Below are positions 1 through 64,000 of a stretch of 64,000 bases of DNA, in pieces (positions within the stretch are counted from its first letter, which is position 1; each line of letters begins with the position of its first letter). The position numbers and the translations under genes are program-made. Origin of the DNA: Mariniblastus sp. GTDB lineage: Bacteria; Planctomycetota; Planctomycetia; Pirellulales; Pirellulaceae. Location: the NCBI GenBank assembly GCA_022447555.1, contig JAKVBF010000016.1, positions 15,500 through 79,499 of the forward strand, in the 5' to 3' direction. The notes below the pieces were generated by a model. That model saw only the letters and a program-made list of their open reading frames with translations, had not been told where the DNA came from and did not search any database.

Positions 1-118
1 ATAGCTGTTGCTATCCCATCAATGATCACCCCTTGGTGAATTCACCTCCGTCTATCCATTAAGTGTCCCTCCCGATTTCAAAAGAACACCAAGGGGCCTC
101 CTTTTCGACCGTCGACAT

Positions 119-1123
119 TTACTCGAATGCGACCTCTTGTTTCGCGCGTTCATCTGAAACCCGATTCAAATCCCATTCCAAGTCCCGCAACAGATCGCCA
201 ATTTGATCCAACATCGATTCGGTTGCCAAAACAACCAACAGGCCGTTCACCACGGTAACCGAGGCCTCTCCGTGCATATCAGACCAGTTCTCCGGGTCAA
301 CTACTTTCTTTATCAACCTAATTAACTCCTCTTCACCACAACCCTGATCCGATTTTAAAATGCCCTGGCAGTTGAATATTTTTCGCCTAAAGTACTCGGG
401 GCTGGTAGCCGCATCCTTTGAAATCACACAGATCACGCCACGTTTCACGACATAGGTCGCGTTGTACTTTTTTAGCATCATTTTTAAAGCCTCTCGGCCA
501 GGTAGGTTCGTCGCCTGAAACGTAACCACTTCATCATCCATCAAAGAATCATCCTCAGCAGATTGGTCCAGAAATACGTTAACGTCCAACCGTTTGGCCA
601 ATACCTCCCGAACATCTTGAAATGCGACACCGTTAAAATTCCATTCGGCCGGCTCCACGAGTTTGTCGTCAATTTTTCGATTGCGGCGGGTCGTGTCGGA
701 CAGGCCAATGTTCTCACGGAGAAACTCGGATTGTGTCGATGTTTCCTCCGCCGAGCCAATATCATTCTGGCCATAAACCTGATCAGGAGATCCAAACCTT
801 GCGTTATCAGGCCACATGGCCATTAGAAAGACCAATCCGAGAAAAACACACGCAGTACAAAGAGTTGTAAACCTCATTATCCATCTCCTGTAATAAACTT
901 TCGAAACTAACCCAAACTGTTGAGCCAGGGCGGACGCGTCGCCAAATTCCTCTACTGCCTTACGTGCCGCTTCAGAATCCGTATGACCGGCCGCTTTTAA
1001 TTCAACGAACCGGGATTCCAAATGATCGCGTAATTCGTCGGCGATCACATCGCATTCTGAAGGACTCTGGCGCAACAGGCGGGAAACTAGTGTTAGGTAA
1101 TTTTCAAATTGGTGATGCGTCAT
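119..1123 (-). CDS. HAAS-domain membrane protein with secretin-like periplasmic domain
   Basis: This 334-residue protein has three visible parts. Residues 1-72 look like the HAAS / permease-prefix / DUF1700 fold: helical, acidic, with a DELRDHLE motif and an EEFGDA motif. A single membrane segment follows at about 82-104. The remainder is a soluble domain resembling the STN/secretin N0 type (around 160-245) and ends in a secretin-like stretch (VVNGLLVVLATE, then DQIGDLLRDLE). The start ATG at 1123 is preceded by GGAGT at good spacing. It lies 134 bases downstream of the padR gene on the same strand, so the pair is probably one operon. HAAS-domain proteins commonly sit next to PadR regulators and are thought to be their signalling or effector partners; the exact role here is unknown. 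The family call is from reading the residues and is moderately sure. Confidence 0.7.
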   Translation of the reverse strand: MTHHQFENYLTLVSRLLRQSPSECDVIADELRDHLESRFVELKAAGHTDSEAARKAVEEFGDASALAQQFGLVSKVYYRRWIMRFTTLCTACVFLGLVFLMAMWPDNARFGSPDQVYGQNDIGSAEETSTQSEFLRENIGLSDTTRRNRKIDDKLVEPAEWNFNGVAFQDVREVLAKRLDVNVFLDQSAEDDSLMDDEVVTFQATNLPGREALKMMLKKYNATYVVKRGVICVISKDAATSPEYFRRKIFNCQGILKSDQGCGEEELIRLIKKVVDPENWSDMHGEASVTVVNGLLVVLATESMLDQIGDLLRDLEWDLNRVSDERAKQEVAFE

Positions 1124-1257
1124 CTTGACTCCAAAAAAAACTCTTTCTGAGATGAGGCAGTGAAAGGTGTTTTATCTGGTTCGAACAAAATCGATTCAGT
1201 TGTGACAAGTTTTGTGTCCTTTTCCTCAGTCCTCCATTGTATTTTTCTGTGAAAACG

Positions 1258-1626
1258 TCACGAGTTTCGCTGTTGACCCGCTATGACGGGGCCACCCAAA
1301 TCGCCCAACAGATCCGCTACACAAGCTACATAATTCTGCCAGACACTGGTCCGTTGATTGAGAGCCTTCCTCCCCTTTGCTGTAATGTCATACCACTTAC
1401 GTCGGCGCCCTGTGGAGTCGTCCCAGCGACTCCGAATCAAATTCTGGGATTCCAGTTTATGAAGCAGTGGATATAAAGTCCCGGCCGGTAGAGCAACTTG
1501 TCCATTGGTAGCCAGATTCAGTTGTTTTTGTATCGAATAACCGTATTGCGACTCACGAGAAACGACCGACAGAATCATCAGGTCGAGGCTTCCTCTCAAT
1601 AAATCACGTTGAAACCGCGCCGTCAC
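1258..1626 (-). CDS. PadR family transcriptional regulator
   Basis: This 122-residue protein is a winged-helix DNA-binding regulator of the PadR family. The N-terminal LRGSLDLMILSVVS and YGYSI segments, the LPAGTLYPLLHKLE recognition-helix region and the wing ending in RRRKWYDITAKGR are the family's hallmark order. The length is that of the small PadR subfamily with one short C-terminal dimerisation helix. The start is a GTG at 1626 with GGGAGT upstream. An inverted repeat, ATACAT-N9-ATGTAT, lies 34 bases upstream and is a good candidate autoregulatory operator. The next gene on the strand is the HAAS-domain membrane protein, a partner seen with many PadR genes. The inducing signal cannot be read from the sequence. 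Confidence 0.9.
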   Translation of the reverse strand: MTARFQRDLLRGSLDLMILSVVSRESQYGYSIQKQLNLATNGQVALPAGTLYPLLHKLESQNLIRSRWDDSTGRRRKWYDITAKGRKALNQRTSVWQNYVACVADLLGDLGGPVIAGQQRNS

Positions 1627-2126
1627 ACCGACTCCCCAAACAAAAGGTCATGACTTACAATACATCGTCGATCTATGTATAGGCGGTTGATTCTTGTATT
1701 TCAAGGCTTGGAAACCGAAACAATGGGGGTTTATCCATGAGTACCCAATTTTTACGGAGTTAAAACCGGCCAACAAAATCAATATGAAAGAGACACCTAA
1801 GCAGACCGACGCCCACTTCTCGCCAATCCCAAGCCCCACCGTCACGATGACCAGCCCTCTTGAACTTTATCATTAAGATTTTGTAACGCGTTCGCTTGGC
1901 GGCATTCTTACTGTATGACATGCTCTCGATACTGAGCTCAACAAAAATATTGCTGCAGCGTTGAAGTCGCGCGAAAAGAGTGGTCCATTTCGTTTTTTTG
2001 GTTTAGAATTCTGCGTGCGTTGACCGTTTTCTCTGTTCTCTAACTCTCGGGATTTTTTGTTTGGGCTCTCAGGCGACTGGCCAATAACTGTCGAGATGGA
2101 TGGCGTACGGATGCTTTTATACAATT
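1627..2126. other. Intergenic region between padR and tRNA-Arg
   Basis: Five hundred bases with no convincing gene. It holds the presumed padR promoter and the inverted repeat at 1660-1680 on its left side, and the tRNA-Arg promoter on its right side, with a TATACA -10-like hexamer at 2118-2123. Short open frames on both strands lack family resemblance and good ribosome sites. Confidence 0.5.
1660..1680. promoter_or_regulatory. Candidate PadR operator (inverted repeat)
   Basis: A perfect 6-base inverted repeat, ATACAT-N9-ATGTAT, sits 34 bases upstream of the padR GTG start. PadR proteins bind dyads built from ATGT/ACAT half-sites and often repress their own promoter. The half-site order here (ACAT first) is the reverse of the best-studied sites, so the assignment is inference. 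Confidence 0.4.
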
Positions 2127-2199
2127 GCCCCCGTAGCTCAGGGGATAGAGCACCGCTTTCCTAAAGCGGGTGTCGCAGGTTCGAATCCTGCCGGGGGCG
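2127..2199 (+). tRNA. tRNA-Arg (anticodon CCT)
   Basis: A full cloverleaf can be drawn. The acceptor stem is GCCCCCG paired with CGGGGGC, with discriminator G. The D-arm is GCTC...GAGC. The anticodon stem CCGCT/AGCGG has loop TTCCTAA, giving anticodon CCT (reads AGG, arginine). The T-arm is GCAGG-TTCGAAT-CCTGC. The gene does not encode the CCA end. It stands alone, not in a tRNA cluster. Confidence 0.97.
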
Positions 2200-2485
2200 T
2201 TTCATCCAAGGAAAACAGAAACCGAAACTCAGCTTTCCATTCGCAATAGTTGCTTGGATTCTCGTGACGTTTGTTTCTGGCCAACGAGTCAAAAAAAACT
2301 CTTGCGTTTATGCTTTCATCCCATGGATGTTGCCAATGAATGACGTTCGCCGCCCGAAGCCAGATCGAGAATCAATAGGACTGAAAGTCCGTCAAAACAG
2401 GACGAGTCCGGAAATGTCTTAAGTGAACGGAATCGAGGAGCCAACATGAAACACATCCGCGGCCGGGCTCATTTCAATTGCGCAT

Positions 2486-2517
2486 AAAAAAAGGTGGCGT
2501 CCCATCAGATGCCACCT
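2486..2517 (-). terminator. Rho-independent terminator of the PEP-CTERM gene
   Basis: On the minus strand a hairpin with stem AGGTGGC/GCCACCT is followed by seven T residues, starting 15 bases after the TAA stop of the PEP-CTERM gene. The A-rich flank on the other side makes it partly bidirectional. Confidence 0.85.
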
Positions 2518-2532
2518 CAGAACTTTTTTTTC

Positions 2533-3210
2533 TTATCGACGTCTTCGGAATCCAGCTAGTCCACAAAGAGCCACCATCACCGAAAATGCTGCTGGTTCTG
2601 GAACAGATTGCATATTGTACGAGGAATCCGACGTATTCACGTAATCCACCCGGGCTGCTGCCAATGACTGATGAACGGCGAACGGTGCGCCGGTCATGGT
2701 CATAGAATAAAAGGAACTGGCGTTCAGCCCAGTCCACTCAGCTCGGTAATATTGATACGTGAATCCGCCCGAATCTTTGTATTGGTAATTCGCGAATTCG
2801 TCCGGAGCAGCGCCGCCTAGCGCAAAACTGCTTGCGGTGTAAGCACTGGAACTTGTCGCAACTTGCAAAGCAACACTGGTGTAGTCCTCCGTATTGTCCA
2901 CCGAGGTAACCTGAACATTATACGTTGGCACCGTGCTCATTGAATACAGATTGCCTGTACTGGTCACGATCCCACCCGCGGGACTAGCCAAAAGAATGCT
3001 GCTCGTTGGACCCGTCTGATCCGGTTGGTGAGCGTCGGTGTACTGGCCTGTGAAATCGCCCCAACCTTGCTCGCCATCACTGACTTCAAAATCTACAAAT
3101 GCATCGTAAAGAACGTCCGCCGAAGCGGCATTCATCACGACAAAGCTACAAAGCAACGTACCCGTAAAAACGGCCGTCACTTTCTTCATAACGCTATAGT
3201 GCGCTGACAT
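2533..3210 (-). CDS. PEP-CTERM sorting-signal exported protein
   Basis: A 225-residue secreted protein. The N-terminus carries a signal peptide (MKK followed by a hydrophobic run, cleavage near the Ala-Ser-Ala at about 28-31). The last 23 residues form a PEP-CTERM tail: Val-Pro-Glu-Pro, a hydrophobic helix, then RRRR. This tail is the known substrate for exosortase/archaeosortase-type processing and surface attachment. The middle is rich in Ser, Thr, Tyr and Gly with no recognised domain. The start ATG at 3210 has AGGAG at correct spacing, and a strong terminator follows the stop. No exosortase or EPS gene lies nearby, so sorting must be supplied from elsewhere in the genome. The molecular role of the mature protein is unknown. 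Confidence 0.85.
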   Translation of the reverse strand: MSAHYSVMKKVTAVFTGTLLCSFVVMNAASADVLYDAFVDFEVSDGEQGWGDFTGQYTDAHQPDQTGPTSSILLASPAGGIVTSTGNLYSMSTVPTYNVQVTSVDNTEDYTSVALQVATSSSAYTASSFALGGAAPDEFANYQYKDSGGFTYQYYRAEWTGLNASSFYSMTMTGAPFAVHQSLAAARVDYVNTSDSSYNMQSVPEPAAFSVMVALCGLAGFRRRR

Positions 3211-3946
3211 TATTTTTCTCCTGTGTACAAACCTAGGTGCAATACCGCACAGTGCGGAGGACTACCAATGCGTGGCTGGCTACAAGAGAGGAACAGAAGT
3301 GGTCTGGCCCGACTTTTACTGCTTGCTGCGTTAAGGGTAGCAATTGATGCTTATTGAGTCTCAATATCATTAGAGCTACGATTCGTGGCAGATACAACAA
3401 TTACTAAGGGAAAAACAGAGTTTACCGAATAAAAACTGATCGCAACACCTAACGAAGACTATATTGTCTCAATAGATTATTAAGGGACGATAACTTCACA
3501 TTAATCATAACGGCGTTACAATGGCGGCTTGCCCCAAGCTTCGAGCAAAACGTTCGATTGATAATCGCGAAAGCGCTGCTTGTACGATTGTCACAGCTTT
3601 TTTCCCTCTGGTATGGTTTTAATCACCATACGGGTCATGACCAAGAAAGACAGCCTTTAGGCGATTTTGGTCGGGCAATCGCCACGATACAGACCCTTTG
3701 CCACATCTCGATTCGCCTGGTTGATAAATTCATGTTTTTTTTGATTCGCCGCTTTAAATGCCCGAGGGATTACCCTAGCCAATTCACCCCATTTTCAGCG
3801 AAAACCGAATCCTTAATGGGGAGGTATCGATATCAAAGGCATTACCCACAATCCGAATCAACGCTCCGCTTAAACTAAGCTGGACACGGATTTTTTTTCA
3901 ACGGATAGACCCAGCCGAGCAAATCTAAATTTGGAAGGTAGTTCCG
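3211..3946. other. Intergenic region, no gene recognised
   Basis: About 735 bases between divergent genes. It is AT-rich at 3350-3500 and must hold the PEP-CTERM promoter on the minus strand and the DUF3592-gene promoter on the plus strand. An open frame at 3558-3878 was judged spurious. No tRNA, terminator hairpin or clear repeat was found. Confidence 0.5.
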
Positions 3947-4723
3947 ATGGATTCAGAACCCGATGACGGTAAAAAACTTGCCGAGGGAAGGGCACAACGC
4001 AAAGCACTACTGTTGATTTGGTTTGTGATTGGCCTCGTTGGTATGGCGATACTCTCCTACGGCCACTATCAATTGACACGTGCACGGGCAAGCGCGATGT
4101 GGCCCCTAGCTGACGGACAAATTATCGTCTCCCGGGTGGACCGACATACCGATGAAGAAGGGACCCACTATTCAGCCAATATCAAATACCGGTACCAAGT
4201 CGGAAGCAGTTATTTTGAGTCGGATGTAGTCGTCATCGGCGGTCATAACTATACCGTTCATGGCGTGGTCGCGCGTTACCCCAACGGACAAGCGGTGAAA
4301 GTCGCCTACAATCCAACCAAACCACGCCAAGCCGTGTTAGAGCCGGGCGTCGAATCGACACAGCTACAAACACTGGGCGTCCTCATGATGTCAGGTGCCT
4401 TTTTCATGGCTGTCCTCTTCAATTTCATCCTTCGGCAGGCAATGAATGAGGACAAAAACGCAGTGGACCAAGTGATCCTTCTGGTCTTAAAAACGCTTTT
4501 TTTCCCATTCAAACTTTCTAATGGCAACCCACTTATTATGGGTGCGATGGTCGGAACCGCCTATTGTCTCTCCACGTTGGAACTTCATCCGATAGCGACA
4601 TGGCCAGCGCGGATATTCACTGCCCTCTATGGTCTGGGATTCATCGTCATGCTTTGGGGAACTTTTATGGGTTGGTTGATGGGATTGGCCAAAGGAGATG
4701 ATGACGAGGAAGGTTGCGAATGA
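3947..4723 (+). CDS. DUF3592-type membrane protein
   Basis: A 258-residue membrane protein. One membrane helix at about 22-44 is followed by an extracytoplasmic beta-rich domain (45-140). In that domain a W-P-x-A-x-G-x-I-like start, a YRYQVGSSYFES segment and AYNPTKPRQAVLEPG near its end are typical of DUF3592 proteins. Three or four further hydrophobic helices fill the C-terminal half, and the tail is acidic (DDDEE). The start has GAAGG eleven bases upstream. Its function is unknown; DUF3592 proteins are widespread small membrane proteins without an assigned reaction. It lies upstream of the blaI-like gene but is separated by 183 bases with a regulatory-looking inverted repeat, so it is probably a separate transcript. 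Confidence 0.75.
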   Translation: MDSEPDDGKKLAEGRAQRKALLLIWFVIGLVGMAILSYGHYQLTRARASAMWPLADGQIIVSRVDRHTDEEGTHYSANIKYRYQVGSSYFESDVVVIGGHNYTVHGVVARYPNGQAVKVAYNPTKPRQAVLEPGVESTQLQTLGVLMMSGAFFMAVLFNFILRQAMNEDKNAVDQVILLVLKTLFFPFKLSNGNPLIMGAMVGTAYCLSTLELHPIATWPARIFTALYGLGFIVMLWGTFMGWLMGLAKGDDDEEGCE

Positions 4724-4857
4724 AACCGACTCCTGTCCGGTTCGCTGACCGCCCCGGTCAGATAGACCTAAGCCGGCGGTGCCTGTGGGACCGGTTCAGT
4801 TTTACAGTTTGTTGATGGCGAAAACACGGCCCATTGACGTGTACGGTAATACGCCGT

Positions 4858-4884
4858 CGATTTACGTCGACAGGCCGTAAATCG
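4858..4884. promoter_or_regulatory. Candidate BlaI operator (9-bp inverted repeat)
   Basis: A perfect inverted repeat CGATTTACG-N9-CGTAAATCG lies 23-49 bases upstream of the predicted blaI start. BlaI/MecI repressors bind dyads with TTACA/TGTAA-like half-sites and control their own operon. The TTTAC/GTAAA core fits that pattern loosely. Assignment rests on position and symmetry only. Confidence 0.45.
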
Positions 4885-4906
4885 GCGTGCGCGCCTTCCC
4901 GAACCC

Positions 4907-5293
4907 TTGTCGAGTTTTTTCGTGAGTGTTGAAAAACTAACCAACGCAGAAACCACGTTGATGGATCTACTTTGGGACAAAAAACGTTTAACTGCGAGAC
5001 AGATAAGGGAGTCGCTGTATCCTGACTCCAAAACATCGCAACACGGAACGGTGCAAAGGTTATTGCAAAGCCTTGAGGAAAAGGGTTTCGTTCATCGTGA
5101 TCGCTCATTGGGCGTCCAACTTTTTTCAGCCCAACTTGAACGCGCGGCCTACGGTGGTGGCATTCTCGAATCATTGGCTCAACAATTGACCGGCGGCTCG
5201 ATCGCGCCGATCTTAACCCATTTGTTGGACGAAAAAAAACTTGAAAAGACCGAGATCCGTCGGCTAAGAAAACTTCTGGGTGAAGGACCCTAA
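4907..5293 (+). CDS. BlaI/MecI/CopY family repressor
   Basis: A 128-residue winged-helix repressor. The N-terminal LTNAETTLMDLLWDKKRLTARQI, the THGTVQRLLQSLEEKG-like recognition region (here SQHGTVQRLL) and the C-terminal dimerisation helices match BlaI/MecI. In the known system this protein represses its operon until cleaved after signalling by a BlaR1/M56 membrane protease. The start is uncertain: TTG at 4907 or GTG at 4922, neither with a clear ribosome site. Its 3' end overlaps the following M56 gene by 14 bases, the usual blaI-blaR1 arrangement. Because that sensor is broken, the repressor may no longer be inactivated by its partner; the gene itself looks intact. Confidence 0.88.
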   Translation: MSSFFVSVEKLTNAETTLMDLLWDKKRLTARQIRESLYPDSKTSQHGTVQRLLQSLEEKGFVHRDRSLGVQLFSAQLERAAYGGGILESLAQQLTGGSIAPILTHLLDEKKLEKTEIRRLRKLLGEGP

Positions 5294-6209
5294 CGTGGCT
5301 GATTTCCTTTTTCAAGCAACGTTAAGCAACCTAATTGTCTCATCCCTTTTGGCGATAGCCGCGTATTTTATTCAACGGCGTTACCAGGCAGCCAGATTGG
5401 CTAATGTCCTGTGGATCATGGTTGTCATTAAAATGGTGACGCCTCCTCTGCATCCCATCGCTCTGTTGGCCGTTGAACCGATTGGCACAACAAGGGCGGT
5501 GGCCGAATTGAGGGAAGCCAACACGGCGAAATTTCCCACTTATGGCGTCCCAGCAATGACGCAATCCGCGGTTTTACCTCCCTTTCCCGACTCAGGTTCC
5601 CGAATTATCTCCTCTCAATCATGGCTCGGTTTGATCGGATTTAACTTGTTTTTTTCAGTGGGACCTTGCTGTTTGTTTCGCTTGTTCGCGTGCTCCACTT
5701 TCCTCGCTTTCTTAGCCAAAGACTAAAACCACCTCAAGATTTTTTGAGACAGATCACTCTTCAGATGACCAGACAATTTGGCATCAACAAGGCACCCCGG
5801 ATCGCGGTTTCTAGGGCCAACATCTCTCCTTTCGTCTGGTGGTCAGGAGGACGACCATTGATCGTGATCCCTCAATTAGCGGTCGTCGGGTTGACCGTTG
5901 CTCATTTGAAAGGGATCGTGGCCCATGCATTGGGCACACGTCAAGCGTTTGTATTACTATATCCGTTGGCTAGAGTGCTTCGCCGTCTTGACACTTTGGT
6001 GGAATCCCATCATTGGGTTCACCAGAAAAGAAGCGCGGGCAACTGAGGAAATTGCTTGTGAAACGTTGGTGATATAAACTGTACGGATACAACACGATAC
6101 CTATGCCCGTTCTCTTTTGAACATGGCGGAATTATTTACAACTTCGACCAACCGTCCGCCGGCAGTCGCAAGTGCAATCAATAGTGGCGGGATTTTGGAG
6201 AAGAGAATT
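5280..6209 (+). pseudogene. M56 (BlaR1-like) sensor peptidase, frameshifted and catalytically mutated
   Basis: Three reading-frame segments together spell a planctomycete M56 membrane peptidase. Frame 1 (from GTG 5280) carries the N-terminal helices to the T7 run at 5649-5655; restoring one T continues the protein in the second frame (GTLLFVSLVRVLHF...). The second frame runs through the ISPFVWW and GGRPLIVIPQ motifs to 5933. Removing one G at 5932-5934 returns to the first frame, giving HVKRLYYYIRWLE and WWNPIIGFTRKEARATEE, as expected for the family. A TAA at 6075 then interrupts. After both repairs the zinc motif reads HALAH instead of HELAH, so the catalytic Glu is Ala. Two indels, one stop and a lost catalytic residue make this a genuine pseudogene rather than a sequencing artefact. 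In the intact family this protein cleaves the BlaI repressor. Confidence 0.85.
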
Positions 6210-6212
6210 ACC

Positions 6213-7166
6213 ATGATCATCTCAGAAAAAACTGGGGGTTTAACCCACTGGACGCGTTTTATGGCAGCCTTGCTGGTACTGGCATTATTCCCGATTGGTT
6301 TGGTTTATGCACAAGACTACGAAGCAATACAAAAACGTTTGGGCGATTCTGTCCGATCGGGTGAGATCACCCGAGCCCAAGCGGGCGCCATGCTCCGCGC
6401 ACTGAGACAAACAGATAGCGACGAAAAACCGCAAACTCGTGACGCAGAGATGGAATACAGCAAGCGGGAATACATGGCCGCCGCTGAGAGAATCGAAACG
6501 ATGGTCAAAGAAGGCAAGGTCTCTAAAGAAGATGCCGAGAAACGCCTGGGGCAAATGCGAGAACGAATGTTCCCTTCTAAAGATGGGGCCAGGGACAGCA
6601 GACGTGCTAAAGGTCGAACCAATGCTGACAAGGAGATGGAATACAGCAAGCGGGAATACATGGCCGCCGCTGAGAAAATCGAAACGATGGTCAAAGAAGG
6701 CAAGGTCTCTAAAGAAGATGCCGAGAAACGCCTGGGGCAAATGCGAGAACGAATGTTCCCCTCCAAGGATGGTGCCAAGAAAGGTAAGCGAGAAAAAGGA
6801 CAAACCAAAACCGACACAGCGATGGAGGCCAAAAAACGTGAATACATGGCGACCGTTGAAAAATTTGAGGCCTTGGTGACAGAAGGTAAAATATCAAAAG
6901 AAGATGCCGACGAGCGGTTAGGGCGTTTGCGTATGCGAATGTTCCCCATCCAGGAAGGGGCCAAGAAAAGCAAACTGAGAAAAGGAAGTACCAAACCCGA
7001 GGCGAAAATGAAGGACGAAGACGTCATGGAAGCCAAGAAACTTCGTTATATGAAATTCGCAGAACGTGTCGAAAAAGAATTGAAAGACAAAAAAATCACG
7101 TCGGAACAAGCCGAAGAGAAACTGATCGAAATGCGGATGAGATTGTTCGAACATGACGGCAAGTAA
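6213..7166 (+). CDS. Repeat-containing exported tail of the former M56 sensor
   Basis: This open frame continues the M56 pseudogene. Its first residues (LEKRITMI) and the hydrophobic segment ending VYAQD correspond to the last membrane helix of M56 proteins. Taken from ATG 6213, with GGAG twelve bases upstream, the product is 317 residues and the helix becomes a plausible signal peptide or anchor. The rest is highly charged: four helical repeats of about 60 residues built on REYMAAAE-x-IE-x-MV-x-EGK-x-S-x-EDAE-x-RLG-x-MR-x-RMFP. Repeats 1 and 2 are almost identical in DNA (see the separate repeat entry); 3 and 4 are diverged. The frame is open for 350 codons (from 6117) although the upstream peptidase has several lesions. 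Translation as a separate periplasmic protein is therefore possible. Starts at TTG 6117 or ATG 6123 are alternatives. The function is unknown. Confidence 0.6.
   Translation: MIISEKTGGLTHWTRFMAALLVLALFPIGLVYAQDYEAIQKRLGDSVRSGEITRAQAGAMLRALRQTDSDEKPQTRDAEMEYSKREYMAAAERIETMVKEGKVSKEDAEKRLGQMRERMFPSKDGARDSRRAKGRTNADKEMEYSKREYMAAAEKIETMVKEGKVSKEDAEKRLGQMRERMFPSKDGAKKGKREKGQTKTDTAMEAKKREYMATVEKFEALVTEGKISKEDADERLGRLRMRMFPIQEGAKKSKLRKGSTKPEAKMKDEDVMEAKKLRYMKFAERVEKELKDKKITSEQAEEKLIEMRMRLFEHDGK
6447..6760 (+). repeat. In-frame tandem duplication, 186-bp period
   Basis: Bases 6447-6572 and 6633-6758 are nearly identical over about 126 bases; I see one internal difference (GAGAGA versus GAGAAA). The offset of 186 bases equals 62 codons and keeps the frame. 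The linkers between the copies differ more. Two further, diverged protein repeats follow at about 6822-6950 and 7026-7160. Confidence 0.85.
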
Positions 7167-7192
7167 CCACCCCCTATCCTGCCTGGATCTTA

Positions 7193-7221
7193 GCTCGCCT
7201 TTAACAGGGCGAGCATTTTTT
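7193..7221 (+). terminator. Rho-independent terminator
   Basis: Stem GCTCGCC/GGCGAGC with an 8-base loop is followed by A and six T residues, starting 27 bases after the stop of the repeat protein. It ends the blaI-M56 transcript. Confidence 0.85.
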
Positions 7222-7270
7222 AACCCTCGACGAGGTGGCCACCAAACAATCGTTTATCTCGAACCAGCAA

Positions 7271-8728
7271 TTATGAAATCAGGGCCTTGATCACCTTCGC
7301 CTTTTCGACGCCGGTTAACCGTTGGTCTAACCCTTGATATTTGTAATTGAACCTTTCGTGATCAAAGCCAAGCAGATGCAACGTGGTTGCGTGGAAATCA
7401 CGTATATGCAGCGGGTCTTTGACAATATTGTAGGAGAAGTCGTCTGTTTCACCATAAATCGTACCTCCTTTTGCTCCACCACCAGCCATCCACATTGAAA
7501 AACAGCGGGGGTGATGGTCTCTCCCGTAATTGTCTTTGGATAGGGTTCCTTGGGTGTAAATGGTCCTACCAAATTCGCCGCCCCAAATGACCAAAGTATC
7601 GTCCAACATTCCCCGTTGTTTCAGATCCTCTAGCAATGCATAACAGGGGCGATCGACATCCTTGCATTGAGCCGGCATCCTGACTTTGATATTGCCGTGA
7701 TGGTCCCAGTTATTGTGATATATTTGAACAAACCGAACTCCGCGCTCCGACAAACGGCGCGCCATCAAAACCGTATTGGCGAACGTCCCGGGTTTCTTGG
7801 CTTCTTCCCCGTACAACTCAAACGTATGTGCTGGCTCCTGATTGATGTCGGTCAACTCCGGTACGCTGGCCTGCATTCTAAAGGCCATCTCGTATTGCTG
7901 GATTCGCGTTCTGGTCTCTGGGTCCGACAGGCGTTGCAACTGCAATTGGTTCAGTTGATTCACGCCTTGAATCGATCGACGACGGATCGAATCGGGCACG
8001 CCCGGTGGATTGTTAATATACAGTATGGGATCACCGGAGCTGCGAAAACGAACACCAGCATGCTCTCCTGATAGATAACCCGAACTCCACAAACGCGATG
8101 AGATCGCCTGTTCTTGATCACGGTTGGAAGGGATCGCAACCAATACAACGAAGGAAGGTAGATTTTCGTTTTCTGAACCGAGTCCGTACGAAGCCCATGA
8201 TCCAAGACAGGGACGACCCGTAACTTGATTACCCGTTTGCATCGCGGTAATCGCAGGTTCGTGATTGATCGCTTCGGTATGCAGACTCCGCATCCAGCAT
8301 ATTTCATCCGCTTTTTTGGATAAATTTGGAAGCATCTCCGTATTCATCCACATACCACAATCACCTGCCGGACTAAATTTGAACCGGGACGGAGCCACCG
8401 GAAAACGCGCCTGACCGCTGGTCATGGTCGTTAAACGCTGTCCGTTCCGAATAGACTCTGGCAGTTCTTTGTCATACCAATCTTTCATCTTCGGTTTGTA
8501 ATCAAGTAAATCCATTTGCGCCGGCCCACCCACCATATGCAGATAGATGACCCGTTTGGCACGAGGGGGGAAATGAGGGCCCATCGGGTCGCCCTCCGTT
8601 CCATTAGCAACGGATGCGAGTGAGTTACCCAAAAGCGAGGTCAACGCAGCGCCGCCTAATAGATTCCGGCCACTGGCAAAAAATTGCCTACGGTTTTGAT
8701 AGATCTGATCGATGTGGTGAGGTTCCAT
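7271..8728 (-). CDS. DUF1501 family protein (Tat-exported)
   Basis: A 485-residue DUF1501 protein. The N-terminus has a twin-arginine-like signal (RRQFF at 13-17, then GRNLLGGAALTSLLG). Characteristic motifs include YLHMVGGPAQMDLLDYKP near residue 65, GGEFGRT near 390 and GRDHHPRCFSMWMAGGG near 410. These place it in the alkaline-phosphatase/sulfatase-like superfamily group that is very abundant in planctomycetes. It starts 22 bases after the stop of the PSD1 gene on the same strand, so the two form the usual PSD1-DUF1501 operon. The pair is presumed to act outside the cytoplasm on complex polysaccharides or related compounds, but no substrate has been established for the family to my knowledge. 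No terminator hairpin is evident after the stop. Confidence 0.93.
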   Translation of the reverse strand: MEPHHIDQIYQNRRQFFASGRNLLGGAALTSLLGNSLASVANGTEGDPMGPHFPPRAKRVIYLHMVGGPAQMDLLDYKPKMKDWYDKELPESIRNGQRLTTMTSGQARFPVAPSRFKFSPAGDCGMWMNTEMLPNLSKKADEICWMRSLHTEAINHEPAITAMQTGNQVTGRPCLGSWASYGLGSENENLPSFVVLVAIPSNRDQEQAISSRLWSSGYLSGEHAGVRFRSSGDPILYINNPPGVPDSIRRRSIQGVNQLNQLQLQRLSDPETRTRIQQYEMAFRMQASVPELTDINQEPAHTFELYGEEAKKPGTFANTVLMARRLSERGVRFVQIYHNNWDHHGNIKVRMPAQCKDVDRPCYALLEDLKQRGMLDDTLVIWGGEFGRTIYTQGTLSKDNYGRDHHPRCFSMWMAGGGAKGGTIYGETDDFSYNIVKDPLHIRDFHATTLHLLGFDHERFNYKYQGLDQRLTGVEKAKVIKALIS

Positions 8729-8750
8729 GGTTTGGCCCGAAAGGTTTGGT

Positions 8751-11700
8751 TTATTTGTTCAGTGCTTCATCGAGATTCAAAACTTGGTTGCCAATGATGG
8801 TCCAGGCAGCGTAATTTGCCGTATCAAGGGACTTTTCGGCAGGTGTCTCGCCGATTCGAATCAGTTCTTCTGCGTCGGAACGGTGGTTTTTATAATGTTT
8901 CAGATAGGCGTGATAATCTCCCAATAGAATTGTTTTTTCCTCATCCGACGGAGGTCGCCCAAGCACCCTTTTCACCAGTGTGGACAACACTTCATCAGCT
9001 CCATCATGGGTCTGCAAAAGAGTCGTTTGGGCTAAGACGCGCGCCGCCTCGACAAATTGTGGGTCGTTGAGCGTGACCAGCGCCTGCAGCGGTGTATTGG
9101 TTCGCTCACGTCGAACGGTACAAACTTCGCGACTGGGCGCGTTGAAGGCCTCGAGATTAGGGGGCGGCGCCATCCGTTTCCAGAACGTGTACACGGCCCT
9201 GCGATAAAGGTCGTCACCTTTGCTTTGCACATAATTTCGCGTATCGCCTCCAGGCAACCCCACAATGTTCCAAATATCGCTTGGTTGATACGGTTTGACG
9301 CTGGGACCATACATTTTGGACGAAAGTAAACCACTGACCGATAAGGCCGAATCCCGGATCATCTCCGCATCCATTCGATACCGTGGACCGCGTGATAGAA
9401 AAAAATTATCGCGGTCTAGCGCCATCTTTTGCGGAGAGTTCACAGCGGCTTGTCGATAGGTTGCGCTGGAGAGAATTAGCTTGAACAGTTGTTTTACATC
9501 CCAACCCTTTTCCCGAAATTCAATCGCCAACCAATCCAACAGCTCCGGGTGCGAAGGCAAGCTACCCATGACCCCGAAATCCTCCGTCGTGGTCACCAAT
9601 CCTTTGCCAAAAATTTCTTGCCAAAATCGATTGACCGTGACCCGTGGTGTGAGGGGGTTGGAGGGATCCAGTAACCAGTGTGCCAATCCCAAGCGATTGG
9701 GTGGCGATCCTTCGGGCATCGGGTGCAACGCTGCGATTGGCGATGCCGACACCTGTTCCCCTTTATTGTCATATTCGCCACGCTTCAGGATATGGGCCAT
9801 CGCCGGGCCTTTGTCGGATTCCGTTTGAATATGCGTCACTGGACTGCGAGCACGAATCGCCGATTGTTCTGACTCCAACTCGTTGATTGTTTGGGATAGG
9901 CGTGGAAATTCTTGATCCTCAGTATTCAAGTAATATTCGAAAAGCTTCTTGTTATCCTCTTCCCTCCGCTCTTCAATCCCTTGGTTCAAGATGGCCGAGA
10001 CCGTGGTCGCTTCGGCTAAAGCCATGACTTCATCCTCCGACACCTGTCGTTGGTAAACCCTTACGTCTTGGATTAAACCCTCTTTGAAAAGGGCGCCCTC
10101 GCTCCGTTGGCCAACGCGAAACGGGGTGGAGGTTTTCAGCGAAGCGTTCGGTTTCAAGGTGTTGGTGTCGGTTCGCGTTTTGGTACGTTTTCCATCCACG
10201 AAGATCTTGATCCCTTCCGGTTTTCCTGACCCATCATAGGTCACGAAAAGATGTTGCCAAACATTGGCTTTCAGGACCGATTGCGGGGTTGATACCTTAA
10301 TGGCGTTGGAGGGCCATTGGTCGACCAAATGAACGGCCAAACTGAGTCCTTGCTGCCAAAGATCAAATCCACGAAACCCCCCTTTTTCATCCATTCGGGC
10401 TAAAATCCCAGCGCCCCCTAGCGACTCCGGCGTTTTTACCCAAGCGCCGTAGCTAAACGCTTCATTCTTTTGAAAATCTCCGATCCCTTGTAAGTCGAAC
10501 GTCTTGCCCTCCTGCACCTTAGGCGCAGGGCCCAAAGGTCCGCCGACATTCCATTCAACGGTGCCTGAGGCCCTGTAGACCGTATTATTGGGAAGCCTCG
10601 CCACTGCCGTTGAACCCTTCCCTTCATTCAGAGGGATATGGGCCACCAAGCCACGCTGGGGAATTTTTTGAACCACCTCTTCGGCGGAAGCGGTAGCTAA
10701 CCATTGTTCAAATACCGGGCGAGCCGCCACCCTTCGCTTATCTCTGGCTTTTTTAGCTTGGAGGATCTCCTGGGGTAGTGCCATCCATCGTTCGCGATCC
10801 GACTCGTTCGGGACGATCATACTCGGCCCCCTACCATCTTTGACATTTCCGTCCTTAGCCGGCTGTGTGGTATTGCGAAAAAACGCGGCCAAAGCGTAAT
10901 AATCTTTCGCTGTGATTGGATCAAATTTATGGTCGTGGCACTGAGCACAATTGGTGGTCAAACCGAGATAGACCCAACCCAGTGTTTGCACCCGATCCGT
11001 TGCATAGAGAGCGAGGTTTTCTTCGTCGATCGTTCCACCCTCGTTCGTGGTGATATTGCACCGTGCAAATCCGGTTGCAATCAATTGATCTTGGGTCGGG
11101 CTTGGTAAAAGATCACCTGCTATTTGTTCCAATGTGAATTGATCAAACGGCTGATTCGAATTAAACGAGCGTATGACCCAATCTCGATAGGGCCACATCT
11201 CTCGATAATTATCAAAGTGCATACCATGGGTATCTCCATACCTCGCCGCGTCCAACCAGTAACGTCCGCGATGTTCACCCCAACTGGGCTCTGCCATCAA
11301 TCGATCGATCCATTCGTCCATGGCCCGGTCCCCACGTTTTTGGTAATCTAAAACGAAGGCCGATACCTGGTCCGGTTTGGGCGGAAGACCCGTGATATCC
11401 AAATTGAGTCGGCGAAAAAGAGTCCTCGGGTCCGCTTCTGCCGCCGGCGATAAACCTTTCTTTTCCAACGTGGCCAAAACAAATTGATCAATTGGATTTT
11501 TTGGCCATTCGGTGTTAATAACCTTAGGTAGATTCGCTCGTAGCGGTTCTTGAAACGACCAATGAGACTCATACTGGGCCCCTTCATGGATCCAGCGTTT
11601 CAAGGTATTCGATTCTTCTAGAGTGAGCTCTTTTTTTGATTCGGGAGGGGGCATCAACAAATCCGGATCGTCCGTTAAAAGGCGAGCGACCATCTCACTT

Positions 11701-11948
11701 TGAGGTACATCGCCCGGTACAATGGCGCCCATTTCGAGAGCCATGTCACGTCGGTCCAATCGAAGACCCGCCTGACGCGCTGCACTATCCGCCCCGTGAC
11801 AGGCGAAACATTTGTCCGCCAAAATCGGTCGTATATCTCGGTTGTATCGAAGCGGCTCTTCTGACAAGGAGAGATCAACACAAGTGAGGCTGAGCAGGAG
11901 CATAATGGAGCTACGAATCATCGCAAACATGTTGTGGTGGTAGGTCAT
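8751..11948 (-). CDS. PSD1 protein: PSCyt1 cytochrome, DUF1549, LamG, DUF1553
   Basis: A 1065-residue exported protein. After the signal peptide a planctomycete cytochrome C domain has the heme site CFACH at 47-51, followed by LRLDRRD. DUF1549 follows (about 150-370: RRLNLDITGLPP, and TNCAQCHDHKFDPI with a second CxxCH). A LamG/concanavalin-like insertion occupies about 430-640 (GVWVKTP-like and WQHLFVTYDGSG segments). DUF1553 fills the C-terminal third (LTPRVTVNRFWQEIFGKGLV, then RRAVYTFWKR and NTPLQALVTLNDP). It is the first gene of a two-gene operon with the DUF1501 protein. Domain functions are inferred: heme-linked redox chemistry on a glycan bound by the LamG module is likely but unproven. 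Start may be ATG 11948 or a downstream ATG 18 bases on; the signal peptide favours the latter. Confidence 0.93.
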   Translation of the reverse strand: MTYHHNMFAMIRSSIMLLLSLTCVDLSLSEEPLRYNRDIRPILADKCFACHGADSAARQAGLRLDRRDMALEMGAIVPGDVPQSEMVARLLTDDPDLLMPPPESKKELTLEESNTLKRWIHEGAQYESHWSFQEPLRANLPKVINTEWPKNPIDQFVLATLEKKGLSPAAEADPRTLFRRLNLDITGLPPKPDQVSAFVLDYQKRGDRAMDEWIDRLMAEPSWGEHRGRYWLDAARYGDTHGMHFDNYREMWPYRDWVIRSFNSNQPFDQFTLEQIAGDLLPSPTQDQLIATGFARCNITTNEGGTIDEENLALYATDRVQTLGWVYLGLTTNCAQCHDHKFDPITAKDYYALAAFFRNTTQPAKDGNVKDGRGPSMIVPNESDRERWMALPQEILQAKKARDKRRVAARPVFEQWLATASAEEVVQKIPQRGLVAHIPLNEGKGSTAVARLPNNTVYRASGTVEWNVGGPLGPAPKVQEGKTFDLQGIGDFQKNEAFSYGAWVKTPESLGGAGILARMDEKGGFRGFDLWQQGLSLAVHLVDQWPSNAIKVSTPQSVLKANVWQHLFVTYDGSGKPEGIKIFVDGKRTKTRTDTNTLKPNASLKTSTPFRVGQRSEGALFKEGLIQDVRVYQRQVSEDEVMALAEATTVSAILNQGIEERREEDNKKLFEYYLNTEDQEFPRLSQTINELESEQSAIRARSPVTHIQTESDKGPAMAHILKRGEYDNKGEQVSASPIAALHPMPEGSPPNRLGLAHWLLDPSNPLTPRVTVNRFWQEIFGKGLVTTTEDFGVMGSLPSHPELLDWLAIEFREKGWDVKQLFKLILSSATYRQAAVNSPQKMALDRDNFFLSRGPRYRMDAEMIRDSALSVSGLLSSKMYGPSVKPYQPSDIWNIVGLPGGDTRNYVQSKGDDLYRRAVYTFWKRMAPPPNLEAFNAPSREVCTVRRERTNTPLQALVTLNDPQFVEAARVLAQTTLLQTHDGADEVLSTLVKRVLGRPPSDEEKTILLGDYHAYLKHYKNHRSDAEELIRIGETPAEKSLDTANYAAWTIIGNQVLNLDEALNK

Positions 11949-12367
11949 AATCCCCGAGGCCGATTTTTAATATTGTTAGGGAAGCTTTTGTAAGGAAAGC
12001 AAAAGGCGCGAACGCTTCATGGCCGATCTTACTCGCGTAAGCCCGTACACCAGCATACGGACCGGAGCTCATCGTCCCCCGCCTATCTAATTATACCAGT
12101 TGCTTAACAAACCAGCGGCTTTTTTTCAATCCAAGACAGAGTGTCAGAGTAAAGCTACTAAAAAAAAACGCCATTTGCCGATCCAGCGATAGGCCCTACA
12201 AACTGACGACGCGTGAGAACCTGCGAGACGATTCTGTCAACGTAGAATAAATTCGTTACAATCTTAGAAGCCAACGAACCCTATTGCTGGCTACTTTGCG
12301 GGTGGGCCAAGCCCACCCCTTACGCCCATTGGACAACAAACCCCCCTTTTTTACATCAGGTTAAACC
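11949..12367. other. Divergent promoter region
   Basis: About 420 bases between the PSD1 operon and the Gfo/Idh/MocA operon. It contains a short inverted repeat CCGTA-N8-TACGG at 12043-12060 of unknown meaning and no gene. Promoters for both operons must lie here, but I could not assign -35/-10 elements with confidence. Confidence 0.45.
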
Positions 12368-13510
12368 ATGGAAAAGACCCTGAAAGGGGCCATGATTGGC
12401 CTCGGTTTCGGCGCCGAATTTCTCCCCATTTATGAGGCGCATCCCAACGCGGAGATCATTGCGCTTTGCCGGCGGAACGAGACGGAACTTCACCGAACAG
12501 GCGACCAGTTTTCAATCGCCAAACGTTATACCGATTATGAATCGTTACTTTCCGATCCGGAGATTGATTTCGTACACATTAATAGTCCAATCCCGGATCA
12601 TGCCTGGATGTCCCTCCGAGCTCTTGAGGCGGGGAAACACGTCATGTGTACCGTTCCCATGGCCACGACGATCGATGAGTGCGAACAGATCGTAGAAAAG
12701 GTCCATGAAACGGGACTCAAATACATGATGGCCGAAACCGTGGTGTATAGTCGTGAATTCCTTTACATCAAAGAGATGGTTCAACGCGGAGAGCTCGGAA
12801 AGATACAACATTTGGCCTCGTCTCATCCGCAGGATATGGACGGATGGCCCAGTTACTGGGAGGAGATGATACCGATGCATTACGCGACCCATGTCGTGAG
12901 TCCTTGCCTGGGTCTCCTCGACAAGTTAGCAGAAAGTGTCAGTTGTTTTGGTAGTGGAACCGTGCGGAAAGACATTGCCGAAAAATCCGGAAACACCTTC
13001 GCCATTGAATCCTGTCACATTCGGATCCAAGACTGCGATGTTGTCGCGCATATTTGGCGTTGTTTGTATGATGTCGCTCGACAATACAGAGAAAGTTTCG
13101 ATGTGTATGGAACGAAGAAGAGTTTCGAATGGACATTGGTAGAAAATGAACCCCATGTTCTGCATACGGCGAAGAAACCGGAACCAGAAATTCCCGAACT
13201 CGTAACGATACCGGACTTCGCTCATCTTTTACCCGAATCCATTCGCCGCTTCACCCTGCCGGCCGAGATCCATGACGCAGATCATCTATCCTTTATTCAA
13301 GGAGGTGGGCATGGCGGCTCTCATCCGCATCTCGTTCACGAGTTCGTTACGGCATTAAAACAGGACAGAGAACCATGGCCTAATGCTGTCACGAGTGCTA
13401 ACTGGACCTGCGTGGGTTTGTGCGCTCACGAGTCAGCTCTTAAACAGGGTGAGCCAGTCGCCCTCCCTGAATTTACCCTTAAACCCATTCAATCAACCGG
13501 ACTCAACTGA
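12368..13510 (+). CDS. Gfo/Idh/MocA family oxidoreductase (variant EKP motif)
   Basis: A 380-residue NAD(P)-dependent oxidoreductase. The Rossmann fold starts at the N-terminus (GLGFGAEF glycine motif; RRNE after the second strand). INSPIPDHAWMS and EAGKHVMC are typical of the family. No signal peptide is visible, so it is probably cytoplasmic. Where the family has Glu-Lys-Pro, this protein has Thr-Val-Pro (95-97), so the lysine usually important for nicotinamide binding and catalysis is missing. MHYATHVVSP near 178 supplies a histidine in the usual active-site region. Its stop overlaps the start of the PVC cytochrome gene by one base, and a ThuA gene follows. In trehalose catabolism, ThuB (this family) and ThuA work on 3-keto-sugars, which suggests a keto-sugar role here. 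Confidence 0.9.
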   Translation: MEKTLKGAMIGLGFGAEFLPIYEAHPNAEIIALCRRNETELHRTGDQFSIAKRYTDYESLLSDPEIDFVHINSPIPDHAWMSLRALEAGKHVMCTVPMATTIDECEQIVEKVHETGLKYMMAETVVYSREFLYIKEMVQRGELGKIQHLASSHPQDMDGWPSYWEEMIPMHYATHVVSPCLGLLDKLAESVSCFGSGTVRKDIAEKSGNTFAIESCHIRIQDCDVVAHIWRCLYDVARQYRESFDVYGTKKSFEWTLVENEPHVLHTAKKPEPEIPELVTIPDFAHLLPESIRRFTLPAEIHDADHLSFIQGGGHGGSHPHLVHEFVTALKQDREPWPNAVTSANWTCVGLCAHESALKQGEPVALPEFTLKPIQSTGLN

Positions 13511-16500
13511 TGAAACGTTTCAGACCCATCACTATCGCCAGCACACTCCTTTTGAGTCCCTTTTTCCTTATTGCGGTCTGCACCTCGCCTGCAGATGAAC
13601 CTGATGAATCGGGGAAGCTCAACCTTTTGGTGGACGCCATCGGATCGACTCCCGACGACACGATCCGGGCCTCTCTGATACAGGGGCTTTTGAGCGGATT
13701 AGAGGGCCGTCGAAATGTTCCCGAACCAGAAAATTGGAGCCGCCTTAGAGACGCACTGATAGGGAACGCCAATCCATTGGTGCGAGAACGCTCCTTACAA
13801 CTTGCACAGGTATTCGGCGATCCCCTGGCCACACAACAAGCGTTGAACTTAGTCATGGACGAGACGGCTGAACTGGGTCGTAGAAAGTCGGCGCTCTATC
13901 TTTTGCTGAATCAGCAAAACAAACCCGCTTCAAATTTACTCGCTCAACTCATCCAGCGACCGGACTGGATCATCGATTCGATCCGCGGTTACGCGATTAT
14001 CGAGAACCCAGACGCCGTAAAGGTACTCCTGAACCGTTATCCGGACTTCGACAGTAACCAGAAAAGAGCCGCCTTAGACACGCTTTCATCAAGGCCGGTC
14101 TATGCTGAGGCTCTGGCCGATGCGGTCGCCAACGGAACGATCCCCCGAACCGATATACCCGCCCAAATTTCCAGGACGCTTCTCGACATATTAGGAGATC
14201 GGTGGATCAGTATTTATGGAGAAAGGGGCGATACCAACGCCCAACAGAGGGAAGCGACCATAGACCGTTATCGTGAACTCTGCTCTCCAAACAATATGCG
14301 AAAAGCCGACTCATCTCGAGGCCGCGTTGTATTCGAAAAAACTTGCGCTGCGTGTCACGAGTTGTACGGGATCGGTGGCAAAGTGGGGCCCGATTTAACC
14401 GGGTCCAATCGTGCTAATCTCGATTACATTCTTCTTAATAGCGTCGATCCTAGTTTTGATGTCGCCGATTCTTACAAAACCACGGTCATACAAACGGTGG
14501 ATGGCCGCGTGATCAATGGCGTTTTGGCCGAAGAAGATGAAACACGCGTGGTATTAAAAACTGCGGAACAACCCCGCGTTGTGATCGCTAAAGAGAATAT
14601 CGAAGGACGAAAATTATCAACAAAATCAATGATGCCCGAAGGACAACTAGACCAAATGACCGAGCAGGAGGTCATTGACTTGATTCAATACCTTCGGAGC
14701 ACGGAGCAGGTCGGCATTGAAACAGAAGAAACCCGCAACGAATTACCCCATAGACAACACAAGGATAGTGACGCCGAATTCCTTTCGCCCTCCGAGGCGG
14801 TAAGCAGAATGGCCATTCCCGATGGTTTTGACGTAACTGTTTTTGCCTCGGAACCCCATATCGCCGAACCGATCGCTTTCTGTTTTGACGGAAAAGGTAG
14901 ACTTTGGGTCGTGGAAAACTTGAATTACCAAACACGTCGTAAACATACCAATGACCCGATCAGCAGAATTCAAATCCTCGAAGACACCGACAGCGACGGT
15001 GTCTTTGACTCGAAAAAGACGTTCACTGACACATTGACTTTTACCTCAGGGCTCGCCGTTGGCATGGGAGGCGTCTTCGTTGGCTCTCCACCCCACATGA
15101 GTTTTATACCTGATGCAAACGGCGATGACGTCCCAGATGGTCCCCCTCAAATTTTGCTGGATGGATGGGGAATCAATGATCGGCACGAAACCCTCAACAG
15201 CTTCAACTGGGGACCCGATGGCTGGCTGTACGGCTGCCACGGCGTTTTCACACAGTCATTGGTAGGAAAGCCAACTACGCCTAATAAGGATCGCCAATTT
15301 ATCGACGGCGGAATCTGGCGCTACCATCCTACCGAACAGCGATTCGAAGTGTATGCGAGGGGACTTTCTAATCCCTGGGGCTTTGATTTCAACGATCAGG
15401 GACAAGGCTTCGCAACCTGCTGCGTGATCCCACACCTTTTTCATATCATTCAGGGCGGGGTTTACGATAAACAGAGCCTGCCTCACGTGAATCCTCACAT
15501 TTATGACGATATCAAAACCATTCGAACGCACACACATCTTTCCGCCCATGGTGGAGCGAGATTCTATCTAGCAGATACGTTTCCCGAAGAGTACCGTGAC
15601 CGACTTTTCATGTGTAATATCCACGAACATGCAGTCCTTACCGACGCGATGGTTCCTAAGGGATCTGGTTTTATTGGTCAGCACGGCGACGATTTCATGC
15701 CTACAAATGATATGGCATGGGTCGGTTTTAGCGTCGAAATGGGCCCTGATGGGGGTGTTTACATCTTGGACTGGCACGACCAGGACGTTTGCGGGAACTC
15801 GGTTAAATTCCCCAACTCGGGCCGCGTGTATCGCATCGTTCCGGAAAATGTCGAGCCCATCACCCGGCCTAATATGCCAGCGGCCACTGATTCCGAATTG
15901 GTCGCTCTCCAACGGCATACGAACGATTGGTATGTCCGGCAGGCAAGAACGGAACTTCAGCATCGGTCTGAGAAAGGGTCATTGAATCGCGAGGAGGTCC
16001 ATCAACTGTTGTGGAAACAGTTTGAAACATCGGATTCTTCGGCTAAACGTTTAAGAGCCCTATGGTGCCTGTATGTGACCCAAGGTATCCATGAACACCA
16101 GCTCTTGAATACCTTGCAACACGACGACCCCTACGTTCGCGCGTGGACGCTCCAATTCCTCGGAAATTCAAGTCAATTGAACGCGTTTTTACCGGATACG
16201 AGAACCACCGAACCCGATCCCCCCACGTGGTTGACAGCGTTTCTAGACAGCCTCGTCTCTATGGCCCAAACAGACACATCTCCTGTCGTCCGATTATACC
16301 TCGCTTCCTTAGCGCAGCGCCTACCGTACGACGCACGCTGGAAGCTACTCGCCCCGTTGGCAACCCACGGAGAGGATTTAGATGACCACAATATTACAAA
16401 AATGATCTGGTTCGGCCTAGAACCAATGGTGACTCAATCACCTGCAAAGGCGTTGAATTTAGCCGGAGCGGGTAAGCTGCCGCGACTCAACGAATTCGTC

Positions 16501-16992
16501 GCAAGACGGATCGTTTCGGGAAAAGCCCCGAACAAAGAATTTGCTAAAATGGCCAACCCTGCCCAAGGTAATCGATCCATCAATAAGGTCGCACCGGGAT
16601 TTCAAATCAAAGGCTCGGGTGAGGGTGGTGTTGTGTTACACAATTCCTTTCGGAATCGACGCGCGGTTCAAACCCACCCAGTGGATCGGGACACCCCCTG
16701 TATTCTTTACAGCACTGACTACGATATTCCCGAGGGAAAGACCACCACCATGAATCTCAGAGTCAGTCACCATCCACACGGAGATTGGCAAATGCGCGTC
16801 TTCGTTGACGGCGAGGTTGTCGCCGATCGGTTAGTCGCCTCTAAAACAGTGGGTAAAGACGAATGGTTAAATGTTTCCATCGACCTATCACCTTTCGCAG
16901 GAAAACGTGTCAATCTTTGGATTGAGAACCGCGCAAACGGGTGGAAAAACGAATGGGCCTATTGGAATCGGGTGAACATCGTAAGTGAGTAA
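13510..16992 (+). CDS. PVC-type heme protein with cytochrome c and dehydrogenase-like beta-propeller
   Basis: A 1160-residue exported protein with a signal peptide. Domains in order: HEAT-like helical repeats (about 35-250); a cytochrome c domain with heme site CAACH at 279-283, followed by GGKVGPDLTGS and ending LIQYLRS; a PVC/membrane-bound-dehydrogenase beta-propeller (about 430-800: FDGKGRLWVVENLNY, then NSFNWGPDGWLYGCHG, GVYILDWHDQD); a second helical region; and a C-terminal jelly-roll-like module (about 1020-1160, WQMRVFVDGE). In most PVC-type proteins known to me the heme domain is at the C-terminus; here it precedes the propeller. It is translationally coupled to the oxidoreductase upstream and followed three bases later by ThuA. 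Probable role: periplasmic sugar or alcohol oxidation passing electrons to heme. The substrate is unknown. Confidence 0.9.
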   Translation: MKRFRPITIASTLLLSPFFLIAVCTSPADEPDESGKLNLLVDAIGSTPDDTIRASLIQGLLSGLEGRRNVPEPENWSRLRDALIGNANPLVRERSLQLAQVFGDPLATQQALNLVMDETAELGRRKSALYLLLNQQNKPASNLLAQLIQRPDWIIDSIRGYAIIENPDAVKVLLNRYPDFDSNQKRAALDTLSSRPVYAEALADAVANGTIPRTDIPAQISRTLLDILGDRWISIYGERGDTNAQQREATIDRYRELCSPNNMRKADSSRGRVVFEKTCAACHELYGIGGKVGPDLTGSNRANLDYILLNSVDPSFDVADSYKTTVIQTVDGRVINGVLAEEDETRVVLKTAEQPRVVIAKENIEGRKLSTKSMMPEGQLDQMTEQEVIDLIQYLRSTEQVGIETEETRNELPHRQHKDSDAEFLSPSEAVSRMAIPDGFDVTVFASEPHIAEPIAFCFDGKGRLWVVENLNYQTRRKHTNDPISRIQILEDTDSDGVFDSKKTFTDTLTFTSGLAVGMGGVFVGSPPHMSFIPDANGDDVPDGPPQILLDGWGINDRHETLNSFNWGPDGWLYGCHGVFTQSLVGKPTTPNKDRQFIDGGIWRYHPTEQRFEVYARGLSNPWGFDFNDQGQGFATCCVIPHLFHIIQGGVYDKQSLPHVNPHIYDDIKTIRTHTHLSAHGGARFYLADTFPEEYRDRLFMCNIHEHAVLTDAMVPKGSGFIGQHGDDFMPTNDMAWVGFSVEMGPDGGVYILDWHDQDVCGNSVKFPNSGRVYRIVPENVEPITRPNMPAATDSELVALQRHTNDWYVRQARTELQHRSEKGSLNREEVHQLLWKQFETSDSSAKRLRALWCLYVTQGIHEHQLLNTLQHDDPYVRAWTLQFLGNSSQLNAFLPDTRTTEPDPPTWLTAFLDSLVSMAQTDTSPVVRLYLASLAQRLPYDARWKLLAPLATHGEDLDDHNITKMIWFGLEPMVTQSPAKALNLAGAGKLPRLNEFVARRIVSGKAPNKEFAKMANPAQGNRSINKVAPGFQIKGSGEGGVVLHNSFRNRRAVQTHPVDRDTPCILYSTDYDIPEGKTTTMNLRVSHHPHGDWQMRVFVDGEVVADRLVASKTVGKDEWLNVSIDLSPFAGKRVNLWIENRANGWKNEWAYWNRVNIVSE

Positions 16993-16995
16993 TCC

Positions 16996-17880
16996 ATGAA
17001 ACTTTTACTTTTCATTCCTTGCCTAATAGCGGCCTTCTCGTCATCCGGTCTCGGACAACAGGATGCAAAAATCGTTTTTATATCCGGCGGCCCCAGTCAC
17101 GGACCCATGAAGCATGAACACCGTGCGGGCAGTATCATCTTGGCCGAAGCGCTCAATCGCTCGGGACTACCTGTTGAGGCCAAATTGGTTCCACATTATG
17201 GATACCCAAAAGACACAAGTATTCTGGATGATGCAGCCACCATCGTTATTTTTTGCACGGGCCATCGAGGACACGTCCTGAATCCACACCTCGATGCGTT
17301 TGACTCCTTAATGAAAAAAGGGATCGGAGTCGTCATGATTCACTGGGCAACGGAGGCGGAAAAGGGAAAGCCAGGCCAAAAATTCCTAGAGTGGATGGGT
17401 GGTTTTTGCGATCTGGATTGGTCGGTCAATCCTCACTGGACACCGAATTTTGCGGATTTCCCTGAACACCCAGTCAGCAATGGTTTGAAACCTTTTCGTG
17501 TGGACGATGAATGGTATTACCACATGCGTTTCGTCGATGGAATGCATGGGGTAACTCCCATATTGGCCGATCTACCCCCGGCTAAAACCCTTATCCGGCC
17601 AGATGGTCCGCGAAGCGGAAACCCCACCGTCCGTAAGGCCGTCGCCAACGGAGAAAAACAGACTGTTGCTTGGGCCTATGAGCGCCCCACCGGAGGTCGT
17701 GGGTTCGGCTTCACCGGTGCCCACAACCACACGAGTTGGCAGAATGAAAATTTTCGCAAAGTGATGCTGAACGGAATCCTTTGGACAGCAGGCGTCACCG
17801 TTCCGGTGGATGGATGTCCATCTCAACCCATCGATGATACGAAAATACAATCCAATCTTGATAAGAAAAAAGGCGATTGA
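16996..17880 (+). CDS. ThuA domain protein (trehalose-utilisation-like)
   Basis: A 294-residue protein of the ThuA family, a class-I glutamine-amidotransferase-like fold. It begins with a signal peptide (MKLLLFIPCLIAAFSSSGLG). The fold starts at KIVFISGGPSHGPMKHEHRAG; VIFCTGHRGH, VVMIHWATE, DDEWYYHMRF and GFTGAHNHTSWQNENFRK are all ThuA landmarks. ThuA enzymes have been linked to isomerisation of 3-keto-glycosides formed by Gfo/Idh/MocA oxidoreductases. It starts three bases after the PVC cytochrome gene, so this is the third gene of one operon. The export signal places it in the periplasm with the cytochrome. No terminator hairpin is evident; the next gene is convergent. Confidence 0.92.
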   Translation: MKLLLFIPCLIAAFSSSGLGQQDAKIVFISGGPSHGPMKHEHRAGSIILAEALNRSGLPVEAKLVPHYGYPKDTSILDDAATIVIFCTGHRGHVLNPHLDAFDSLMKKGIGVVMIHWATEAEKGKPGQKFLEWMGGFCDLDWSVNPHWTPNFADFPEHPVSNGLKPFRVDDEWYYHMRFVDGMHGVTPILADLPPAKTLIRPDGPRSGNPTVRKAVANGEKQTVAWAYERPTGGRGFGFTGAHNHTSWQNENFRKVMLNGILWTAGVTVPVDGCPSQPIDDTKIQSNLDKKKGD

Positions 17881-17908
17881 TTGGGAAAACCTGTTGACCG
17901 CAAACCAC

Positions 17909-18934
17909 TCACTGACCCGAGACTTGTATCGTTGTTTTCATTTGTTGTGTTGCGCCACCAGAAAGATCGGTGACGATACTGATCTCACCCTGATATTCGC
18001 CCGGTGCCTCTGGGGCGGTCATGACGGCATCCACAATATGTACTTTTTTCAAGTCGTCGCTGGGCAGAACCATGATCGAGGCGTCTGAACTCTCAATCTT
18101 TTCAATGGAGAACGGAATATCTGCCTTTATGACAATTTTGCGTTTGACCTCCTGGCCCGGTTCCGCATTGAAAACCAGTACCTCCGGTGAAATTCTCAAA
18201 GGTGCTAACAGATTTCCAGTAAAACTAATAGGAATCTCAAAACGGCGGCCTTGTTCTTCTGCCACGATAAAAAGGTCCCCGTTCACAAAGCCCACGGGCA
18301 CATCATCGGTTAACCGAACCGTCATATCGTAATTGACACTCGTTCCAACTCGATTTGCAGGCGAGAGTTTAACCTTGATATGAGGATAGGTACTTTTAAC
18401 ATCCACAATGCTCCAATTCGGATTACCAAATTTGGAAACTCGGATCATTTGCTGCTTTTCATCTGCCGTTATTGGAACCTGGCCGAAATTAATCGCTCCT
18501 GGTTGAAACGTCACATCACTCCGTATGTTACCCCGAACATTAAGCTGCACCTCCCCAATGAAGGGCGAATCAAATCGAACGGTAACGGTTGCTTGCTTGA
18601 ATCCGGAAAAGGCTTGTGTATTGAATTTAGCAATCACATACCCGGTTTCCCATGTTTTTAAGACATCCGCACTGAGACTTACATCGGTGCAACCGCAACT
18701 CGAAACTGCGCTTTTTATTCGGATGTCTTCTTCATAAATGTTCCTTACGGGAAATTTGTATTCAACGATGGAGCCCTTTGCGACATTGCCAAAGTCGTGA
18801 CTGAATTCTGTAAACATTTTACGCGCCCATTCTTGGCCCGGGCATTGAATGGGATTGCCCACCATCACACCTAGCGCAATCATAAACGCCGTTGCCAGCA
18901 GGGTTCGTAACAAATATCGGGGTTTAGCGAGCAT
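17909..18934 (-). CDS. DUF1573 domain protein
   Basis: A 341-residue exported protein starting with a hydrophobic signal (LLATAFMIALGVMVG). The DUF1573 domain covers the first half: HDFGNVAKGSIVEYKFPVRN, then SSCGCTDVSLS, which is the conserved CGC motif. Immunoglobulin-like beta-sandwich repeats follow. These domains resemble ASPM/hydin-type surface or periplasmic structural modules; no catalytic role is known. It converges on the ThuA gene with a 28-base gap. Many planctomycetes carry several copies of such proteins. Confidence 0.88.
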   Translation of the reverse strand: MLAKPRYLLRTLLATAFMIALGVMVGNPIQCPGQEWARKMFTEFSHDFGNVAKGSIVEYKFPVRNIYEEDIRIKSAVSSCGCTDVSLSADVLKTWETGYVIAKFNTQAFSGFKQATVTVRFDSPFIGEVQLNVRGNIRSDVTFQPGAINFGQVPITADEKQQMIRVSKFGNPNWSIVDVKSTYPHIKVKLSPANRVGTSVNYDMTVRLTDDVPVGFVNGDLFIVAEEQGRRFEIPISFTGNLLAPLRISPEVLVFNAEPGQEVKRKIVIKADIPFSIEKIESSDASIMVLPSDDLKKVHIVDAVMTAPEAPGEYQGEISIVTDLSGGATQQMKTTIQVSGQ

Positions 18935-19277
18935 ACGCAGTGTGAAAGACTGGTTGGAACAGTTGCGCGAAACGTGTTACTATTCTAGATTGTTAAGCCT
19001 TGGTGCCTAGTGCAATGAACGCCTTGGATATTGGAGTGAGCTTGCAAAACACTGCCGTTTTTACACCGCCCCCTGAATTTAAACCGGTTTTAGCCGCTCC
19101 AATTTCAAAAAAACCAATCGAGGTTATCCGTCCGCCGACGGTGGGCTTTGTGAGCCAAATGATGTGACCCACTCGACACGCTGCCGCCTCCCCGACCTCT
19201 TAGATTACGGGGTGGGTGTCCCTGCGTGTTAGCGGAAACACCCTGCTCTGTACACCATAATCTGAGGAAGTCTCAAC
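18935..19277. other. Divergent promoter region between DUF1573 and Nramp-fold genes
   Basis: About 340 bases. The only content seen is the possible 50-codon frame at 19015-19167. No convincing riboswitch, terminator or repeat was recognised upstream of the transporter. Confidence 0.4.
19015..19167 (+). CDS. Possible small proline-rich protein (50 aa)
   Basis: An ATG frame of 50 codons between the divergent DUF1573 and Nramp-fold genes. The product is rich in Pro, Val and Ala (TPPPEFKPVLAAP, then VIRPPTVGF) and has no stop in frame. There is no clear ribosome site and no recognised family. It could be a real small protein or chance; confidence is low. Confidence 0.25.
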   Translation: MNALDIGVSLQNTAVFTPPPEFKPVLAAPISKKPIEVIRPPTVGFVSQMM

Positions 19278-20579
19278 GTGTCAGAAACGAAACCGATTCG
19301 AGGAATTGGCCCGGGCATCTTCGTCACCGCCGCCTTTATCGGGCCGGGAACCGTCTTGACGGCCAGCCAAGCTGGGGCAGAATTCGGTTACGGTTTGTTG
19401 TGGGCGGTTGGTTTTTCAGTCGTCGCCGCCATCGTATTGCAAGAAATGGCCGCTCGACTCGGCATCGTATCAGGTAAGGGCCTGGCCGAAGCGATCCGCA
19501 ACAGCGTTCCGCTTCCGATTCTTCGTTGGGGCTTGCTGATTCTTGTTTTAGGCGGGATTCTTTTTGGAAACGCTGCGTACCAAACAGGCAACCTGCTCGG
19601 TGCCGCCTCGGGTCTCGAAATATTAACTCAAGGTTCGACTCCCGAAGTGACAATAGGCCAATCGTTCTTTGGGTTTCAAACCATGTGGTCAACAGTGATT
19701 GCCGTCATCGCCTTGACCATCATTTGGATCGGGCGTTACAGACTTTTGCAGATCTGCCTGGCCGGTTTAGTGGGGGTGATGGGTGTTCTTTTCCTAGTTT
19801 CTGCCATCGCCATTGGGCCCGTTTGGTCCGACGTCGCGGCAGGACTCGTACCCCAGTTTCCCTCAAATACAAAGAACGATTCAACCAGTCAGCTGTGGTT
19901 AGTCATCGGACTCGTCGGAACGACCGTTGTCCCCTACAACCTGTTCCTACACGCAAGCGGCGCAGCAGACCGTTGGTCCCAGGCCGAAAATGTATCCAAG
20001 AGCGTCCGACAGTCGATGTGGGACACCGTAATCTCCGTCTCCATCGGGGGCGTGATCACCGGATCTCTGTTGATCACCGCTTGTGTCGTATGCCCGAATG
20101 GCAAGGACTTAAATCACATTCGAGAAATCGCAGCACAACTACGACCGGTTTTGGGTGAATGGGCTGAATTCGCTTTCGCCATCGGCATCTTTTCAGCGGG
20201 TCTTACCAGTTCGATCACGGCGCCGATTGCAGCCGGCTATGCAACAGCCGGCTGTTTTGGAAAGGAGCCGAAACTCAGCAACCTTTTTTTTAAGTGCGTT
20301 GCGACGGGCGTTGTGATCGCTGGACTCTCGTGTGCGGTGTGGATGGGTTCTTCACCCTCTCAAGCGATCATTGGCGCACAGGTTGCCAATGGCTTATTAC
20401 TACCGATCATCGCAATCTTTCTGTTCATCATGGTGAACCGAGCAAAACTAATGCGGGGCATGGTCAATGGTTGGATACGAAATTTTTTGGCCCTTTTCAT
20501 CATTGGCATCACCCTCTTGATGGCCACGAGGCAGTTTGATTCCGTGTTATCCAAAATAGGTGCCCTGATGAACGGGTAA
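19278..20579 (+). CDS. Nramp-fold transporter lacking canonical metal ligands
   Basis: A 433-residue membrane transporter of the Nramp/LeuT fold with about eleven helices. TM1 aligns as AFIGPGTVLTASQAGAEFGYG and TM6 as TTVVPYNLFLHASG, which are unmistakable Nramp positions. In manganese/iron transporters TM1 reads DPGN and TM6 has a Met-Pro-His segment. Here the Asp is Gly22, the Asn is Thr25 and the Met is Val218, so the three side chains that bind transition metals are all absent. The start is GTG 19278 with GAGGAAG upstream. The ion or solute carried is therefore unlikely to be Mn2+ or Fe2+, and I leave it unnamed. It stands alone as a transcription unit; the neighbour downstream is on the opposite strand. 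Confidence 0.85.
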   Translation: MSETKPIRGIGPGIFVTAAFIGPGTVLTASQAGAEFGYGLLWAVGFSVVAAIVLQEMAARLGIVSGKGLAEAIRNSVPLPILRWGLLILVLGGILFGNAAYQTGNLLGAASGLEILTQGSTPEVTIGQSFFGFQTMWSTVIAVIALTIIWIGRYRLLQICLAGLVGVMGVLFLVSAIAIGPVWSDVAAGLVPQFPSNTKNDSTSQLWLVIGLVGTTVVPYNLFLHASGAADRWSQAENVSKSVRQSMWDTVISVSIGGVITGSLLITACVVCPNGKDLNHIREIAAQLRPVLGEWAEFAFAIGIFSAGLTSSITAPIAAGYATAGCFGKEPKLSNLFFKCVATGVVIAGLSCAVWMGSSPSQAIIGAQVANGLLLPIIAIFLFIMVNRAKLMRGMVNGWIRNFLALFIIGITLLMATRQFDSVLSKIGALMNG

Positions 20580-20591
20580 TCCTCGGTCACG

Positions 20592-21416
20592 TTAGTCGCT
20601 CGGCAGGATGATTTCAGCGTTTGGGTTCTCAGGGATTTCCTGCGTGAAGAACGCCAAAATAAGCACCCAGAAACATAAGATCAGATTCTGTATGGGTAAT
20701 TGCAGAGCGAGCGGCAATGAATAAATAAGCGCAACCGCCGGTATCCAAACGACCCAATTAGAAATCAACAGCGGCAAAACGCGTTGAGAATACCAGTGCT
20801 TTCCGAGGACTTTGTAGGTTTTTCTAAACGAGTAACCCTGGTCCCGCCAAAGGTAAAAAAGCACAATATTCACCACCCCAATCAATGGGACGTAAACCAT
20901 TTGATCAAATAAGGTTTTGACCGCGACGGTCCAAGCTTGTGAGTTGTTGCCAAATACACTGGCCTGTAATCGGTAAAATAAATCGATTTCTAGCCCTTTC
21001 AAACCCCAAAAAACGGTGGCAGAAATGACGTTGCTTGTGTTCACAATCGGGTACCGACGTCCGGCCAAAGATGGCACAATCGCGGGGAGCATACCACCGA
21101 AAACTGCAGTGGATAGAATGCTAAAATAAACACCAAAACGGGTCTTAAAACTTCCCAACCAGTCCAGGTGATATTCCATCAGGGGCCAATAGAAATAACC
21201 GCCAATCAGAACCACGCCGAACAACCAAAGGATCGCAGCCGGAACCCGATTGTGCCAAATCGCTGTTCGCCCAGAATCCCACGCAATTCTCAGGGGGCTT
21301 GGCGATTTAGGGATAGTCCCTCGCTTTTTGAAAAACACCAACAAACCCCATTCAACACTTTTTACCGTCCGAAGGCATCTTTTGGACGAATATGCCGACA
21401 TTTCACACTCAGGCAT
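20592..21416 (-). CDS. Mpv17/PMP22-like membrane protein
   Basis: A 274-residue membrane protein. Its C-terminal half resembles the eukaryotic Mpv17/PMP22 family: KTLFDQMVYVPLI aligns with the family's LLLDRLVFAPAF-type segment. NWVVWIPAVALIYSLPLALQ aligns with the NW-x-VW-x-P...Y-x-x-PL signature before the last helix. Ahead of these lies a WGLKGLEIDLFYRL stretch where the family has G-x-x-x-GP-x-x-H-x-FY. The N-terminal part adds at least two further helices. The family acts in mitochondrial and peroxisomal membranes, where a channel-like role is suggested; a bacterial role is not known to me. It lies downstream of the NatAB-CPBP exporter on the same strand (39-base gap), so co-transcription is likely. 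The exact start is uncertain because the first 50 residues look non-membrane and basic. Confidence 0.65.
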   Translation of the reverse strand: MPECEMSAYSSKRCLRTVKSVEWGLLVFFKKRGTIPKSPSPLRIAWDSGRTAIWHNRVPAAILWLFGVVLIGGYFYWPLMEYHLDWLGSFKTRFGVYFSILSTAVFGGMLPAIVPSLAGRRYPIVNTSNVISATVFWGLKGLEIDLFYRLQASVFGNNSQAWTVAVKTLFDQMVYVPLIGVVNIVLFYLWRDQGYSFRKTYKVLGKHWYSQRVLPLLISNWVVWIPAVALIYSLPLALQLPIQNLILCFWVLILAFFTQEIPENPNAEIILPSD

Positions 21417-21455
21417 GAACCTCGCCGGGCTGGAGTCGCCCTGTACCGAAAGGTA

Positions 21456-23735
21456 TCAATGAACCCGATAGGGAGCCGAACCGGCGGTTTCCGATTCCTC
21501 CGCCGTTGGATTTTGGGAACGGACCGCCTTCAGGCTCAACAGGGCGAAGCCGATCAATATAGGCAAAATGGCCGCGGCCAGCCAAAACATAGGTATATGC
21601 TGTTGCTCGGCGCCGCCAAATCCAATCTCTTTCAATTCATTTTCGAAATGAGCGAGGGAGATCAACAAACCGTTATGAATCGTGTGAAGGATCATGCCCG
21701 GAATCACACTCCCTGTTCTCACACATACGATGCCCAAGAGAATACCCATTAAGGAACTGGGTAACATTCTTTCGAACAGCAGCGCATCTCTTACAAAGAC
21801 GTGGAACAGACCAAACATAACCGCCGTAGCCATGATCGCCACCCAGACCTTAGTGTGCTTTAAAAACGCACTCATCATGAAGCCGCGAAAGGTAAATTCT
21901 TCGCAGACCGCTGGAATCAATGCCAAACAGACCAATTTCAATGCAAGGGGGATCTTTTGAAGCTCCACCTTCATGGTTTCAAAGACGTCTTTTAAGACCT
22001 CAAGACGGGTCTCTGAGAGCGAGTACACTTCAATTTCGTAAATGAAAGTCCAAACCGAGACGCCTAGTAGGCATGCTACCAAAACACCCAACAATCTGGG
22101 TGGATTTAAAAGATTCGCCGTCCGAACGCGCAGATTAAAAATCGTACAAAAAATCAGTGGCAATCCAACGAAAAGGAAAGACGTAACACCCGCATTCACC
22201 ACCAAACGTTTTTGAATGCTGATATCAAAACGAGTGGCAAGTCCGCCAATCACAATAAAACATGGGAACAGTACCGAAAGGAATAACATCGTCGTCGGCA
22301 TAGAGGGTATGTAACTCATTTCGGTCGGGCGTGCGAAAATATCCGACCAACTGGATGTGCCGCCAAAAAGCACCGAGTCAGAACCAAAAATCTTTGACGC
22401 CGTACCCAACGCCAAAAAGCCATACAACAAAGTGGAAACAACCGTAATCGTAACGAGCGTCAAATTGACTTGACCCGCAATCAAATCTCTTCCCAACAAA
22501 ATGATATTCACCAACGGAACCAATGCTAAGGTAACGTCCATTTCGAGATCTGGGAAAAGACTTAGTAAAGCAGGAGCTAAAGCAACCAACATGATGGGGA
22601 TGAGATAAGCTTGAGCCTCTTTAAAACTTCTTGCGAAACTGGTCAAACTTAGGAGAACCGCGGAAAAAAATGCAGCGAAGACTAACAGGAGCGCAAAAAT
22701 GGTCAACACCACCAACGCGGACACACCTTGTTCACCAAAGATGATGGAGTCCAAACCGAGCGTGTAAACCGTCACCAACATTGCGGCCATATTGATCAAG
22801 GCGGTCAGCATCGCAACCGCCAAGACCGCCACGAATTTACCGAACAACAACGCCATCCTAGAAACCGGCGCAGCCATTAAAATTTCCATGGTACCACGTT
22901 CTCGTTCACCCGCTGTCAAATCAATGGCCGGATAAACAGCGCCGGTCATGGTCATTAAGACCAGCATTAACGGTATGAACGTCAAGAGTGCCGGCTGTTC
23001 TTCATCTTCGGACTTAAGGGTTAGCGTTCGGACGGCATTAGGCCGAGACAAATTGACGCCCTGTTGCCGCAAAACATCCTCGACCCATTTATCGTTAACG
23101 GCCTCTAATCGTTGCGTAACGAATTCATAGGCGCCGGCACTTAACGCGGAATCTTCGCGTTGGACCAATTCGAATTGAACGGTCTCCCGTGCGTTCGGGT
23201 TTTTCTTTAATGCTTCGCGATTCGTGATGCGAACGCCGACATCAAACACGCCCAACATAACATATTCATCCAGTTTATCTGGATCTGACTTAACCAGCCG
23301 AATAAGAGGGGGAGCTTCCAGTTGGCCCCGAATTAGATCCTCGACAGGTTTGTTTTGAAGCGACCCATTCGGTTGCGACCCCCCCCTGTTCCGTTGCATC
23401 CCCTCCGGATTGAGAATGGATTCACCGATTACTAAAAAACGATCAATGACGGCCAATTCTTCTTCGTTCTCCGCCGCAATCAGATATTCAACTTGTTGCA
23501 GATTGCTCAAAGAACTGAGCATGAATTTTTGAACGATCGTCCCCAGCAGTGGGTACACCAAAAGTGGCATCAACACGAGGGTCACCACCGTCCTACGATC
23601 TCGCAAAATCTCCAGCAGCTCCTTAGCTGCTAATCGTCGTAAACGGGAGAAGCCCATGCTCCGATGGACGAATTTCTTGTTCCCTGAGTCATCAACATTT
23701 TGGACCGAATCCGAAGGCATATCTGTTGGGCTCAC
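21456..23735 (-). CDS. ABC-2 (NatB-type) permease fused to CPBP intramembrane protease
   Basis: A 759-residue fusion. Residues 1-500 are an ABC-2/NatB exporter permease: a first helix (VVTLVLMPLLVYPLLGTIVQ), a large extracytoplasmic loop, then a helix bundle beginning near LTFIPLMLVLMTMTGAVYPA with the GERERGTMEILMAAP coupling segment. The C-terminal ~200 residues are a complete CPBP (CAAX/Abi) protease: EEFTFRG at 612-618, FGLFHV, and HTIHNG supply the Glu-Glu, Arg and His motifs. The start overlaps the 3' end of the ATPase gene by four bases (ATGA-type), so both are made together. Known context: CPBP proteases cleave prenylated proteins or export-signal peptides. The fusion suggests the protease matures or protects against the exported substrate, which is unknown. 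Confidence 0.9.
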   Translation of the reverse strand: MSPTDMPSDSVQNVDDSGNKKFVHRSMGFSRLRRLAAKELLEILRDRRTVVTLVLMPLLVYPLLGTIVQKFMLSSLSNLQQVEYLIAAENEEELAVIDRFLVIGESILNPEGMQRNRGGSQPNGSLQNKPVEDLIRGQLEAPPLIRLVKSDPDKLDEYVMLGVFDVGVRITNREALKKNPNARETVQFELVQREDSALSAGAYEFVTQRLEAVNDKWVEDVLRQQGVNLSRPNAVRTLTLKSEDEEQPALLTFIPLMLVLMTMTGAVYPAIDLTAGERERGTMEILMAAPVSRMALLFGKFVAVLAVAMLTALINMAAMLVTVYTLGLDSIIFGEQGVSALVVLTIFALLLVFAAFFSAVLLSLTSFARSFKEAQAYLIPIMLVALAPALLSLFPDLEMDVTLALVPLVNIILLGRDLIAGQVNLTLVTITVVSTLLYGFLALGTASKIFGSDSVLFGGTSSWSDIFARPTEMSYIPSMPTTMLFLSVLFPCFIVIGGLATRFDISIQKRLVVNAGVTSFLFVGLPLIFCTIFNLRVRTANLLNPPRLLGVLVACLLGVSVWTFIYEIEVYSLSETRLEVLKDVFETMKVELQKIPLALKLVCLALIPAVCEEFTFRGFMMSAFLKHTKVWVAIMATAVMFGLFHVFVRDALLFERMLPSSLMGILLGIVCVRTGSVIPGMILHTIHNGLLISLAHFENELKEIGFGGAEQQHIPMFWLAAAILPILIGFALLSLKAVRSQNPTAEESETAGSAPYRVH

Positions 23736-24493
23736 ACTAATCCCCGCTTCCGTTGAGGGTCCCGTTCTTGCTCGAGGAGTTCAAGAAACATCTCGGTAAG
23801 CCCTTGTTGGGAGGTCGCCGATTTTAATTCATCCAGCGTCCCCTCATGTCTTAGTTTCCCATGATGCAAAAGCGCAAATCGGTCGCACAGCCGTTGAGCC
23901 TCATCCAACCTGTGGGTGCAAATGATGACAGCTTTTTGTTCGGACCTTAGATGCCCGATGTAATCAAAGACGACTTTGCTAGCGACAATGTCTAACCCGA
24001 GTGTCGGTTCATCCATTAACATCACGGGTGGGTCGTGAATCAAAGCCCTCGCTAGATTCACTCTTTGTTTCTGTCCTGTGCTCAGTGTGGCACAACGCTG
24101 GTTAAGGAAACTGCCCAGATCCAAAAGTTCAGACAGTTGATCTAGCCGTTCAGAAGCAATCCGGGGACTTACATCGTAGAGATCAGCACTAAATAACACC
24201 ATTTCTCTCGGGGTGAGCCAAGGGTAGACTCCCACCGTCGCGGACGCATAGCCAATTCGGCTCTTCACTTCATTCGGATCGACGTCGACTCGAAAACCGG
24301 CGATTTCGGCCAAACCCGAAGTAGGCGTCATCAATCCAAGGATCATTCTGAGGGTGGTCGTTTTACCAGCACCATTAGGTCCCAAAAGACCATAGACCTC
24401 ACCGGGCTGGACCTCAAACGTCAGTTGGTCGACGGCGACCACGTCGCCGCCGCGCTTGGGGAATCGTTTTACGAGATCGCGGACTGAAATCAT
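23732..24493 (-). CDS. ABC transporter ATP-binding protein (NatA-type)
   Basis: A 253-residue ABC ATPase with Walker A GPNGAGKT near residue 39, Q-loop region before YPWLTPREM, signature LSTGQKQR, Walker B VMLMDEPT and the switch His in ICTHRLDEAQ. It drives the fused permease-protease encoded by the overlapping downstream gene. It is the first gene of the exporter operon. Its closest type is the sodium/drug exporter family NatA, but the cargo is not evident. No regulatory element was recognised upstream. Confidence 0.93.
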   Translation of the reverse strand: MISVRDLVKRFPKRGGDVVAVDQLTFEVQPGEVYGLLGPNGAGKTTTLRMILGLMTPTSGLAEIAGFRVDVDPNEVKSRIGYASATVGVYPWLTPREMVLFSADLYDVSPRIASERLDQLSELLDLGSFLNQRCATLSTGQKQRVNLARALIHDPPVMLMDEPTLGLDIVASKVVFDYIGHLRSEQKAVIICTHRLDEAQRLCDRFALLHHGKLRHEGTLDELKSATSQQGLTEMFLELLEQERDPQRKRGLV

Positions 24494-25141
24494 TGTCGTG
24501 ACTGCGTTGCCTTAAATTTGGAATGGGCCATTATCAAAAAACCGGCCGACTTACGCAATGGTCTAACCATTTGCGATCGGGCATCCTCCAAACACCGACT
24601 TAAACAACCTAGGCTACCTATACTGAACTGAACAATTTCTTGAACCTACCGCCGACGGTTGTTTTGTCCCGACTGGAGCCATATCAAAATAGCATTTTCC
24701 AGCCCCGGGACCGAAGCCCAATGTTACTTGTTTCACCACGGATTAATACTCCTCTATGACCCAAAATACGGCTCAGGTCCGGGAGTCTCTATCCCTTTTC
24801 CTTAACGTCCCATCGATCCGGTTCAAAAACCGATTTAACGCCGTTGGACCGTGAAAAAAGTTTCTTCGCCAGCCCTTTCAAGCCCCGGTACGGGAGGCCA
24901 CGCGCTGCAGTTCTCTTTTGACCCCCATGAAACCCGCAATATTCCTGTTTACCAGCTGTTTCAGGCCTATTTAGAGATTGCCGGTTTTTAAATTAACCGA
25001 TAAGCTGGCATTCTCAGAAATCGCGCTCCGAAGTCGTTTCAGGGCCTTATTTTATTTTTTAATCACGCTCCAGTGCTGACCCTGTCTCAAGGGACAGCGA
25101 CCACGCCATTTCGTGGTATCTGGTAACTGAAGGGGATCACT
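24494..25141. other. Long leader region upstream of rpsB
   Basis: About 650 bases between the divergent natA-like gene and rpsB with no gene recognised. Just upstream of rpsB a small hairpin can be drawn (CTGTC at 25082-25086 with GACAG at 25093-25097). It could belong to an S2-type autoregulatory leader, but the stem is short and this is only suggestive. Confidence 0.4.
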
Positions 25142-25915
25142 ATGTCTAATCTGGTTCAAGATTTAATCGATGCGGGTGTTCATTTCGGACACCGTTCCAG
25201 CCGCTGGAACCCAAAAATGGCGCCCTATATTTACGGGCGTCGCAACCAAATCCACGTCATCGATATTCGTGAGACCGTCCGCGGACTTTTACGAGCGAAG
25301 AAATACATCTCTCAAGTCGTTTCTGGCGGAAGCCTTGTCTTGTTTGTCGGAACCAAACGTCAAGCGAGCGCCGCGGTCCAACGTGAAGCCGAACGCTGCA
25401 ACATGCCGTTTGTAAGCGAACGTTGGCTCGGAGGCGCATTGACCAACTTTCGAACGATTCGCAGTCGAATGTCACGCCTTGAAGAACTGGAAACCATTCG
25501 AAGTGGCGATGAACTGGCCAGCTATTCCAAGAAGGCCCAATCCTCCTTGAACCGGGAGTATCGAAAAATGTATCGGAACCTCAATGGCATCCGAAACATG
25601 AATCGCCTGCCGGAATGTCTGGTCGTCGTTGATCCCAACAAAGAGAAAAACGCTATCCGGGAAGCCAAACTACTGGGAATCACAACCTGTGCTTTAATCG
25701 ATACGGATTGCAATCCCGACGAAGTTGATTTGCCCATTCCGGGTAACGATGATGGAATTCGGTCCGTCGAACTTGTGCTCTCACATCTATCGGATGCGGT
25801 GATCGCGGGGGCAAAGAGCGTGACACGAAAAAAGGAAGGCGATGACTCCAAGAAGGCGGAAGCAACAAAAACGGCTGAAGAAGCGGCTCTCGCTGAAAAA
25901 GAAGCAAACGCTTAA
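25142..25915 (+). CDS. rpsB: 30S ribosomal protein S2
   Basis: A 257-residue ribosomal protein S2. [40 protein letters not shown] (the family's FI-x-x-x-R-x-x-x-HIIDL), [13 protein letters not shown] and the C-terminal [18 protein letters not shown] are all diagnostic. The start ATG has AAGGGG upstream. It has an acidic, lysine-rich tail ([19 protein letters not shown]) beyond the core. It assembles on the small subunit head. It leads the conserved rpsB-tsf-pyrH-frr cluster. Confidence 0.98.
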
Positions 25916-25989
25916 GGTCCCTCAATACATCACTGCGTCCCCCTTTAGGACCGGACGCCCTAAACAACAAACCCATCAGGAGATATAGA

Positions 25990-26823
25990 ATGACAGTTAC
26001 CGCAGCCGATGTGAAAAAGCTTCGGGAACGTACCGGTCTACCACTCATGGACTGTAAACGCGCACTGGGCGAGGCGGATGGCGATCAAGACAAAGCGATC
26101 GAGCTGTTACGAAAACGTGGGCAACAGGTTTTGGAGAAACGTGAGGGTCGGGAAACGGGTTTCGGACGGTTTGGCCTTTATACTGGCGCCGAGAATGACC
26201 GGGGCGCCATCGTTGAACTCATGTGTGAGAGCGCGCCGGTTACCCAAAATGAAGAATTCATTCAACTGGCCAACGATTTGGCACAGCAATTGGCGACTGG
26301 GCCAGGGGCGGAAACCGCCGACGAACTACTAGATCAATCGTCACCTAGCAAAGATGGCATGACCTTGCGTGAGCAGAAAGACGATCTATTCAATCGAATT
26401 CGAGAGGTCTTTAATGTAGGTCGTTTCCATCGCGTCGAAGGCGGCACGGGTGGCTATTGCCACAACGCGGGTACCGTATCAGGTGTGCTCGTGGCCATGG
26501 AAGGTGGGAATGATGATGCAGCCAAGGACGTGAGTATGCATATCGCAGCCATGCGGCCCGCCGCGTTAGCCGTCGAAGACCTCAACCCCGAAGAAGTGGC
26601 TAAGGAGAGGGAAATTTTGAAAGAAGCCGCTCTCGCCGAAGGCAAACCAGAGAATATCGTCGAGAAGATGGTCGAAGGACGCTTGCGGAGTTATTACGCG
26701 GAACGCGTTTTACTCGAACAACCTTTCGTAAAAGATGACAAACAGACCGTAGGTAAATTTTCGGAAGCAAACGGCATGAAGATCCACAAGTTTATTCATT
26801 GGGAACTTGGCGAAACGTCTTAA
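25990..26823 (+). CDS. tsf: Translation elongation factor Ts
   Basis: A 277-residue EF-Ts, the GDP exchange factor for EF-Tu. The N-terminal UBA-like segment reads VKKLRERTGLPLMDCKRAL, followed by AIELLRKRGQQ. The core dimerisation domain contains GAIVELMCESAPVTQNEEF and HIAAMRPAALAVEDLNPE, as in the family. AGGAG precedes the ATG by eight bases. It is the second gene after rpsB (74-base gap) and is followed by a strong terminator, so the first two genes form one transcript. Confidence 0.98.
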   Translation: MTVTAADVKKLRERTGLPLMDCKRALGEADGDQDKAIELLRKRGQQVLEKREGRETGFGRFGLYTGAENDRGAIVELMCESAPVTQNEEFIQLANDLAQQLATGPGAETADELLDQSSPSKDGMTLREQKDDLFNRIREVFNVGRFHRVEGGTGGYCHNAGTVSGVLVAMEGGNDDAAKDVSMHIAAMRPAALAVEDLNPEEVAKEREILKEAALAEGKPENIVEKMVEGRLRSYYAERVLLEQPFVKDDKQTVGKFSEANGMKIHKFIHWELGETS

Positions 26824-26830
26824 CATTCAT

Positions 26831-26861
26831 AAAGCCCCGATCAAATCGGGGCTTTTTTTTT
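26831..26861 (+). terminator. Rho-independent terminator after tsf
   Basis: Stem AAAGCCCCGAT/ATCGGGGCTTT with loop CAA is followed by a run of eight or nine T residues, starting seven bases after the tsf stop. It lies 20 bases before pyrH, so it probably acts as an attenuating or full boundary between tsf and pyrH. Confidence 0.92.
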
Positions 26862-26880
26862 CTCTTGGTTTGAGGTTTTA

Positions 26881-27615
26881 ATGAGCGAACCACTGGCAAA
26901 ATATCGGCGGATTATTTTGAAACTTTCGGGCGAAAGTTTCACCACGCGTGGCGAGCGTGGCGTCTCCATGGAAGAAGTCATTCACATGGCCAAACAGATC
27001 AAGTTAGCCAGTGAGACCGGCTGTCAAGTTGCTGTGGTGATCGGCGGCGGAAACATTCTTCGCGGCAGCCAATTCAAAGCAACCAATGCGATTGTGCATG
27101 AAGCCACCGCCCATTACATGGGAATGCTTGCGACGGTGATTAACGGATTAGCACTGCAGGACGGATTGGAATCGGTTGGATGCGACACGCGTTTAATGAG
27201 TGCGATACGCATGGATGGCATCTGCGAACCCTACATTCGCCGTCGAGCAGACCGCCACCTTGAAAAAAACCGCATCATCATTTTGGCCGCTGGAACCGGC
27301 GGTCCGTTTGTAACGACTGATACCGCCGCTGCGTTACGAGCGATGGAACTCGAAGTTGACATTTTGCTCAAAGCGACTCGCGTCGATGGAGTTTACGACG
27401 AGGATCCGGAGAAAAATCCGGATGCTGTCTTATTTCGCTCCCTAGATTACAACACCGTATTAGAAAAGGGTTTACGGGTCATGGATTCCACTGCCATCTC
27501 CCATTGCATGGAACATGACATGCCCCTGATGGTTTTCAATTTCAAAAAAGACGGTAATATTCAGAAAGCAGTGATGGGAGAGAAGGTGGGTACGGTCATC
27601 ACCAAGCCTGAGTAG
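26881..27615 (+). CDS. pyrH: Uridylate kinase (UMP kinase)
   Basis: A 244-residue amino-acid-kinase-fold enzyme that phosphorylates UMP to [27 protein letters not shown], the [17 protein letters not shown] segment and the [20 protein letters not shown] motif are those of bacterial PyrH. Length is normal. It has no strong ribosome site in front (GAGGTTTT). It lies between tsf and frr in the usual order and probably shares transcription with frr. Confidence 0.98.
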
Positions 27616-27700
27616 CGAAAGGGAGCCCTTTGGCTGCCGATGATTGGAACGCGGTTTCCGTTTGCACCTCAAATCAGCATCTCAAAACGAAAGAACTAAA

Positions 27701-28261
27701 ATGTCGTCTGAAGAAATTCTATTCGATGCCGAAGAACGGATGGAAAAAGCAATTGAAATTTTGAAAAAGAGTCTGAGTGGTATCCGGACCGGTCGAGCCA
27801 ATCCCGGCTTAGTGGACTCGGTTCGCGTTGACGTGTACGGGTCACCGACCCCTCTCAAGCAAATTGCGTCGGTTGGCGCACCCGAACCGACTCAGATTGT
27901 CATACGTCCCTACGACGCGGGAACCATCAAAGAAATTGAAAAAGCGATCGTGACCAGTGATCTTGGCTTTAACCCACAAAGCGATGGTCGCGTGGTTCGA
28001 ATCAACATTCCGGCACTATCCACCGATGTCCGGAAAAAAATGGTTTCGAGAATTAAAGATTTGACCGAAGAGGCTAAGGTATCGATTCGGAATATTCGAC
28101 GCGACGGTAACAAGGCGGCCGACCAAGCTGAAAAAGAGAAAACCGTCAGCGAAGACCAACGGGATGATATCAAAGATAGCGTTCAGAAATTGACCAATCA
28201 ATATGAAGAACGAGCTTCGCAGATGGCCAAGGCTCGCGAATCAGAGGTCATGGAGGATTAA
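27701..28261 (+). CDS. frr: Ribosome recycling factor
   Basis: A 186-residue RRF that releases ribosomes after termination together with EF-G. The ATG at 27701 gives the normal length and start (MSSEEILFDAEERMEKAIE); an earlier in-frame ATG at 27644 would add 19 unrelated residues. The SGIRTGRANPGLVD motif, QIASVGAPEPTQIVIRPYD and the C-terminal IRNIRRDGNK are diagnostic. It closes the rpsB-tsf-pyrH-frr cluster. Confidence 0.98.
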   Translation: MSSEEILFDAEERMEKAIEILKKSLSGIRTGRANPGLVDSVRVDVYGSPTPLKQIASVGAPEPTQIVIRPYDAGTIKEIEKAIVTSDLGFNPQSDGRVVRINIPALSTDVRKKMVSRIKDLTEEAKVSIRNIRRDGNKAADQAEKEKTVSEDQRDDIKDSVQKLTNQYEERASQMAKARESEVMED

Positions 28262-28423
28262 CAACCTCCCCATTTCTAAATCAGGCCCGTTTTTTTGAAT
28301 CATGGGCTTATGCGTCTGGGAAAGATAAACAAAAGGTCCCTTACGAACGGCTCCCTTTTATTAGTGCTCTCCACAAACGAGACGACTCGTTTCGATCGCC
28401 CGGTATGACAAACGCTCAAAACT

Positions 28424-29353
28424 TCAACTGCCGTTCTGAGCCTCGGCCAAGAGCTTTTTTTGGTACCGACTTTGAACGATATCCGTTAAAACAAGAATCC
28501 CGAGAACAAAATAGAACGTTGTTTTGGTCATCGGTACGATCGGATTTCCCCACAAATTGATATGAGCAAGATGCCCGCCTTCGCTGACCAACATAATCCC
28601 CACGACGAATAAAACGAAAAGCCCCAGCACCTCATACATCCTGTTTTTTGACAAAAAATTGGACACACGATCTGACAACCAGATCATCAACAATCCACTG
28701 ATAACAATCGCCAACGCCATCACCCATAAAACGTCGGTCAACGCAATCGCGCTCAGTATCGAATCAAATGAAAAGACAATGTTCATCAAAACGATCCAGC
28801 CGATCACCGCTGTGATTGACTTCTTCGGTTTATCCGCATGTTCATGTCCACTTGGATCCAACCGCGTCATGTGCCAAATCTCCTTCATGGCGGTGTAAAT
28901 AATAAACGTTCCACCCAAAAGAACGATCAGGCTATGTAGATTAAAGGATGCCTGCACGCCTCCGGCTGCGATATCAAAAACACTAACTTTCTCAAATAAA
29001 TCTTGTAGATAAACCAGCAGAAATAATAGGCCAATCCGGAAAAAAATGGCTAGACCGATACCCCACGTACGGACCATTTGCTGTTTTTCTAAAGGAGCGT
29101 GTTTGGATTCCAGTGAGATATACAAAAGGTTGTCGAAACCCAGTACCGCTTGCAGCAAAACCAAGAGCCCTAACGCAATCAGGTTTTCCACAAGCCCTGG
29201 CGATGCCGTTTTGACGGCTGTCCCCGTGGTTTCAGTCACGGTCTCCAATCCCAGTGCAGAACAAACTCCGACTGAATCGACACACAAAGATAAAAGGATT
29301 AACACCATCACCGCCAAGATTGCGGACCGGTTAAGAAAGCGGAAAGGCTTCAT
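28424..29353 (-). CDS. TerC family integral membrane protein
   Basis: A 309-residue membrane protein of the TerC family, with a signal-like first helix and about seven more. Key motifs are VLGFDNLLYISLE in the first core helix and NIVFSFDSILSAIAL in the repeat half; each has the conserved acidic Asp in a helix (FDN / FDS). TerC proteins were named for tellurite resistance and many act in manganese export or in secretion-linked metal handling. Which applies here is unknown. An acidic/His loop (DPSGHEHADKPKK) lies between the halves. It stands alone, transcribed away from frr. Confidence 0.9.
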   Translation of the reverse strand: MKPFRFLNRSAILAVMVLILLSLCVDSVGVCSALGLETVTETTGTAVKTASPGLVENLIALGLLVLLQAVLGFDNLLYISLESKHAPLEKQQMVRTWGIGLAIFFRIGLLFLLVYLQDLFEKVSVFDIAAGGVQASFNLHSLIVLLGGTFIIYTAMKEIWHMTRLDPSGHEHADKPKKSITAVIGWIVLMNIVFSFDSILSAIALTDVLWVMALAIVISGLLMIWLSDRVSNFLSKNRMYEVLGLFVLFVVGIMLVSEGGHLAHINLWGNPIVPMTKTTFYFVLGILVLTDIVQSRYQKKLLAEAQNGS

Positions 29354-29574
29354 CGATCATTCCTGTTTGAGACGTTTAAAATTATTGCCAGCTGCGTGCT
29401 ATTTCAGCTACTGAAACTCGGTTAAAAATAAAGTGTCCTAAGGTTTACACTTTAAATGCTTAGTTTGGGTTGAACAGCCCAACAACCGCTTTCGGGGCAA
29501 TTGTCTCTACTGACCTCTCTACCCCACCCCTGCTGACTTGTTTAACATTCTTCTGTTAACCTATTGGCCGAGTA

Positions 29575-30561
29575 ATGGAATGCCGTTGCGAAAGCTGGAT
29601 TGTTTTGATCAAGTACCGACCTTTTTTGAATACCGATCTCCCCGCCGTGGTGGACCTATGGCGGAAAATGCCGCAGTTCCGTCGGCTCTCCTCGACCTTA
29701 TCGGGCAATGATTTGGAACAGCGGGTCCTTAGCAAACCTTACTTTGACCCTCAAGGATTTATTGTGGCCGAGGTTGATGGGGTTACCTCAGGTTTTGTGC
29801 ATGCCGGATTTGGACCAGACGCCAAGGGAGGGAATCTTGATTTCACGACAGGTATCCTATGCCAATTACGGGCTCTTGAAATCCCGCAAGCTAGTGAGAT
29901 ACGAAGCGAGTTAATCCAACGCGCCTGTCTTTATCTTTCCTCAAAAGGCGCCCTTCGTTGTTTTTCCGCCAGCCGGTTTCCCGACGTCCCATTCTATCTA
30001 GGGCTTTACGGCGGAAGCCGGATACCAGGGGTTCCACAAGAGGACAAAACCTTGCTAGAGGCATTGGAAACCGGCGGTTTTCGCGAACATGACCGGATCC
30101 TTATCTTTCAAAGGTCTTTAAACGGCTACCGCTCCACCATCGATCGACAGGCGATGCATGTACGCCGGCGTTTCCAAGTACAAGCGATCATCGATCCTAC
30201 CCCCGCTACCTGGTGGGAAAACTGTATGCTAGGAATGGCGGAAACTTGCGCTTTTCGACTGTTAGACCGAAATCTACACCAACCCGTTGGATCGGTGACC
30301 TTCTGGGAAATCCAACCCCTTTCGCTGGAGTGGGGTGTTCGGTCTATGGGAATGTGCAACCTCGAAATAGACCCGTCACTCCACCAACAAGGGCTCGGTA
30401 CTTTCTTGGTTGGCCAAGCCTTGACACAATTGGCAGAACAATCCGTCGGTCTCTGTGAAGTCCAGGTAAGGGCCTCTAATGTTGAGTCGATTAAGCTTTT
30501 TGATAAACTAGGATTCCAACAAGTCTCCTACGGTCTGGAAATGGTGAAGGATATTGATTGA
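29575..30561 (+). CDS. Double GNAT-domain acetyltransferase
   Basis: A 328-residue protein with two GNAT (N-acetyltransferase) folds. The first covers about 15-160 (YRPFLNTDLPAVVDLW, then GFIVAEVDGVTSGFVHAGFG). The second covers about 170-328, with NLEIDPSLHQQGLGTFLVGQAL forming the acetyl-CoA pyrophosphate loop (Q-x-x-G-x-G/T type) and VRASNVESIKLFDKLGFQQ the final segment. The ATG at 29575 has no good ribosome site; a TTG at 29605 would begin at IKYRPF, which fits the usual family start. The acetyl acceptor is unknown. It is upstream of the Gld-like ABC genes but separated by about 190 bases. Confidence 0.85.
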   Translation: MECRCESWIVLIKYRPFLNTDLPAVVDLWRKMPQFRRLSSTLSGNDLEQRVLSKPYFDPQGFIVAEVDGVTSGFVHAGFGPDAKGGNLDFTTGILCQLRALEIPQASEIRSELIQRACLYLSSKGALRCFSASRFPDVPFYLGLYGGSRIPGVPQEDKTLLEALETGGFREHDRILIFQRSLNGYRSTIDRQAMHVRRRFQVQAIIDPTPATWWENCMLGMAETCAFRLLDRNLHQPVGSVTFWEIQPLSLEWGVRSMGMCNLEIDPSLHQQGLGTFLVGQALTQLAEQSVGLCEVQVRASNVESIKLFDKLGFQQVSYGLEMVKDID

Positions 30562-30752
30562 TTCCAACAACCGACTCAGAGGCCCTCAACCCCTGTTGAT
30601 GAACGTCAGTTATTTGGGGTACTATTTCAAATTGAGGACGTAGGACCGTGCCCTTATTACGGGCAGCATTACTATTATACTTTTTCGTTCAACATCCAAT
30701 CCGACGCCATATTTTAAATACCAACCCAATCCACCCAACCCATGTTAGGACC

Positions 30753-31487
30753 ATGAACCCTTCCGATACGAACGACATGATACAGGCGTCTGGCCTCTGT
30801 AAATACTATGGCACGTTTGCGGCCATCGAGAACGTATCTTTCACTGTTCCCCGTCGCCAAGTCTGCGCCTTTCTAGGACCCAATGGCGCAGGCAAATCCA
30901 CGACCATGAAGCTCTTGACAGGCTTTCTCGCTCCAACGCGGGGGACCGTGACCATTGCCGGGTACAATATGGACCACAATCGAATCGCCGGCAGCGAGCA
31001 CATTGGGTACCTTCCCGAGAATGGGCCACTTTACGATGAAATGACCCCCCGCAGCGCCCTCCGTTATCTCGGAAAAGTTAGAGGGCTGACGATTGAGAAA
31101 CAAAAAGATCGCATGGACTTTGTCTGCGAGAAATGCAATCTTGCCGATGTATGGAATAAATCCATCTCGAAGTTATCAAAGGGTTTTAGACAACGAGTCG
31201 GGATGGCCCAAGCGCTGCTCCATGATCCTGACATTCTTATTCTTGACGAACCCACAAGCGGTCTGGATCCGAATCAACTCGTTGGGATCCGGGAACTCAT
31301 CGTTGATTTGGGAAAAGAAAAAACCGTTTTGTTGTCCACCCATATTTTGCAAGAAGTTGAAAACATGTGCAGTCGCGTGATCTTAATCGACGACGGCCGA
31401 ATCGTTTGTGATCAATCCGCTGCAGAAATGGGTGATCGTCAAGCATTGGAATCGACTTTTCACCAATTGACCCATTTCAGTGTTTAG
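30753..31487 (+). CDS. ABC transporter ATP-binding protein (Gld-like)
   Basis: A 244-residue ATPase. ATG 30753 is chosen because TTAGGA precedes it and the first residues (NDMIQASGLCKYYG) match the family; an upstream ATG would add unrelated hydrophobic residues. Walker A GPNGAGKST, signature LSKGFRQR, Walker B ILILDEPTSGLDP and the LLSTHILQEVE switch are intact. It is followed 41 bases later by a permease-GldG fusion and then a DUF4340 protein, a gene set found in many bacteria outside gliding Bacteroidetes. It supplies energy for that complex. The cargo is not known. Confidence 0.92.
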   Translation: MNPSDTNDMIQASGLCKYYGTFAAIENVSFTVPRRQVCAFLGPNGAGKSTTMKLLTGFLAPTRGTVTIAGYNMDHNRIAGSEHIGYLPENGPLYDEMTPRSALRYLGKVRGLTIEKQKDRMDFVCEKCNLADVWNKSISKLSKGFRQRVGMAQALLHDPDILILDEPTSGLDPNQLVGIRELIVDLGKEKTVLLSTHILQEVENMCSRVILIDDGRIVCDQSAAEMGDRQALESTFHQLTHFSV

Positions 31488-31528
31488 TTTAATCCCCTTT
31501 CTAAACCCATTTCCCATAGGAGCTAAGA

Positions 31529-34369
31529 ATGCGTTGGCATGTCATTTCGGCGGTGTCGTCAAGAAACGTCAAACAATATTTTTCTGGTGTCTTGGGTTAC
31601 CTCGTCTTAATCGCGTTTGTGTTGTGCTGCGCTGTACTTGCTTTTAGCAGCCAATTCTTTGCCGACAACCTTGCCAACCTGGACCAACTGAGCCAGCGGT
31701 TTCCCCTGCTATTACTCTTTTTCGTCCCGGCCATCAGTATGTCCGTTTGGTCAGAAGAGCGCCGCTCGGGCACCGACGCAATTTTGTTTACATTACCGGC
31801 CTCCAATGTAGAAATTCTTTTGGGTAAGTACATCGCCGTTTCGGTGGTATACAGCATCGCGCTTTTATTTTCCGCTACACAATTGGTCGCCTTGAGCATC
31901 ATTGGAAACCCCGATTGGGGGGTTATCTTTTCAACGTATATTGGCTACTGGCTTGCGGGTTTAGCACTCTTGTCGGTCGGGATGTTCGCGTCTTCGCTGA
32001 CAAGCAGTTCAACGGTCTCCTTTATTCTCGGCTCTTTATTTTGCGCCATTCCCGTTCTGGTTTTCGGCCCTTATTTTCGCGGTTACGTGAACTTGGAAAT
32101 CCTTGGCATCGATTGGAACCTTCGGGATTTCACCTTGGGTTTGGTCCCCTTATCCAATGGAATGTATTTTGTCAGTATCACCCTGGTAATGTTATATCTG
32201 AATCTGGTGGTGGTTACCCGCCGGCATTGGTCCCGCGGACAACAACTCTTCAAATGGCTTCACTATGCTTGTCGCGTCACCTCTTTAGCGGTCTTTATGA
32301 TTGGCCTTAATTACGTCGTTGCTACGGTATCTGCTTCACTATTTACTCGCCTCGACCTCACGGCCGAGCAACTCTACTCACTTGACGAGGCGACAACCAC
32401 CACCCTCGCTAAGGCGAGGGAAAATGACCAACCCATCACGGTCCAGGCATTCATTAGCGGTGACGTCCCGAGGAAATTCGTCGACACAAAGAAGCAGTTC
32501 ACCGGCTTGTTACGACAGTTCGAATATTTTGGCGGAAAAAATGTCGAGGTTCGGTATGTTGACGTCTCTAGCAACAGCGAAGCGGAGCAACAAGCAAGGC
32601 AACTTGGGATCGAACCGCAAACCGATCGTAGCGAAGTTGGCGGACGGATTATTGAACAGGATGTTTATTTAGGGGCGCTGATTTCGACTCCTCAAGGAGA
32701 AGTGGCCATCCCATTCGTCGATGACGACGTCTCCATTGAATACGAATTAACCCATGCGATGGCCATTTCATCCGACAAAGATCGAAAAATCACACTGGGC
32801 ATATTGGACACCGATACCTTTTTTGCAGGTCCCGAGTATGAAGGCCGCCGGATACCTTGGGCTTATGAGACGACCCTTACCGAGCTTAAAAAGCAATATC
32901 GGGTCAAAACGATAGGGCAAGAGGCCCTCTCAGACTATATCCCCACACAAAACGATACGAAATCCAACGGTGATCCGGCCGAGCCAAAAAAGACGCCACC
33001 CGATGTGCTGCTGGTGGCGGATCCAAGTAGTTTGGCCCAGGGGCCGATGGATGCCCTGGAGAAATATATCGAAAATGGCAATCCGACCATTCTGCTTGCC
33101 GATCCCCTCCCCTTTTTCTGGACGTCACGGAATCCAACTGATTTGGGTGTTTTGAATTCACCCAGACAACCGCGGGTTGCCTCTTTTTCGCCTTACGCAC
33201 AAATCCTGACCAGTACATCCGAACCGAAATCTGAAGAAGGAAAATTGACGCAGATTAATCGTTTGTTGGGCATTGAATGGGATAACGGGACCGTAGCTTG
33301 GAACCTTTTAAATCCCCATCCTAGTTTCAAGGGTTCCGGCCCGATGGGCGGTCCATGGCCAGAGTATTATGGGCGTTTTGATTCCGCATTCGTTTTTGTA
33401 CAACCTCATGGCGACCATCAGCCATTTGCCGTAACCGACTCGGTATCAAGCGGCCTTAAAGAATTGTTGTTTTTCTATCCTGGGAGTATCTATCCCATCA
33501 AGGGAGCCAAGACCACATTCACCCCACTGATCACCCTCGAGGAAGAGTCAGGCGTGACGCCCTGGGATCGCCTTGTTTTCACGCCCTCAACGACCAGTCG
33601 CGGATTTGACCCAAACACCGGACGCACCACAGTCACGGAACAAAACGCTCGCAACCGTATTACAGAGGAAGACCTAATCGTACTCAAACCATCATCCGAG
33701 GCCTCACTCGAGCTAGACCCAGAGGAACACGTCCTTGCCGCTCATATACAGGGTACTGAATCATCAAATTTAAACGTCATCTTTATCGCGGATACCGATT
33801 TCCTCTCGGACTTGTTCCACGAACAACAGACCGCCATCGGACAAAAACTGGACAACACCACCCTTTTGTATAATGCAATCGATGTGTTAGCAGGCTATCA
33901 AGGATTCGTTGCCTTGCGAAATCGTCGCCCAACACCCAGAACCTTAACTCAAGTCGAAAAACGCGTAGAACGCTTTCGAACGGAACGAACCAAACGTCAA
34001 GAGGAAATCGAATCAGACCTCCGACAGCAGCTATCCGAAGCCCAAGCCGACCTAGAAAAGGCTGCGGACAAAATTGAACAGGACCGGTCACTCAGTTTTT
34101 TTGAAAAAATGCAACAAACTAGTCAAGAAGCCTCCCAGGCACAAAGACGGTTCGACATCAAAAAAGAACGTCTAGACAAACAGCTAGAGTTAGAAGTCAA
34201 CCGTCTCGAAACGGAAGAAAAAAACAACGTCAATCGCCTCGAAAATTGGATTGGATTCATTTCCATCGGATTAGCAATCCTTCCGGCGTTATTACTTGGT
34301 ACCGTCGTCTTGATTGTTAAAACGATCAACGAACGTTCGCAAGTAAAACCGACACGGCGTGCAAAATAA
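31529..34369 (+). CDS. Fused ABC-2 permease / GldG-type protein
   Basis: A 946-residue fusion. Residues 1-270 form an ABC-2 (GldF-like) permease of six or seven helices with the SVWSEERRSGTDAILFTLPAS coupling segment. Residues about 270-760 are a GldG-type periplasmic domain: LDLTAEQLYSLDEATTTTLAKA is the GldG hallmark, and VLLVADPSSLAQGPMDALEKYIENG the Rossmann-like core. A charged coiled coil covers about 800-900, and a last membrane helix lies at about 905-930. It is preceded by the ATPase and followed by DUF4340, so the operon encodes a complete complex anchored in the cytoplasmic membrane. The cargo is unknown; in Bacteroidetes the related genes support gliding and secretion. Confidence 0.9.
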   Translation: MRWHVISAVSSRNVKQYFSGVLGYLVLIAFVLCCAVLAFSSQFFADNLANLDQLSQRFPLLLLFFVPAISMSVWSEERRSGTDAILFTLPASNVEILLGKYIAVSVVYSIALLFSATQLVALSIIGNPDWGVIFSTYIGYWLAGLALLSVGMFASSLTSSSTVSFILGSLFCAIPVLVFGPYFRGYVNLEILGIDWNLRDFTLGLVPLSNGMYFVSITLVMLYLNLVVVTRRHWSRGQQLFKWLHYACRVTSLAVFMIGLNYVVATVSASLFTRLDLTAEQLYSLDEATTTTLAKARENDQPITVQAFISGDVPRKFVDTKKQFTGLLRQFEYFGGKNVEVRYVDVSSNSEAEQQARQLGIEPQTDRSEVGGRIIEQDVYLGALISTPQGEVAIPFVDDDVSIEYELTHAMAISSDKDRKITLGILDTDTFFAGPEYEGRRIPWAYETTLTELKKQYRVKTIGQEALSDYIPTQNDTKSNGDPAEPKKTPPDVLLVADPSSLAQGPMDALEKYIENGNPTILLADPLPFFWTSRNPTDLGVLNSPRQPRVASFSPYAQILTSTSEPKSEEGKLTQINRLLGIEWDNGTVAWNLLNPHPSFKGSGPMGGPWPEYYGRFDSAFVFVQPHGDHQPFAVTDSVSSGLKELLFFYPGSIYPIKGAKTTFTPLITLEEESGVTPWDRLVFTPSTTSRGFDPNTGRTTVTEQNARNRITEEDLIVLKPSSEASLELDPEEHVLAAHIQGTESSNLNVIFIADTDFLSDLFHEQQTAIGQKLDNTTLLYNAIDVLAGYQGFVALRNRRPTPRTLTQVEKRVERFRTERTKRQEEIESDLRQQLSEAQADLEKAADKIEQDRSLSFFEKMQQTSQEASQAQRRFDIKKERLDKQLELEVNRLETEEKNNVNRLENWIGFISIGLAILPALLLGTVVLIVKTINERSQVKPTRRAK

Positions 34370-34387
34370 CCAAATATCACCCTACCC

Positions 34388-36292
34388 TTGTGTGAACCGA
34401 TGAGTGACCTACTAAGAACTGTTTTGTTTATCGCTGCGGCGGTATTAATGACCGCGATTGCGGCTGCCACCTACGAACAAACCAAACCACCGGCCATCGA
34501 CGATTTCCAATTGGTGGGCAAACCGTTTTTCGAGACCTTCGAAGCTACAGGACAACCGGCATCTCTGCAGGTCTCAGCCGTCGACAAGGAATCGGCCAAT
34601 CTTCAACAATTCACGGTTACCCAAGAAGATGGCCTCTGGCGAATCCCTTCGCATCACAACTATCCCGCCGAGGCCGCAGATCGCCTCGCTTCCACAGCCA
34701 CCTCGGTCACCGGTCTCATTCGCGAGTCACTCGTTGGCCGTGTCAAAGGAGATCATGAGCGGTTTGGCGTGTTAGACCCATTGGACAGTGACGCGAGAGA
34801 TCCCGAATCCACGGGAAAACGGATTACCATCACCGATCTCTCCGACGAGACGATCGTAGATCTCATCATCGGGAAACCAGCGGGCGAAATTCCCCGGTCA
34901 ACCTCCGGAGCCCTTTCCCAAGACAGTTTAACGGCACAATACTATTACGTTCGACGGCCTGACGAGAACCAAACTTACAAAGTGAGACTTAATGTTGACT
35001 TATCCTCCCGTTTTTCCGATTGGATCAATCCTGATTTATTGCAACTGGAACCCGCCGAACTCAGACAAATTGATATCGACAACTATCAGATGAGAGAAGA
35101 GAGAAGCAGCCCCCTCGCCGCACCACAATTAGTCAAGATGCAGGGTGAAAAAATCCAACTCACTCGTGACGGCGAAGTGGGACCCTGGTCCCTATTGGAT
35201 CTCGATAACCAAACTGAAAATTTGGAACCTAGCAAGATCGACTCATTCGTGTCCAGTTTAGATGAACTGACGATTGTCGGGGTCCGGCCAAAAACAATGT
35301 TCGAAGGCCAACAAATTCTAACCCCCGCATTGACCTTAAACAGAGAGGTCGTTGGGAAACTCAAGACCAACACCGAAGCCCTTCAGCAACTGATCAATCA
35401 GGTACAATACGAACTGCAAGAGTACGGATTCAATCTTGCACCGGGGCCCGGCGGACCTCAGGATCTCAGTCTCGTTTCTGATAGCGGTGAAGTCGCCATA
35501 GGTACCGACCAAGGAGTTGTTTACACGCTTCAATTTGGGAAATCGGTTGCTGGAGACGAAACCAATATCCAAATTGGCGGGGGCGATGTTACCCAAGCGA
35601 ATGATTTACCAACCGCCGAAACGTCGGACACCGGTGCCTCACAAAATGACCCAAAAACGGAGACGCCCATCAAAAATCGTTATTTAATGATCCGGGTCAA
35701 TTTTGACGAAACGCTTTTAGCCGATAAACCGATCGCACCTAAACCACCATCAAAACCGATCAAGCCAGAGGGCTACGTCCCCTTCGAGAATCCTAAAGCG
35801 GATGATAGCGCTCCTGTACCCACTGGAGAATCGGAGCCGGAATCTGCCAAGGATGTACCCGGCGTCACATTAGAGGACGACCGCGATCCGAAATTTATCG
35901 GTTACGACGTCCTTCTTAAGCAATACGAAGAAGATCAGGCCGTGTATGAATTATCTTTGACTCGTTTCGAAGACGAAGAAAAAGAATTTGCAAAAAGAAT
36001 CCAAGAAGGAAAAGCACGTACAGACGTTCTGAATGAGCGCTACGGCCCATGGTTTTACGTAATATCGGGAAACAACCTCTCCGAATTACAAATCGAAAGA
36101 GCCGACTTGGTTCAACCCAAGCCCCCTTCGCAAACCTCTCCCTTAGCCCCCCTTAACGAACTGCCCGACCGACCCGATATCAACTTCGGCGGTACTCCGA
36201 GGACAGACATTCCGGACCCCTCAAACAAGGAACCACCAGTATCGGGTGAACCAAACGAAGAGCCTGTCCTAAGTACGGATGGCGGCAAATAA
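34388..36292 (+). CDS. DUF4340 domain protein of the Gld-like ABC system
   Basis: A 634-residue membrane-anchored periplasmic protein. One N-terminal helix (LLRTVLFIAAAVLMTAIAAATY) is followed by DUF4340 repeats (about 55-340, with VGRVKGDHERFGVLDPL and VDLIIGKPA). The C-terminal third is acidic and proline-rich, with EEDQAVYELSLTRFEDEEKEFAKR helical and a disordered end. It begins 18 bases after the permease-GldG gene and is surely co-transcribed. DUF4340 proteins regularly accompany this ABC system and probably act as its extracytoplasmic subunit. Confidence 0.88.
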   Translation: MCEPMSDLLRTVLFIAAAVLMTAIAAATYEQTKPPAIDDFQLVGKPFFETFEATGQPASLQVSAVDKESANLQQFTVTQEDGLWRIPSHHNYPAEAADRLASTATSVTGLIRESLVGRVKGDHERFGVLDPLDSDARDPESTGKRITITDLSDETIVDLIIGKPAGEIPRSTSGALSQDSLTAQYYYVRRPDENQTYKVRLNVDLSSRFSDWINPDLLQLEPAELRQIDIDNYQMREERSSPLAAPQLVKMQGEKIQLTRDGEVGPWSLLDLDNQTENLEPSKIDSFVSSLDELTIVGVRPKTMFEGQQILTPALTLNREVVGKLKTNTEALQQLINQVQYELQEYGFNLAPGPGGPQDLSLVSDSGEVAIGTDQGVVYTLQFGKSVAGDETNIQIGGGDVTQANDLPTAETSDTGASQNDPKTETPIKNRYLMIRVNFDETLLADKPIAPKPPSKPIKPEGYVPFENPKADDSAPVPTGESEPESAKDVPGVTLEDDRDPKFIGYDVLLKQYEEDQAVYELSLTRFEDEEKEFAKRIQEGKARTDVLNERYGPWFYVISGNNLSELQIERADLVQPKPPSQTSPLAPLNELPDRPDINFGGTPRTDIPDPSNKEPPVSGEPNEEPVLSTDGGK

Positions 36293-36328
36293 GAAAATCT
36301 ATTCGCCATCCGATCTTGTTATCCAAGG

Positions 36329-37711
36329 CTAATGGAGCGTTGTTTCACTGAGGAACCACAACGCTACGTTCATGTAAATCACAATCCCCACAATATCGAT
36401 GATCCCCGCAACAAACGGATTGCTCATCATGGCCGGGTCCAATCCCAGCCGTTCAAAAACGAGTGGCAATATAGAACCCGTTAAGGTTCCTGCCACCACC
36501 ACCAACAACAATGTAACGGGGACGACGAGCGCGACGACCATTCCATCGACGCCAGGGAAAAACAATGCGACCACGTATCCCAGCAGTCCTAGGCCGGTTC
36601 CCAGTAAGAGACCCATCCAAAGCTCCCGTATAATCACCTGAAACCAATCACCCAGCGTGATGTGGCCCCGCGAGAGTGCGGTAATGATTAACGTTGCAGA
36701 TTGACTCCCAGAATTCCCGCCACTACTGATCACCAGCGGAATAAATGACACCAACCAGACATATTTGGTAAGCGTATTGTCGTAAGCTTCCAATGCAAAC
36801 GCAGTAAGAAGCGCAAAGAAAAAGAGAATCATCAACCATACACCACGCTTCCAACTTAAAGTCAGCACCGAGGTCCTGAGGTAGGTCTCATCTAGGGGAT
36901 TCACTGCTCCCATTTGATGCGCGTCCTCTGTAGCCTCCTCTTGAACGACATCAATAATATCGTCATGCGTAATGATTCCGAGCATTTTGCGTTCGTCCTC
37001 GACAACCGGAATCGCCAGCAAATCCATTTTGGCAACCTTATCCACGACGTCTTCTTGATCCTCAAGAGGCGCGCATGTGACGAGATCGGTCTCCATAATC
37101 TCCGCCAATTTCGTTTCGGGATTTCGCATACCTTCGAGCAACTGCCGAGCGGAAACCAGCCCCAGTAAATGGTCCTCGTCATCCAACACATAAAGGTAAT
37201 AGATCGTTTCGTATTCCTCCGACTGCCTCCCAATCTCGGCAATCGCTTGTTGAATCGTGAGTTGACCACCCAGTTTGGCAAATTCTGAGGTCATCACTGC
37301 GCCGGCGGTCGCCTCTGGGTATTGACTCAACCGCAAGTAATCCCTGCGTTCCTCCGCTGGAATCCGACTCAACAAATCCTCAAGCAACGTTGTTTCGAGA
37401 TCTTGAAGGATGTCAGCTCGATCGTCAGGAGCCATATCGGCCACCAGCTGGGAAACCGTCTCGCGGTCCTGAGTATTGAGAATTTCTTCCTGTTTTTCTG
37501 TTGAGAAATACGAGAAAATTTGTGCCCGATTTTGCCCGTCGGTAAAAGACAGCACTTGCCAGGTCTCATCGGCCGTCAATCCCTCCATAAATTCTGCAGT
37601 ACGAGCGGGGTGCAGGGCGACACAAAATTCGCCCAATTCTTGCGCATTATTTTCCGCAAGCATTTCTCGCAATTCGGGAAGGTACAGAATGTTAAGCATG
37701 GTCCCAACCAT
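36329..37711 (-). CDS. mgtE: Magnesium transporter MgtE
   Basis: A 460-residue Mg2+ channel. The N-terminal helical superhelix domain (about 1-125, with IPAEERRDYLRLSQYPEATAGAVMT at its end) precedes two CBS domains (about 130-255; LGIITHDDIIDVVQEEATED closes the second). Five membrane helices follow (about 285-455), with SSGGNSGSQSATL and PFVAGIIDIVGIVIY lining the pore. These domains close the channel when cytoplasmic Mg2+ is high. The start could be ATG 37711 or the ATG at 37699, which has TGGGA upstream. It lies alone, convergent with the Gld-like operon. Confidence 0.95.
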   Translation of the reverse strand: MVGTMLNILYLPELREMLAENNAQELGEFCVALHPARTAEFMEGLTADETWQVLSFTDGQNRAQIFSYFSTEKQEEILNTQDRETVSQLVADMAPDDRADILQDLETTLLEDLLSRIPAEERRDYLRLSQYPEATAGAVMTSEFAKLGGQLTIQQAIAEIGRQSEEYETIYYLYVLDDEDHLLGLVSARQLLEGMRNPETKLAEIMETDLVTCAPLEDQEDVVDKVAKMDLLAIPVVEDERKMLGIITHDDIIDVVQEEATEDAHQMGAVNPLDETYLRTSVLTLSWKRGVWLMILFFFALLTAFALEAYDNTLTKYVWLVSFIPLVISSGGNSGSQSATLIITALSRGHITLGDWFQVIIRELWMGLLLGTGLGLLGYVVALFFPGVDGMVVALVVPVTLLLVVVAGTLTGSILPLVFERLGLDPAMMSNPFVAGIIDIVGIVIYMNVALWFLSETTLH

Positions 37712-37840
37712 TAGGAGGATGGTTCACGTTGTTGTTTCGTTTGAAAAGGTAGGACTTCTTTTGCAGGGTTTCCACCGAACAAAATAAACGACGGCTGAAA
37801 GTCATCAAAATCTTGTCTCAATGGTGGGGTCCGGCAAAAT

Positions 37841-39001
<1,161 letters not shown>

Positions 39002-39099
39002 AAAAATCGCTCTTTCCTTTAAGGATCAATTTTCGCCGAAGACAATTGTTTTACAATGTCTGAATCATTAAATCCGATCCGAATCCCCAATAGCCCACC

Positions 39100-39570
39100 G
39101 TGAAATACCAACCAAAACTCCATATCGTTCTATACCAACCGGAAATACCGCCCAATACGGGCGCCGTAGGCCGCACCTGTGTCGCTCTCGGCGCTAAGTT
39201 ATGGTTGGTCCGCCCCCTTGGCTTTCGTATGGATGAGAAAGCGTTACGCCGTGCTGGCCTGGATTACTGGCAACATTTGGATTGGGAAATCTGTGATACT
39301 TGGGAACACCTTGAGGCCTCGTTGGCCCCACGTAAACGAACTTTCTTTTTCTCGAGATTTGCGACCCGCTCTTACACCACGATCGCCTACAAACAGGCTG
39401 ATTGTCTGGTCTTTGGTAGTGAGACGACCGGATTGCCCAAAGCGATCACTGAACCCAACTCCGAAAACCTTCTACGGATTCCAACTGAATCGAATGTGCG
39501 CAGTTTAAATTTGGCGAGCGCCGTTGCAGTCGCCGGTTTCGAGGCAGCGAGACAAATCCATCTCGGTTAA
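39100..39570 (+). CDS. trmL: tRNA (cytidine/uridine-34 2'-O)-methyltransferase
   Basis: A 156-residue SPOUT-class methyltransferase that modifies the wobble base of tRNA-Leu. LYQPEIPPNTGAVGRTC, LWLVRPLGFRMDEKALRRAGLDYW, FGSETTGLPKAI and IPTESNVRSLNLASAVAVAGFEA form the trefoil-knot SAM site. Start is GTG 39100, as the next in-frame start would remove the first strand. Length matches TrmL. An initiator tRNA follows 145 bases later on the same strand. Confidence 0.95.
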   Translation: MKYQPKLHIVLYQPEIPPNTGAVGRTCVALGAKLWLVRPLGFRMDEKALRRAGLDYWQHLDWEICDTWEHLEASLAPRKRTFFFSRFATRSYTTIAYKQADCLVFGSETTGLPKAITEPNSENLLRIPTESNVRSLNLASAVAVAGFEAARQIHLG

Positions 39571-39682
39571 GCTCTTTTTCGCCCCGAATCTTTTAACCGG
39601 GAAATCGTGGACGCGCAAACCGTGGACGCCCCAGAAAACATTTTTTTGAGCCGTTCACCATTGAAAAAATCCCAATTTGCCC

Positions 39683-39710
39683 TTTTACGCTAGGGTGCCC
39701 CCGCTACAAT
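39683..39710 (+). promoter_or_regulatory. Possible promoter of the initiator tRNA
   Basis: A -10-like TACAAT at 39705-39710 ends five bases before the tRNA, with a weak -35-like TTTTAC at 39683-39688 at 16-base spacing. Position fits a stable-RNA promoter; the -35 match is weak. Confidence 0.35.
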
Positions 39711-39715
39711 AAGCT

Positions 39716-39789
<74 letters not shown>

Positions 39790-39829
39790 CTTCATCTCAG
39801 GAATCAATCAGACCAAATACTTATTGATC

Positions 39830-39860
39830 GGTTGGTGCCAATTGGCACTGACCTTTTTTT
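39830..39860 (+). terminator. Rho-independent terminator after tRNA-fMet
   Basis: Stem GGTTGGTGCC/GGCACTGACC (ten pairs, two of them G:U) with loop AATT is followed by seven T residues. It lies 41 bases after the tRNA. Confidence 0.88.
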
Positions 39861-39974
39861 ATAGTGGCTCGGATTTTATCCCTTTTTTAAGCCCATTCAC
39901 CTCGGCACCGAGCCCATCAACTAGAATTGCGCCAAGGCTATCTCACTTTCTCGGGCCTCGTTGAGTGACTTAAA

Positions 39975-40850
39975 ATGCAACTCAACTGCGTTTCGCACGC
40001 CTTACGAATGATTGCAGTCCGAACCAACGTTTTTAACCACTCATTAAAAATGCGTCGCAGTCAAACCGACATGAAAACCCCGAACCAACTACCGCTCGAT
40101 GCCGCAACGAAAAGTCCGGTTCACGCCTATGATCTTTTTATGTCCGCTGTAGCATTGGGTGCGTTGACCTTATTGGTTTGGCGTTTCGTGGAATACCGAG
40201 ATGTCGAGGTACGACACCTGTTGGGAATGTTTGATTATCTTTTCTGCGCCATTTTTTTTATGGATTATCTGCATAATATATATCGTGCTCAAAATCGCTG
40301 GCACTATGTCTTAACTTGGGGCCTTTTAGACCTTGCTTCTTCCATTCCGTTTCTCTCTTCCCTTAGGTTTCTTAGGGCGGGTCAACTCATACGGATCCTC
40401 ATGGCGATTCGATCGATCCGAATCCTACTTTTGATCATCTTAAAAGACCGCACAGCATCGACCGTCAGCGCGACGACCGTTCTCGGCATCCTTATGATCG
40501 TCGGAGCCTGTGTGGGGGTTTTACATTTTGAGCGATATGCACCGGGAGCCAACATCACCAATGCCAAAGACGTCGCTTGGTGGGCGGTCGTCACGACGTC
40601 CACCGTCGGTTACGGCGATTTTTATCCTGTGACCGTAGGAGGTCGTTTATTCGCCATCTTAATCATGTGTGTTGGGATTGGGCTCTTCGCGACTTTTGGC
40701 GGGGCATTGGTGAGTAAGATTATGAGGGGCAGAAAAACGCCACTTCCGGTCACGCCTGCAGAGCGCTACGAATTACTGATTCAACAAAACAAGGCAATTT
40801 TAGAACGGTTGGTAGCGCTTGAGAACAAACTCGATGCCAAGCCGGATTAG
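39975..40850 (+). CDS. Voltage-sensor type potassium channel
   Basis: A 291-residue membrane protein with the selectivity filter TVGYGD at 210-215. An S4-like helix with spaced arginines (RFLRAGQLIRILMAIRSIRILLL) lies at about 117-145, and two pore helices flank the filter. This is the six-helix Kv/Ion_trans arrangement. A C-terminal helix (ERYELLIQQNKAILERLVALENKL) probably forms a tetramerising coiled coil. The start is uncertain: ATG 39975, or an ATG at 40050 or 40071, which would remove a basic, non-membrane leader. It moves K+ across the cytoplasmic membrane. Its 3' end faces the lipoprotein gene. Confidence 0.9.
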   Translation: MQLNCVSHALRMIAVRTNVFNHSLKMRRSQTDMKTPNQLPLDAATKSPVHAYDLFMSAVALGALTLLVWRFVEYRDVEVRHLLGMFDYLFCAIFFMDYLHNIYRAQNRWHYVLTWGLLDLASSIPFLSSLRFLRAGQLIRILMAIRSIRILLLIILKDRTASTVSATTVLGILMIVGACVGVLHFERYAPGANITNAKDVAWWAVVTTSTVGYGDFYPVTVGGRLFAILIMCVGIGLFATFGGALVSKIMRGRKTPLPVTPAERYELLIQQNKAILERLVALENKLDAKPD

Positions 40851-40878
40851 TCAGCACCAGAAGACAAAGAAACCCCAA

Positions 40879-41376
40879 TTATCTTCCCGAAGGCTGTTGA
40901 TCCAAAACCAATTTGACTTGGTTTTGGCCAGGTTTTACTTCAATGTTCAGACCCGATGTCCGGTAATCAAAATATTTTCGGTGGAGCCTGAGCTCTGCCT
41001 CATGTTCCTTGTCATGATCGTGGTCATGATCAATTCCTGATGCATTCTCATCCACCTTTACGATGATCTCTTTTTTTGCCGCCAAATGGTTCGACGTCAA
41101 TTGGATAATCACGACGGAGTGCGTGCCCGTTACTGCTCCATCCCCCGGCTCGTAGGTACCGACGGTGAACGATCCATCCTCCGCGATTTTGCCACGCGCA
41201 TTGAGTTTATGTTCCGGGTTGTAAAATTCAACCGTTCCGAAATTTGGTTTCGTACCGTCAGCGAACTCAAGTTGACCCAATATCGGATGTGTCGGTACAC
41301 CGTTGGATCCGCATCCAACCAAGAAACATAAGGGCGCGATAATCGACCAGCACTGGAATCTAAACAATTGGTTCAT
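40879..41376 (-). CDS. Lipoprotein with transthyretin/carboxypeptidase-regulatory-like fold
   Basis: A 165-residue lipoprotein. ATG 41376 is chosen because GGAAGG precedes it and the product then begins with a lipoprotein signal (lipobox LVGC at 16-19). The mature part has the pattern GQLEFADGTKPNFGTVEFYN...GKIAEDGSFTVGTYEPGDGA, a short beta-sandwich of the transthyretin-like type that is common as a partner of DUF1559 proteins. A His/Asp-rich stretch (DHDHDHDKEHEAE) precedes a C-terminal strand. It lies 62 bases downstream of the DUF1559 gene, so one operon is likely. Function unknown. Confidence 0.78.
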   Translation of the reverse strand: MNQLFRFQCWSIIAPLCFLVGCGSNGVPTHPILGQLEFADGTKPNFGTVEFYNPEHKLNARGKIAEDGSFTVGTYEPGDGAVTGTHSVVIIQLTSNHLAAKKEIIVKVDENASGIDHDHDHDKEHEAELRLHRKYFDYRTSGLNIEVKPGQNQVKLVLDQQPSGR

Positions 41377-41438
41377 TCGTATCCTTCCCAAATGAAACAT
41401 CCATAGCCCACCTAAAACAAGGTTGTCCAAGGACTGAT

Positions 41439-42482
41439 TTAGTCATGAACCGTTGTCTGCTCGACTCGGCCTGCGTCAGCACGGTTACAAAGCTGACCCA
41501 GTGTGACGGTATCCGTAGAATTACGAAGCGTGCTGACACTTCCGTCAGCGGCGGTAAAGTTGCAAACCTGCGGATGCCAACTTCCGAATCCAAGAACGCC
41601 AGAAACGGGTTCATCCGACCGGGACAAAATCGGCACGCCCGGACCCCCAACACGAGAGAAGGCGGCACAATCTTCGCCATTATAGATTGCCCCGTTGTAG
41701 GGCATTTGGTTGAGGTTGTCTTTAAAAACGTGCAGTTCCCCGCAGAGAATGGTGTTACTGGTTCCATCGGTGATACTTTTGAAACCAACCTTATCAACCC
41801 AGTCGAGTTGCCCTGACGCTCGCTCCTTGGCTTGAGAGCTGATGATCACCCCGGTTCCATTACCACCGTAGTAATAATCTGTCTCGGCACCGATCGAACC
41901 GGGTGAGAGGTCACCGTGGTTACCTGCGTAGTCGCCCGTGGCACCTCCAGCCATATCAATTTCGATCCAACCTCCACAACCGCATGGAAGCTTGAATTCC
42001 ACCTCGGCGGTTTGTGGTGGCGCCTGTGCGTTTTCAAGTGATCTACGAGTTGGACAGATAAACACGTCGAGTGCACGATTTTTAACGTCATCTGGGTGAA
42101 GTTTAAACGAGAGGGAAAGATCCCATTGTCTGTAGAAATTTTCTTGTTCCAAGAATGGCAAGATCCTCACCATCCATGACGGCTCATCGGAACCCTTGTC
42201 GAAGGGGCTGACCGAATACATTTTCGGATAAAGGCGTGCGGGTGGAAACGCACCGAAGGAATCGTGAAAGTGATGCGTCGCGAGCCCAATTTGGCGCATC
42301 CGATTAAGGCAGTCGGTCCGACGTGCCGCTTCGCGCACCTGTTGAACTGCAGGCAGTAACATTCCGATCAAAATGCCAATGATTGCAATGACGACCAGAA
42401 GTTCGACCAGCGTAAAACCTGCCGGAGCGATTTTTCTCATTGGGCGGCCCGATTGATTCCCTTTGTTTTTCAAATGCTGCAT
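41439..42482 (-). CDS. DUF1559 prepilin-like protein
   Basis: A 347-residue protein of the DUF1559/SBP_bac_10 type. A type-IV prepilin N-terminus ([26 protein letters not shown]) is followed by the planctomycete core: [27 protein letters not shown], then the C-terminal [15 protein letters not shown]-like signature ([12 protein letters not shown]). The ATG at 42482 is taken as start; a TTG two codons upstream is possible. Such proteins are processed by prepilin peptidase and assembled into pseudopili or surface structures. No pilin assembly genes are nearby. The neighbouring lipoprotein is its usual partner. Confidence 0.93.
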
Positions 42483-43266
42483 GACCAATCCGACCCAGAG
42501 AAGCGTTGCTTTCCACTAAAGCATAGAAGGAGTATTAGTATTGTCCTAATGAAGGGAAAAAGCAAATCTTTTTGATGGGATGACGTACAATCCTGCAAGA
42601 TACGCCTTCCAATTCTTTCCCCCGGAGCGATAGCTATCCAAACGCGGTTGATTGCCATCACTGTAATTTCCCTCAAAAAGGGACCTATTCCATTTGATTG
42701 CAGGCGCATTATCGGTCATTCATACCTTTTTTTTGGGTTACCTCCTTGGCGCTGGTTGTACGCCCCCCTGAAAGTGATCGCCAGCATGCTTTCTATGGGA
42801 CCCGCTAATTCGTTCGTGGCCTTGGCAAAAAGATGTTCAACCGAGACGAAACAGGGAAAATCCATATTTCCAAAGAGTTTGAATCGTCCATTAGTCTCCC
42901 CAGCAACGTGCTGCCCACGCCCCCTCTTAGGTCACCCAAGAAACAAAGAGGTCGCTGTGAAGGACGCCTAACAGTGGTTACGTTCGGAAGAACGGCGACC
43001 CATTAGCGGATCCGTAATAACCGGGTTTTGCAATCTACTTTCCACTCCTTCTTCGGACTTCATCAGCATGATTAGCCGATTCAGAGAGGTATTTCATAAA
43101 TCGCAAATTCCGGAAGGGTGCCCTATACCTTTATCGTTGGCCTACCTACAATTCGAGGCAGTTGTTCCAATTCGGCGTTCCTAGCTAGAACATAGAGCCC
43201 AACCCATATTGGCGTTTGCATCTGGCTGGGCGACTAACGCTTAAAACCCGTTGAGATTCAAGCAAC
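42483..43266. other. Intergenic region, no gene recognised
   Basis: About 780 bases between divergent genes. Short open frames (for example 42648-42971) have no family resemblance and odd composition. No RNA gene, terminator or repeat was seen. Confidence 0.45.
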
Positions 43267-44373
43267 ATGCAAAGCACGCCTCGTTTTATCATGATTGGTG
43301 GATTCCTAGGGGCTGGCAAAACCACGACGGTTTCCCGTTTAGCCCAACACTATCAAGAACAGGGACAAAACGTCATCATCGTCACCAATGATCAAGCTAC
43401 CGACTTGGTCGATACCAACATTCTTAGGTCCCAGGGTTATCGGGTTGGCGAAGTCGCGGGATCCTGTTTTTGCTGTAACTTCAATGAGTTGACTGCGACC
43501 GTGGAGCGTCTTGGCGATTCGCAACGTCCGGATGTAATCCTCGCTGAACCAGTCGGCAGTTGCACTGATCTTGTCGCAACGGTCATCCGGCCGCTACAGG
43601 AAATCTATTCCGAGCCACTCGAAATCGCCCCCTACGGTGTGATTGTCAAACCAAGCCATGGCAGCCGAATTTTGGGTCGGCAGAAAAAGGGAGGGTTTTC
43701 CCCGCAAGCGGAATATATTTTTCGTAAACAATTGGAGGAAGCGGACTTCGTGATCATCAATCGCATTGATGAATTGCTACCAGAAGAGGTGGCCTATCTA
43801 AGTCGACTGGTTGGAGAACATTTTGATGAGCGACCCGTCGTTGAAATCTCGGCAAAAACCGGGGCCGGTTTCGAGAATTTCTGTGCATTTCTTGGGCAGA
43901 GAGGCGACTTTGGCAGGCGTTTAATGGACGTTGACTACGATGTTTATGCCGAAGGTGAAGCGCAACTGGGTTGGTTAAATTGCCAACTCGACTTAACCGC
44001 TTCCGAACCGTTTGATTTAGACGCATACCTCCTCTCTTTATTAAACGAACTAAAAGACGATTTTGCTGAACGTGACTCCGAGACAGCACACTTGAAAGCC
44101 ATCGGCATGTCTGATGGTTACTATGCGGTGGCCAATCTTGTTTCTAGTCAGAACGATCCGCAGCTTTCCCTTCCCTCGCATTGCAAAACGCGTACAGCCA
44201 ATGTAGTCGTCAACGCGCGCGTCGCGATTGACCCGGAGTGTTTAACCGAATTAACCCGCAATGCCATTCAGTTGATGGCGGTCCCGATTGGTGCTGATGC
44301 TCACATCACCACATTACAAAGTTTTCGTCCCGGCCGCCCCGTACCCACTCACCGTATAGCCAGCTCGGACTGA
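43267..44373 (+). CDS. CobW/COG0523 family GTPase (metallochaperone type)
   Basis: A 368-residue G3E-family GTPase. Walker A GGFLGAGKT lies at 11-19, and a CxCC metal site (CFCC, 67-70) within EVAGSCFCCNF replaces the common GCICC. Switch regions are VILAEPVGSCTDLVAT near 93-108 and an IINRIDEL base-recognition motif (NKxD-like). The C-terminal half is a mixed domain specific to the family. CobW proteins bind Zn, Co or Fe and load them into enzymes. The client is unknown because no metal enzyme or zur-type site is adjacent. It stands alone. Confidence 0.9.
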   Translation: MQSTPRFIMIGGFLGAGKTTTVSRLAQHYQEQGQNVIIVTNDQATDLVDTNILRSQGYRVGEVAGSCFCCNFNELTATVERLGDSQRPDVILAEPVGSCTDLVATVIRPLQEIYSEPLEIAPYGVIVKPSHGSRILGRQKKGGFSPQAEYIFRKQLEEADFVIINRIDELLPEEVAYLSRLVGEHFDERPVVEISAKTGAGFENFCAFLGQRGDFGRRLMDVDYDVYAEGEAQLGWLNCQLDLTASEPFDLDAYLLSLLNELKDDFAERDSETAHLKAIGMSDGYYAVANLVSSQNDPQLSLPSHCKTRTANVVVNARVAIDPECLTELTRNAIQLMAVPIGADAHITTLQSFRPGRPVPTHRIASSD

Positions 44374-44794
44374 ACCTCTCAGACTGAACCCTTTTGGGCC
44401 GCCTAAAATTGTTAGGTTTAACCAGCAGATTGCGCGCTGTTCCGACTCACAAATCACGTTCATGATCGTTCTCTGCTCGAAATCTCCTGTCCGGGTGGTT
44501 CGATCAATTCCTGTGTGAGGGGCGGCCCACCGGTTCGCGGAGGGCCAAAACCTTAAAACACGCGGCAAAGGCTGTTCGACCTCTCCGTTTAATGAAATAA
44601 TTACCAAGCCGACCACAGTAATTCGAACGTTTGGGAAAGCAATTCAACCAATACCTCGTCTCGGCCAACGCGCAATTGCCAACCAACCATCGGAACTATA
44701 ATACCGGCTGCCCTACCCTCTCCACGTCAGGCAAAGTGGGGTCATGCGGTAACCAACGGCGATCAAAAAGACACCCTTAGCTGAGGGCACCATC
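44374..44794. other. Intergenic region, no gene recognised
   Basis: About 420 bases upstream of the YHYH-protein gene. A small hairpin (CCCT-N6-AGGG at 44773-44786) overlaps the likely ribosome site of that gene, which could reduce its translation. Nothing else was seen. Confidence 0.4.
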
Positions 44795-45991
44795 ATGGAA
44801 TTATGCAAATACATCTTCTTCTTACTTTTGTGCTTTCCCGTTCCTGAGTTGTTTGCTCACGATACGAACAATCACCACGGGACCGGTCCGGCTTCGGTCC
44901 GTCAATGGACACTCGCCTCTGGGGTGACGGGTTTTCGAGGGGTGCTTGAATCGTATCAACACGAATATGCCAGGATACGCCTCGATACAGGTCGATTGAT
45001 ACGCATTGCTCATCATCAACTCTCACAAAAAGACCAAGCTTGGATCGCAGAGAGACAAGCTTATCTCCGGCACGTAAATGGTCTTTCGGCCAAAGTCTTT
45101 TATACCCCTTTCGAACAGGTCCTATCCGAAGCGAGATGGGACGGACCCAAGCTTGCAAAACATTTCAAGCCTTTCAGTAAGCAATTACGCTTTCATTGGG
45201 ATAACCATTATTTTTACGTCGAGTCAAACGGATTGCCCAGTCACGCGATGATGGTCGGCATCCGTTCGTGGCAGCAGCAAATCCCTATCCCCCAGGCTTA
45301 CGTGGGTGAAAATGCATGGATGATTCCCCTTCACCCAACTCCCGCCCCCAATCCCATCTCCACCAGAAACAAATTCCTCCGAGGGGCAATCGCATTAGCC
45401 GTCAATGGGGTTCCCATTTTCAATCCGCTTAATAATCGAGGAGATGACGCCTCTCTCGCAGGGGAACTGGACGAATACGGAGGCCACTGTGGCAAAGCCG
45501 ATGACTATCACTACCACCTGCCTCCCATACATCTACAAACCAGCATCCAACCGGGAAATCCCATCGCCTATGCGTTAGATGGCTATCCAATACTCGGGCT
45601 ACAGACTCGCGAGGAATCCGAAGCGTCACCCCTCGACTGGATGAATGGCCATAAAGATCGAAAAGGTAATTACCATTACCACGCCACTCTCAGATACCCC
45701 TACTTGAACGGCGGATTTTACGGCCGCGTCAACCACCGCGGTGACCAAGTTTCCCCCCAACCACGGTCTCAACCACTGCGCCCCGCCGGAGAGCCACTAA
45801 GCGGCGCGACCATTACCCATTTTAATCGTTCCACCGACGGCAAACGAGTGTCGCTCCGATACAAGCGCAACGGAGAAACAGGTACCATGCAATACGAGAC
45901 AGACGATTTCAAAACGTATCTTTTTCGCTACGACACCGGAAACCGCCAACCCCGAACCGAGACATACCGTCTACGGCCCACAAAACGTTAG
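44795..45991 (+). CDS. YHYH domain exported protein with SHD1-like N-terminus
   Basis: A 398-residue protein with a signal peptide (ending near FAHD). Residues 35-90 resemble the SHD1/SLA1-type module used by planctomycetes (WTLASGVTGFRGVLES...RLDTGRLIRIAHHQLSQKDQAWI). The YHYH domain follows: GGHCGKADDYHYH with YHYH at 238-241 and NYHYHATLRYPY with YHYH at 293-296. HHQ and HCG residues give a His-rich metal-like cluster. The family is of unknown activity and often secreted. It lies 58 bases upstream of the RidA lipoprotein gene on the same strand, so one operon is possible. Confidence 0.88.
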   Translation: MELCKYIFFLLLCFPVPELFAHDTNNHHGTGPASVRQWTLASGVTGFRGVLESYQHEYARIRLDTGRLIRIAHHQLSQKDQAWIAERQAYLRHVNGLSAKVFYTPFEQVLSEARWDGPKLAKHFKPFSKQLRFHWDNHYFYVESNGLPSHAMMVGIRSWQQQIPIPQAYVGENAWMIPLHPTPAPNPISTRNKFLRGAIALAVNGVPIFNPLNNRGDDASLAGELDEYGGHCGKADDYHYHLPPIHLQTSIQPGNPIAYALDGYPILGLQTREESEASPLDWMNGHKDRKGNYHYHATLRYPYLNGGFYGRVNHRGDQVSPQPRSQPLRPAGEPLSGATITHFNRSTDGKRVSLRYKRNGETGTMQYETDDFKTYLFRYDTGNRQPRTETYRLRPTKR

Positions 45992-46049
45992 CTCGAATTA
46001 CTGCCTAAACAAAACTACAAAACCAAAAACATGAACGGATAATGAACCC

Positions 46050-46541
46050 ATGAAACATATAACCAACACATTACTACTTGGAATTTTGCTCTTAACCGCA
46101 TGTCAGAACGAGAAGGTTCAGCCATCAACCAGTCTTCCCCCGGGGCCAGAAGTTAACTACCTAAGCTCAGCAGAAACAGAGAGCCTGAAACTTCCCTTTT
46201 CCGATGCCGTTCGCGTAGGTCAGCTGCTCTATTTATCGGGTCAAATCGGAAACCTGCCGGGAACGTTAAAACTTGCCGAGGGCGGTATTCAGGCCGAGAC
46301 GCATCAAGCGATGACCAACATCAAAACGATTCTTGAAGCAAACGGCTCTTCTTTAGATCATGTGTTCAAGGTTACCGTTATGCTGGCTGACATCGAAGAA
46401 TGGCCAGCGCTGAATGAAGTTTACGTAACCTATTTCCCGAATCATAAACCGGCCCGTAGCGCCTTTGCCGGCAGCGGCCTAGCCCTAAACGCTCGTTGCG
46501 AGATCGAAGTGATCGCCACACTAAGCCCGGGTCAAGAATAA
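46050..46541 (+). CDS. RidA family lipoprotein (exported enamine deaminase type)
   Basis: A 163-residue RidA/YjgF protein. The core (VRVGQLLYLSGQIGNLPGT, TNIKTILEANGSSLDHVFKVTVMLAD, KPARSAFAGSGLALNARCEIEVIATL) matches the trimeric RidA fold, with the Arg of ARCEIE and KPARSAF at the active site. A lipoprotein signal with lipobox LLTAC (Cys 18) precedes it, so unlike classical RidA it should be anchored outside the cytoplasm. RidA hydrolyses reactive 2-aminoacrylate/imine products of PLP enzymes. The next gene is a Tat-like SelA-fold PLP enzyme, 112 bases downstream. An extracytoplasmic imine-removal pair is a reasonable inference. Confidence 0.85.
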   Translation: MKHITNTLLLGILLLTACQNEKVQPSTSLPPGPEVNYLSSAETESLKLPFSDAVRVGQLLYLSGQIGNLPGTLKLAEGGIQAETHQAMTNIKTILEANGSSLDHVFKVTVMLADIEEWPALNEVYVTYFPNHKPARSAFAGSGLALNARCEIEVIATLSPGQE

Positions 46542-46653
46542 TCTCTAACCGTAATTCAGTAAGACAAATCAACTTTGGTTTAAAAAACGTCTGGGTGCTG
46601 GAATGGACTAAGCCCAAACGCTTGACGAAAACATCAAGGTAAGGACCAAACCT

Positions 46654-47925
46654 ATGGTAACCCGAAGAGCGATCATCAAAATCGGATTCGCAGGTGGATT
46701 CCTTAATGGAGTCCCAAATTTGAACCGCACGCAACCTGTGTTTAAGGCCTTTTCAAACAATAGCGATGATCTGGAGACAGTCTACTCCGATAATATCTAC
46801 ACACGCTTGCTGGGTGTCCGGCCTCATCTTCCAGCGCATGAACACATCACCCGACTTGGAGGAAATCGACTAAGACCTGAAGTTCTAAAGTCGATGCGAC
46901 AAGCTAATGATTTTTTCGTCGACATGCATCAATTAAACCTCGCCGCAGGAAAACGCGTTGCGGAATTGATTGGGGCCGAGGATGCAATCATCACTTGCGG
47001 GGCATTCTCATCAATGCTTTTGGCATCGGCTGCCTGTTTGACCGGCACGGACATGGCAAAAATCGAGGCGCTTCCCCAAGTCAACTGGGAACGGTCAGAA
47101 TGTCTGATTCCCTTTGGACATTCGTTTGAATACGAACGCGCCTATCGTTGTGCTGGGGCTTCCTTGGTTAAACCAACTTCCCGAACTGACCTAGCCACCT
47201 GTCTGACAAAAAAAACGGCGTTTCTCGCAGGTTTGGCTATTGTGGAAAAACAAAATGTGTTTGCACCACCGCTTCCGCTTAACAAAACGACCCCGGTCAC
47301 CAATGAGGTTTACCAACCGATTGAATTGATTGAATTTGCAAACCAGCGCGAGATCCCCGTTATTATCGACATGGCCTCTGACATTCCGCCAAAAACCAAT
47401 TTGACGCGATTTCTGGAAGCGGGAGCGGACCTAATTGCCGTAAGTGGAGGAAAAGCGATCGGGGGACCTCAGTCCACTGGAATTTTGGCTGGGAAAAAAG
47501 AACTGATCCAAGCAGCTCGCCTGAATGCCTATCCCAATGACCAGATTGGCCGTGGTATGAAGGTCAGCAAAGAGGAGATCATTGGGTTAATCATTGCCCT
47601 CGAACACTTTTTAGCCAGCGATTACGATGCAGAAATCGAACAATGGAACGGTCGCGCCAAATGGCTGCTCGAACAACTAAAACAAGTCCCGGGGTTGCGC
47701 CCAAGCTACAGTCCTAACACGATGGGATACGCTGACGTGGAGCTCTCATGGGATCCGGAACTCATCCCTCTGAGTGAGGAACAAGTCAAACAATACCTTC
47801 GGGATACCGAGCCCCGAGTGGAATACCTAATCACGTTACGTACCCGCTTACTGACCCAACAAGAAACCGAGTACTTGGCAAAAACTCTGTCACGATTTTT
47901 CAACGCCCACCGCCGAAAATCCTAG
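46654..47925 (+). CDS. SelA-fold PLP-dependent enzyme with Tat-like signal
   Basis: A 423-residue PLP enzyme of the SelA/DgaE group. TRRAIIKIGFAGG at the N-terminus is a twin-arginine-like signal. The PLP fold shows RLGGNRLRPEVLKSM, then IGAEDAIITCGAFSSMLLASAACL, and the cofactor lysine in VSGGKAIGGPQSTGILAG (Lys 267). The C-terminal small domain ends in TRLLTQQETEYLAKTLSRFF. SelA-like enzymes include selenocysteine synthase and ammonia-lyases such as D-glucosaminate-6-phosphate ammonia-lyase; this one lacks the tRNA-binding extension of SelA. Export with a RidA lipoprotein suggests an amino-sugar or amino-acid ammonia-lyase in the periplasm. The substrate is unknown. Confidence 0.82.
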   Translation: MVTRRAIIKIGFAGGFLNGVPNLNRTQPVFKAFSNNSDDLETVYSDNIYTRLLGVRPHLPAHEHITRLGGNRLRPEVLKSMRQANDFFVDMHQLNLAAGKRVAELIGAEDAIITCGAFSSMLLASAACLTGTDMAKIEALPQVNWERSECLIPFGHSFEYERAYRCAGASLVKPTSRTDLATCLTKKTAFLAGLAIVEKQNVFAPPLPLNKTTPVTNEVYQPIELIEFANQREIPVIIDMASDIPPKTNLTRFLEAGADLIAVSGGKAIGGPQSTGILAGKKELIQAARLNAYPNDQIGRGMKVSKEEIIGLIIALEHFLASDYDAEIEQWNGRAKWLLEQLKQVPGLRPSYSPNTMGYADVELSWDPELIPLSEEQVKQYLRDTEPRVEYLITLRTRLLTQQETEYLAKTLSRFFNAHRRKS

Positions 47926-47980
47926 TTTGGGCAATCGCATCATCAGCATCCGACGTCGCGAGGGGCACCCATCCAGCTGG

Positions 47981-49000
47981 TTACTCATCAGAAGCAACAC
48001 CGGTCACCCTAACCAGCTTCATGATACGCCCATCGACGTTCCAATCCTGCACGTAAAGATTACCAGCTTGGTCCCAATACGAACCATGGGTACCACTGAA
48101 GACGCCTTCCTTCCAATCCGCTTGCGGCACGTTGTAATTGACTCGTTTAGAGGGATCCGAATTATGTCCCAGTACGGCCATGATGGTATTGCTCTTATCT
48201 AATATTACCAAACGACCATGGAGGTCCGGAACGGAAACAAAATCACCTTGTATGGAAACCGAGGTTGGCATACCTAAACCGGTAATCACCTCGTCAATGA
48301 ACTCCCCTTCCAAACTGTAGTGTAAAAGACGGCCTTTCGGTTGATGATTGCGATCACAGATCAACAAACGCGGTGGTAAATAACGAGTATCCAAGGTCAT
48401 GCCATGGGCTGTGTTGAATTGCTTTAAGCCATTTCCTTTTGTACCGAAATGGCCGAGATACTTACCATGTTTGTCGAACCGAAAAATATGATTACTCCCA
48501 TATCCGTTGGAAAGATAAATGTCACCGTTGGGGGCGACCGTGATCGCAGTTGGACTGAAACGTTTTAGCCCTAAACCTGATTCCTCAGGGAAGGGCAATC
48601 TCAATACGATTTCCCCCGATTTAACATTGAATTTAATCCCCTCAGCATCATTATTACGGGCACCGTAAATGAATTCGCCACCCTTTTCATCCCTGATTTC
48701 TATGTCGTGCAGATTGGAATAATCTGCGCCCAGATACTCGTGAATTACTTTTCCATCTGGCGAGAAAACAACAACACCTTTTTCGGCACTGGTGTAGATA
48801 TTGCCGGACTTATCAATCACCACCCCACCGTGTGTGGGACCCAAAGCAGAACGACCGTCGGGCCGAAGACCCCAACCAGGCACCGTATCGAACGTCATCC
48901 GACCACAACCCATCCGGACAGGCAACGGTTCATCGGCGGGTAGAACGGTCACGAGAAGGCACAGGAGGAAAGAATATATCGCAAACCGTTGACGTTTCAT
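47981..49000 (-). CDS. NHL-repeat / six-bladed beta-propeller protein
   Basis: A 339-residue exported protein with a signal peptide (FAIYSFLLCLLVTVLPA). Repeated blades such as GGVVIDKSGNIYTSAEKGVVVFSPDGKVIHEY, ITVAPNGDIYLSNGYGSNHIFRFDKHGKYLGHFG and SYWDQAGNLYVQDWNVDGRI mark an NHL-type propeller of about six blades. Such proteins bind ligands or act as hydrolases; no catalytic residues can be named here. It faces the PLP enzyme gene end to end. Confidence 0.88.
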   Translation of the reverse strand: MKRQRFAIYSFLLCLLVTVLPADEPLPVRMGCGRMTFDTVPGWGLRPDGRSALGPTHGGVVIDKSGNIYTSAEKGVVVFSPDGKVIHEYLGADYSNLHDIEIRDEKGGEFIYGARNNDAEGIKFNVKSGEIVLRLPFPEESGLGLKRFSPTAITVAPNGDIYLSNGYGSNHIFRFDKHGKYLGHFGTKGNGLKQFNTAHGMTLDTRYLPPRLLICDRNHQPKGRLLHYSLEGEFIDEVITGLGMPTSVSIQGDFVSVPDLHGRLVILDKSNTIMAVLGHNSDPSKRVNYNVPQADWKEGVFSGTHGSYWDQAGNLYVQDWNVDGRIMKLVRVTGVASDE

Positions 49001-49241
49001 AAAGCGACCTTTTTTCCTTACTAAGACGTTTTAAAACCCGTGTCGTAAACGCCATCAGACGTAGCTTGATCGCGCATGTCAATCAGTGGATTGGCAAATC
49101 CATGCCATCAACCCTAGAAATGGGTTTGGCCGATGCTTTCAAAAGGAAAACGCTACGAATTCCTGCTACATACATCCGTTTATTCTAAAATCGAACGTGG
49201 GCGATGACCCATGCGCCTTCCTCGTGATCTCTCCTTTTTTA

Positions 49242-50885
49242 TTAAGGCGGCATGTCCTTCTCCAAGCCACCTACCGGCTTGTGCGCTTTTCGGTACAACG
49301 CCGCCTTTTCGTCAGACAAAGAACACCAATTCGCGATCCAGAAATTTACCATGGTCACGGCAACCACGACCAACATATCCCAACCAAATGGGATATACCC
49401 ACGACCCCCGAAATTCCCCAACATGGAAACCGCGGTCAAACTTCCTAAAAACGGAACGAGCCAAAGTGATTCACGAAAATCAAACGATGCCCAACTTTTT
49501 TTATCTAGCACCAACCGTTTAACGAAAAGTGTCGCGAGAGACGCACCAACCACCAACAGCAGGACCAGAATGCTTGTCCATCCGCTCCAGTAAACGATCA
49601 ACGACGAGACGGTAAACCCCAAAGTGGCAATCAACCGGGGAAGTGGAATCTGAAACCGTTTCTTGGCGTTGGGCATCTGTCGACGCAGCGCCAAAACCGC
49701 TACCGGTCCAATCGAAAAAGACAACACAATTGCCGCAGTATTGATGGCCACAATATTTTTAAAGGTCAACAGAGTCAACAAAAGCAAACCTAGGATGAAA
49801 TTTAGTAAAAGTGCATTGACCGGGATCCCACGCCTGGAAAGATGCTGGAAAAAGGTTGGCAAAAACTGATTCCGAGCCAAGCCATAAGCCAACCTCGCAT
49901 TGGAACCGGTTGCCACCAAGGCACCGCCGGCTGGTCCAATCAACGCTCCGCCGTAAATACAGGCCGTCAACCAACTGATGCCGAGTGTGGCCGACAGCGC
50001 GGCCAACGGACCGAGTCCGTGCGTTGCTTCGACGTGCTTCCAACCATTTTTTAATTCGCTTGGGTCCAACGCACCAATGAAGGCCACTTGCAATAAGAGA
50101 TAAATAAACAGAGGAATTAACAAACCGAATATAAGTGCTAACGGCACATTCCGTGACGGATTACGCGTCTCACCTGCCATGTCAATCGCGTGCCGAAACC
50201 CGATCAACGCAAAGACAATGCCGCCAGTGGAAACGGCCGAAAAGATTCCGTGCCAACCGTAGGGAGCAAACTCGGCTGTGCTTGAAAAATTGGAAAGGTC
50301 AAATCGACTCGAGATAAAGGTGGTCGCGATCACAACCGGCACCGCAAATTTCAGCCAAGTAATCGCTGAGTTCGCCTTCGCAAATGCGGCAGCACCAATC
50401 GCATTAATCAGCACGAAGGCGACCAATAAGCCACCCGCAGCAAAAAAACCCAATACGCTTAGGGAGGCATCGTCACTCTGCGCGGTTGTCGCCACACCCG
50501 CCGTGGATACCAATGCGGGCCAACTCTGTGATGCATAACGTAACACTACAGCTACTTCAATCGGAGCCTGGGTGCAATACCCAACCCAAGCTGTCCACCC
50601 GATCACCGCTGCAGTGATGTCTCCATGTGTATAACGAGGAATTCTGGCGATCCCTCCGGCCACGGGTAACACACTCGAAACTTCGGCGAAACAAAGGGCA
50701 ACCAACAACATGGCTACCGCTCCGATCATCCAGGATATGATGGATGCCGGTCCCGCCAATTGGGCGGTCAGTAGGGGGGAAAAAAGCCAGCCCGATCCAA
50801 GGATCCCGCCAGCAGCAATCAACGTCAAAGAAACCAAACCAACCTGACGTTGGAGGACCGGTGATTCTCGGTTCTTATGCGACAT
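49242..50885 (-). CDS. APC family amino-acid permease
   Basis: A 547-residue membrane protein with about 12-14 helices. GLVSLTLIAAGGILGSGWLFSP forms the unwound TM1 motif, and SWMIGAVAMLLVALCFAEVSSVLP the second helix, as in the amino-acid/polyamine/organocation superfamily. The TM6 region (FALIGFRHAIDMAGETRNPSRNVP) carries the family's GE-x-x-NP motif. It carries an amino acid or related amine across the inner membrane; the substrate cannot be read. The locus also has a glutamate decarboxylase 6 kb away, but a GABA link is only speculation. Confidence 0.9.
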   Translation of the reverse strand: MSHKNRESPVLQRQVGLVSLTLIAAGGILGSGWLFSPLLTAQLAGPASIISWMIGAVAMLLVALCFAEVSSVLPVAGGIARIPRYTHGDITAAVIGWTAWVGYCTQAPIEVAVVLRYASQSWPALVSTAGVATTAQSDDASLSVLGFFAAGGLLVAFVLINAIGAAAFAKANSAITWLKFAVPVVIATTFISSRFDLSNFSSTAEFAPYGWHGIFSAVSTGGIVFALIGFRHAIDMAGETRNPSRNVPLALIFGLLIPLFIYLLLQVAFIGALDPSELKNGWKHVEATHGLGPLAALSATLGISWLTACIYGGALIGPAGGALVATGSNARLAYGLARNQFLPTFFQHLSRRGIPVNALLLNFILGLLLLTLLTFKNIVAINTAAIVLSFSIGPVAVLALRRQMPNAKKRFQIPLPRLIATLGFTVSSLIVYWSGWTSILVLLLVVGASLATLFVKRLVLDKKSWASFDFRESLWLVPFLGSLTAVSMLGNFGGRGYIPFGWDMLVVVAVTMVNFWIANWCSLSDEKAALYRKAHKPVGGLEKDMPP

Positions 50886-51071
50886 GAAGGATCGTCCCGC
50901 GTTGCGAATGGGAAAGACAACCTATGCTACCATTGCCAGCATCGCGGTATCAATCCGACGATCTTGGTTTCAAAATGTCCGTTATATTGACCGATCGCCC
51001 TCAACCGATCGGGGACTCGCCCAATTCGTGCCCCTACCGTGTCCAAAGACTTTGGCCCCGGAAACACTTTT

Positions 51072-52910
51072 TTATGAATTCAGCTCAACGAGGACCGGAA
51101 AAAATAAAGAGCTGGCGATGACCACCAGGATCGTCAATAAAGTGGAAATTAGGCACATCCATGCAGAACGGCGGCCCTTGTCGGGACAGACAAAAAAACC
51201 GAAAAGAAGCGGTGCCACAGGATAGAAAACAAGGTTCAAAATCCCCCAACCTGCTCCTCGGCGGAACCCGGCGATAACGCCCCAGACCCAAGCCCCTAAG
51301 TTCAATAACGCAACAAGAAAAGCGATGATTCCAACTTGGACCAAGGATAAAAAGTATCCGGTTAACGCGCCTGGATCATTAAATTTAACGCGTTCACCAT
51401 TCGATTTTCCATCCAATTGTTTTTGTAAAGAAGTACGTCTCGCATTTATAAAAAAGGATAATGGATCGGGTCCCGATCCGCTCGGTTTTCCGTATAGAGT
51501 TCGTTCAAATTCTTCAAGTGCATCACCACCCACCTGTTGAAAATAAGGAGTAATCACTCCCGCGAACCCTTTTAGTGCGGCCGACATCGATTGATCCGAG
51601 AAGGGACCATGCAATAACTCGGTCAAGCGATCCCTATACGCCTTTCTAAATCTGGGAACGCCTAAGACTCTTTCGATCAACCGATTAGCCCCATCACCGA
51701 CTTGGGGTTCATCGATACTCAATTTACGCCGCCCGGAGCGATTTCCCACCATGGTGAAGGCCCCCATCGAGGAGTCTAAATCCCAAGGAATAAACTGAAT
51801 CCGTTCTGTCGATGGGTTGAGATACGCATAATAGTTTTGTGTCCCCGCCAAAAAACTATCTAGATTTGACAAAATCACATTCGCGGAAAGGAACGAATAA
51901 AATGCATCCATGTCGAGATACTTTTCAATCTCTTGTTCGAACGTAGCATCGTTTGCCCGATGGATCAAACGTGAAAATTCAATCACCCTTTGTCTTTGCG
52001 CCGCCGTTCCCTCTGTCTTTTGCCCATAAGCCGTTTCATATGGCTCCCATTTTTCACCAAGGTAACAGAAGGCCCCGAAACAACTCGGTTTCAACAACAA
52101 GCCTTTCGAGCTGCCAAAATGGCGTTTTAAAAACCGTTTATCAACCTGCTCCACGCTTACGTACAAACCCAGATCCGAGACCGGTTTTCCCTTTCCCCTT
52201 GTTAAGGAAACTCGGGCCCAACCCGTCCTAGAAGCAGGCACTCCAGCAGAACGGAAAAAATAATACGATAAGGGTTCGCGCAACATAGACGGGTCGGTAA
52301 TTTCGTTATTCAGATTGATCTTTTTGAGACCGTAAAACTCCTGCCCCTTTACGTATTCCGAGAAATCTATCTTAAATGAATACTTACCCCCCAAATGCCC
52401 TGCCCAAAAGGTACCGTTTCCTTTGTAACGAATTCCAACTTCTTTTAAGGACTCCCCATTTACGGTCACAACGCCAGACCCGTATTGATGATTGATCCCG
52501 AAATAGCCGGCCAATCCCGCCCTTGCATCATCTCCGTTACGAAATGCCTTATTGCCGGACATCACGTCCTCTCCTACCCGGGCGAACGCCTTTTCAATAT
52601 CCCAGTCAACGCCTTCGGGTGGTTGTAATTTTTTCCATTCGCCTTCACTCATCTCAAATTGGAACCGAGCGATCCTTTCCATGTCGAACAGTGCATTGGA
52701 AGGATCGTCGCTTTGCCCCCAAACAGACAGATGACTTGAAAAAGAGAAGACCGCAACCAAAAAGAAGGAAATGAAACCGGAAAACAACGATTCCTCTGTA
52801 AAATCTATCACACATTTTCTCCATCCGATTTTGATCGCGTTGTTATGGATCGAAAACCAATTTCCCAAATCGCTCAATACGTGCCGGTTTTCTAGTTCGT
52901 ATTTCATCAA
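51072..52910 (-). CDS. CotH kinase family protein, membrane anchored
   Basis: A 612-residue CotH-fold protein. After a hydrophobic segment (about 41-65) the CotH domain shows IRYKGNGTFW, KINLNNEITDPSMLREPLSYYFFRSAGVPASRTGWARV, GLYVSVEQVDKRFLKRHFG and the catalytic-loop region FIPWDLDSSMGAF (Asp of DLD). Two or three C-terminal helices (about 520-610) anchor it. CotH proteins of Bacillus phosphorylate spore-coat proteins; here the target is unknown. The start is doubtful: the first 40 residues are unusual and a GTG at residue 34 could also serve. It is separated from the APC gene by 186 bases on the same strand. Confidence 0.85.
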   Translation of the reverse strand: MMKYELENRHVLSDLGNWFSIHNNAIKIGWRKCVIDFTEESLFSGFISFFLVAVFSFSSHLSVWGQSDDPSNALFDMERIARFQFEMSEGEWKKLQPPEGVDWDIEKAFARVGEDVMSGNKAFRNGDDARAGLAGYFGINHQYGSGVVTVNGESLKEVGIRYKGNGTFWAGHLGGKYSFKIDFSEYVKGQEFYGLKKINLNNEITDPSMLREPLSYYFFRSAGVPASRTGWARVSLTRGKGKPVSDLGLYVSVEQVDKRFLKRHFGSSKGLLLKPSCFGAFCYLGEKWEPYETAYGQKTEGTAAQRQRVIEFSRLIHRANDATFEQEIEKYLDMDAFYSFLSANVILSNLDSFLAGTQNYYAYLNPSTERIQFIPWDLDSSMGAFTMVGNRSGRRKLSIDEPQVGDGANRLIERVLGVPRFRKAYRDRLTELLHGPFSDQSMSAALKGFAGVITPYFQQVGGDALEEFERTLYGKPSGSGPDPLSFFINARRTSLQKQLDGKSNGERVKFNDPGALTGYFLSLVQVGIIAFLVALLNLGAWVWGVIAGFRRGAGWGILNLVFYPVAPLLFGFFVCPDKGRRSAWMCLISTLLTILVVIASSLFFPVLVELNS

Positions 52911-53715
52911 TTAAATCAGTCCTGTAGCGCATTAAAGGTTTTCATCCCGGAATCCAATCGCCGAATAGAGTCAACGCTGAAAACGTAACGGTTTTGAGCC
53001 AAAACACCAGCTTCCTTTCCCCCAAACCATCCCTCAGAGGTTTCGAGATCCAAGCGTTTAAACAACGGTCACGTTTCCGTTCTCGAATGAGCCGATTTCG
53101 AACCACGACCAACAACCCATACGGGATCGGCTTATCCCTCACACTTCTTTTCATATTGATTGATCCGAGAATCGCTGAACAATTTCATTAGAATCTGATG
53201 GCCCTTTTAAAACCATGTTTTTATCCATAAAAACGGTTTTCCGACCAGTTTGAAAAAAAACGTCAGGCTGGTTGCCACATCTACAGCGTTCGGACTTTTC
53301 CATTTCTCACAGTTCGAAAATTCTTCTCGGAAAACAAGATAATTTACATGGCCAACAAAGAACCGAGGACGATGATGACGCAAATGCCACTGGCAAGGTC
53401 AAAACCAACAAAAAATACCATCTTCCCGTTTTTGGATCCAAAAAATTTCAAATGAACCAACCACCTTGTCCGAGCTTGTACGGGATCGATTCAACTTATA
53501 TTACCAGGTCGGACTCACCGGAAACTGCAAACCAAACAACGTTTTATTTGCCTCCGTTGTTTTTACTGCGTTTTCCCCAAAAATAGGAACCAAGTGTCAA
53601 GGCGGTCGTCAACGATTTTTAATGCGCATCAAGCGAGATATCCGTTATGCTTCAGTCTTTACCGCGAATGTTACGTAATCACTTTCAGAGATACTTTTAT
53701 TTTGGAACCACCTCC
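52911..53715. other. Intergenic region, no gene recognised
   Basis: About 800 bases between divergent genes. Short open frames at 52994-53191 and 53272-53586 have no family resemblance or ribosome site. The plus-strand esterase promoter must lie at its right end. Confidence 0.45.
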
Positions 53716-54609
53716 ATGAACCCCTCACCATTATCCAACTGTTCGTGCTCAACGAATCCATTGCCACGAATCACAATTAGGTTTGCCATCCTACTGTTAT
53801 TAATGTTTGGTTTAGCCCCTTTGGTACGGGCCGACAATGTTGGAGAGGTAGCGACCTCTTACCGGACGGTCACTAACATCAGCTACCGAGGCACCAGTGC
53901 CTCATCAGAGTACATGCAGAAACGGTGCCGTTTGGACCTGTACCACCCAGAAAATAAAACTGATTTCGCTACCGTCATCTGGTTCCATGGAGGAGGATTA
54001 ACCTCAGGTAATCGAAAAATTCCAGCTCCATTGAAGAACCAAGGAATCGCTGTCGTTTCGGTCAATTACCGACTAAGCCCCAAAGTCAAATCGCCCGTTT
54101 GGATCGAAGACGCCGCAGCCGCTGTAGCATGGACCATTAATCAGATCAGCAACTATGGCGGTTCTCCCAAAAAAATATTCGTGAGCGGTCATTCAGCAGG
54201 AGGCTATTTGACAAGCATGGTGGGACTCGATAAGCGTTGGCTAGGTGCCCACAATCTGGATGCTGACTTACTCGCCGGTCTGATCCCATTTAGCGGTCAT
54301 GCAATCACCCATTTTACGGTTCGTTCTGAAATGGGCCTACGCAATAAACAACCGCTTATCGATCGTCTGGCACCACTCTTCCACGTCCGAGGCGACGCCC
54401 CCCCCATGATGTTGATTACCGGAGATCGGGATCTTGAATTGTTGGGGCGTTACGAAGAGAACGCTTATTTTTGGCGAATGATGAAGGTCAACGGACATCC
54501 CCAAATTATTCTCCACGAACTCGACGGTCACAATCATGGAGAAATGGTCGAACCCGCCCATCGCTTATTACTTGGGTTTATTAGGACAAGCGTTGAGAAA
54601 CTCCCATAG
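53716..54609 (+). CDS. Exported alpha/beta hydrolase (esterase/lipase type)
   Basis: A 297-residue serine hydrolase. ATG 53716 is preferred (GGAA upstream; it leaves a signal peptide ending LVRADN); upstream in-frame ATGs add an unrelated leader. The carboxylesterase fold shows the oxyanion motif WFHGGG, the nucleophile elbow GHSAGG, and DGHNHGEMV with the catalytic His; the Asp probably lies in ITGDRDLEL. It is related to hormone-sensitive-lipase and feruloyl-esterase-like proteins common in planctomycetes that act on plant polysaccharides. The specific ester is unknown. Confidence 0.88.
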   Translation: MNPSPLSNCSCSTNPLPRITIRFAILLLLMFGLAPLVRADNVGEVATSYRTVTNISYRGTSASSEYMQKRCRLDLYHPENKTDFATVIWFHGGGLTSGNRKIPAPLKNQGIAVVSVNYRLSPKVKSPVWIEDAAAAVAWTINQISNYGGSPKKIFVSGHSAGGYLTSMVGLDKRWLGAHNLDADLLAGLIPFSGHAITHFTVRSEMGLRNKQPLIDRLAPLFHVRGDAPPMMLITGDRDLELLGRYEENAYFWRMMKVNGHPQIILHELDGHNHGEMVEPAHRLLLGFIRTSVEKLP

Positions 54610-54823
54610 AACGAATATTAAATAACGCGTAGCAATAACTCACACAACGTTTGGTCGGGAAATTTTTTTCCTTGTCAAAAAAGCGGACCCGTTTTCAAGT
54701 CTATGAATAAAAACCAACAAAACTAGCCGACCTCCCCTTTTTCTGTCCCGCTTTACACTTAGTCTTAAACGTTTCTTTTCCCATAGACACACAACGGCTT
54801 TTTTACCTTTCAAGGCATCGATT

Positions 54824-56233
54824 ATGAAATTCTTTCTGGCCGGAAAATGGCAGGAACGCGATGAACGCATCGAGGTTAAGGATCCTAGTACCGGCCAAAC
54901 CATCGACTCCGTCCCCAAAGCTACCGAAACCGATGTTTTGACGGCGCTCTCTACGGCCGAAAAGGCCCGAACCACGATGTCATCCTTGACCGGTTATGAA
55001 CGGTTCCAAATCCTACGGAGAACCGCGGATCTTTTGACAAAAAATAAAAAAGAATTGGCTCGAACATTGAGCCGCGAAGAGGGAAAACCACTACGTGAAT
55101 CTCTTTACGAGGTAGAACGATCGGCCAACACGATGGAGTTGAGTGGTGAGGAGGCGAAACGAATTTCTGGAGAAGTGCTCCCATTAGATGGCGGGCCGGG
55201 CGTTCAAAAGGAACTCGGATTCACACTCAGAGTGCCTTGCGGCGTGGTTGCAGCCATCACTCCATTTAATTTTCCTTTGAATTTGGTCTGCCACAAGGTG
55301 GGCCCGGCGCTTGCTGCTGGCAACAGCGTTATTTTGAAGCCGGCCAGCGATACACCCCTGTCCGCCTTAAAACTGATTGAGATTTTACTTGAGGCGGGCT
55401 TACCGGAAAACGCGATTTCCTGTTTAACCGGCAGCGGTGCCATGATCGGCAGTATGCTTTGCGGTGATTCGAGAGTCCGAAAAATCAGTTTCACTGGAAG
55501 CCAAGAAGTGGGGGAACAGATTTGCCGGTTGGCCGGCGTTAAACGTGTAACGATGGAATTAGGGAGCAATTGCCCTTTGATCGTCTTGCCCGACGCAAAC
55601 CTTAAAAAGGTGGCGGAAATGGCCGTCATCCAAGGCTTTGTCAACGCGGGTCAGGTTTGCATCTCGGCCCAGCGATTAATCGTCTCCGACGAGGTTCATG
55701 ATGAATTCATCGACCATCTCGTTCCTCGGGTAAAATCGATCGTCAGTGGTAATCAACTCTCAATGGAAACACAAATGGGGCCGATGGTCCGGGACGAAGA
55801 GGCGGAACGGGTCGAAAACTGGATTCGAGAAGCGGTCTCGGAGAAGGCACAGTTGGCGTGCGGTGGCGGCCGTAACGGTGCCTTCATGGAACCCACCGTC
55901 TTACTTAATACGCAACCCGGCATGAAGGTCGTCAAGGATGAAGTTTTTGGGCCCGTTCTTTCCGTTTTACGCGCCAACAACATCGACGAGGCGATCGCAC
56001 TCGCTAATGACACTCAGTTTGGCCTGAGTGCGGGTGTGTTTACAAACGACCTCGATTCGGCCCTCCGATTTGCTCGTGAAGTACACAGCGGTAACATCCA
56101 TATTAATTGGGGCCCGTTGTGGCGATCCGATGGAATGCCTTACGGCGGCTTGAAGGATAGCGGCCTGGGAAAGGAGGGTCCCAAGTATGCCATAAACGAA
56201 ATGACCGAAACCAAGGCGGTTGTGATTCATTGA
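54824..56233 (+). CDS. NAD(P)-dependent aldehyde dehydrogenase
   Basis: A 469-residue aldehyde dehydrogenase. NAD-binding region AITPFNFPLNLVCHKVGPALAAGN, FTGSQEVG, the catalytic Glu in TMELGSNCP (Glu 245) and the catalytic Cys in NAGQVCISAQR (Cys 279) are intact. The protein is of the lactaldehyde/non-phosphorylating glyceraldehyde-phosphate type, slightly shorter than classical forms. It is 329 bases upstream of a glutamate decarboxylase on the same strand. GABA catabolism through succinate semialdehyde is a possible but unproven link. No signal peptide is present. Confidence 0.93.
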   Translation: MKFFLAGKWQERDERIEVKDPSTGQTIDSVPKATETDVLTALSTAEKARTTMSSLTGYERFQILRRTADLLTKNKKELARTLSREEGKPLRESLYEVERSANTMELSGEEAKRISGEVLPLDGGPGVQKELGFTLRVPCGVVAAITPFNFPLNLVCHKVGPALAAGNSVILKPASDTPLSALKLIEILLEAGLPENAISCLTGSGAMIGSMLCGDSRVRKISFTGSQEVGEQICRLAGVKRVTMELGSNCPLIVLPDANLKKVAEMAVIQGFVNAGQVCISAQRLIVSDEVHDEFIDHLVPRVKSIVSGNQLSMETQMGPMVRDEEAERVENWIREAVSEKAQLACGGGRNGAFMEPTVLLNTQPGMKVVKDEVFGPVLSVLRANNIDEAIALANDTQFGLSAGVFTNDLDSALRFAREVHSGNIHINWGPLWRSDGMPYGGLKDSGLGKEGPKYAINEMTETKAVVIH

Positions 56234-56562
56234 CACTCACGTCGTCATCTTTGCACGACCCATGCTGCGTCACCGCGCCGCTTTGGCGCACGCATGCGGT
56301 TCACAGTCGTCTGCCCGTCGACAACCTTGGCCTTTTCCTCCCTCTCTAGCCAACCCCTATTCCAAAAGAAATTCTTCCTTATCCATTGAGAGGGACAGGG
56401 CAAAATATGTGAATTTCTGATATGCTTGGACATTCAAATAGAGCCCCTGTTATACGTTTCGAAATCGTCCCAACCTCTCCACCAACACTCGAATCAGCAT
56501 ACGAACGGACACCCGCCAAAAAAAACTCCCTCCCAACGCAAACCATTTCCTGAGGAAACAAA
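56234..56562. other. Intergenic region, no gene recognised
   Basis: About 330 bases with no gene. The glutamate decarboxylase promoter and its GAGGAA ribosome site lie at the right end. Confidence 0.45.
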
Positions 56563-57966
56563 ATGCCATTGCATGAAAAACGTTTAGCGGAAATCCGTGA
56601 AATGCTGGACGACGATGTTTACGCATCCACTGATTTGTCTCAGTCCATGCCTAAATATCATTTCCCCGGTTCCGAACAGGCTCCCAAAGACGTTTACTCC
56701 GCCGTTCGAGACGAATTGATGTTAGATGGAAATTCGCGCCAAAACCTTGCCACCTTCTGCCAAACGCTTGCCGAACCAGAGCTCCATGAACTGATGGATC
56801 TTTGCATGGATAAAAATATGGTCGACAAGGATGAATACCCCCAAACGGCTGAGATTGAATCCCGCTGTGTCCATATGTTGGCGGATTTATGGAATTCCCC
56901 GTCATCGGAGAGTACGGTCGGTTGTTCGACCGTTGGCTCAAGCGAGGCGGCGATGCTAGGTGGAATGGCAATGAAACGCGCCTGGGAAGACAAGCGAAAA
57001 GCAACCAATCAACCCTATGACAAACCGAACATGGTGTGTGGACCGGTTCAAGTTTGCTGGCACAAATTTGCCCGGTATTGGGATATCGAAATCCGTGAAA
57101 TTCCTATGGAAAAAAACCGGTTGATCATGACGCCCGAAGAGGTAGTCAAACGCTGCGACGAAAACACGATTGGCGTCGTCCCGACGCTTGGCGTCACCTT
57201 CACTTGCCAGTACGAACCGGTCAAAGCGGTCTCCGAAGCGCTCGATCAGTTAGAAAAAGAGAAGGGGCTTGATATTCGAATTCACGTCGACGGTGCGAGC
57301 GGTGGATTTCTGGCCCCATTCTGTGCGCCCGATTTAGAATGGGATTTCCGTTTACCTCGCGTCAAATCGATCAACACTTCAGGACACAAATTCGGTTTAT
57401 CTCCGTTGGGCGTTGGATGGGTGATTTGGCGCGATGTAAGCGATCTTCCAGAAGAGCTGATATTCTGGGTCAATTACCTAGGGGGTAACATGCGGGACAT
57501 CGGTTTGAATTTCTCTAGGCCTGGTGGGCAAATCATCTGTCAATATTACAACTTCCTCAGACTTGGTCGCGAGGGTTACCGACGCATTCACACATCGTGT
57601 TACGATACGGCAAAATATCTATCGGGCGAAATCGCTAAACTCGGACCTTTCGAAATAATGTATGATGGGGAAATGTCGGAAGGGATACCGGCTCTCTGCT
57701 GGAAGATGAAAGAGGGTGTGGATCCAGGTTTCAGCCTGTATGACTTTGCCGACCGGCTACGTGCCCGTGGCTGGCAGGTTCCCGCTTACGCCTTACCCGC
57801 GAATTGCAGTGAACTCCCAATTCAACGAATCCTCGTCCGGCATGGTGTCAGCCGCGATTTGGGAAGTCTGTTGCTCGGCGACATGAAGGCAGCGTTGGAA
57901 TACTTTAAAAACCACCCCATCGCCGTCCCCGTGACTCCTGCCGAAGCATCAGGCTTTCACCACTAA
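56563..57966 (+). CDS. gad: Glutamate decarboxylase
   Basis: A 467-residue PLP decarboxylase of the Gad family that converts glutamate to GABA plus CO2. [59 protein letters not shown] and the cofactor lysine in [13 protein letters not shown] (Lys 276) are diagnostic. The C-terminus lacks the extra pH-sensing tail seen in E. coli GadB by simple inspection, though this is hard to judge. GAGGAA precedes the ATG. GABA formation can aid acid tolerance or nitrogen metabolism; no antiporter is adjacent. Confidence 0.95.
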
Positions 57967-58046
57967 ATCAACTTGTTGTACAAACGGATATCAAACCCCC
58001 AACGCCGAATTTAGTTGCGAGCAACCACTAACACAAAGGCTGCCTT

Positions 58047-58274
58047 ATGAACAAAAAAAACCACGATACGACTCCCGGTTATCACAAACAAGACAAACAT
58101 GAAAAGAAAGGAAACACACATGTACCGCACTCAAGTGGTGCGATTCATAAAAACTGGAAGGCGTGGGTAGCCGTTGTACTCATGCTGTTGGCGATGGTCG
58201 CGTATGTCGTCTCCGAAGATGAAAGATGGCGTGGTGGCGGCCAAGGGGAAGACGTTCCCGCAGCTGCAGAATAA
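58047..58274 (+). CDS. Small single-helix membrane protein
   Basis: A 75-residue protein with a His/Lys-rich N-terminal half (residues 1-36) and one membrane helix (AWVAVVLMLLAMVAYVV, about 39-57), followed by an acidic tail. AAAGG lies before the ATG. Domain family is not recognised; the arrangement of a basic, His-rich cytoplasmic end and a helix is common among small planctomycete membrane proteins. It is downstream of gad (80 bases) and may be co-transcribed. Confidence 0.65.
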   Translation: MNKKNHDTTPGYHKQDKHEKKGNTHVPHSSGAIHKNWKAWVAVVLMLLAMVAYVVSEDERWRGGGQGEDVPAAAE

Positions 58275-58359
58275 AAAGCATGTCGACCAGTATCGTTTCA
58301 ACAGGGCAAAAGTTGGCTGCGCACCACTTCGCGCAGCCATTCCTTCATCTAGGGCCGGT

Positions 58360-58590
58360 TCACTTTCCCTTGGTAGCCTTTTCAACAGCCTGCTCCGCTG
58401 CCTTCAACAACTCGCCCGCCTCACCGCCAAGTTTTGTGGTGTCTTCTTTTAACTTTTCTCGGTTGATTTGCATCTCTATATCCGTCTCGTCCCTTTGATT
58501 GGTACGGTCAAACTTAAGCCAACCGGTCAGCATACCGAGGACCACAACAAAAAGAACCAAAGAGCAAAAACTCCCTACCATTTTACGCAT
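58360..58590 (-). CDS. Small membrane protein with coiled-coil tail
   Basis: A 76-residue product from ATG 58590, chosen because GGAG precedes it. A membrane helix (about 5-23, SFCSLVLFVVVLGMLTGWL) is followed by a charged, helical tail (MQINREKLKEDTTKLGGEAGELLKAAEQ). The family is unknown. It faces the preceding small gene and has no close relatives among the neighbours. Confidence 0.6.
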   Translation of the reverse strand: MRKMVGSFCSLVLFVVVLGMLTGWLKFDRTNQRDETDIEMQINREKLKEDTTKLGGEAGELLKAAEQAVEKATKGK

Positions 58591-59138
58591 ACGATTTCTC
58601 CAAAAATGAAATAGATCCGTCCCCAACAATTTATCTCGTGCGAGATCCATCGGTTAAAAAGTAACCGAAAGTAACTTTTCGACCGATATCGATTTTCTAG
58701 AACAATCGATTTTCTTCAACCGCGCATCTTTTTTTTTAAAACCATCGAACCTTATCGTTTCATCCATTTCGAACCTCCTTTTCTTAGACCAGTGGTTTCT
58801 TTACCCCTTGGAACGAACTACCGACACATAGAAAAAATCCGCATTCCCGTGGGATTCACCGCAAGGGTCGCAGGTTTCTTAGCGTTTGTAGGTATCGTAT
58901 GTCTTCACGACTTGGTCGTAATCCTCTCCATCACCAAGCAATCAGTACCGATTGGACAAAACTGATCGAAAAATTTCAAAGAATTCGCCGGGAAAAATCA
59001 CTTTTTCTGTTTTTTGTTTGACATAAAGGATGAACCAAACAAACTGAATAATGTCCCTAAGGGGTTCTCCGGTCGCCAACATCCTAAATTGGCGAACGTC
59101 GCGGGCCTCGCAATGGTTATCATTCATCTGGAATTATC
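58591..59138. other. Intergenic region upstream of the second PEP-CTERM gene
   Basis: About 550 bases. It holds only the doubtful 40-codon frame at 58899-59021 and the presumed promoters of the two divergent genes. No sigma-54-type site (TGGCAC-N5-TTGC), sometimes seen before PEP-CTERM genes, was found. Confidence 0.4.
58899..59021 (+). CDS. Possible small basic protein (40 aa)
   Basis: A 40-codon ATG frame (starts MSSRLGRNPLHHQ, ends FLFFV). AGGT lies ahead of the start. It is basic and helical with a hydrophobic end. Such short basic proteins occur in planctomycetes, but no firm match can be given; it may be chance. Confidence 0.25.
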   Translation: MSSRLGRNPLHHQAISTDWTKLIEKFQRIRREKSLFLFFV

Positions 59139-59990
59139 ATGAACCATCTCAAATCGACCCTGCAATTGTTGCTCGTCTTTTTCGTTTTCCTTGCCGGAAA
59201 CCCAGACTTGCAAGCGGATCTTGTCAACATTACGGACGGCACAAGCACCTTCCAATGGGATCCCGATGATGGAACCAACAGCCTCTCCTCGGACTACGGT
59301 AATTATTTCGCGAAATTCTCGCCGCTATTGCGTTATACGAACACGGTCGAGGGTTTAAAAACACGTGGCCTAGCAAATTTTACCGGCTCCGGTGTCAAGA
59401 AGGCAGCCGTAAGTCACACGGTTGTAAACGTTGGTAATTCAGCCGTGATGAACGTTACCTTTGGAACGCAAAACGGCCTCAGTCCTGTTGTCGAGGATTT
59501 GAATATGACTCTGGTTTTCTCCGTCGGAACCAACGAGTATGGCGGGGTCCTGGATTACGCCATGGCGGTCCAAAATGTTTCTGGGCGCGATCTCGACGTT
59601 GAACTGTTTTCCTACTACGACTGGGACATAGTCACGAACCAGAATTCTGGAAGTGATTTTGTATGGCGAGACTACGATGGTTTTGTCCAAGTCGGATCGG
59701 GAGGACCAGACCAACAAGTCTTTCACGGAACGAGCAGTCTTCAAAATTGGGAAGTTGCAGCCTGGAATACTCTCGAGTCAAAACTCCTCTCCAACGGTGA
59801 CCTATCCAATTCTGGAACTCCGTTTGCCACGGCTGACATGACAGCGGCATTCGGTTGGGATCTGGGAACGATGGCCGATGGCGAGACTCGAGGGGTCACT
59901 TTATTGATTGAAGCGATTCCAGAACCCAACAGTGCACTGTTACTTGCGATCACCTGTTTTGCAGCCAGCCTCGTCCGGCGCCGTAAATAA
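59139..59990 (+). CDS. PEP-CTERM sorting-signal exported protein
   Basis: A 283-residue secreted protein. The signal peptide (STLQLLLVFFVFLAGNPDLQA) and the PEP-CTERM tail (Ile-Pro-Glu-Pro, hydrophobic helix, RRRK at the end) frame a beta-rich middle of about 230 residues with no named domain. It contains repeated Asn/Asp/Ser/Thr-rich strands such as YDWDIVTNQNSGSDFVW. The tail marks it for exosortase-type processing and surface display. The sequence differs from the first PEP-CTERM protein of the window. A terminator follows the stop. Confidence 0.85.
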   Translation: MNHLKSTLQLLLVFFVFLAGNPDLQADLVNITDGTSTFQWDPDDGTNSLSSDYGNYFAKFSPLLRYTNTVEGLKTRGLANFTGSGVKKAAVSHTVVNVGNSAVMNVTFGTQNGLSPVVEDLNMTLVFSVGTNEYGGVLDYAMAVQNVSGRDLDVELFSYYDWDIVTNQNSGSDFVWRDYDGFVQVGSGGPDQQVFHGTSSLQNWEVAAWNTLESKLLSNGDLSNSGTPFATADMTAAFGWDLGTMADGETRGVTLLIEAIPEPNSALLLAITCFAASLVRRRK

Positions 59991-60410
59991 AGATAGGTAT
60001 TAGCCCAAAACAAAACACATTGGCCGGTTCCAGACCGGCCTTTATTTTTGCGCCTAGGGAATCGTCATCTGAATTTTTTAACTGCCTACAAAATTGTTTA
60101 ACACAGTCATTATTTGTCTCCGTAACGCAATTTTTAAGGTGTTTTTTCTGTTTCTAGGCTCACCGCGGCTGCCCACTTCCAACCGGGCAGATTTCATTGC
60201 GCCATTTCCTACAATTAAGCACTCCTTCGTTTGATACCCTCTGTAGCCTTTTCACTTGCATTGTTTATAAACACGACAACCTAATCCAACGACCATAACA
60301 ATGACCCACCCTAAAAAAAACTCTCCATTTCTAAGTACAACCTCTTTTTTTATACTACCCGTGTCCCGCCGACGCATCCCCTTTTCCAACCCTTTGATAG
60401 AGGCCAATCG
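59991..60410. other. Intergenic region between PEP-CTERM and VCBS genes
   Basis: About 420 bases containing the terminator at 60022-60049 and the VCBS gene's promoter; no other feature was recognised. Confidence 0.4.
60022..60049 (+). terminator. Rho-independent terminator
   Basis: Stem GGCCGGT/ACCGGCC with a 5-base loop is followed by TTTATTTTT. It lies 31 bases after the stop of the PEP-CTERM gene. Confidence 0.88.
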
Positions 60411-61553
60411 ATGCATCGAATATCACTGAACATCCTTTTGCTCGTTTTTTTGAACCCCCTCATTACCGATGCCGTTCGCGGTGTCCAAATGCCAACATTT
60501 CCCACTAATGGCCGCCTCACTCTAGGCCCCGAGGGGATGCTGACCGCTTCGGTACACTTAGCAGATCTAGACTCCGACCACGACCTAGACATTATCGTCG
60601 CCAATGGTCGGCATTGGCCCCAACGAAATCAGTTGTTTTTGAACCAAACGCGAAATCGCTTTACAGTCCAACGCCCCCTCGGGTCCGATGCCACAACCAC
60701 TTATGCAACGGTGCCGGCGGATCTGGATGGCGATGGTGACATTGACATCGCGGTTGGAAATGACATGGCCCCCAACCGCGTCTTTTTTAACGACGGCAAG
60801 GGGCGATTCGCTCCAGGCGGGATCTTCGGGGAAACGGCAAGCAATCGCAATTTAACACTGGCCGACATCGACCGCGACAATGATATTGATATACTTACTG
60901 CCTGCCGGGGCGGCCACAATATGATCTACCTCAATAACGGTAAAGGAAGTTTCAGTGAGGGTATACCTTATGGTACGGGGGATGACTCGACGATCAACGT
61001 GGCGGTCGGCGATTTCAACCGCGATGGCCACCCCGACCTCGCTTTGGCCAACCGGGGCGGTTCCGGATCTTGCCTGTTAATCAATGATGGATTCACCCGC
61101 TTCGAATCCCGAATCCAAATCGGTAACCCCCAGACTCAAACGCGGGGAATCGCTTTCGCGGATCTGAATCAAGATGGAAATCTGGATTTGGTCACCGCCA
61201 ACATTGGAGCCGAAAATAGGGTCTTTTTTGGGGATGGAAATACCGCATTTCGATCCGTTTCTTCCTTTGGCCGTGCCGATGGGAAATCTTATGCACTGGG
61301 CGTTGCGGATATGAATAACGACCAGCAGCCAGATGTGGTGATCGGCAACATGCAGCAATTGAACTCTGTCTTCTTCAACGATGGCAGCGGTACTTTATCT
61401 GAACCAATTAATTTTGGAGATCCGTCCGAAATGACTTACGGCGTTGCTTTGGGAGACGTCAACGATGACGGTCGAGTCGATATCATTGTCGCCAATTCAG
61501 GCTCGCCAAATCGAATCCACCTCAACCAAAAAAACCGTAAAACGAAAAACTGA
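60411..61553 (+). CDS. FG-GAP/VCBS-repeat beta-propeller protein
   Basis: A 380-residue exported protein. The signal peptide is followed by seven FG-GAP/VCBS repeats, each with a calcium-binding loop of the D-x-D/N-x-D/N-G-x-x-D type: DLDSDHDLDIIVANG, DLDGDGDIDIAVGN, DIDRDNDIDILTAC, DFNRDGHPDLALAN, DLNQDGNLDLVTAN, DMNNDQQPDVVIGN and DVNDDGRVDIIVAN. Together they form an integrin-alpha-like seven-bladed propeller. GAGG precedes the ATG. Such proteins are surface ligand-binding or adhesion modules in planctomycetes. The ligand is unknown. Confidence 0.93.
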   Translation: MHRISLNILLLVFLNPLITDAVRGVQMPTFPTNGRLTLGPEGMLTASVHLADLDSDHDLDIIVANGRHWPQRNQLFLNQTRNRFTVQRPLGSDATTTYATVPADLDGDGDIDIAVGNDMAPNRVFFNDGKGRFAPGGIFGETASNRNLTLADIDRDNDIDILTACRGGHNMIYLNNGKGSFSEGIPYGTGDDSTINVAVGDFNRDGHPDLALANRGGSGSCLLINDGFTRFESRIQIGNPQTQTRGIAFADLNQDGNLDLVTANIGAENRVFFGDGNTAFRSVSSFGRADGKSYALGVADMNNDQQPDVVIGNMQQLNSVFFNDGSGTLSEPINFGDPSEMTYGVALGDVNDDGRVDIIVANSGSPNRIHLNQKNRKTKN

Positions 61554-61773
61554 AACGGCCCACAGGAAACGACGTTTTCTCCAACCCCGAGATTGCTGAC
61601 ACGCCGGAACAGCAAAGAAACCCTTAAAGCTGTTCGGGCACGTGATCTGACACATGGATTGGTGTTTGATCGTCCACTGTTATGGTCTACATTATTGAAC
61701 AATCCAATTACGCCAGCCGATCACTGCTGCGGCCCGCGCATCTGCAACGGTTTTTCGTAACGCGAGTTTCTCT

Positions 61774-62478
61774 ATGATTTACATCTGTTTTGGTATGCCA
61801 AAATCAGCCAGTTCATTTGCTTTTCAACTCGCCTCTTCGATTGCGAATCAACAGACCCGCCAGCATGTTTTGCAACAGACATTGCCCGAACCGTTGCGTA
61901 ATCGTTTCCTTCTTGATCGCGTCGGCGAACAGGTCGATCAATTGCTTGAATTTATTCCCCGTGACGCACATTACGTCGTCAAAACCCACTCGCCTTTGGA
62001 TGAACGATTAAGAGGGCACATCGCGGATGGGAACGTGAGGGGCTGCATTTCAATTCGCAACCCGTTTGATATAGTGGTTTCATTAATGGATGCCGGTAAG
62101 CGAGAACGAACTTTGCCCTCCGGCAAGCAAAGAGCGTACTTTACCCAAATTCATAACCAACGGGACGCCATTGATCTACTCCCTCATATTATGGATAACG
62201 CCCGAACTTGGTTAGATTCATTATTCGACCAATTGGTAACGATCCCTTTTGTGCAGATATCGGAAAAGCCCTATGGCGTGGTAGAACAGATTTGTCAATC
62301 GATGGGTATACGGGCCGACCCCAACGCGATCGCGACCCCCTTTCTCCAAGATAAAACCTCGATCCTCGAGTTCAATATAGGACGATCAAACCGATGGAAC
62401 ACCGAATTAGATCTAACTCCTAACGACTCTATCGTTAGGGAAATGAAACGGTTCACCAAGCAATATGGCTTGGATTAA
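61774..62478 (+). CDS. Sulfotransferase domain protein
   Basis: A 234-residue protein with the PAPS-binding 5'-phosphosulfate loop MPKSASSFAFQL (motif at 8-19) and a second site SIRNPFDIVVSLMDAG that binds the 3'-phosphate, both typical of sulfotransferases. YVVKTHSPLDERL carries the usual catalytic-region His. It transfers sulfate from PAPS to a hydroxyl or amine acceptor, which is not evident. It is cytosolic (no signal) and stands alone. Planctomycetes carry many sulfatases and sulfotransferases. Confidence 0.88.
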   Translation: MIYICFGMPKSASSFAFQLASSIANQQTRQHVLQQTLPEPLRNRFLLDRVGEQVDQLLEFIPRDAHYVVKTHSPLDERLRGHIADGNVRGCISIRNPFDIVVSLMDAGKRERTLPSGKQRAYFTQIHNQRDAIDLLPHIMDNARTWLDSLFDQLVTIPFVQISEKPYGVVEQICQSMGIRADPNAIATPFLQDKTSILEFNIGRSNRWNTELDLTPNDSIVREMKRFTKQYGLD

Positions 62479-62533
62479 GCCGACGGCTACCCCACTTTTC
62501 CAGCCACACTACGACCCTCGCGGCAGGACACGG

Positions 62534-64000
62534 TTACTTGGACAACGAACCTTGCCTTAGCCGACTGGCGTCAAGTCGGACTTCATTGATTACCTTTCCG
62601 TCCATCCGCATCCACGTGGCAACCAAGACGGCTGGTTGGCACCGGTCATCAGCCACGATTCTTAAAAAAACATTAGGTACCGCTTCTCCCCAAATCAGAT
62701 TGGGATGGTCGACATTCAGGGAGGGTATGGTGCTAGCGTGCATCGGTGAGACGATCATTTGCCACAGCGGATATCCGACACGGTCGTCATAACGAAGAGC
62801 CCTAGAAGCGTGAATATCGCCACCCATTAGTATGACACCTTCGATTTTTTTGTCTCGAATAAACTTCATCAACGCAGTTCGCTCGTGCGCATACGTATCC
62901 CAATCATCTTTTTCCCCGTTCGTTTTATCGTCCCAGATCTGGCCGGTCGCAATGATTTTAAACGGAGCCGTCGATTGGACCAATCCATCTAAAAGCCATT
63001 CCCACTGACGTTTACCTAAACAGGTAGGCTTAGTCGGATCGACCGGCGAAGGTTCGGACTGTGAAAAGTAACGGGCATCTGCCAAAAAGACCTCAATGGG
63101 TCCTCGGCGAAATCGTGTGTAAATCCCCTGCTGCCCATCACCAAACGTTTGATGAGCTCGGTATTCCGTAAACGCTTTTCGGATCAGTTGTTTATCGGGT
63201 ACGTTTCCATCCGTATCATTTCCTCCAAAATCGTGATCATCCCAGGTACCCCAAATCGGTGTATTTCTACCGAGCGCCGCGAGCGTCGGGATTTGCAAGA
63301 ATTGTCGATGCTTTTCGCGGTTGACTGTCAGATTCGAAGAGTTGATATAAGGCGTGTCACCCAGCAAAACCAGTCCGTCAACACGCTCATCACGTATCCG
63401 TTGCCAAATATCGTAATATTCGGTGCTGGACGCACAGGACCCGAACGCCAACGAGACCTGACTGGGCGTCGAAAAATTACGATCCGTGCGGAATTGGCAT
63501 TCCCCCCCTCCGGCAACCACCGGGCCATTCTCAGAATGCCGTCGTATTTCATAGGAGTAGGACGTATCGGCTCTTAAATCATCGACATTCCACGTCAGGC
63601 AAAAATCATTCTCTTTTAAGGATTCCTTTATTAGCGTTTTTGTTTCAGCCTTATTCCCATATTCCCCTATTTCTGACACTAACAAGGCGTAGGTTCCTCC
63701 GGCGGTCGGACGGTACCATACCCGCGCGCCATTTGAATCTAGGTGCCCTAACATGGGTCCCGTTGCGAGTTCTGGCGGGACCGGAGTTGGTTGAACCGCA
63801 AGACTTTTTCCCGTTTTGACAGAGTTAATGTAGTCGAGCCAGTTCGCAAAGAATTTCCGACTCGTTTCAAAACCACTTTGCGGTACTATCAGCTCACTTT
63901 GAGGGTCATATACTTTGTCCAGCCAGAGACTGGTCACGACCACCCTACCACGCCCCCAACTCGCCTCCATAAGGACCGGGGCCCCTCGAACTGCCTTGGT
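62534..64000 (-). CDS. PhoD-type alkaline phosphatase (5' end outside the window)
   Basis: The gene runs off the right edge: the frame is open from base 64000, ten codons before the first ATG in it. The PhoD metallophosphatase domain is clear: FGSCASSTEYYDIWQRI, LLGDTPY, WGTWDDHDFGGNDTDGN, EVFLADARYF and GGDIHASR hold the metal- and phosphate-binding Asp, Asn and His. N-terminal to it (about residues 70-150 of the visible part) lies a fibronectin-like PhoD N domain (GPMLGHLDSNGARVWYRPTAGG). The part before that (GAPVLMEASWGRGRVVVTS) looks like a glutamine-amidotransferase/ThuA-like fragment. It hydrolyses phosphodiesters or monoesters with Ca/Fe and is probably exported. The true start is beyond the window. 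Confidence 0.88.
   Translation of the reverse strand, partial: TKAVRGAPVLMEASWGRGRVVVTSLWLDKVYDPQSELIVPQSGFETSRKFFANWLDYINSVKTGKSLAVQPTPVPPELATGPMLGHLDSNGARVWYRPTAGGTYALLVSEIGEYGNKAETKTLIKESLKENDFCLTWNVDDLRADTSYSYEIRRHSENGPVVAGGGECQFRTDRNFSTPSQVSLAFGSCASSTEYYDIWQRIRDERVDGLVLLGDTPYINSSNLTVNREKHRQFLQIPTLAALGRNTPIWGTWDDHDFGGNDTDGNVPDKQLIRKAFTEYRAHQTFGDGQQGIYTRFRRGPIEVFLADARYFSQSEPSPVDPTKPTCLGKRQWEWLLDGLVQSTAPFKIIATGQIWDDKTNGEKDDWDTYAHERTALMKFIRDKKIEGVILMGGDIHASRALRYDDRVGYPLWQMIVSPMHASTIPSLNVDHPNLIWGEAVPNVFLRIVADDRCQPAVLVATWMRMDGKVINEVRLDASRLRQGSLSK

Follow-up and report, generated by a model that had tools for sequence, protein, structure and literature searches.

The window analyzed here, 64,000 nucleotides of a planctomycete genome (C8:15500-79499; the genome comprises 4.19 Mb in 62 contigs and is 97.5% complete), contains a gene for an intact BlaI/MecI-type repressor followed by the remains of a gene for an M56 membrane metallopeptidase (Table 1). 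The host, probably marine, is taken to be an environmental bacterium of the Pirellulaceae. The repressor matches PF03965 with 74.7 bits (cutoff, 22.6) over positions 1 to 114 of the 115 positions of the model. It keeps all 39 residues that are invariant at the 20 other loci of its subfamily and shows no relaxation, in line with an earlier reading of this DNA from its letters alone (the sequence-only reading), which had called BlaI intact. The best match of this BlaI in the genome collection is Mariniblastus sp. isolate bin94s (JABACA010000085.1), of a genus that NCBI assigns to the Pirellulaceae (Planctomycetota), and the closest relative at the locus is G026, in which the gene pair sits on a 19,537-base contig. 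The DUF3592 gene upstream of blaI has homologues upstream of blaI in G026 (56% by tblastn) and upstream of a stand-alone open reading frame (ORF) in G010, a member of the same genus (55%). The gap between this gene and blaI holds a terminator-like hairpin; sites of this type number 2 on both strands, against 0.3 expected from shuffles. The M56 gene starts with a GTG codon directly after the BlaI stop codon (5291-5293). The sequence-only reading had placed the feature at 5280-6209; the M56 pieces do lie there, but 6209 is not the end, as the gene runs on to 7166 in a frame that is open from the TAA codon onward.

Table 1. Features of the blaI-M56 locus (window coordinates)
Feature	Position	Strand	Basis
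DUF3592 membrane protein, upstream neighbor	3947..4723	+	PF12158, 46.6 bits
Intergenic terminator-like hairpin (DUF3592 gene/blaI)	4783..4807	+	Weak; consensus scan only
blaI promoter and putative operator, TTGAC-GTG-TACG-GTAATACG-CCGTC-GATT-TACG	4834..4866	+	Aligned sites
BlaI/MecI-type winged-helix repressor, intact, 123 aa	4922..5293	+	GTG start; PF03965
M56 membrane metallopeptidase domain, pseudogenized part	5295..6077	+	Read across three frames
First lesion, frame change at a T7 run	5649..5655	+	Three-frame reading; orthologue alignment
Second lesion, at the former HExxH site, where every frame lacks a Glu codon; frame reverts at 5932-5934	5924..5939	+	
Tyr in place of the BlaR1 Asp210 equivalent	5952..5954	+	Asp in 19/19 orthologues; numbering as in the part of PMC9834060 used
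Glu in place of the ExxxD Asp (BlaR1 Asp246)	6060..6062	+	Asp in 19/19 orthologues; numbering as in the part of PMC9834060 used
Third lesion, in-frame TAA	6075..6077	+	Frame reading and PF05569 match
Tail frame still open, with the last transmembrane helix and the SHOCT-like repeats (347 aa when started at an internal Met)	6123..7166	+	
Tail-encoding tandem repeats, three units of 186 nt in register	6440..6997	+	

Decay of the M56 Peptidase

The M56 gene lacks a continuous open frame, with two frame changes and a TAA. Its N terminus is read in frame 5280 as far as the T7 run and its middle part in frame 5282, which ends at the HExxH site. Frame 5280 is taken up again at a GGG (5932-5934) and is stopped by the TAA. 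The position aligned to the catalytic Glu of HExxH, present in all 19 orthologues, is occupied by Ala (GCA, 5927-5929), and GA dinucleotides are absent from 5924-5939, so that none of the frames has a Glu codon there. The Asp five residues beyond the second His is changed to Tyr, and the Asp of the ExxxD motif is changed to Glu. Judged by motif and spacing, the lost residues include the equivalents of Glu202, Asp210, and Asp246 of Staphylococcus aureus BlaR1. According to the sections of PMC9834060 on this mechanism, the exchange of Asp210 for Ala or mutation of Asp246 abolishes induction in Bacillus licheniformis. Cleavage of BlaI on induction is predicted to be impossible for the M56 protein described here. 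The PF05569 profile matches at 39.8 bits (cutoff, 31; model positions 202 to 296), with one TAA inside the match, which places the gene in the family. The same profile finds no second M56 match elsewhere in the genome at an E value of ≤0.001, a check that the sequence-only reading had proposed.

A search for BlaI orthologues at an E value of ≤1e-25 in 241 genomes of the family, most of the compared genomes being drafts, yields 21 loci in 19 genomes, the present locus included. At 19 of the 20 other loci, the gene after blaI is an M56 gene whose frame is uninterrupted through the protease domain and whose product has HExxH; 4 of these orthologues run off the end of their contig beyond this domain. 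The three pieces of the decayed gene align in order to all 19 of these orthologues, which, like the PF05569 match, speaks against a chance resemblance. The decayed gene is changed at 8 of the 34 M56 residues invariant in the 19 orthologues (2/7, 2/10, and 4/17 by part), compared to 0 to 2 for each orthologue in a leave-one-out control. Past the TAA, none of nine invariant residues is changed. Judged by its sequence, the M56 protease is decayed beyond function and the gene is a real pseudogene, an ordinary finding when taken alone. The three lesions, the loss of the catalytic Glu, the reality of the decay, and the intact copies sought in relatives all bear out what the sequence-only reading had claimed or asked.

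When the nine genus members are taken as the base, excess change is clear in the catalytic part, with 11/30 residues changed here and 3/30 in G026. The other M56 parts give 12/33 versus 7/33 and, in the middle part, which shows no excess, 11/33 versus 10/33. The values after the TAA are 11/47 versus 10/47, and those for BlaI are 11/94 versus 8/95. A clear excess in the catalytic part alone fits late decay without proving it. The regional ratios of amino acid rates between this genome and G026 are mixed and not decisive (BlaI, 3.1; M56 parts, 2.3, 5.1, and 3.6; tail, 2.6). On the branch leading to this genome, omega is 0.046 for BlaI (omega of 1 worse by a 2dlnL of 23.9) and 0.13 for the tail part (worse by 10.6), with synonymous sites saturated, so that the timing of the decay and present selection lie beyond measurement. 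The branch omega for M56 itself was discarded because the branch length reached its bound.

A blaI copy in G210 (C157, L161, BlaI at 2707-3075) has no M56 gene beside it; the next frame encodes a single repeat and an acidic tail. The promoter/operator site of this copy is intact, and its BlaI, in contrast to the one described here, departs from the otherwise invariant residues at 6 of 45 positions. G210 was rejected as a genome with an orphan BlaI, since a second blaI copy there has an intact M56 gene. G007 carries two blaI-M56 pairs of the subfamily (L055 and L056), one of them nearly identical to the pair of G021. Order-wide, M56 matches are found in 47 of 60 relatives, with 17 matches in one genome.

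The Retained Tail

In the relatives, one protein comprises the M56 domain, a last hydrophobic helix ending in VYA/QD, and SHOCT-like repeats. The tail frame that survives here may start at the internal Met (6123), at the TTG (6117) where the ORF list opens, or at an ATG at 6213. Its last helix resembles a signal peptide, with VYA/QD at 6311/6312. The SHOCT-like family PF22746 (38.7 bits; cutoff, 27) is the sole Pfam family over its cutoff in 6117-7163, and the scan of this range gives no penicillin-binding sensor domain of the kind that marks BlaR1 and MecR1. The differences between the repeats fall mostly on third codon positions (copies 1 and 3, 31/60, P = 0.003; copies 1 and 2, 12/21, P = 0.02; binomial test against one-third). 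Between copies 1 and 2, the first 124 nucleotides contain 4 differences and the last 62 contain 18, a distribution which suggests that part of the 186-nt unit was recently homogenized.

In BlaR1, too, the C-terminal domain comes after the last transmembrane helix and has a signal-peptidase-like site, and the sensor domain is cut by the signal peptidase SpsB between Gly331 and Gln332, as stated in the part of PMC9834060 on its processing. Release of the tail would therefore be in character. The open frame may encode a stand-alone exported protein, provided that it is expressed. Absent from the sequence-only reading are this tail (6123-7166) and two matters described below, a further target gene and the parallel case of loss in G010.

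The blaI Promoter and the Regulon

The site upstream of blaI in the relatives has the form TTGAC-N3-TACG-N8-YCGTA-N4-TACG, and its dyad, CGTA-N4-TACG, covers the -10 hexamer. This hexamer (4857-4862) is TCGATT here and TATATT in G026. Base 4858, which is the second base of the -10 hexamer and also lies within an operator half-site, is C here and A in all 30 other aligned sites, including those of all 20 other blaI loci. The 31 aligned sites consist of 21 blaI and 10 target sites. Those of blaI are the best-scoring sites per upstream stretch, with the critical A counting for 1/18 of the score; 9 of the 10 target sites were found with the critical base left free, and the site of G003 was found only by the looser pattern given below, which requires the A. 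The inverted half-sites over the -10 hexamer agree at 14 to 18 of 18 positions in the 20 other blaI loci. The putative operator of the present blaI agrees at 17 of 18, one of its halves being altered to CGTC.

A consensus promoter scan recovers the promoters of blaI in G026 and of the target gene in this genome and none at the present blaI. The scan needs the very A that is missing here, and this null result is therefore not independent; the same rule would also overlook 7 of the 20 other blaI sites, and the scan carries little weight for this reason. With the A of the -10 hexamer and operator lost, the supply of repressor is predicted to be low. By this consensus argument on promoter strength, the repressor is probably undermade rather than "locked on," and the proposal of a locked repressor in the sequence-only reading is not supported as stated.

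The strict pattern TTGACNNNTRCGNNNNNNNNYCGTANNTT was derived from the sites found in the genus and in G031, which makes its fit to them partly a matter of construction. It occurs at 20 sites in 14 of the 241 family genomes, compared to 1 in the reversed control; 11 sites lie before blaI and 9 lie before a single further type of gene, the target gene. In G133 and G210, which were not used in building the pattern, both sites also lie at blaI orthologues. In the genus, sites occur in exactly those 11 of the 28 genomes that have a BlaI orthologue. The requirement for CGTA brings the reversed control near zero, which is not so when the critical base is left free: 23 sites are then found (9 at blaI, 9 at the target, and 5 elsewhere), with 4 in the reversed control. 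A looser pattern, TTGAC-N16-19-CGTA-N4-TACG, gave 32 matches in the genus versus 31 reversed and none in this genome and is no evidence by number; nonetheless, it pointed to the second target.

With the critical A free, this genome shows exactly two sites, one at blaI (4834-4862) and the other at C5:92390-92418, upstream of the target gene (C5:91362-92159), whose promoter retains TTGAC-N3-TACG-N8-CCGTA. The BlaI regulon would accordingly consist of two members, blaI and the gene for one presumably exported protein of 282 residues. The two sites lie at blaI and at a target shared with the relatives, and there is no sign of the rewiring to another sensor that had been suggested.

Proteins of the target family are ∼280 residues long with a signal-peptide-like start, and it is from this start, as read by eye, that they are presumed to be exported. 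The targets of this genome and G026 are identical at 209 of 284 aligned open-frame positions; the second copy of G021 and the targets of G025 and G027 are empty in the alignment and lie outside such identities. The site is present at the target in 10 of the 11 genus genomes with a BlaI orthologue. The exception is G021, in which neither of two target homologues carries it. Only G010 has the site among five other genus genomes with a close target homologue, the scans upstream of site-less homologues assuming the orientation of minus-strand loci for some of these negatives (that of G025 is unconfirmed). Target homologues occur in 27 of the 28 genus genomes, mostly several per genome, and in the ten genomes with a BlaI site at the target, one homologue each is seen to bear it. 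Searches with the target protein gave no Pfam family over its cutoff, no NCBIfam family, and nothing convincing among solved structures (best E value, 0.027, for a designed alpha-repeat protein), and phrog_2479, a family of unknown function, matches at 2.7e-5. Identity as a Spy/CpxP-like chaperone, considered on account of a motif, finds no support in the Pfam, NCBIfam, and solved-structure searches.

A Further Stage of Loss in G010

G010, 94% complete, shows no M56 match and no match to the BlaI described here at an E value of ≤0.001. At its syntenic locus (L200, reverse complemented), the DUF3592 gene is present at 2167-3033, and genes shared with G026 lie downstream; blaI and the M56 domain were not found at this locus. 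The tail is present as an ORF (4788-5651) that opens at the equivalent of the internal Met and contains the same helix, VYA/QD, and repeats. Between G010 and G026, omega is 0.12 for the first 94 codons of the tail and 0.19 for its whole aligned part, with omega of 1 rejected in both cases (2dlnL of 47 and 84, respectively), similar to the omega of 0.15 for the neighboring DUF3592 gene. G010 also keeps the target, whose operator scores 16/18. The flanking proteins of G010 and G026 show 77 to 86% identity. The target tree groups G010 with G026 (support, 0.81), and the tree of BlaI plus M56 joins the present locus to G026 and separates both from G031 and six other members of the genus (support, 100). 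On these grounds, the losses in G010 and in the present lineage look independent.

Probable Dismantling of the Switch and Alternative Explanations

By homology with BlaI and BlaR1, BlaI of the relatives would occupy the operator over its own -10 hexamer and the operator at one other promoter, that of the gene for the exported protein. The M56 zinc protease, with its last transmembrane helix and outward tail, would sense a signal from outside, cleave BlaI, and free both promoters. In the present genome, the protease is dead, and the intact blaI has a promoter that lacks an otherwise invariant base; a low supply of BlaI would let the target drift toward constitutive expression, and the M56 tail may persist as a stand-alone exported protein. 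G010 represents a further stage, in which the repressor and protease domain are gone and the tail and target are retained. We consider a stepwise dismantling of the BlaI-M56 switch, in which tail and target outlive the switch, to be the probable course of events, with room for other accounts. It would seem that output and outward tail are worth keeping, and that the regulated switch was discarded, apparently independently in two lineages. More tentatively, the tail could be more than a sensor and cooperate, outside the inner membrane, with the exported target; the two would then persist as a stand-alone two-protein module after loss of the switch, the last transmembrane helix of the receptor having turned into an ordinary signal peptide independently in this lineage and in G010.

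The flawless BlaI may perhaps still be made and used, through an unrecognized promoter or read-through. Were it made and left uncleaved, it would permanently repress both the target and itself, and the 39 of 39 invariant residues and the retained TTGAC-N3-TACG-N8-CCGTA of the target promoter suit such a repressor. This locked state is nevertheless unlikely, as the blaI promoter is without the -10 A found at all 20 other blaI loci, a terminator-like hairpin lies upstream of blaI, and the target is kept in G010 after the loss of BlaI. It is also conceivable that another protease or a ligand inactivates BlaI and made M56 dispensable. A conserved BlaI without M56 is what would then be seen, and the second BlaI of the genome (C1:539798-540136), also without an M56 neighbor, indicates that such proteins occur. 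We give this rewiring rather little credence, since the genome contains no new pattern sites beyond those at blaI and the shared target and since rewiring does not predict the promoter lesion.

Two further explanations would leave a full-length M56 protein in the organism. The frame changes fall in a T7 run and in a GGG, where an error of sequencing or assembly could be suspected; against this stand the stop codon and the eight changed family-invariant residues. In addition, no internal stop interrupts any of the 24 PSD1 matches in the genome, and 23 of them span the model nearly end to end, which makes a generally error-ridden assembly unlikely, and an intact M56 gene is accordingly very improbable. 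T7 runs can support slippage, and programmed frameshifting with readthrough might yield a full-length pseudoprotease that signals by binding BlaI. The ribosome would have to pass two opposite shifts and a stop codon, none of the 19 orthologues needs any such event over the domain, and the catalytic residues are gone regardless; we regard this as hardly credible. The preferred reading remains the stepwise dismantling of the switch.

What raises the case above an ordinary pseudogene is the combination of a two-gene regulon, a hit in the promoter of the repressor, and a parallel case of the tail alone. The regulon of this one subfamily is compact and testable, with blaI and one presumably exported protein under a specific promoter/operator. 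Three stages stand side by side: the intact pair of G026, the present locus with a dead protease and a damaged promoter, and G010 with the switch gone and the tail and target kept. The fate of a repressor after the death of its antagonist thereby becomes directly testable, and the unnamed target and the tail stand out as the components of importance to the cell.

Relation to Known Systems

The gene pair of the relatives probably works like BlaI/BlaR1. As in BlaI/BlaR1 and MecI/MecR1 of Staphylococcus and B. licheniformis, a BlaI-family repressor is followed by an M56 membrane protease, and the M56 proteins of the relatives share with BlaR1 the HExxH motif, the Asp five residues on, and ExxxD (motifs as given in part of PMC9834060). 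In contrast to BlaR1 and MecR1, the C-terminal part is built of SHOCT-like repeats, and Pfam finds no penicillin-binding domain in it. In place of a recognized beta-lactamase, the second target is a protein without a name that is presumably exported, the site is CGTA-N4-TACG over the -10 hexamer, and the protease of the present locus is dead. BlaI of Mycobacterium is tied by the title of PMC12565901 to cell division and growth, beyond beta-lactamase; it belongs to another phylum and has other targets, and the portion of that source considered here mentions no decay of its partner. SHOCT and SHOCT-like domains, as outlined in part of PMC3581485, are short C-terminal domains, in agreement with the PF22746 match; in the present case, they are encoded by a tandem array of 186-nt repeats and come after the transmembrane helix of an M56 protein. 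A term search of the main text of PMC3581485 gives no occurrence of M56. A literature search returned no paper on BlaI/M56 pairs in planctomycetes.

The CopY/TcrY copper repressors (TIGR02698) belong to the same winged-helix superfamily. The BlaI described here scores 40.5 bits with this model, far under the cutoff of 121.95, and in contrast to CopY/TcrY, its partner in the relatives is an M56 protein. The second BlaI-family repressor of the genome (L066:9703-10143, minus strand; 146 aa) has no adjoining M56 gene and scores higher with the CopY/TcrY model, at 82.6 bits. Its neighbors resemble what we take to be genes for ergothioneine synthesis and choline uptake.

Directly downstream of the tail ORF and convergent with it, a gene pair on the minus strand (7271-11948) encodes a PSD1 protein and a protein that we presume to be DUF1501-like; this pair was not found on the 19.5-kb contig of G026. 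On the other side of the locus, an ORF on the minus strand (2533-3210) ends in VPEPAAF..GLAGFRRRR, which we take to be a PEP-CTERM-like sorting signal.
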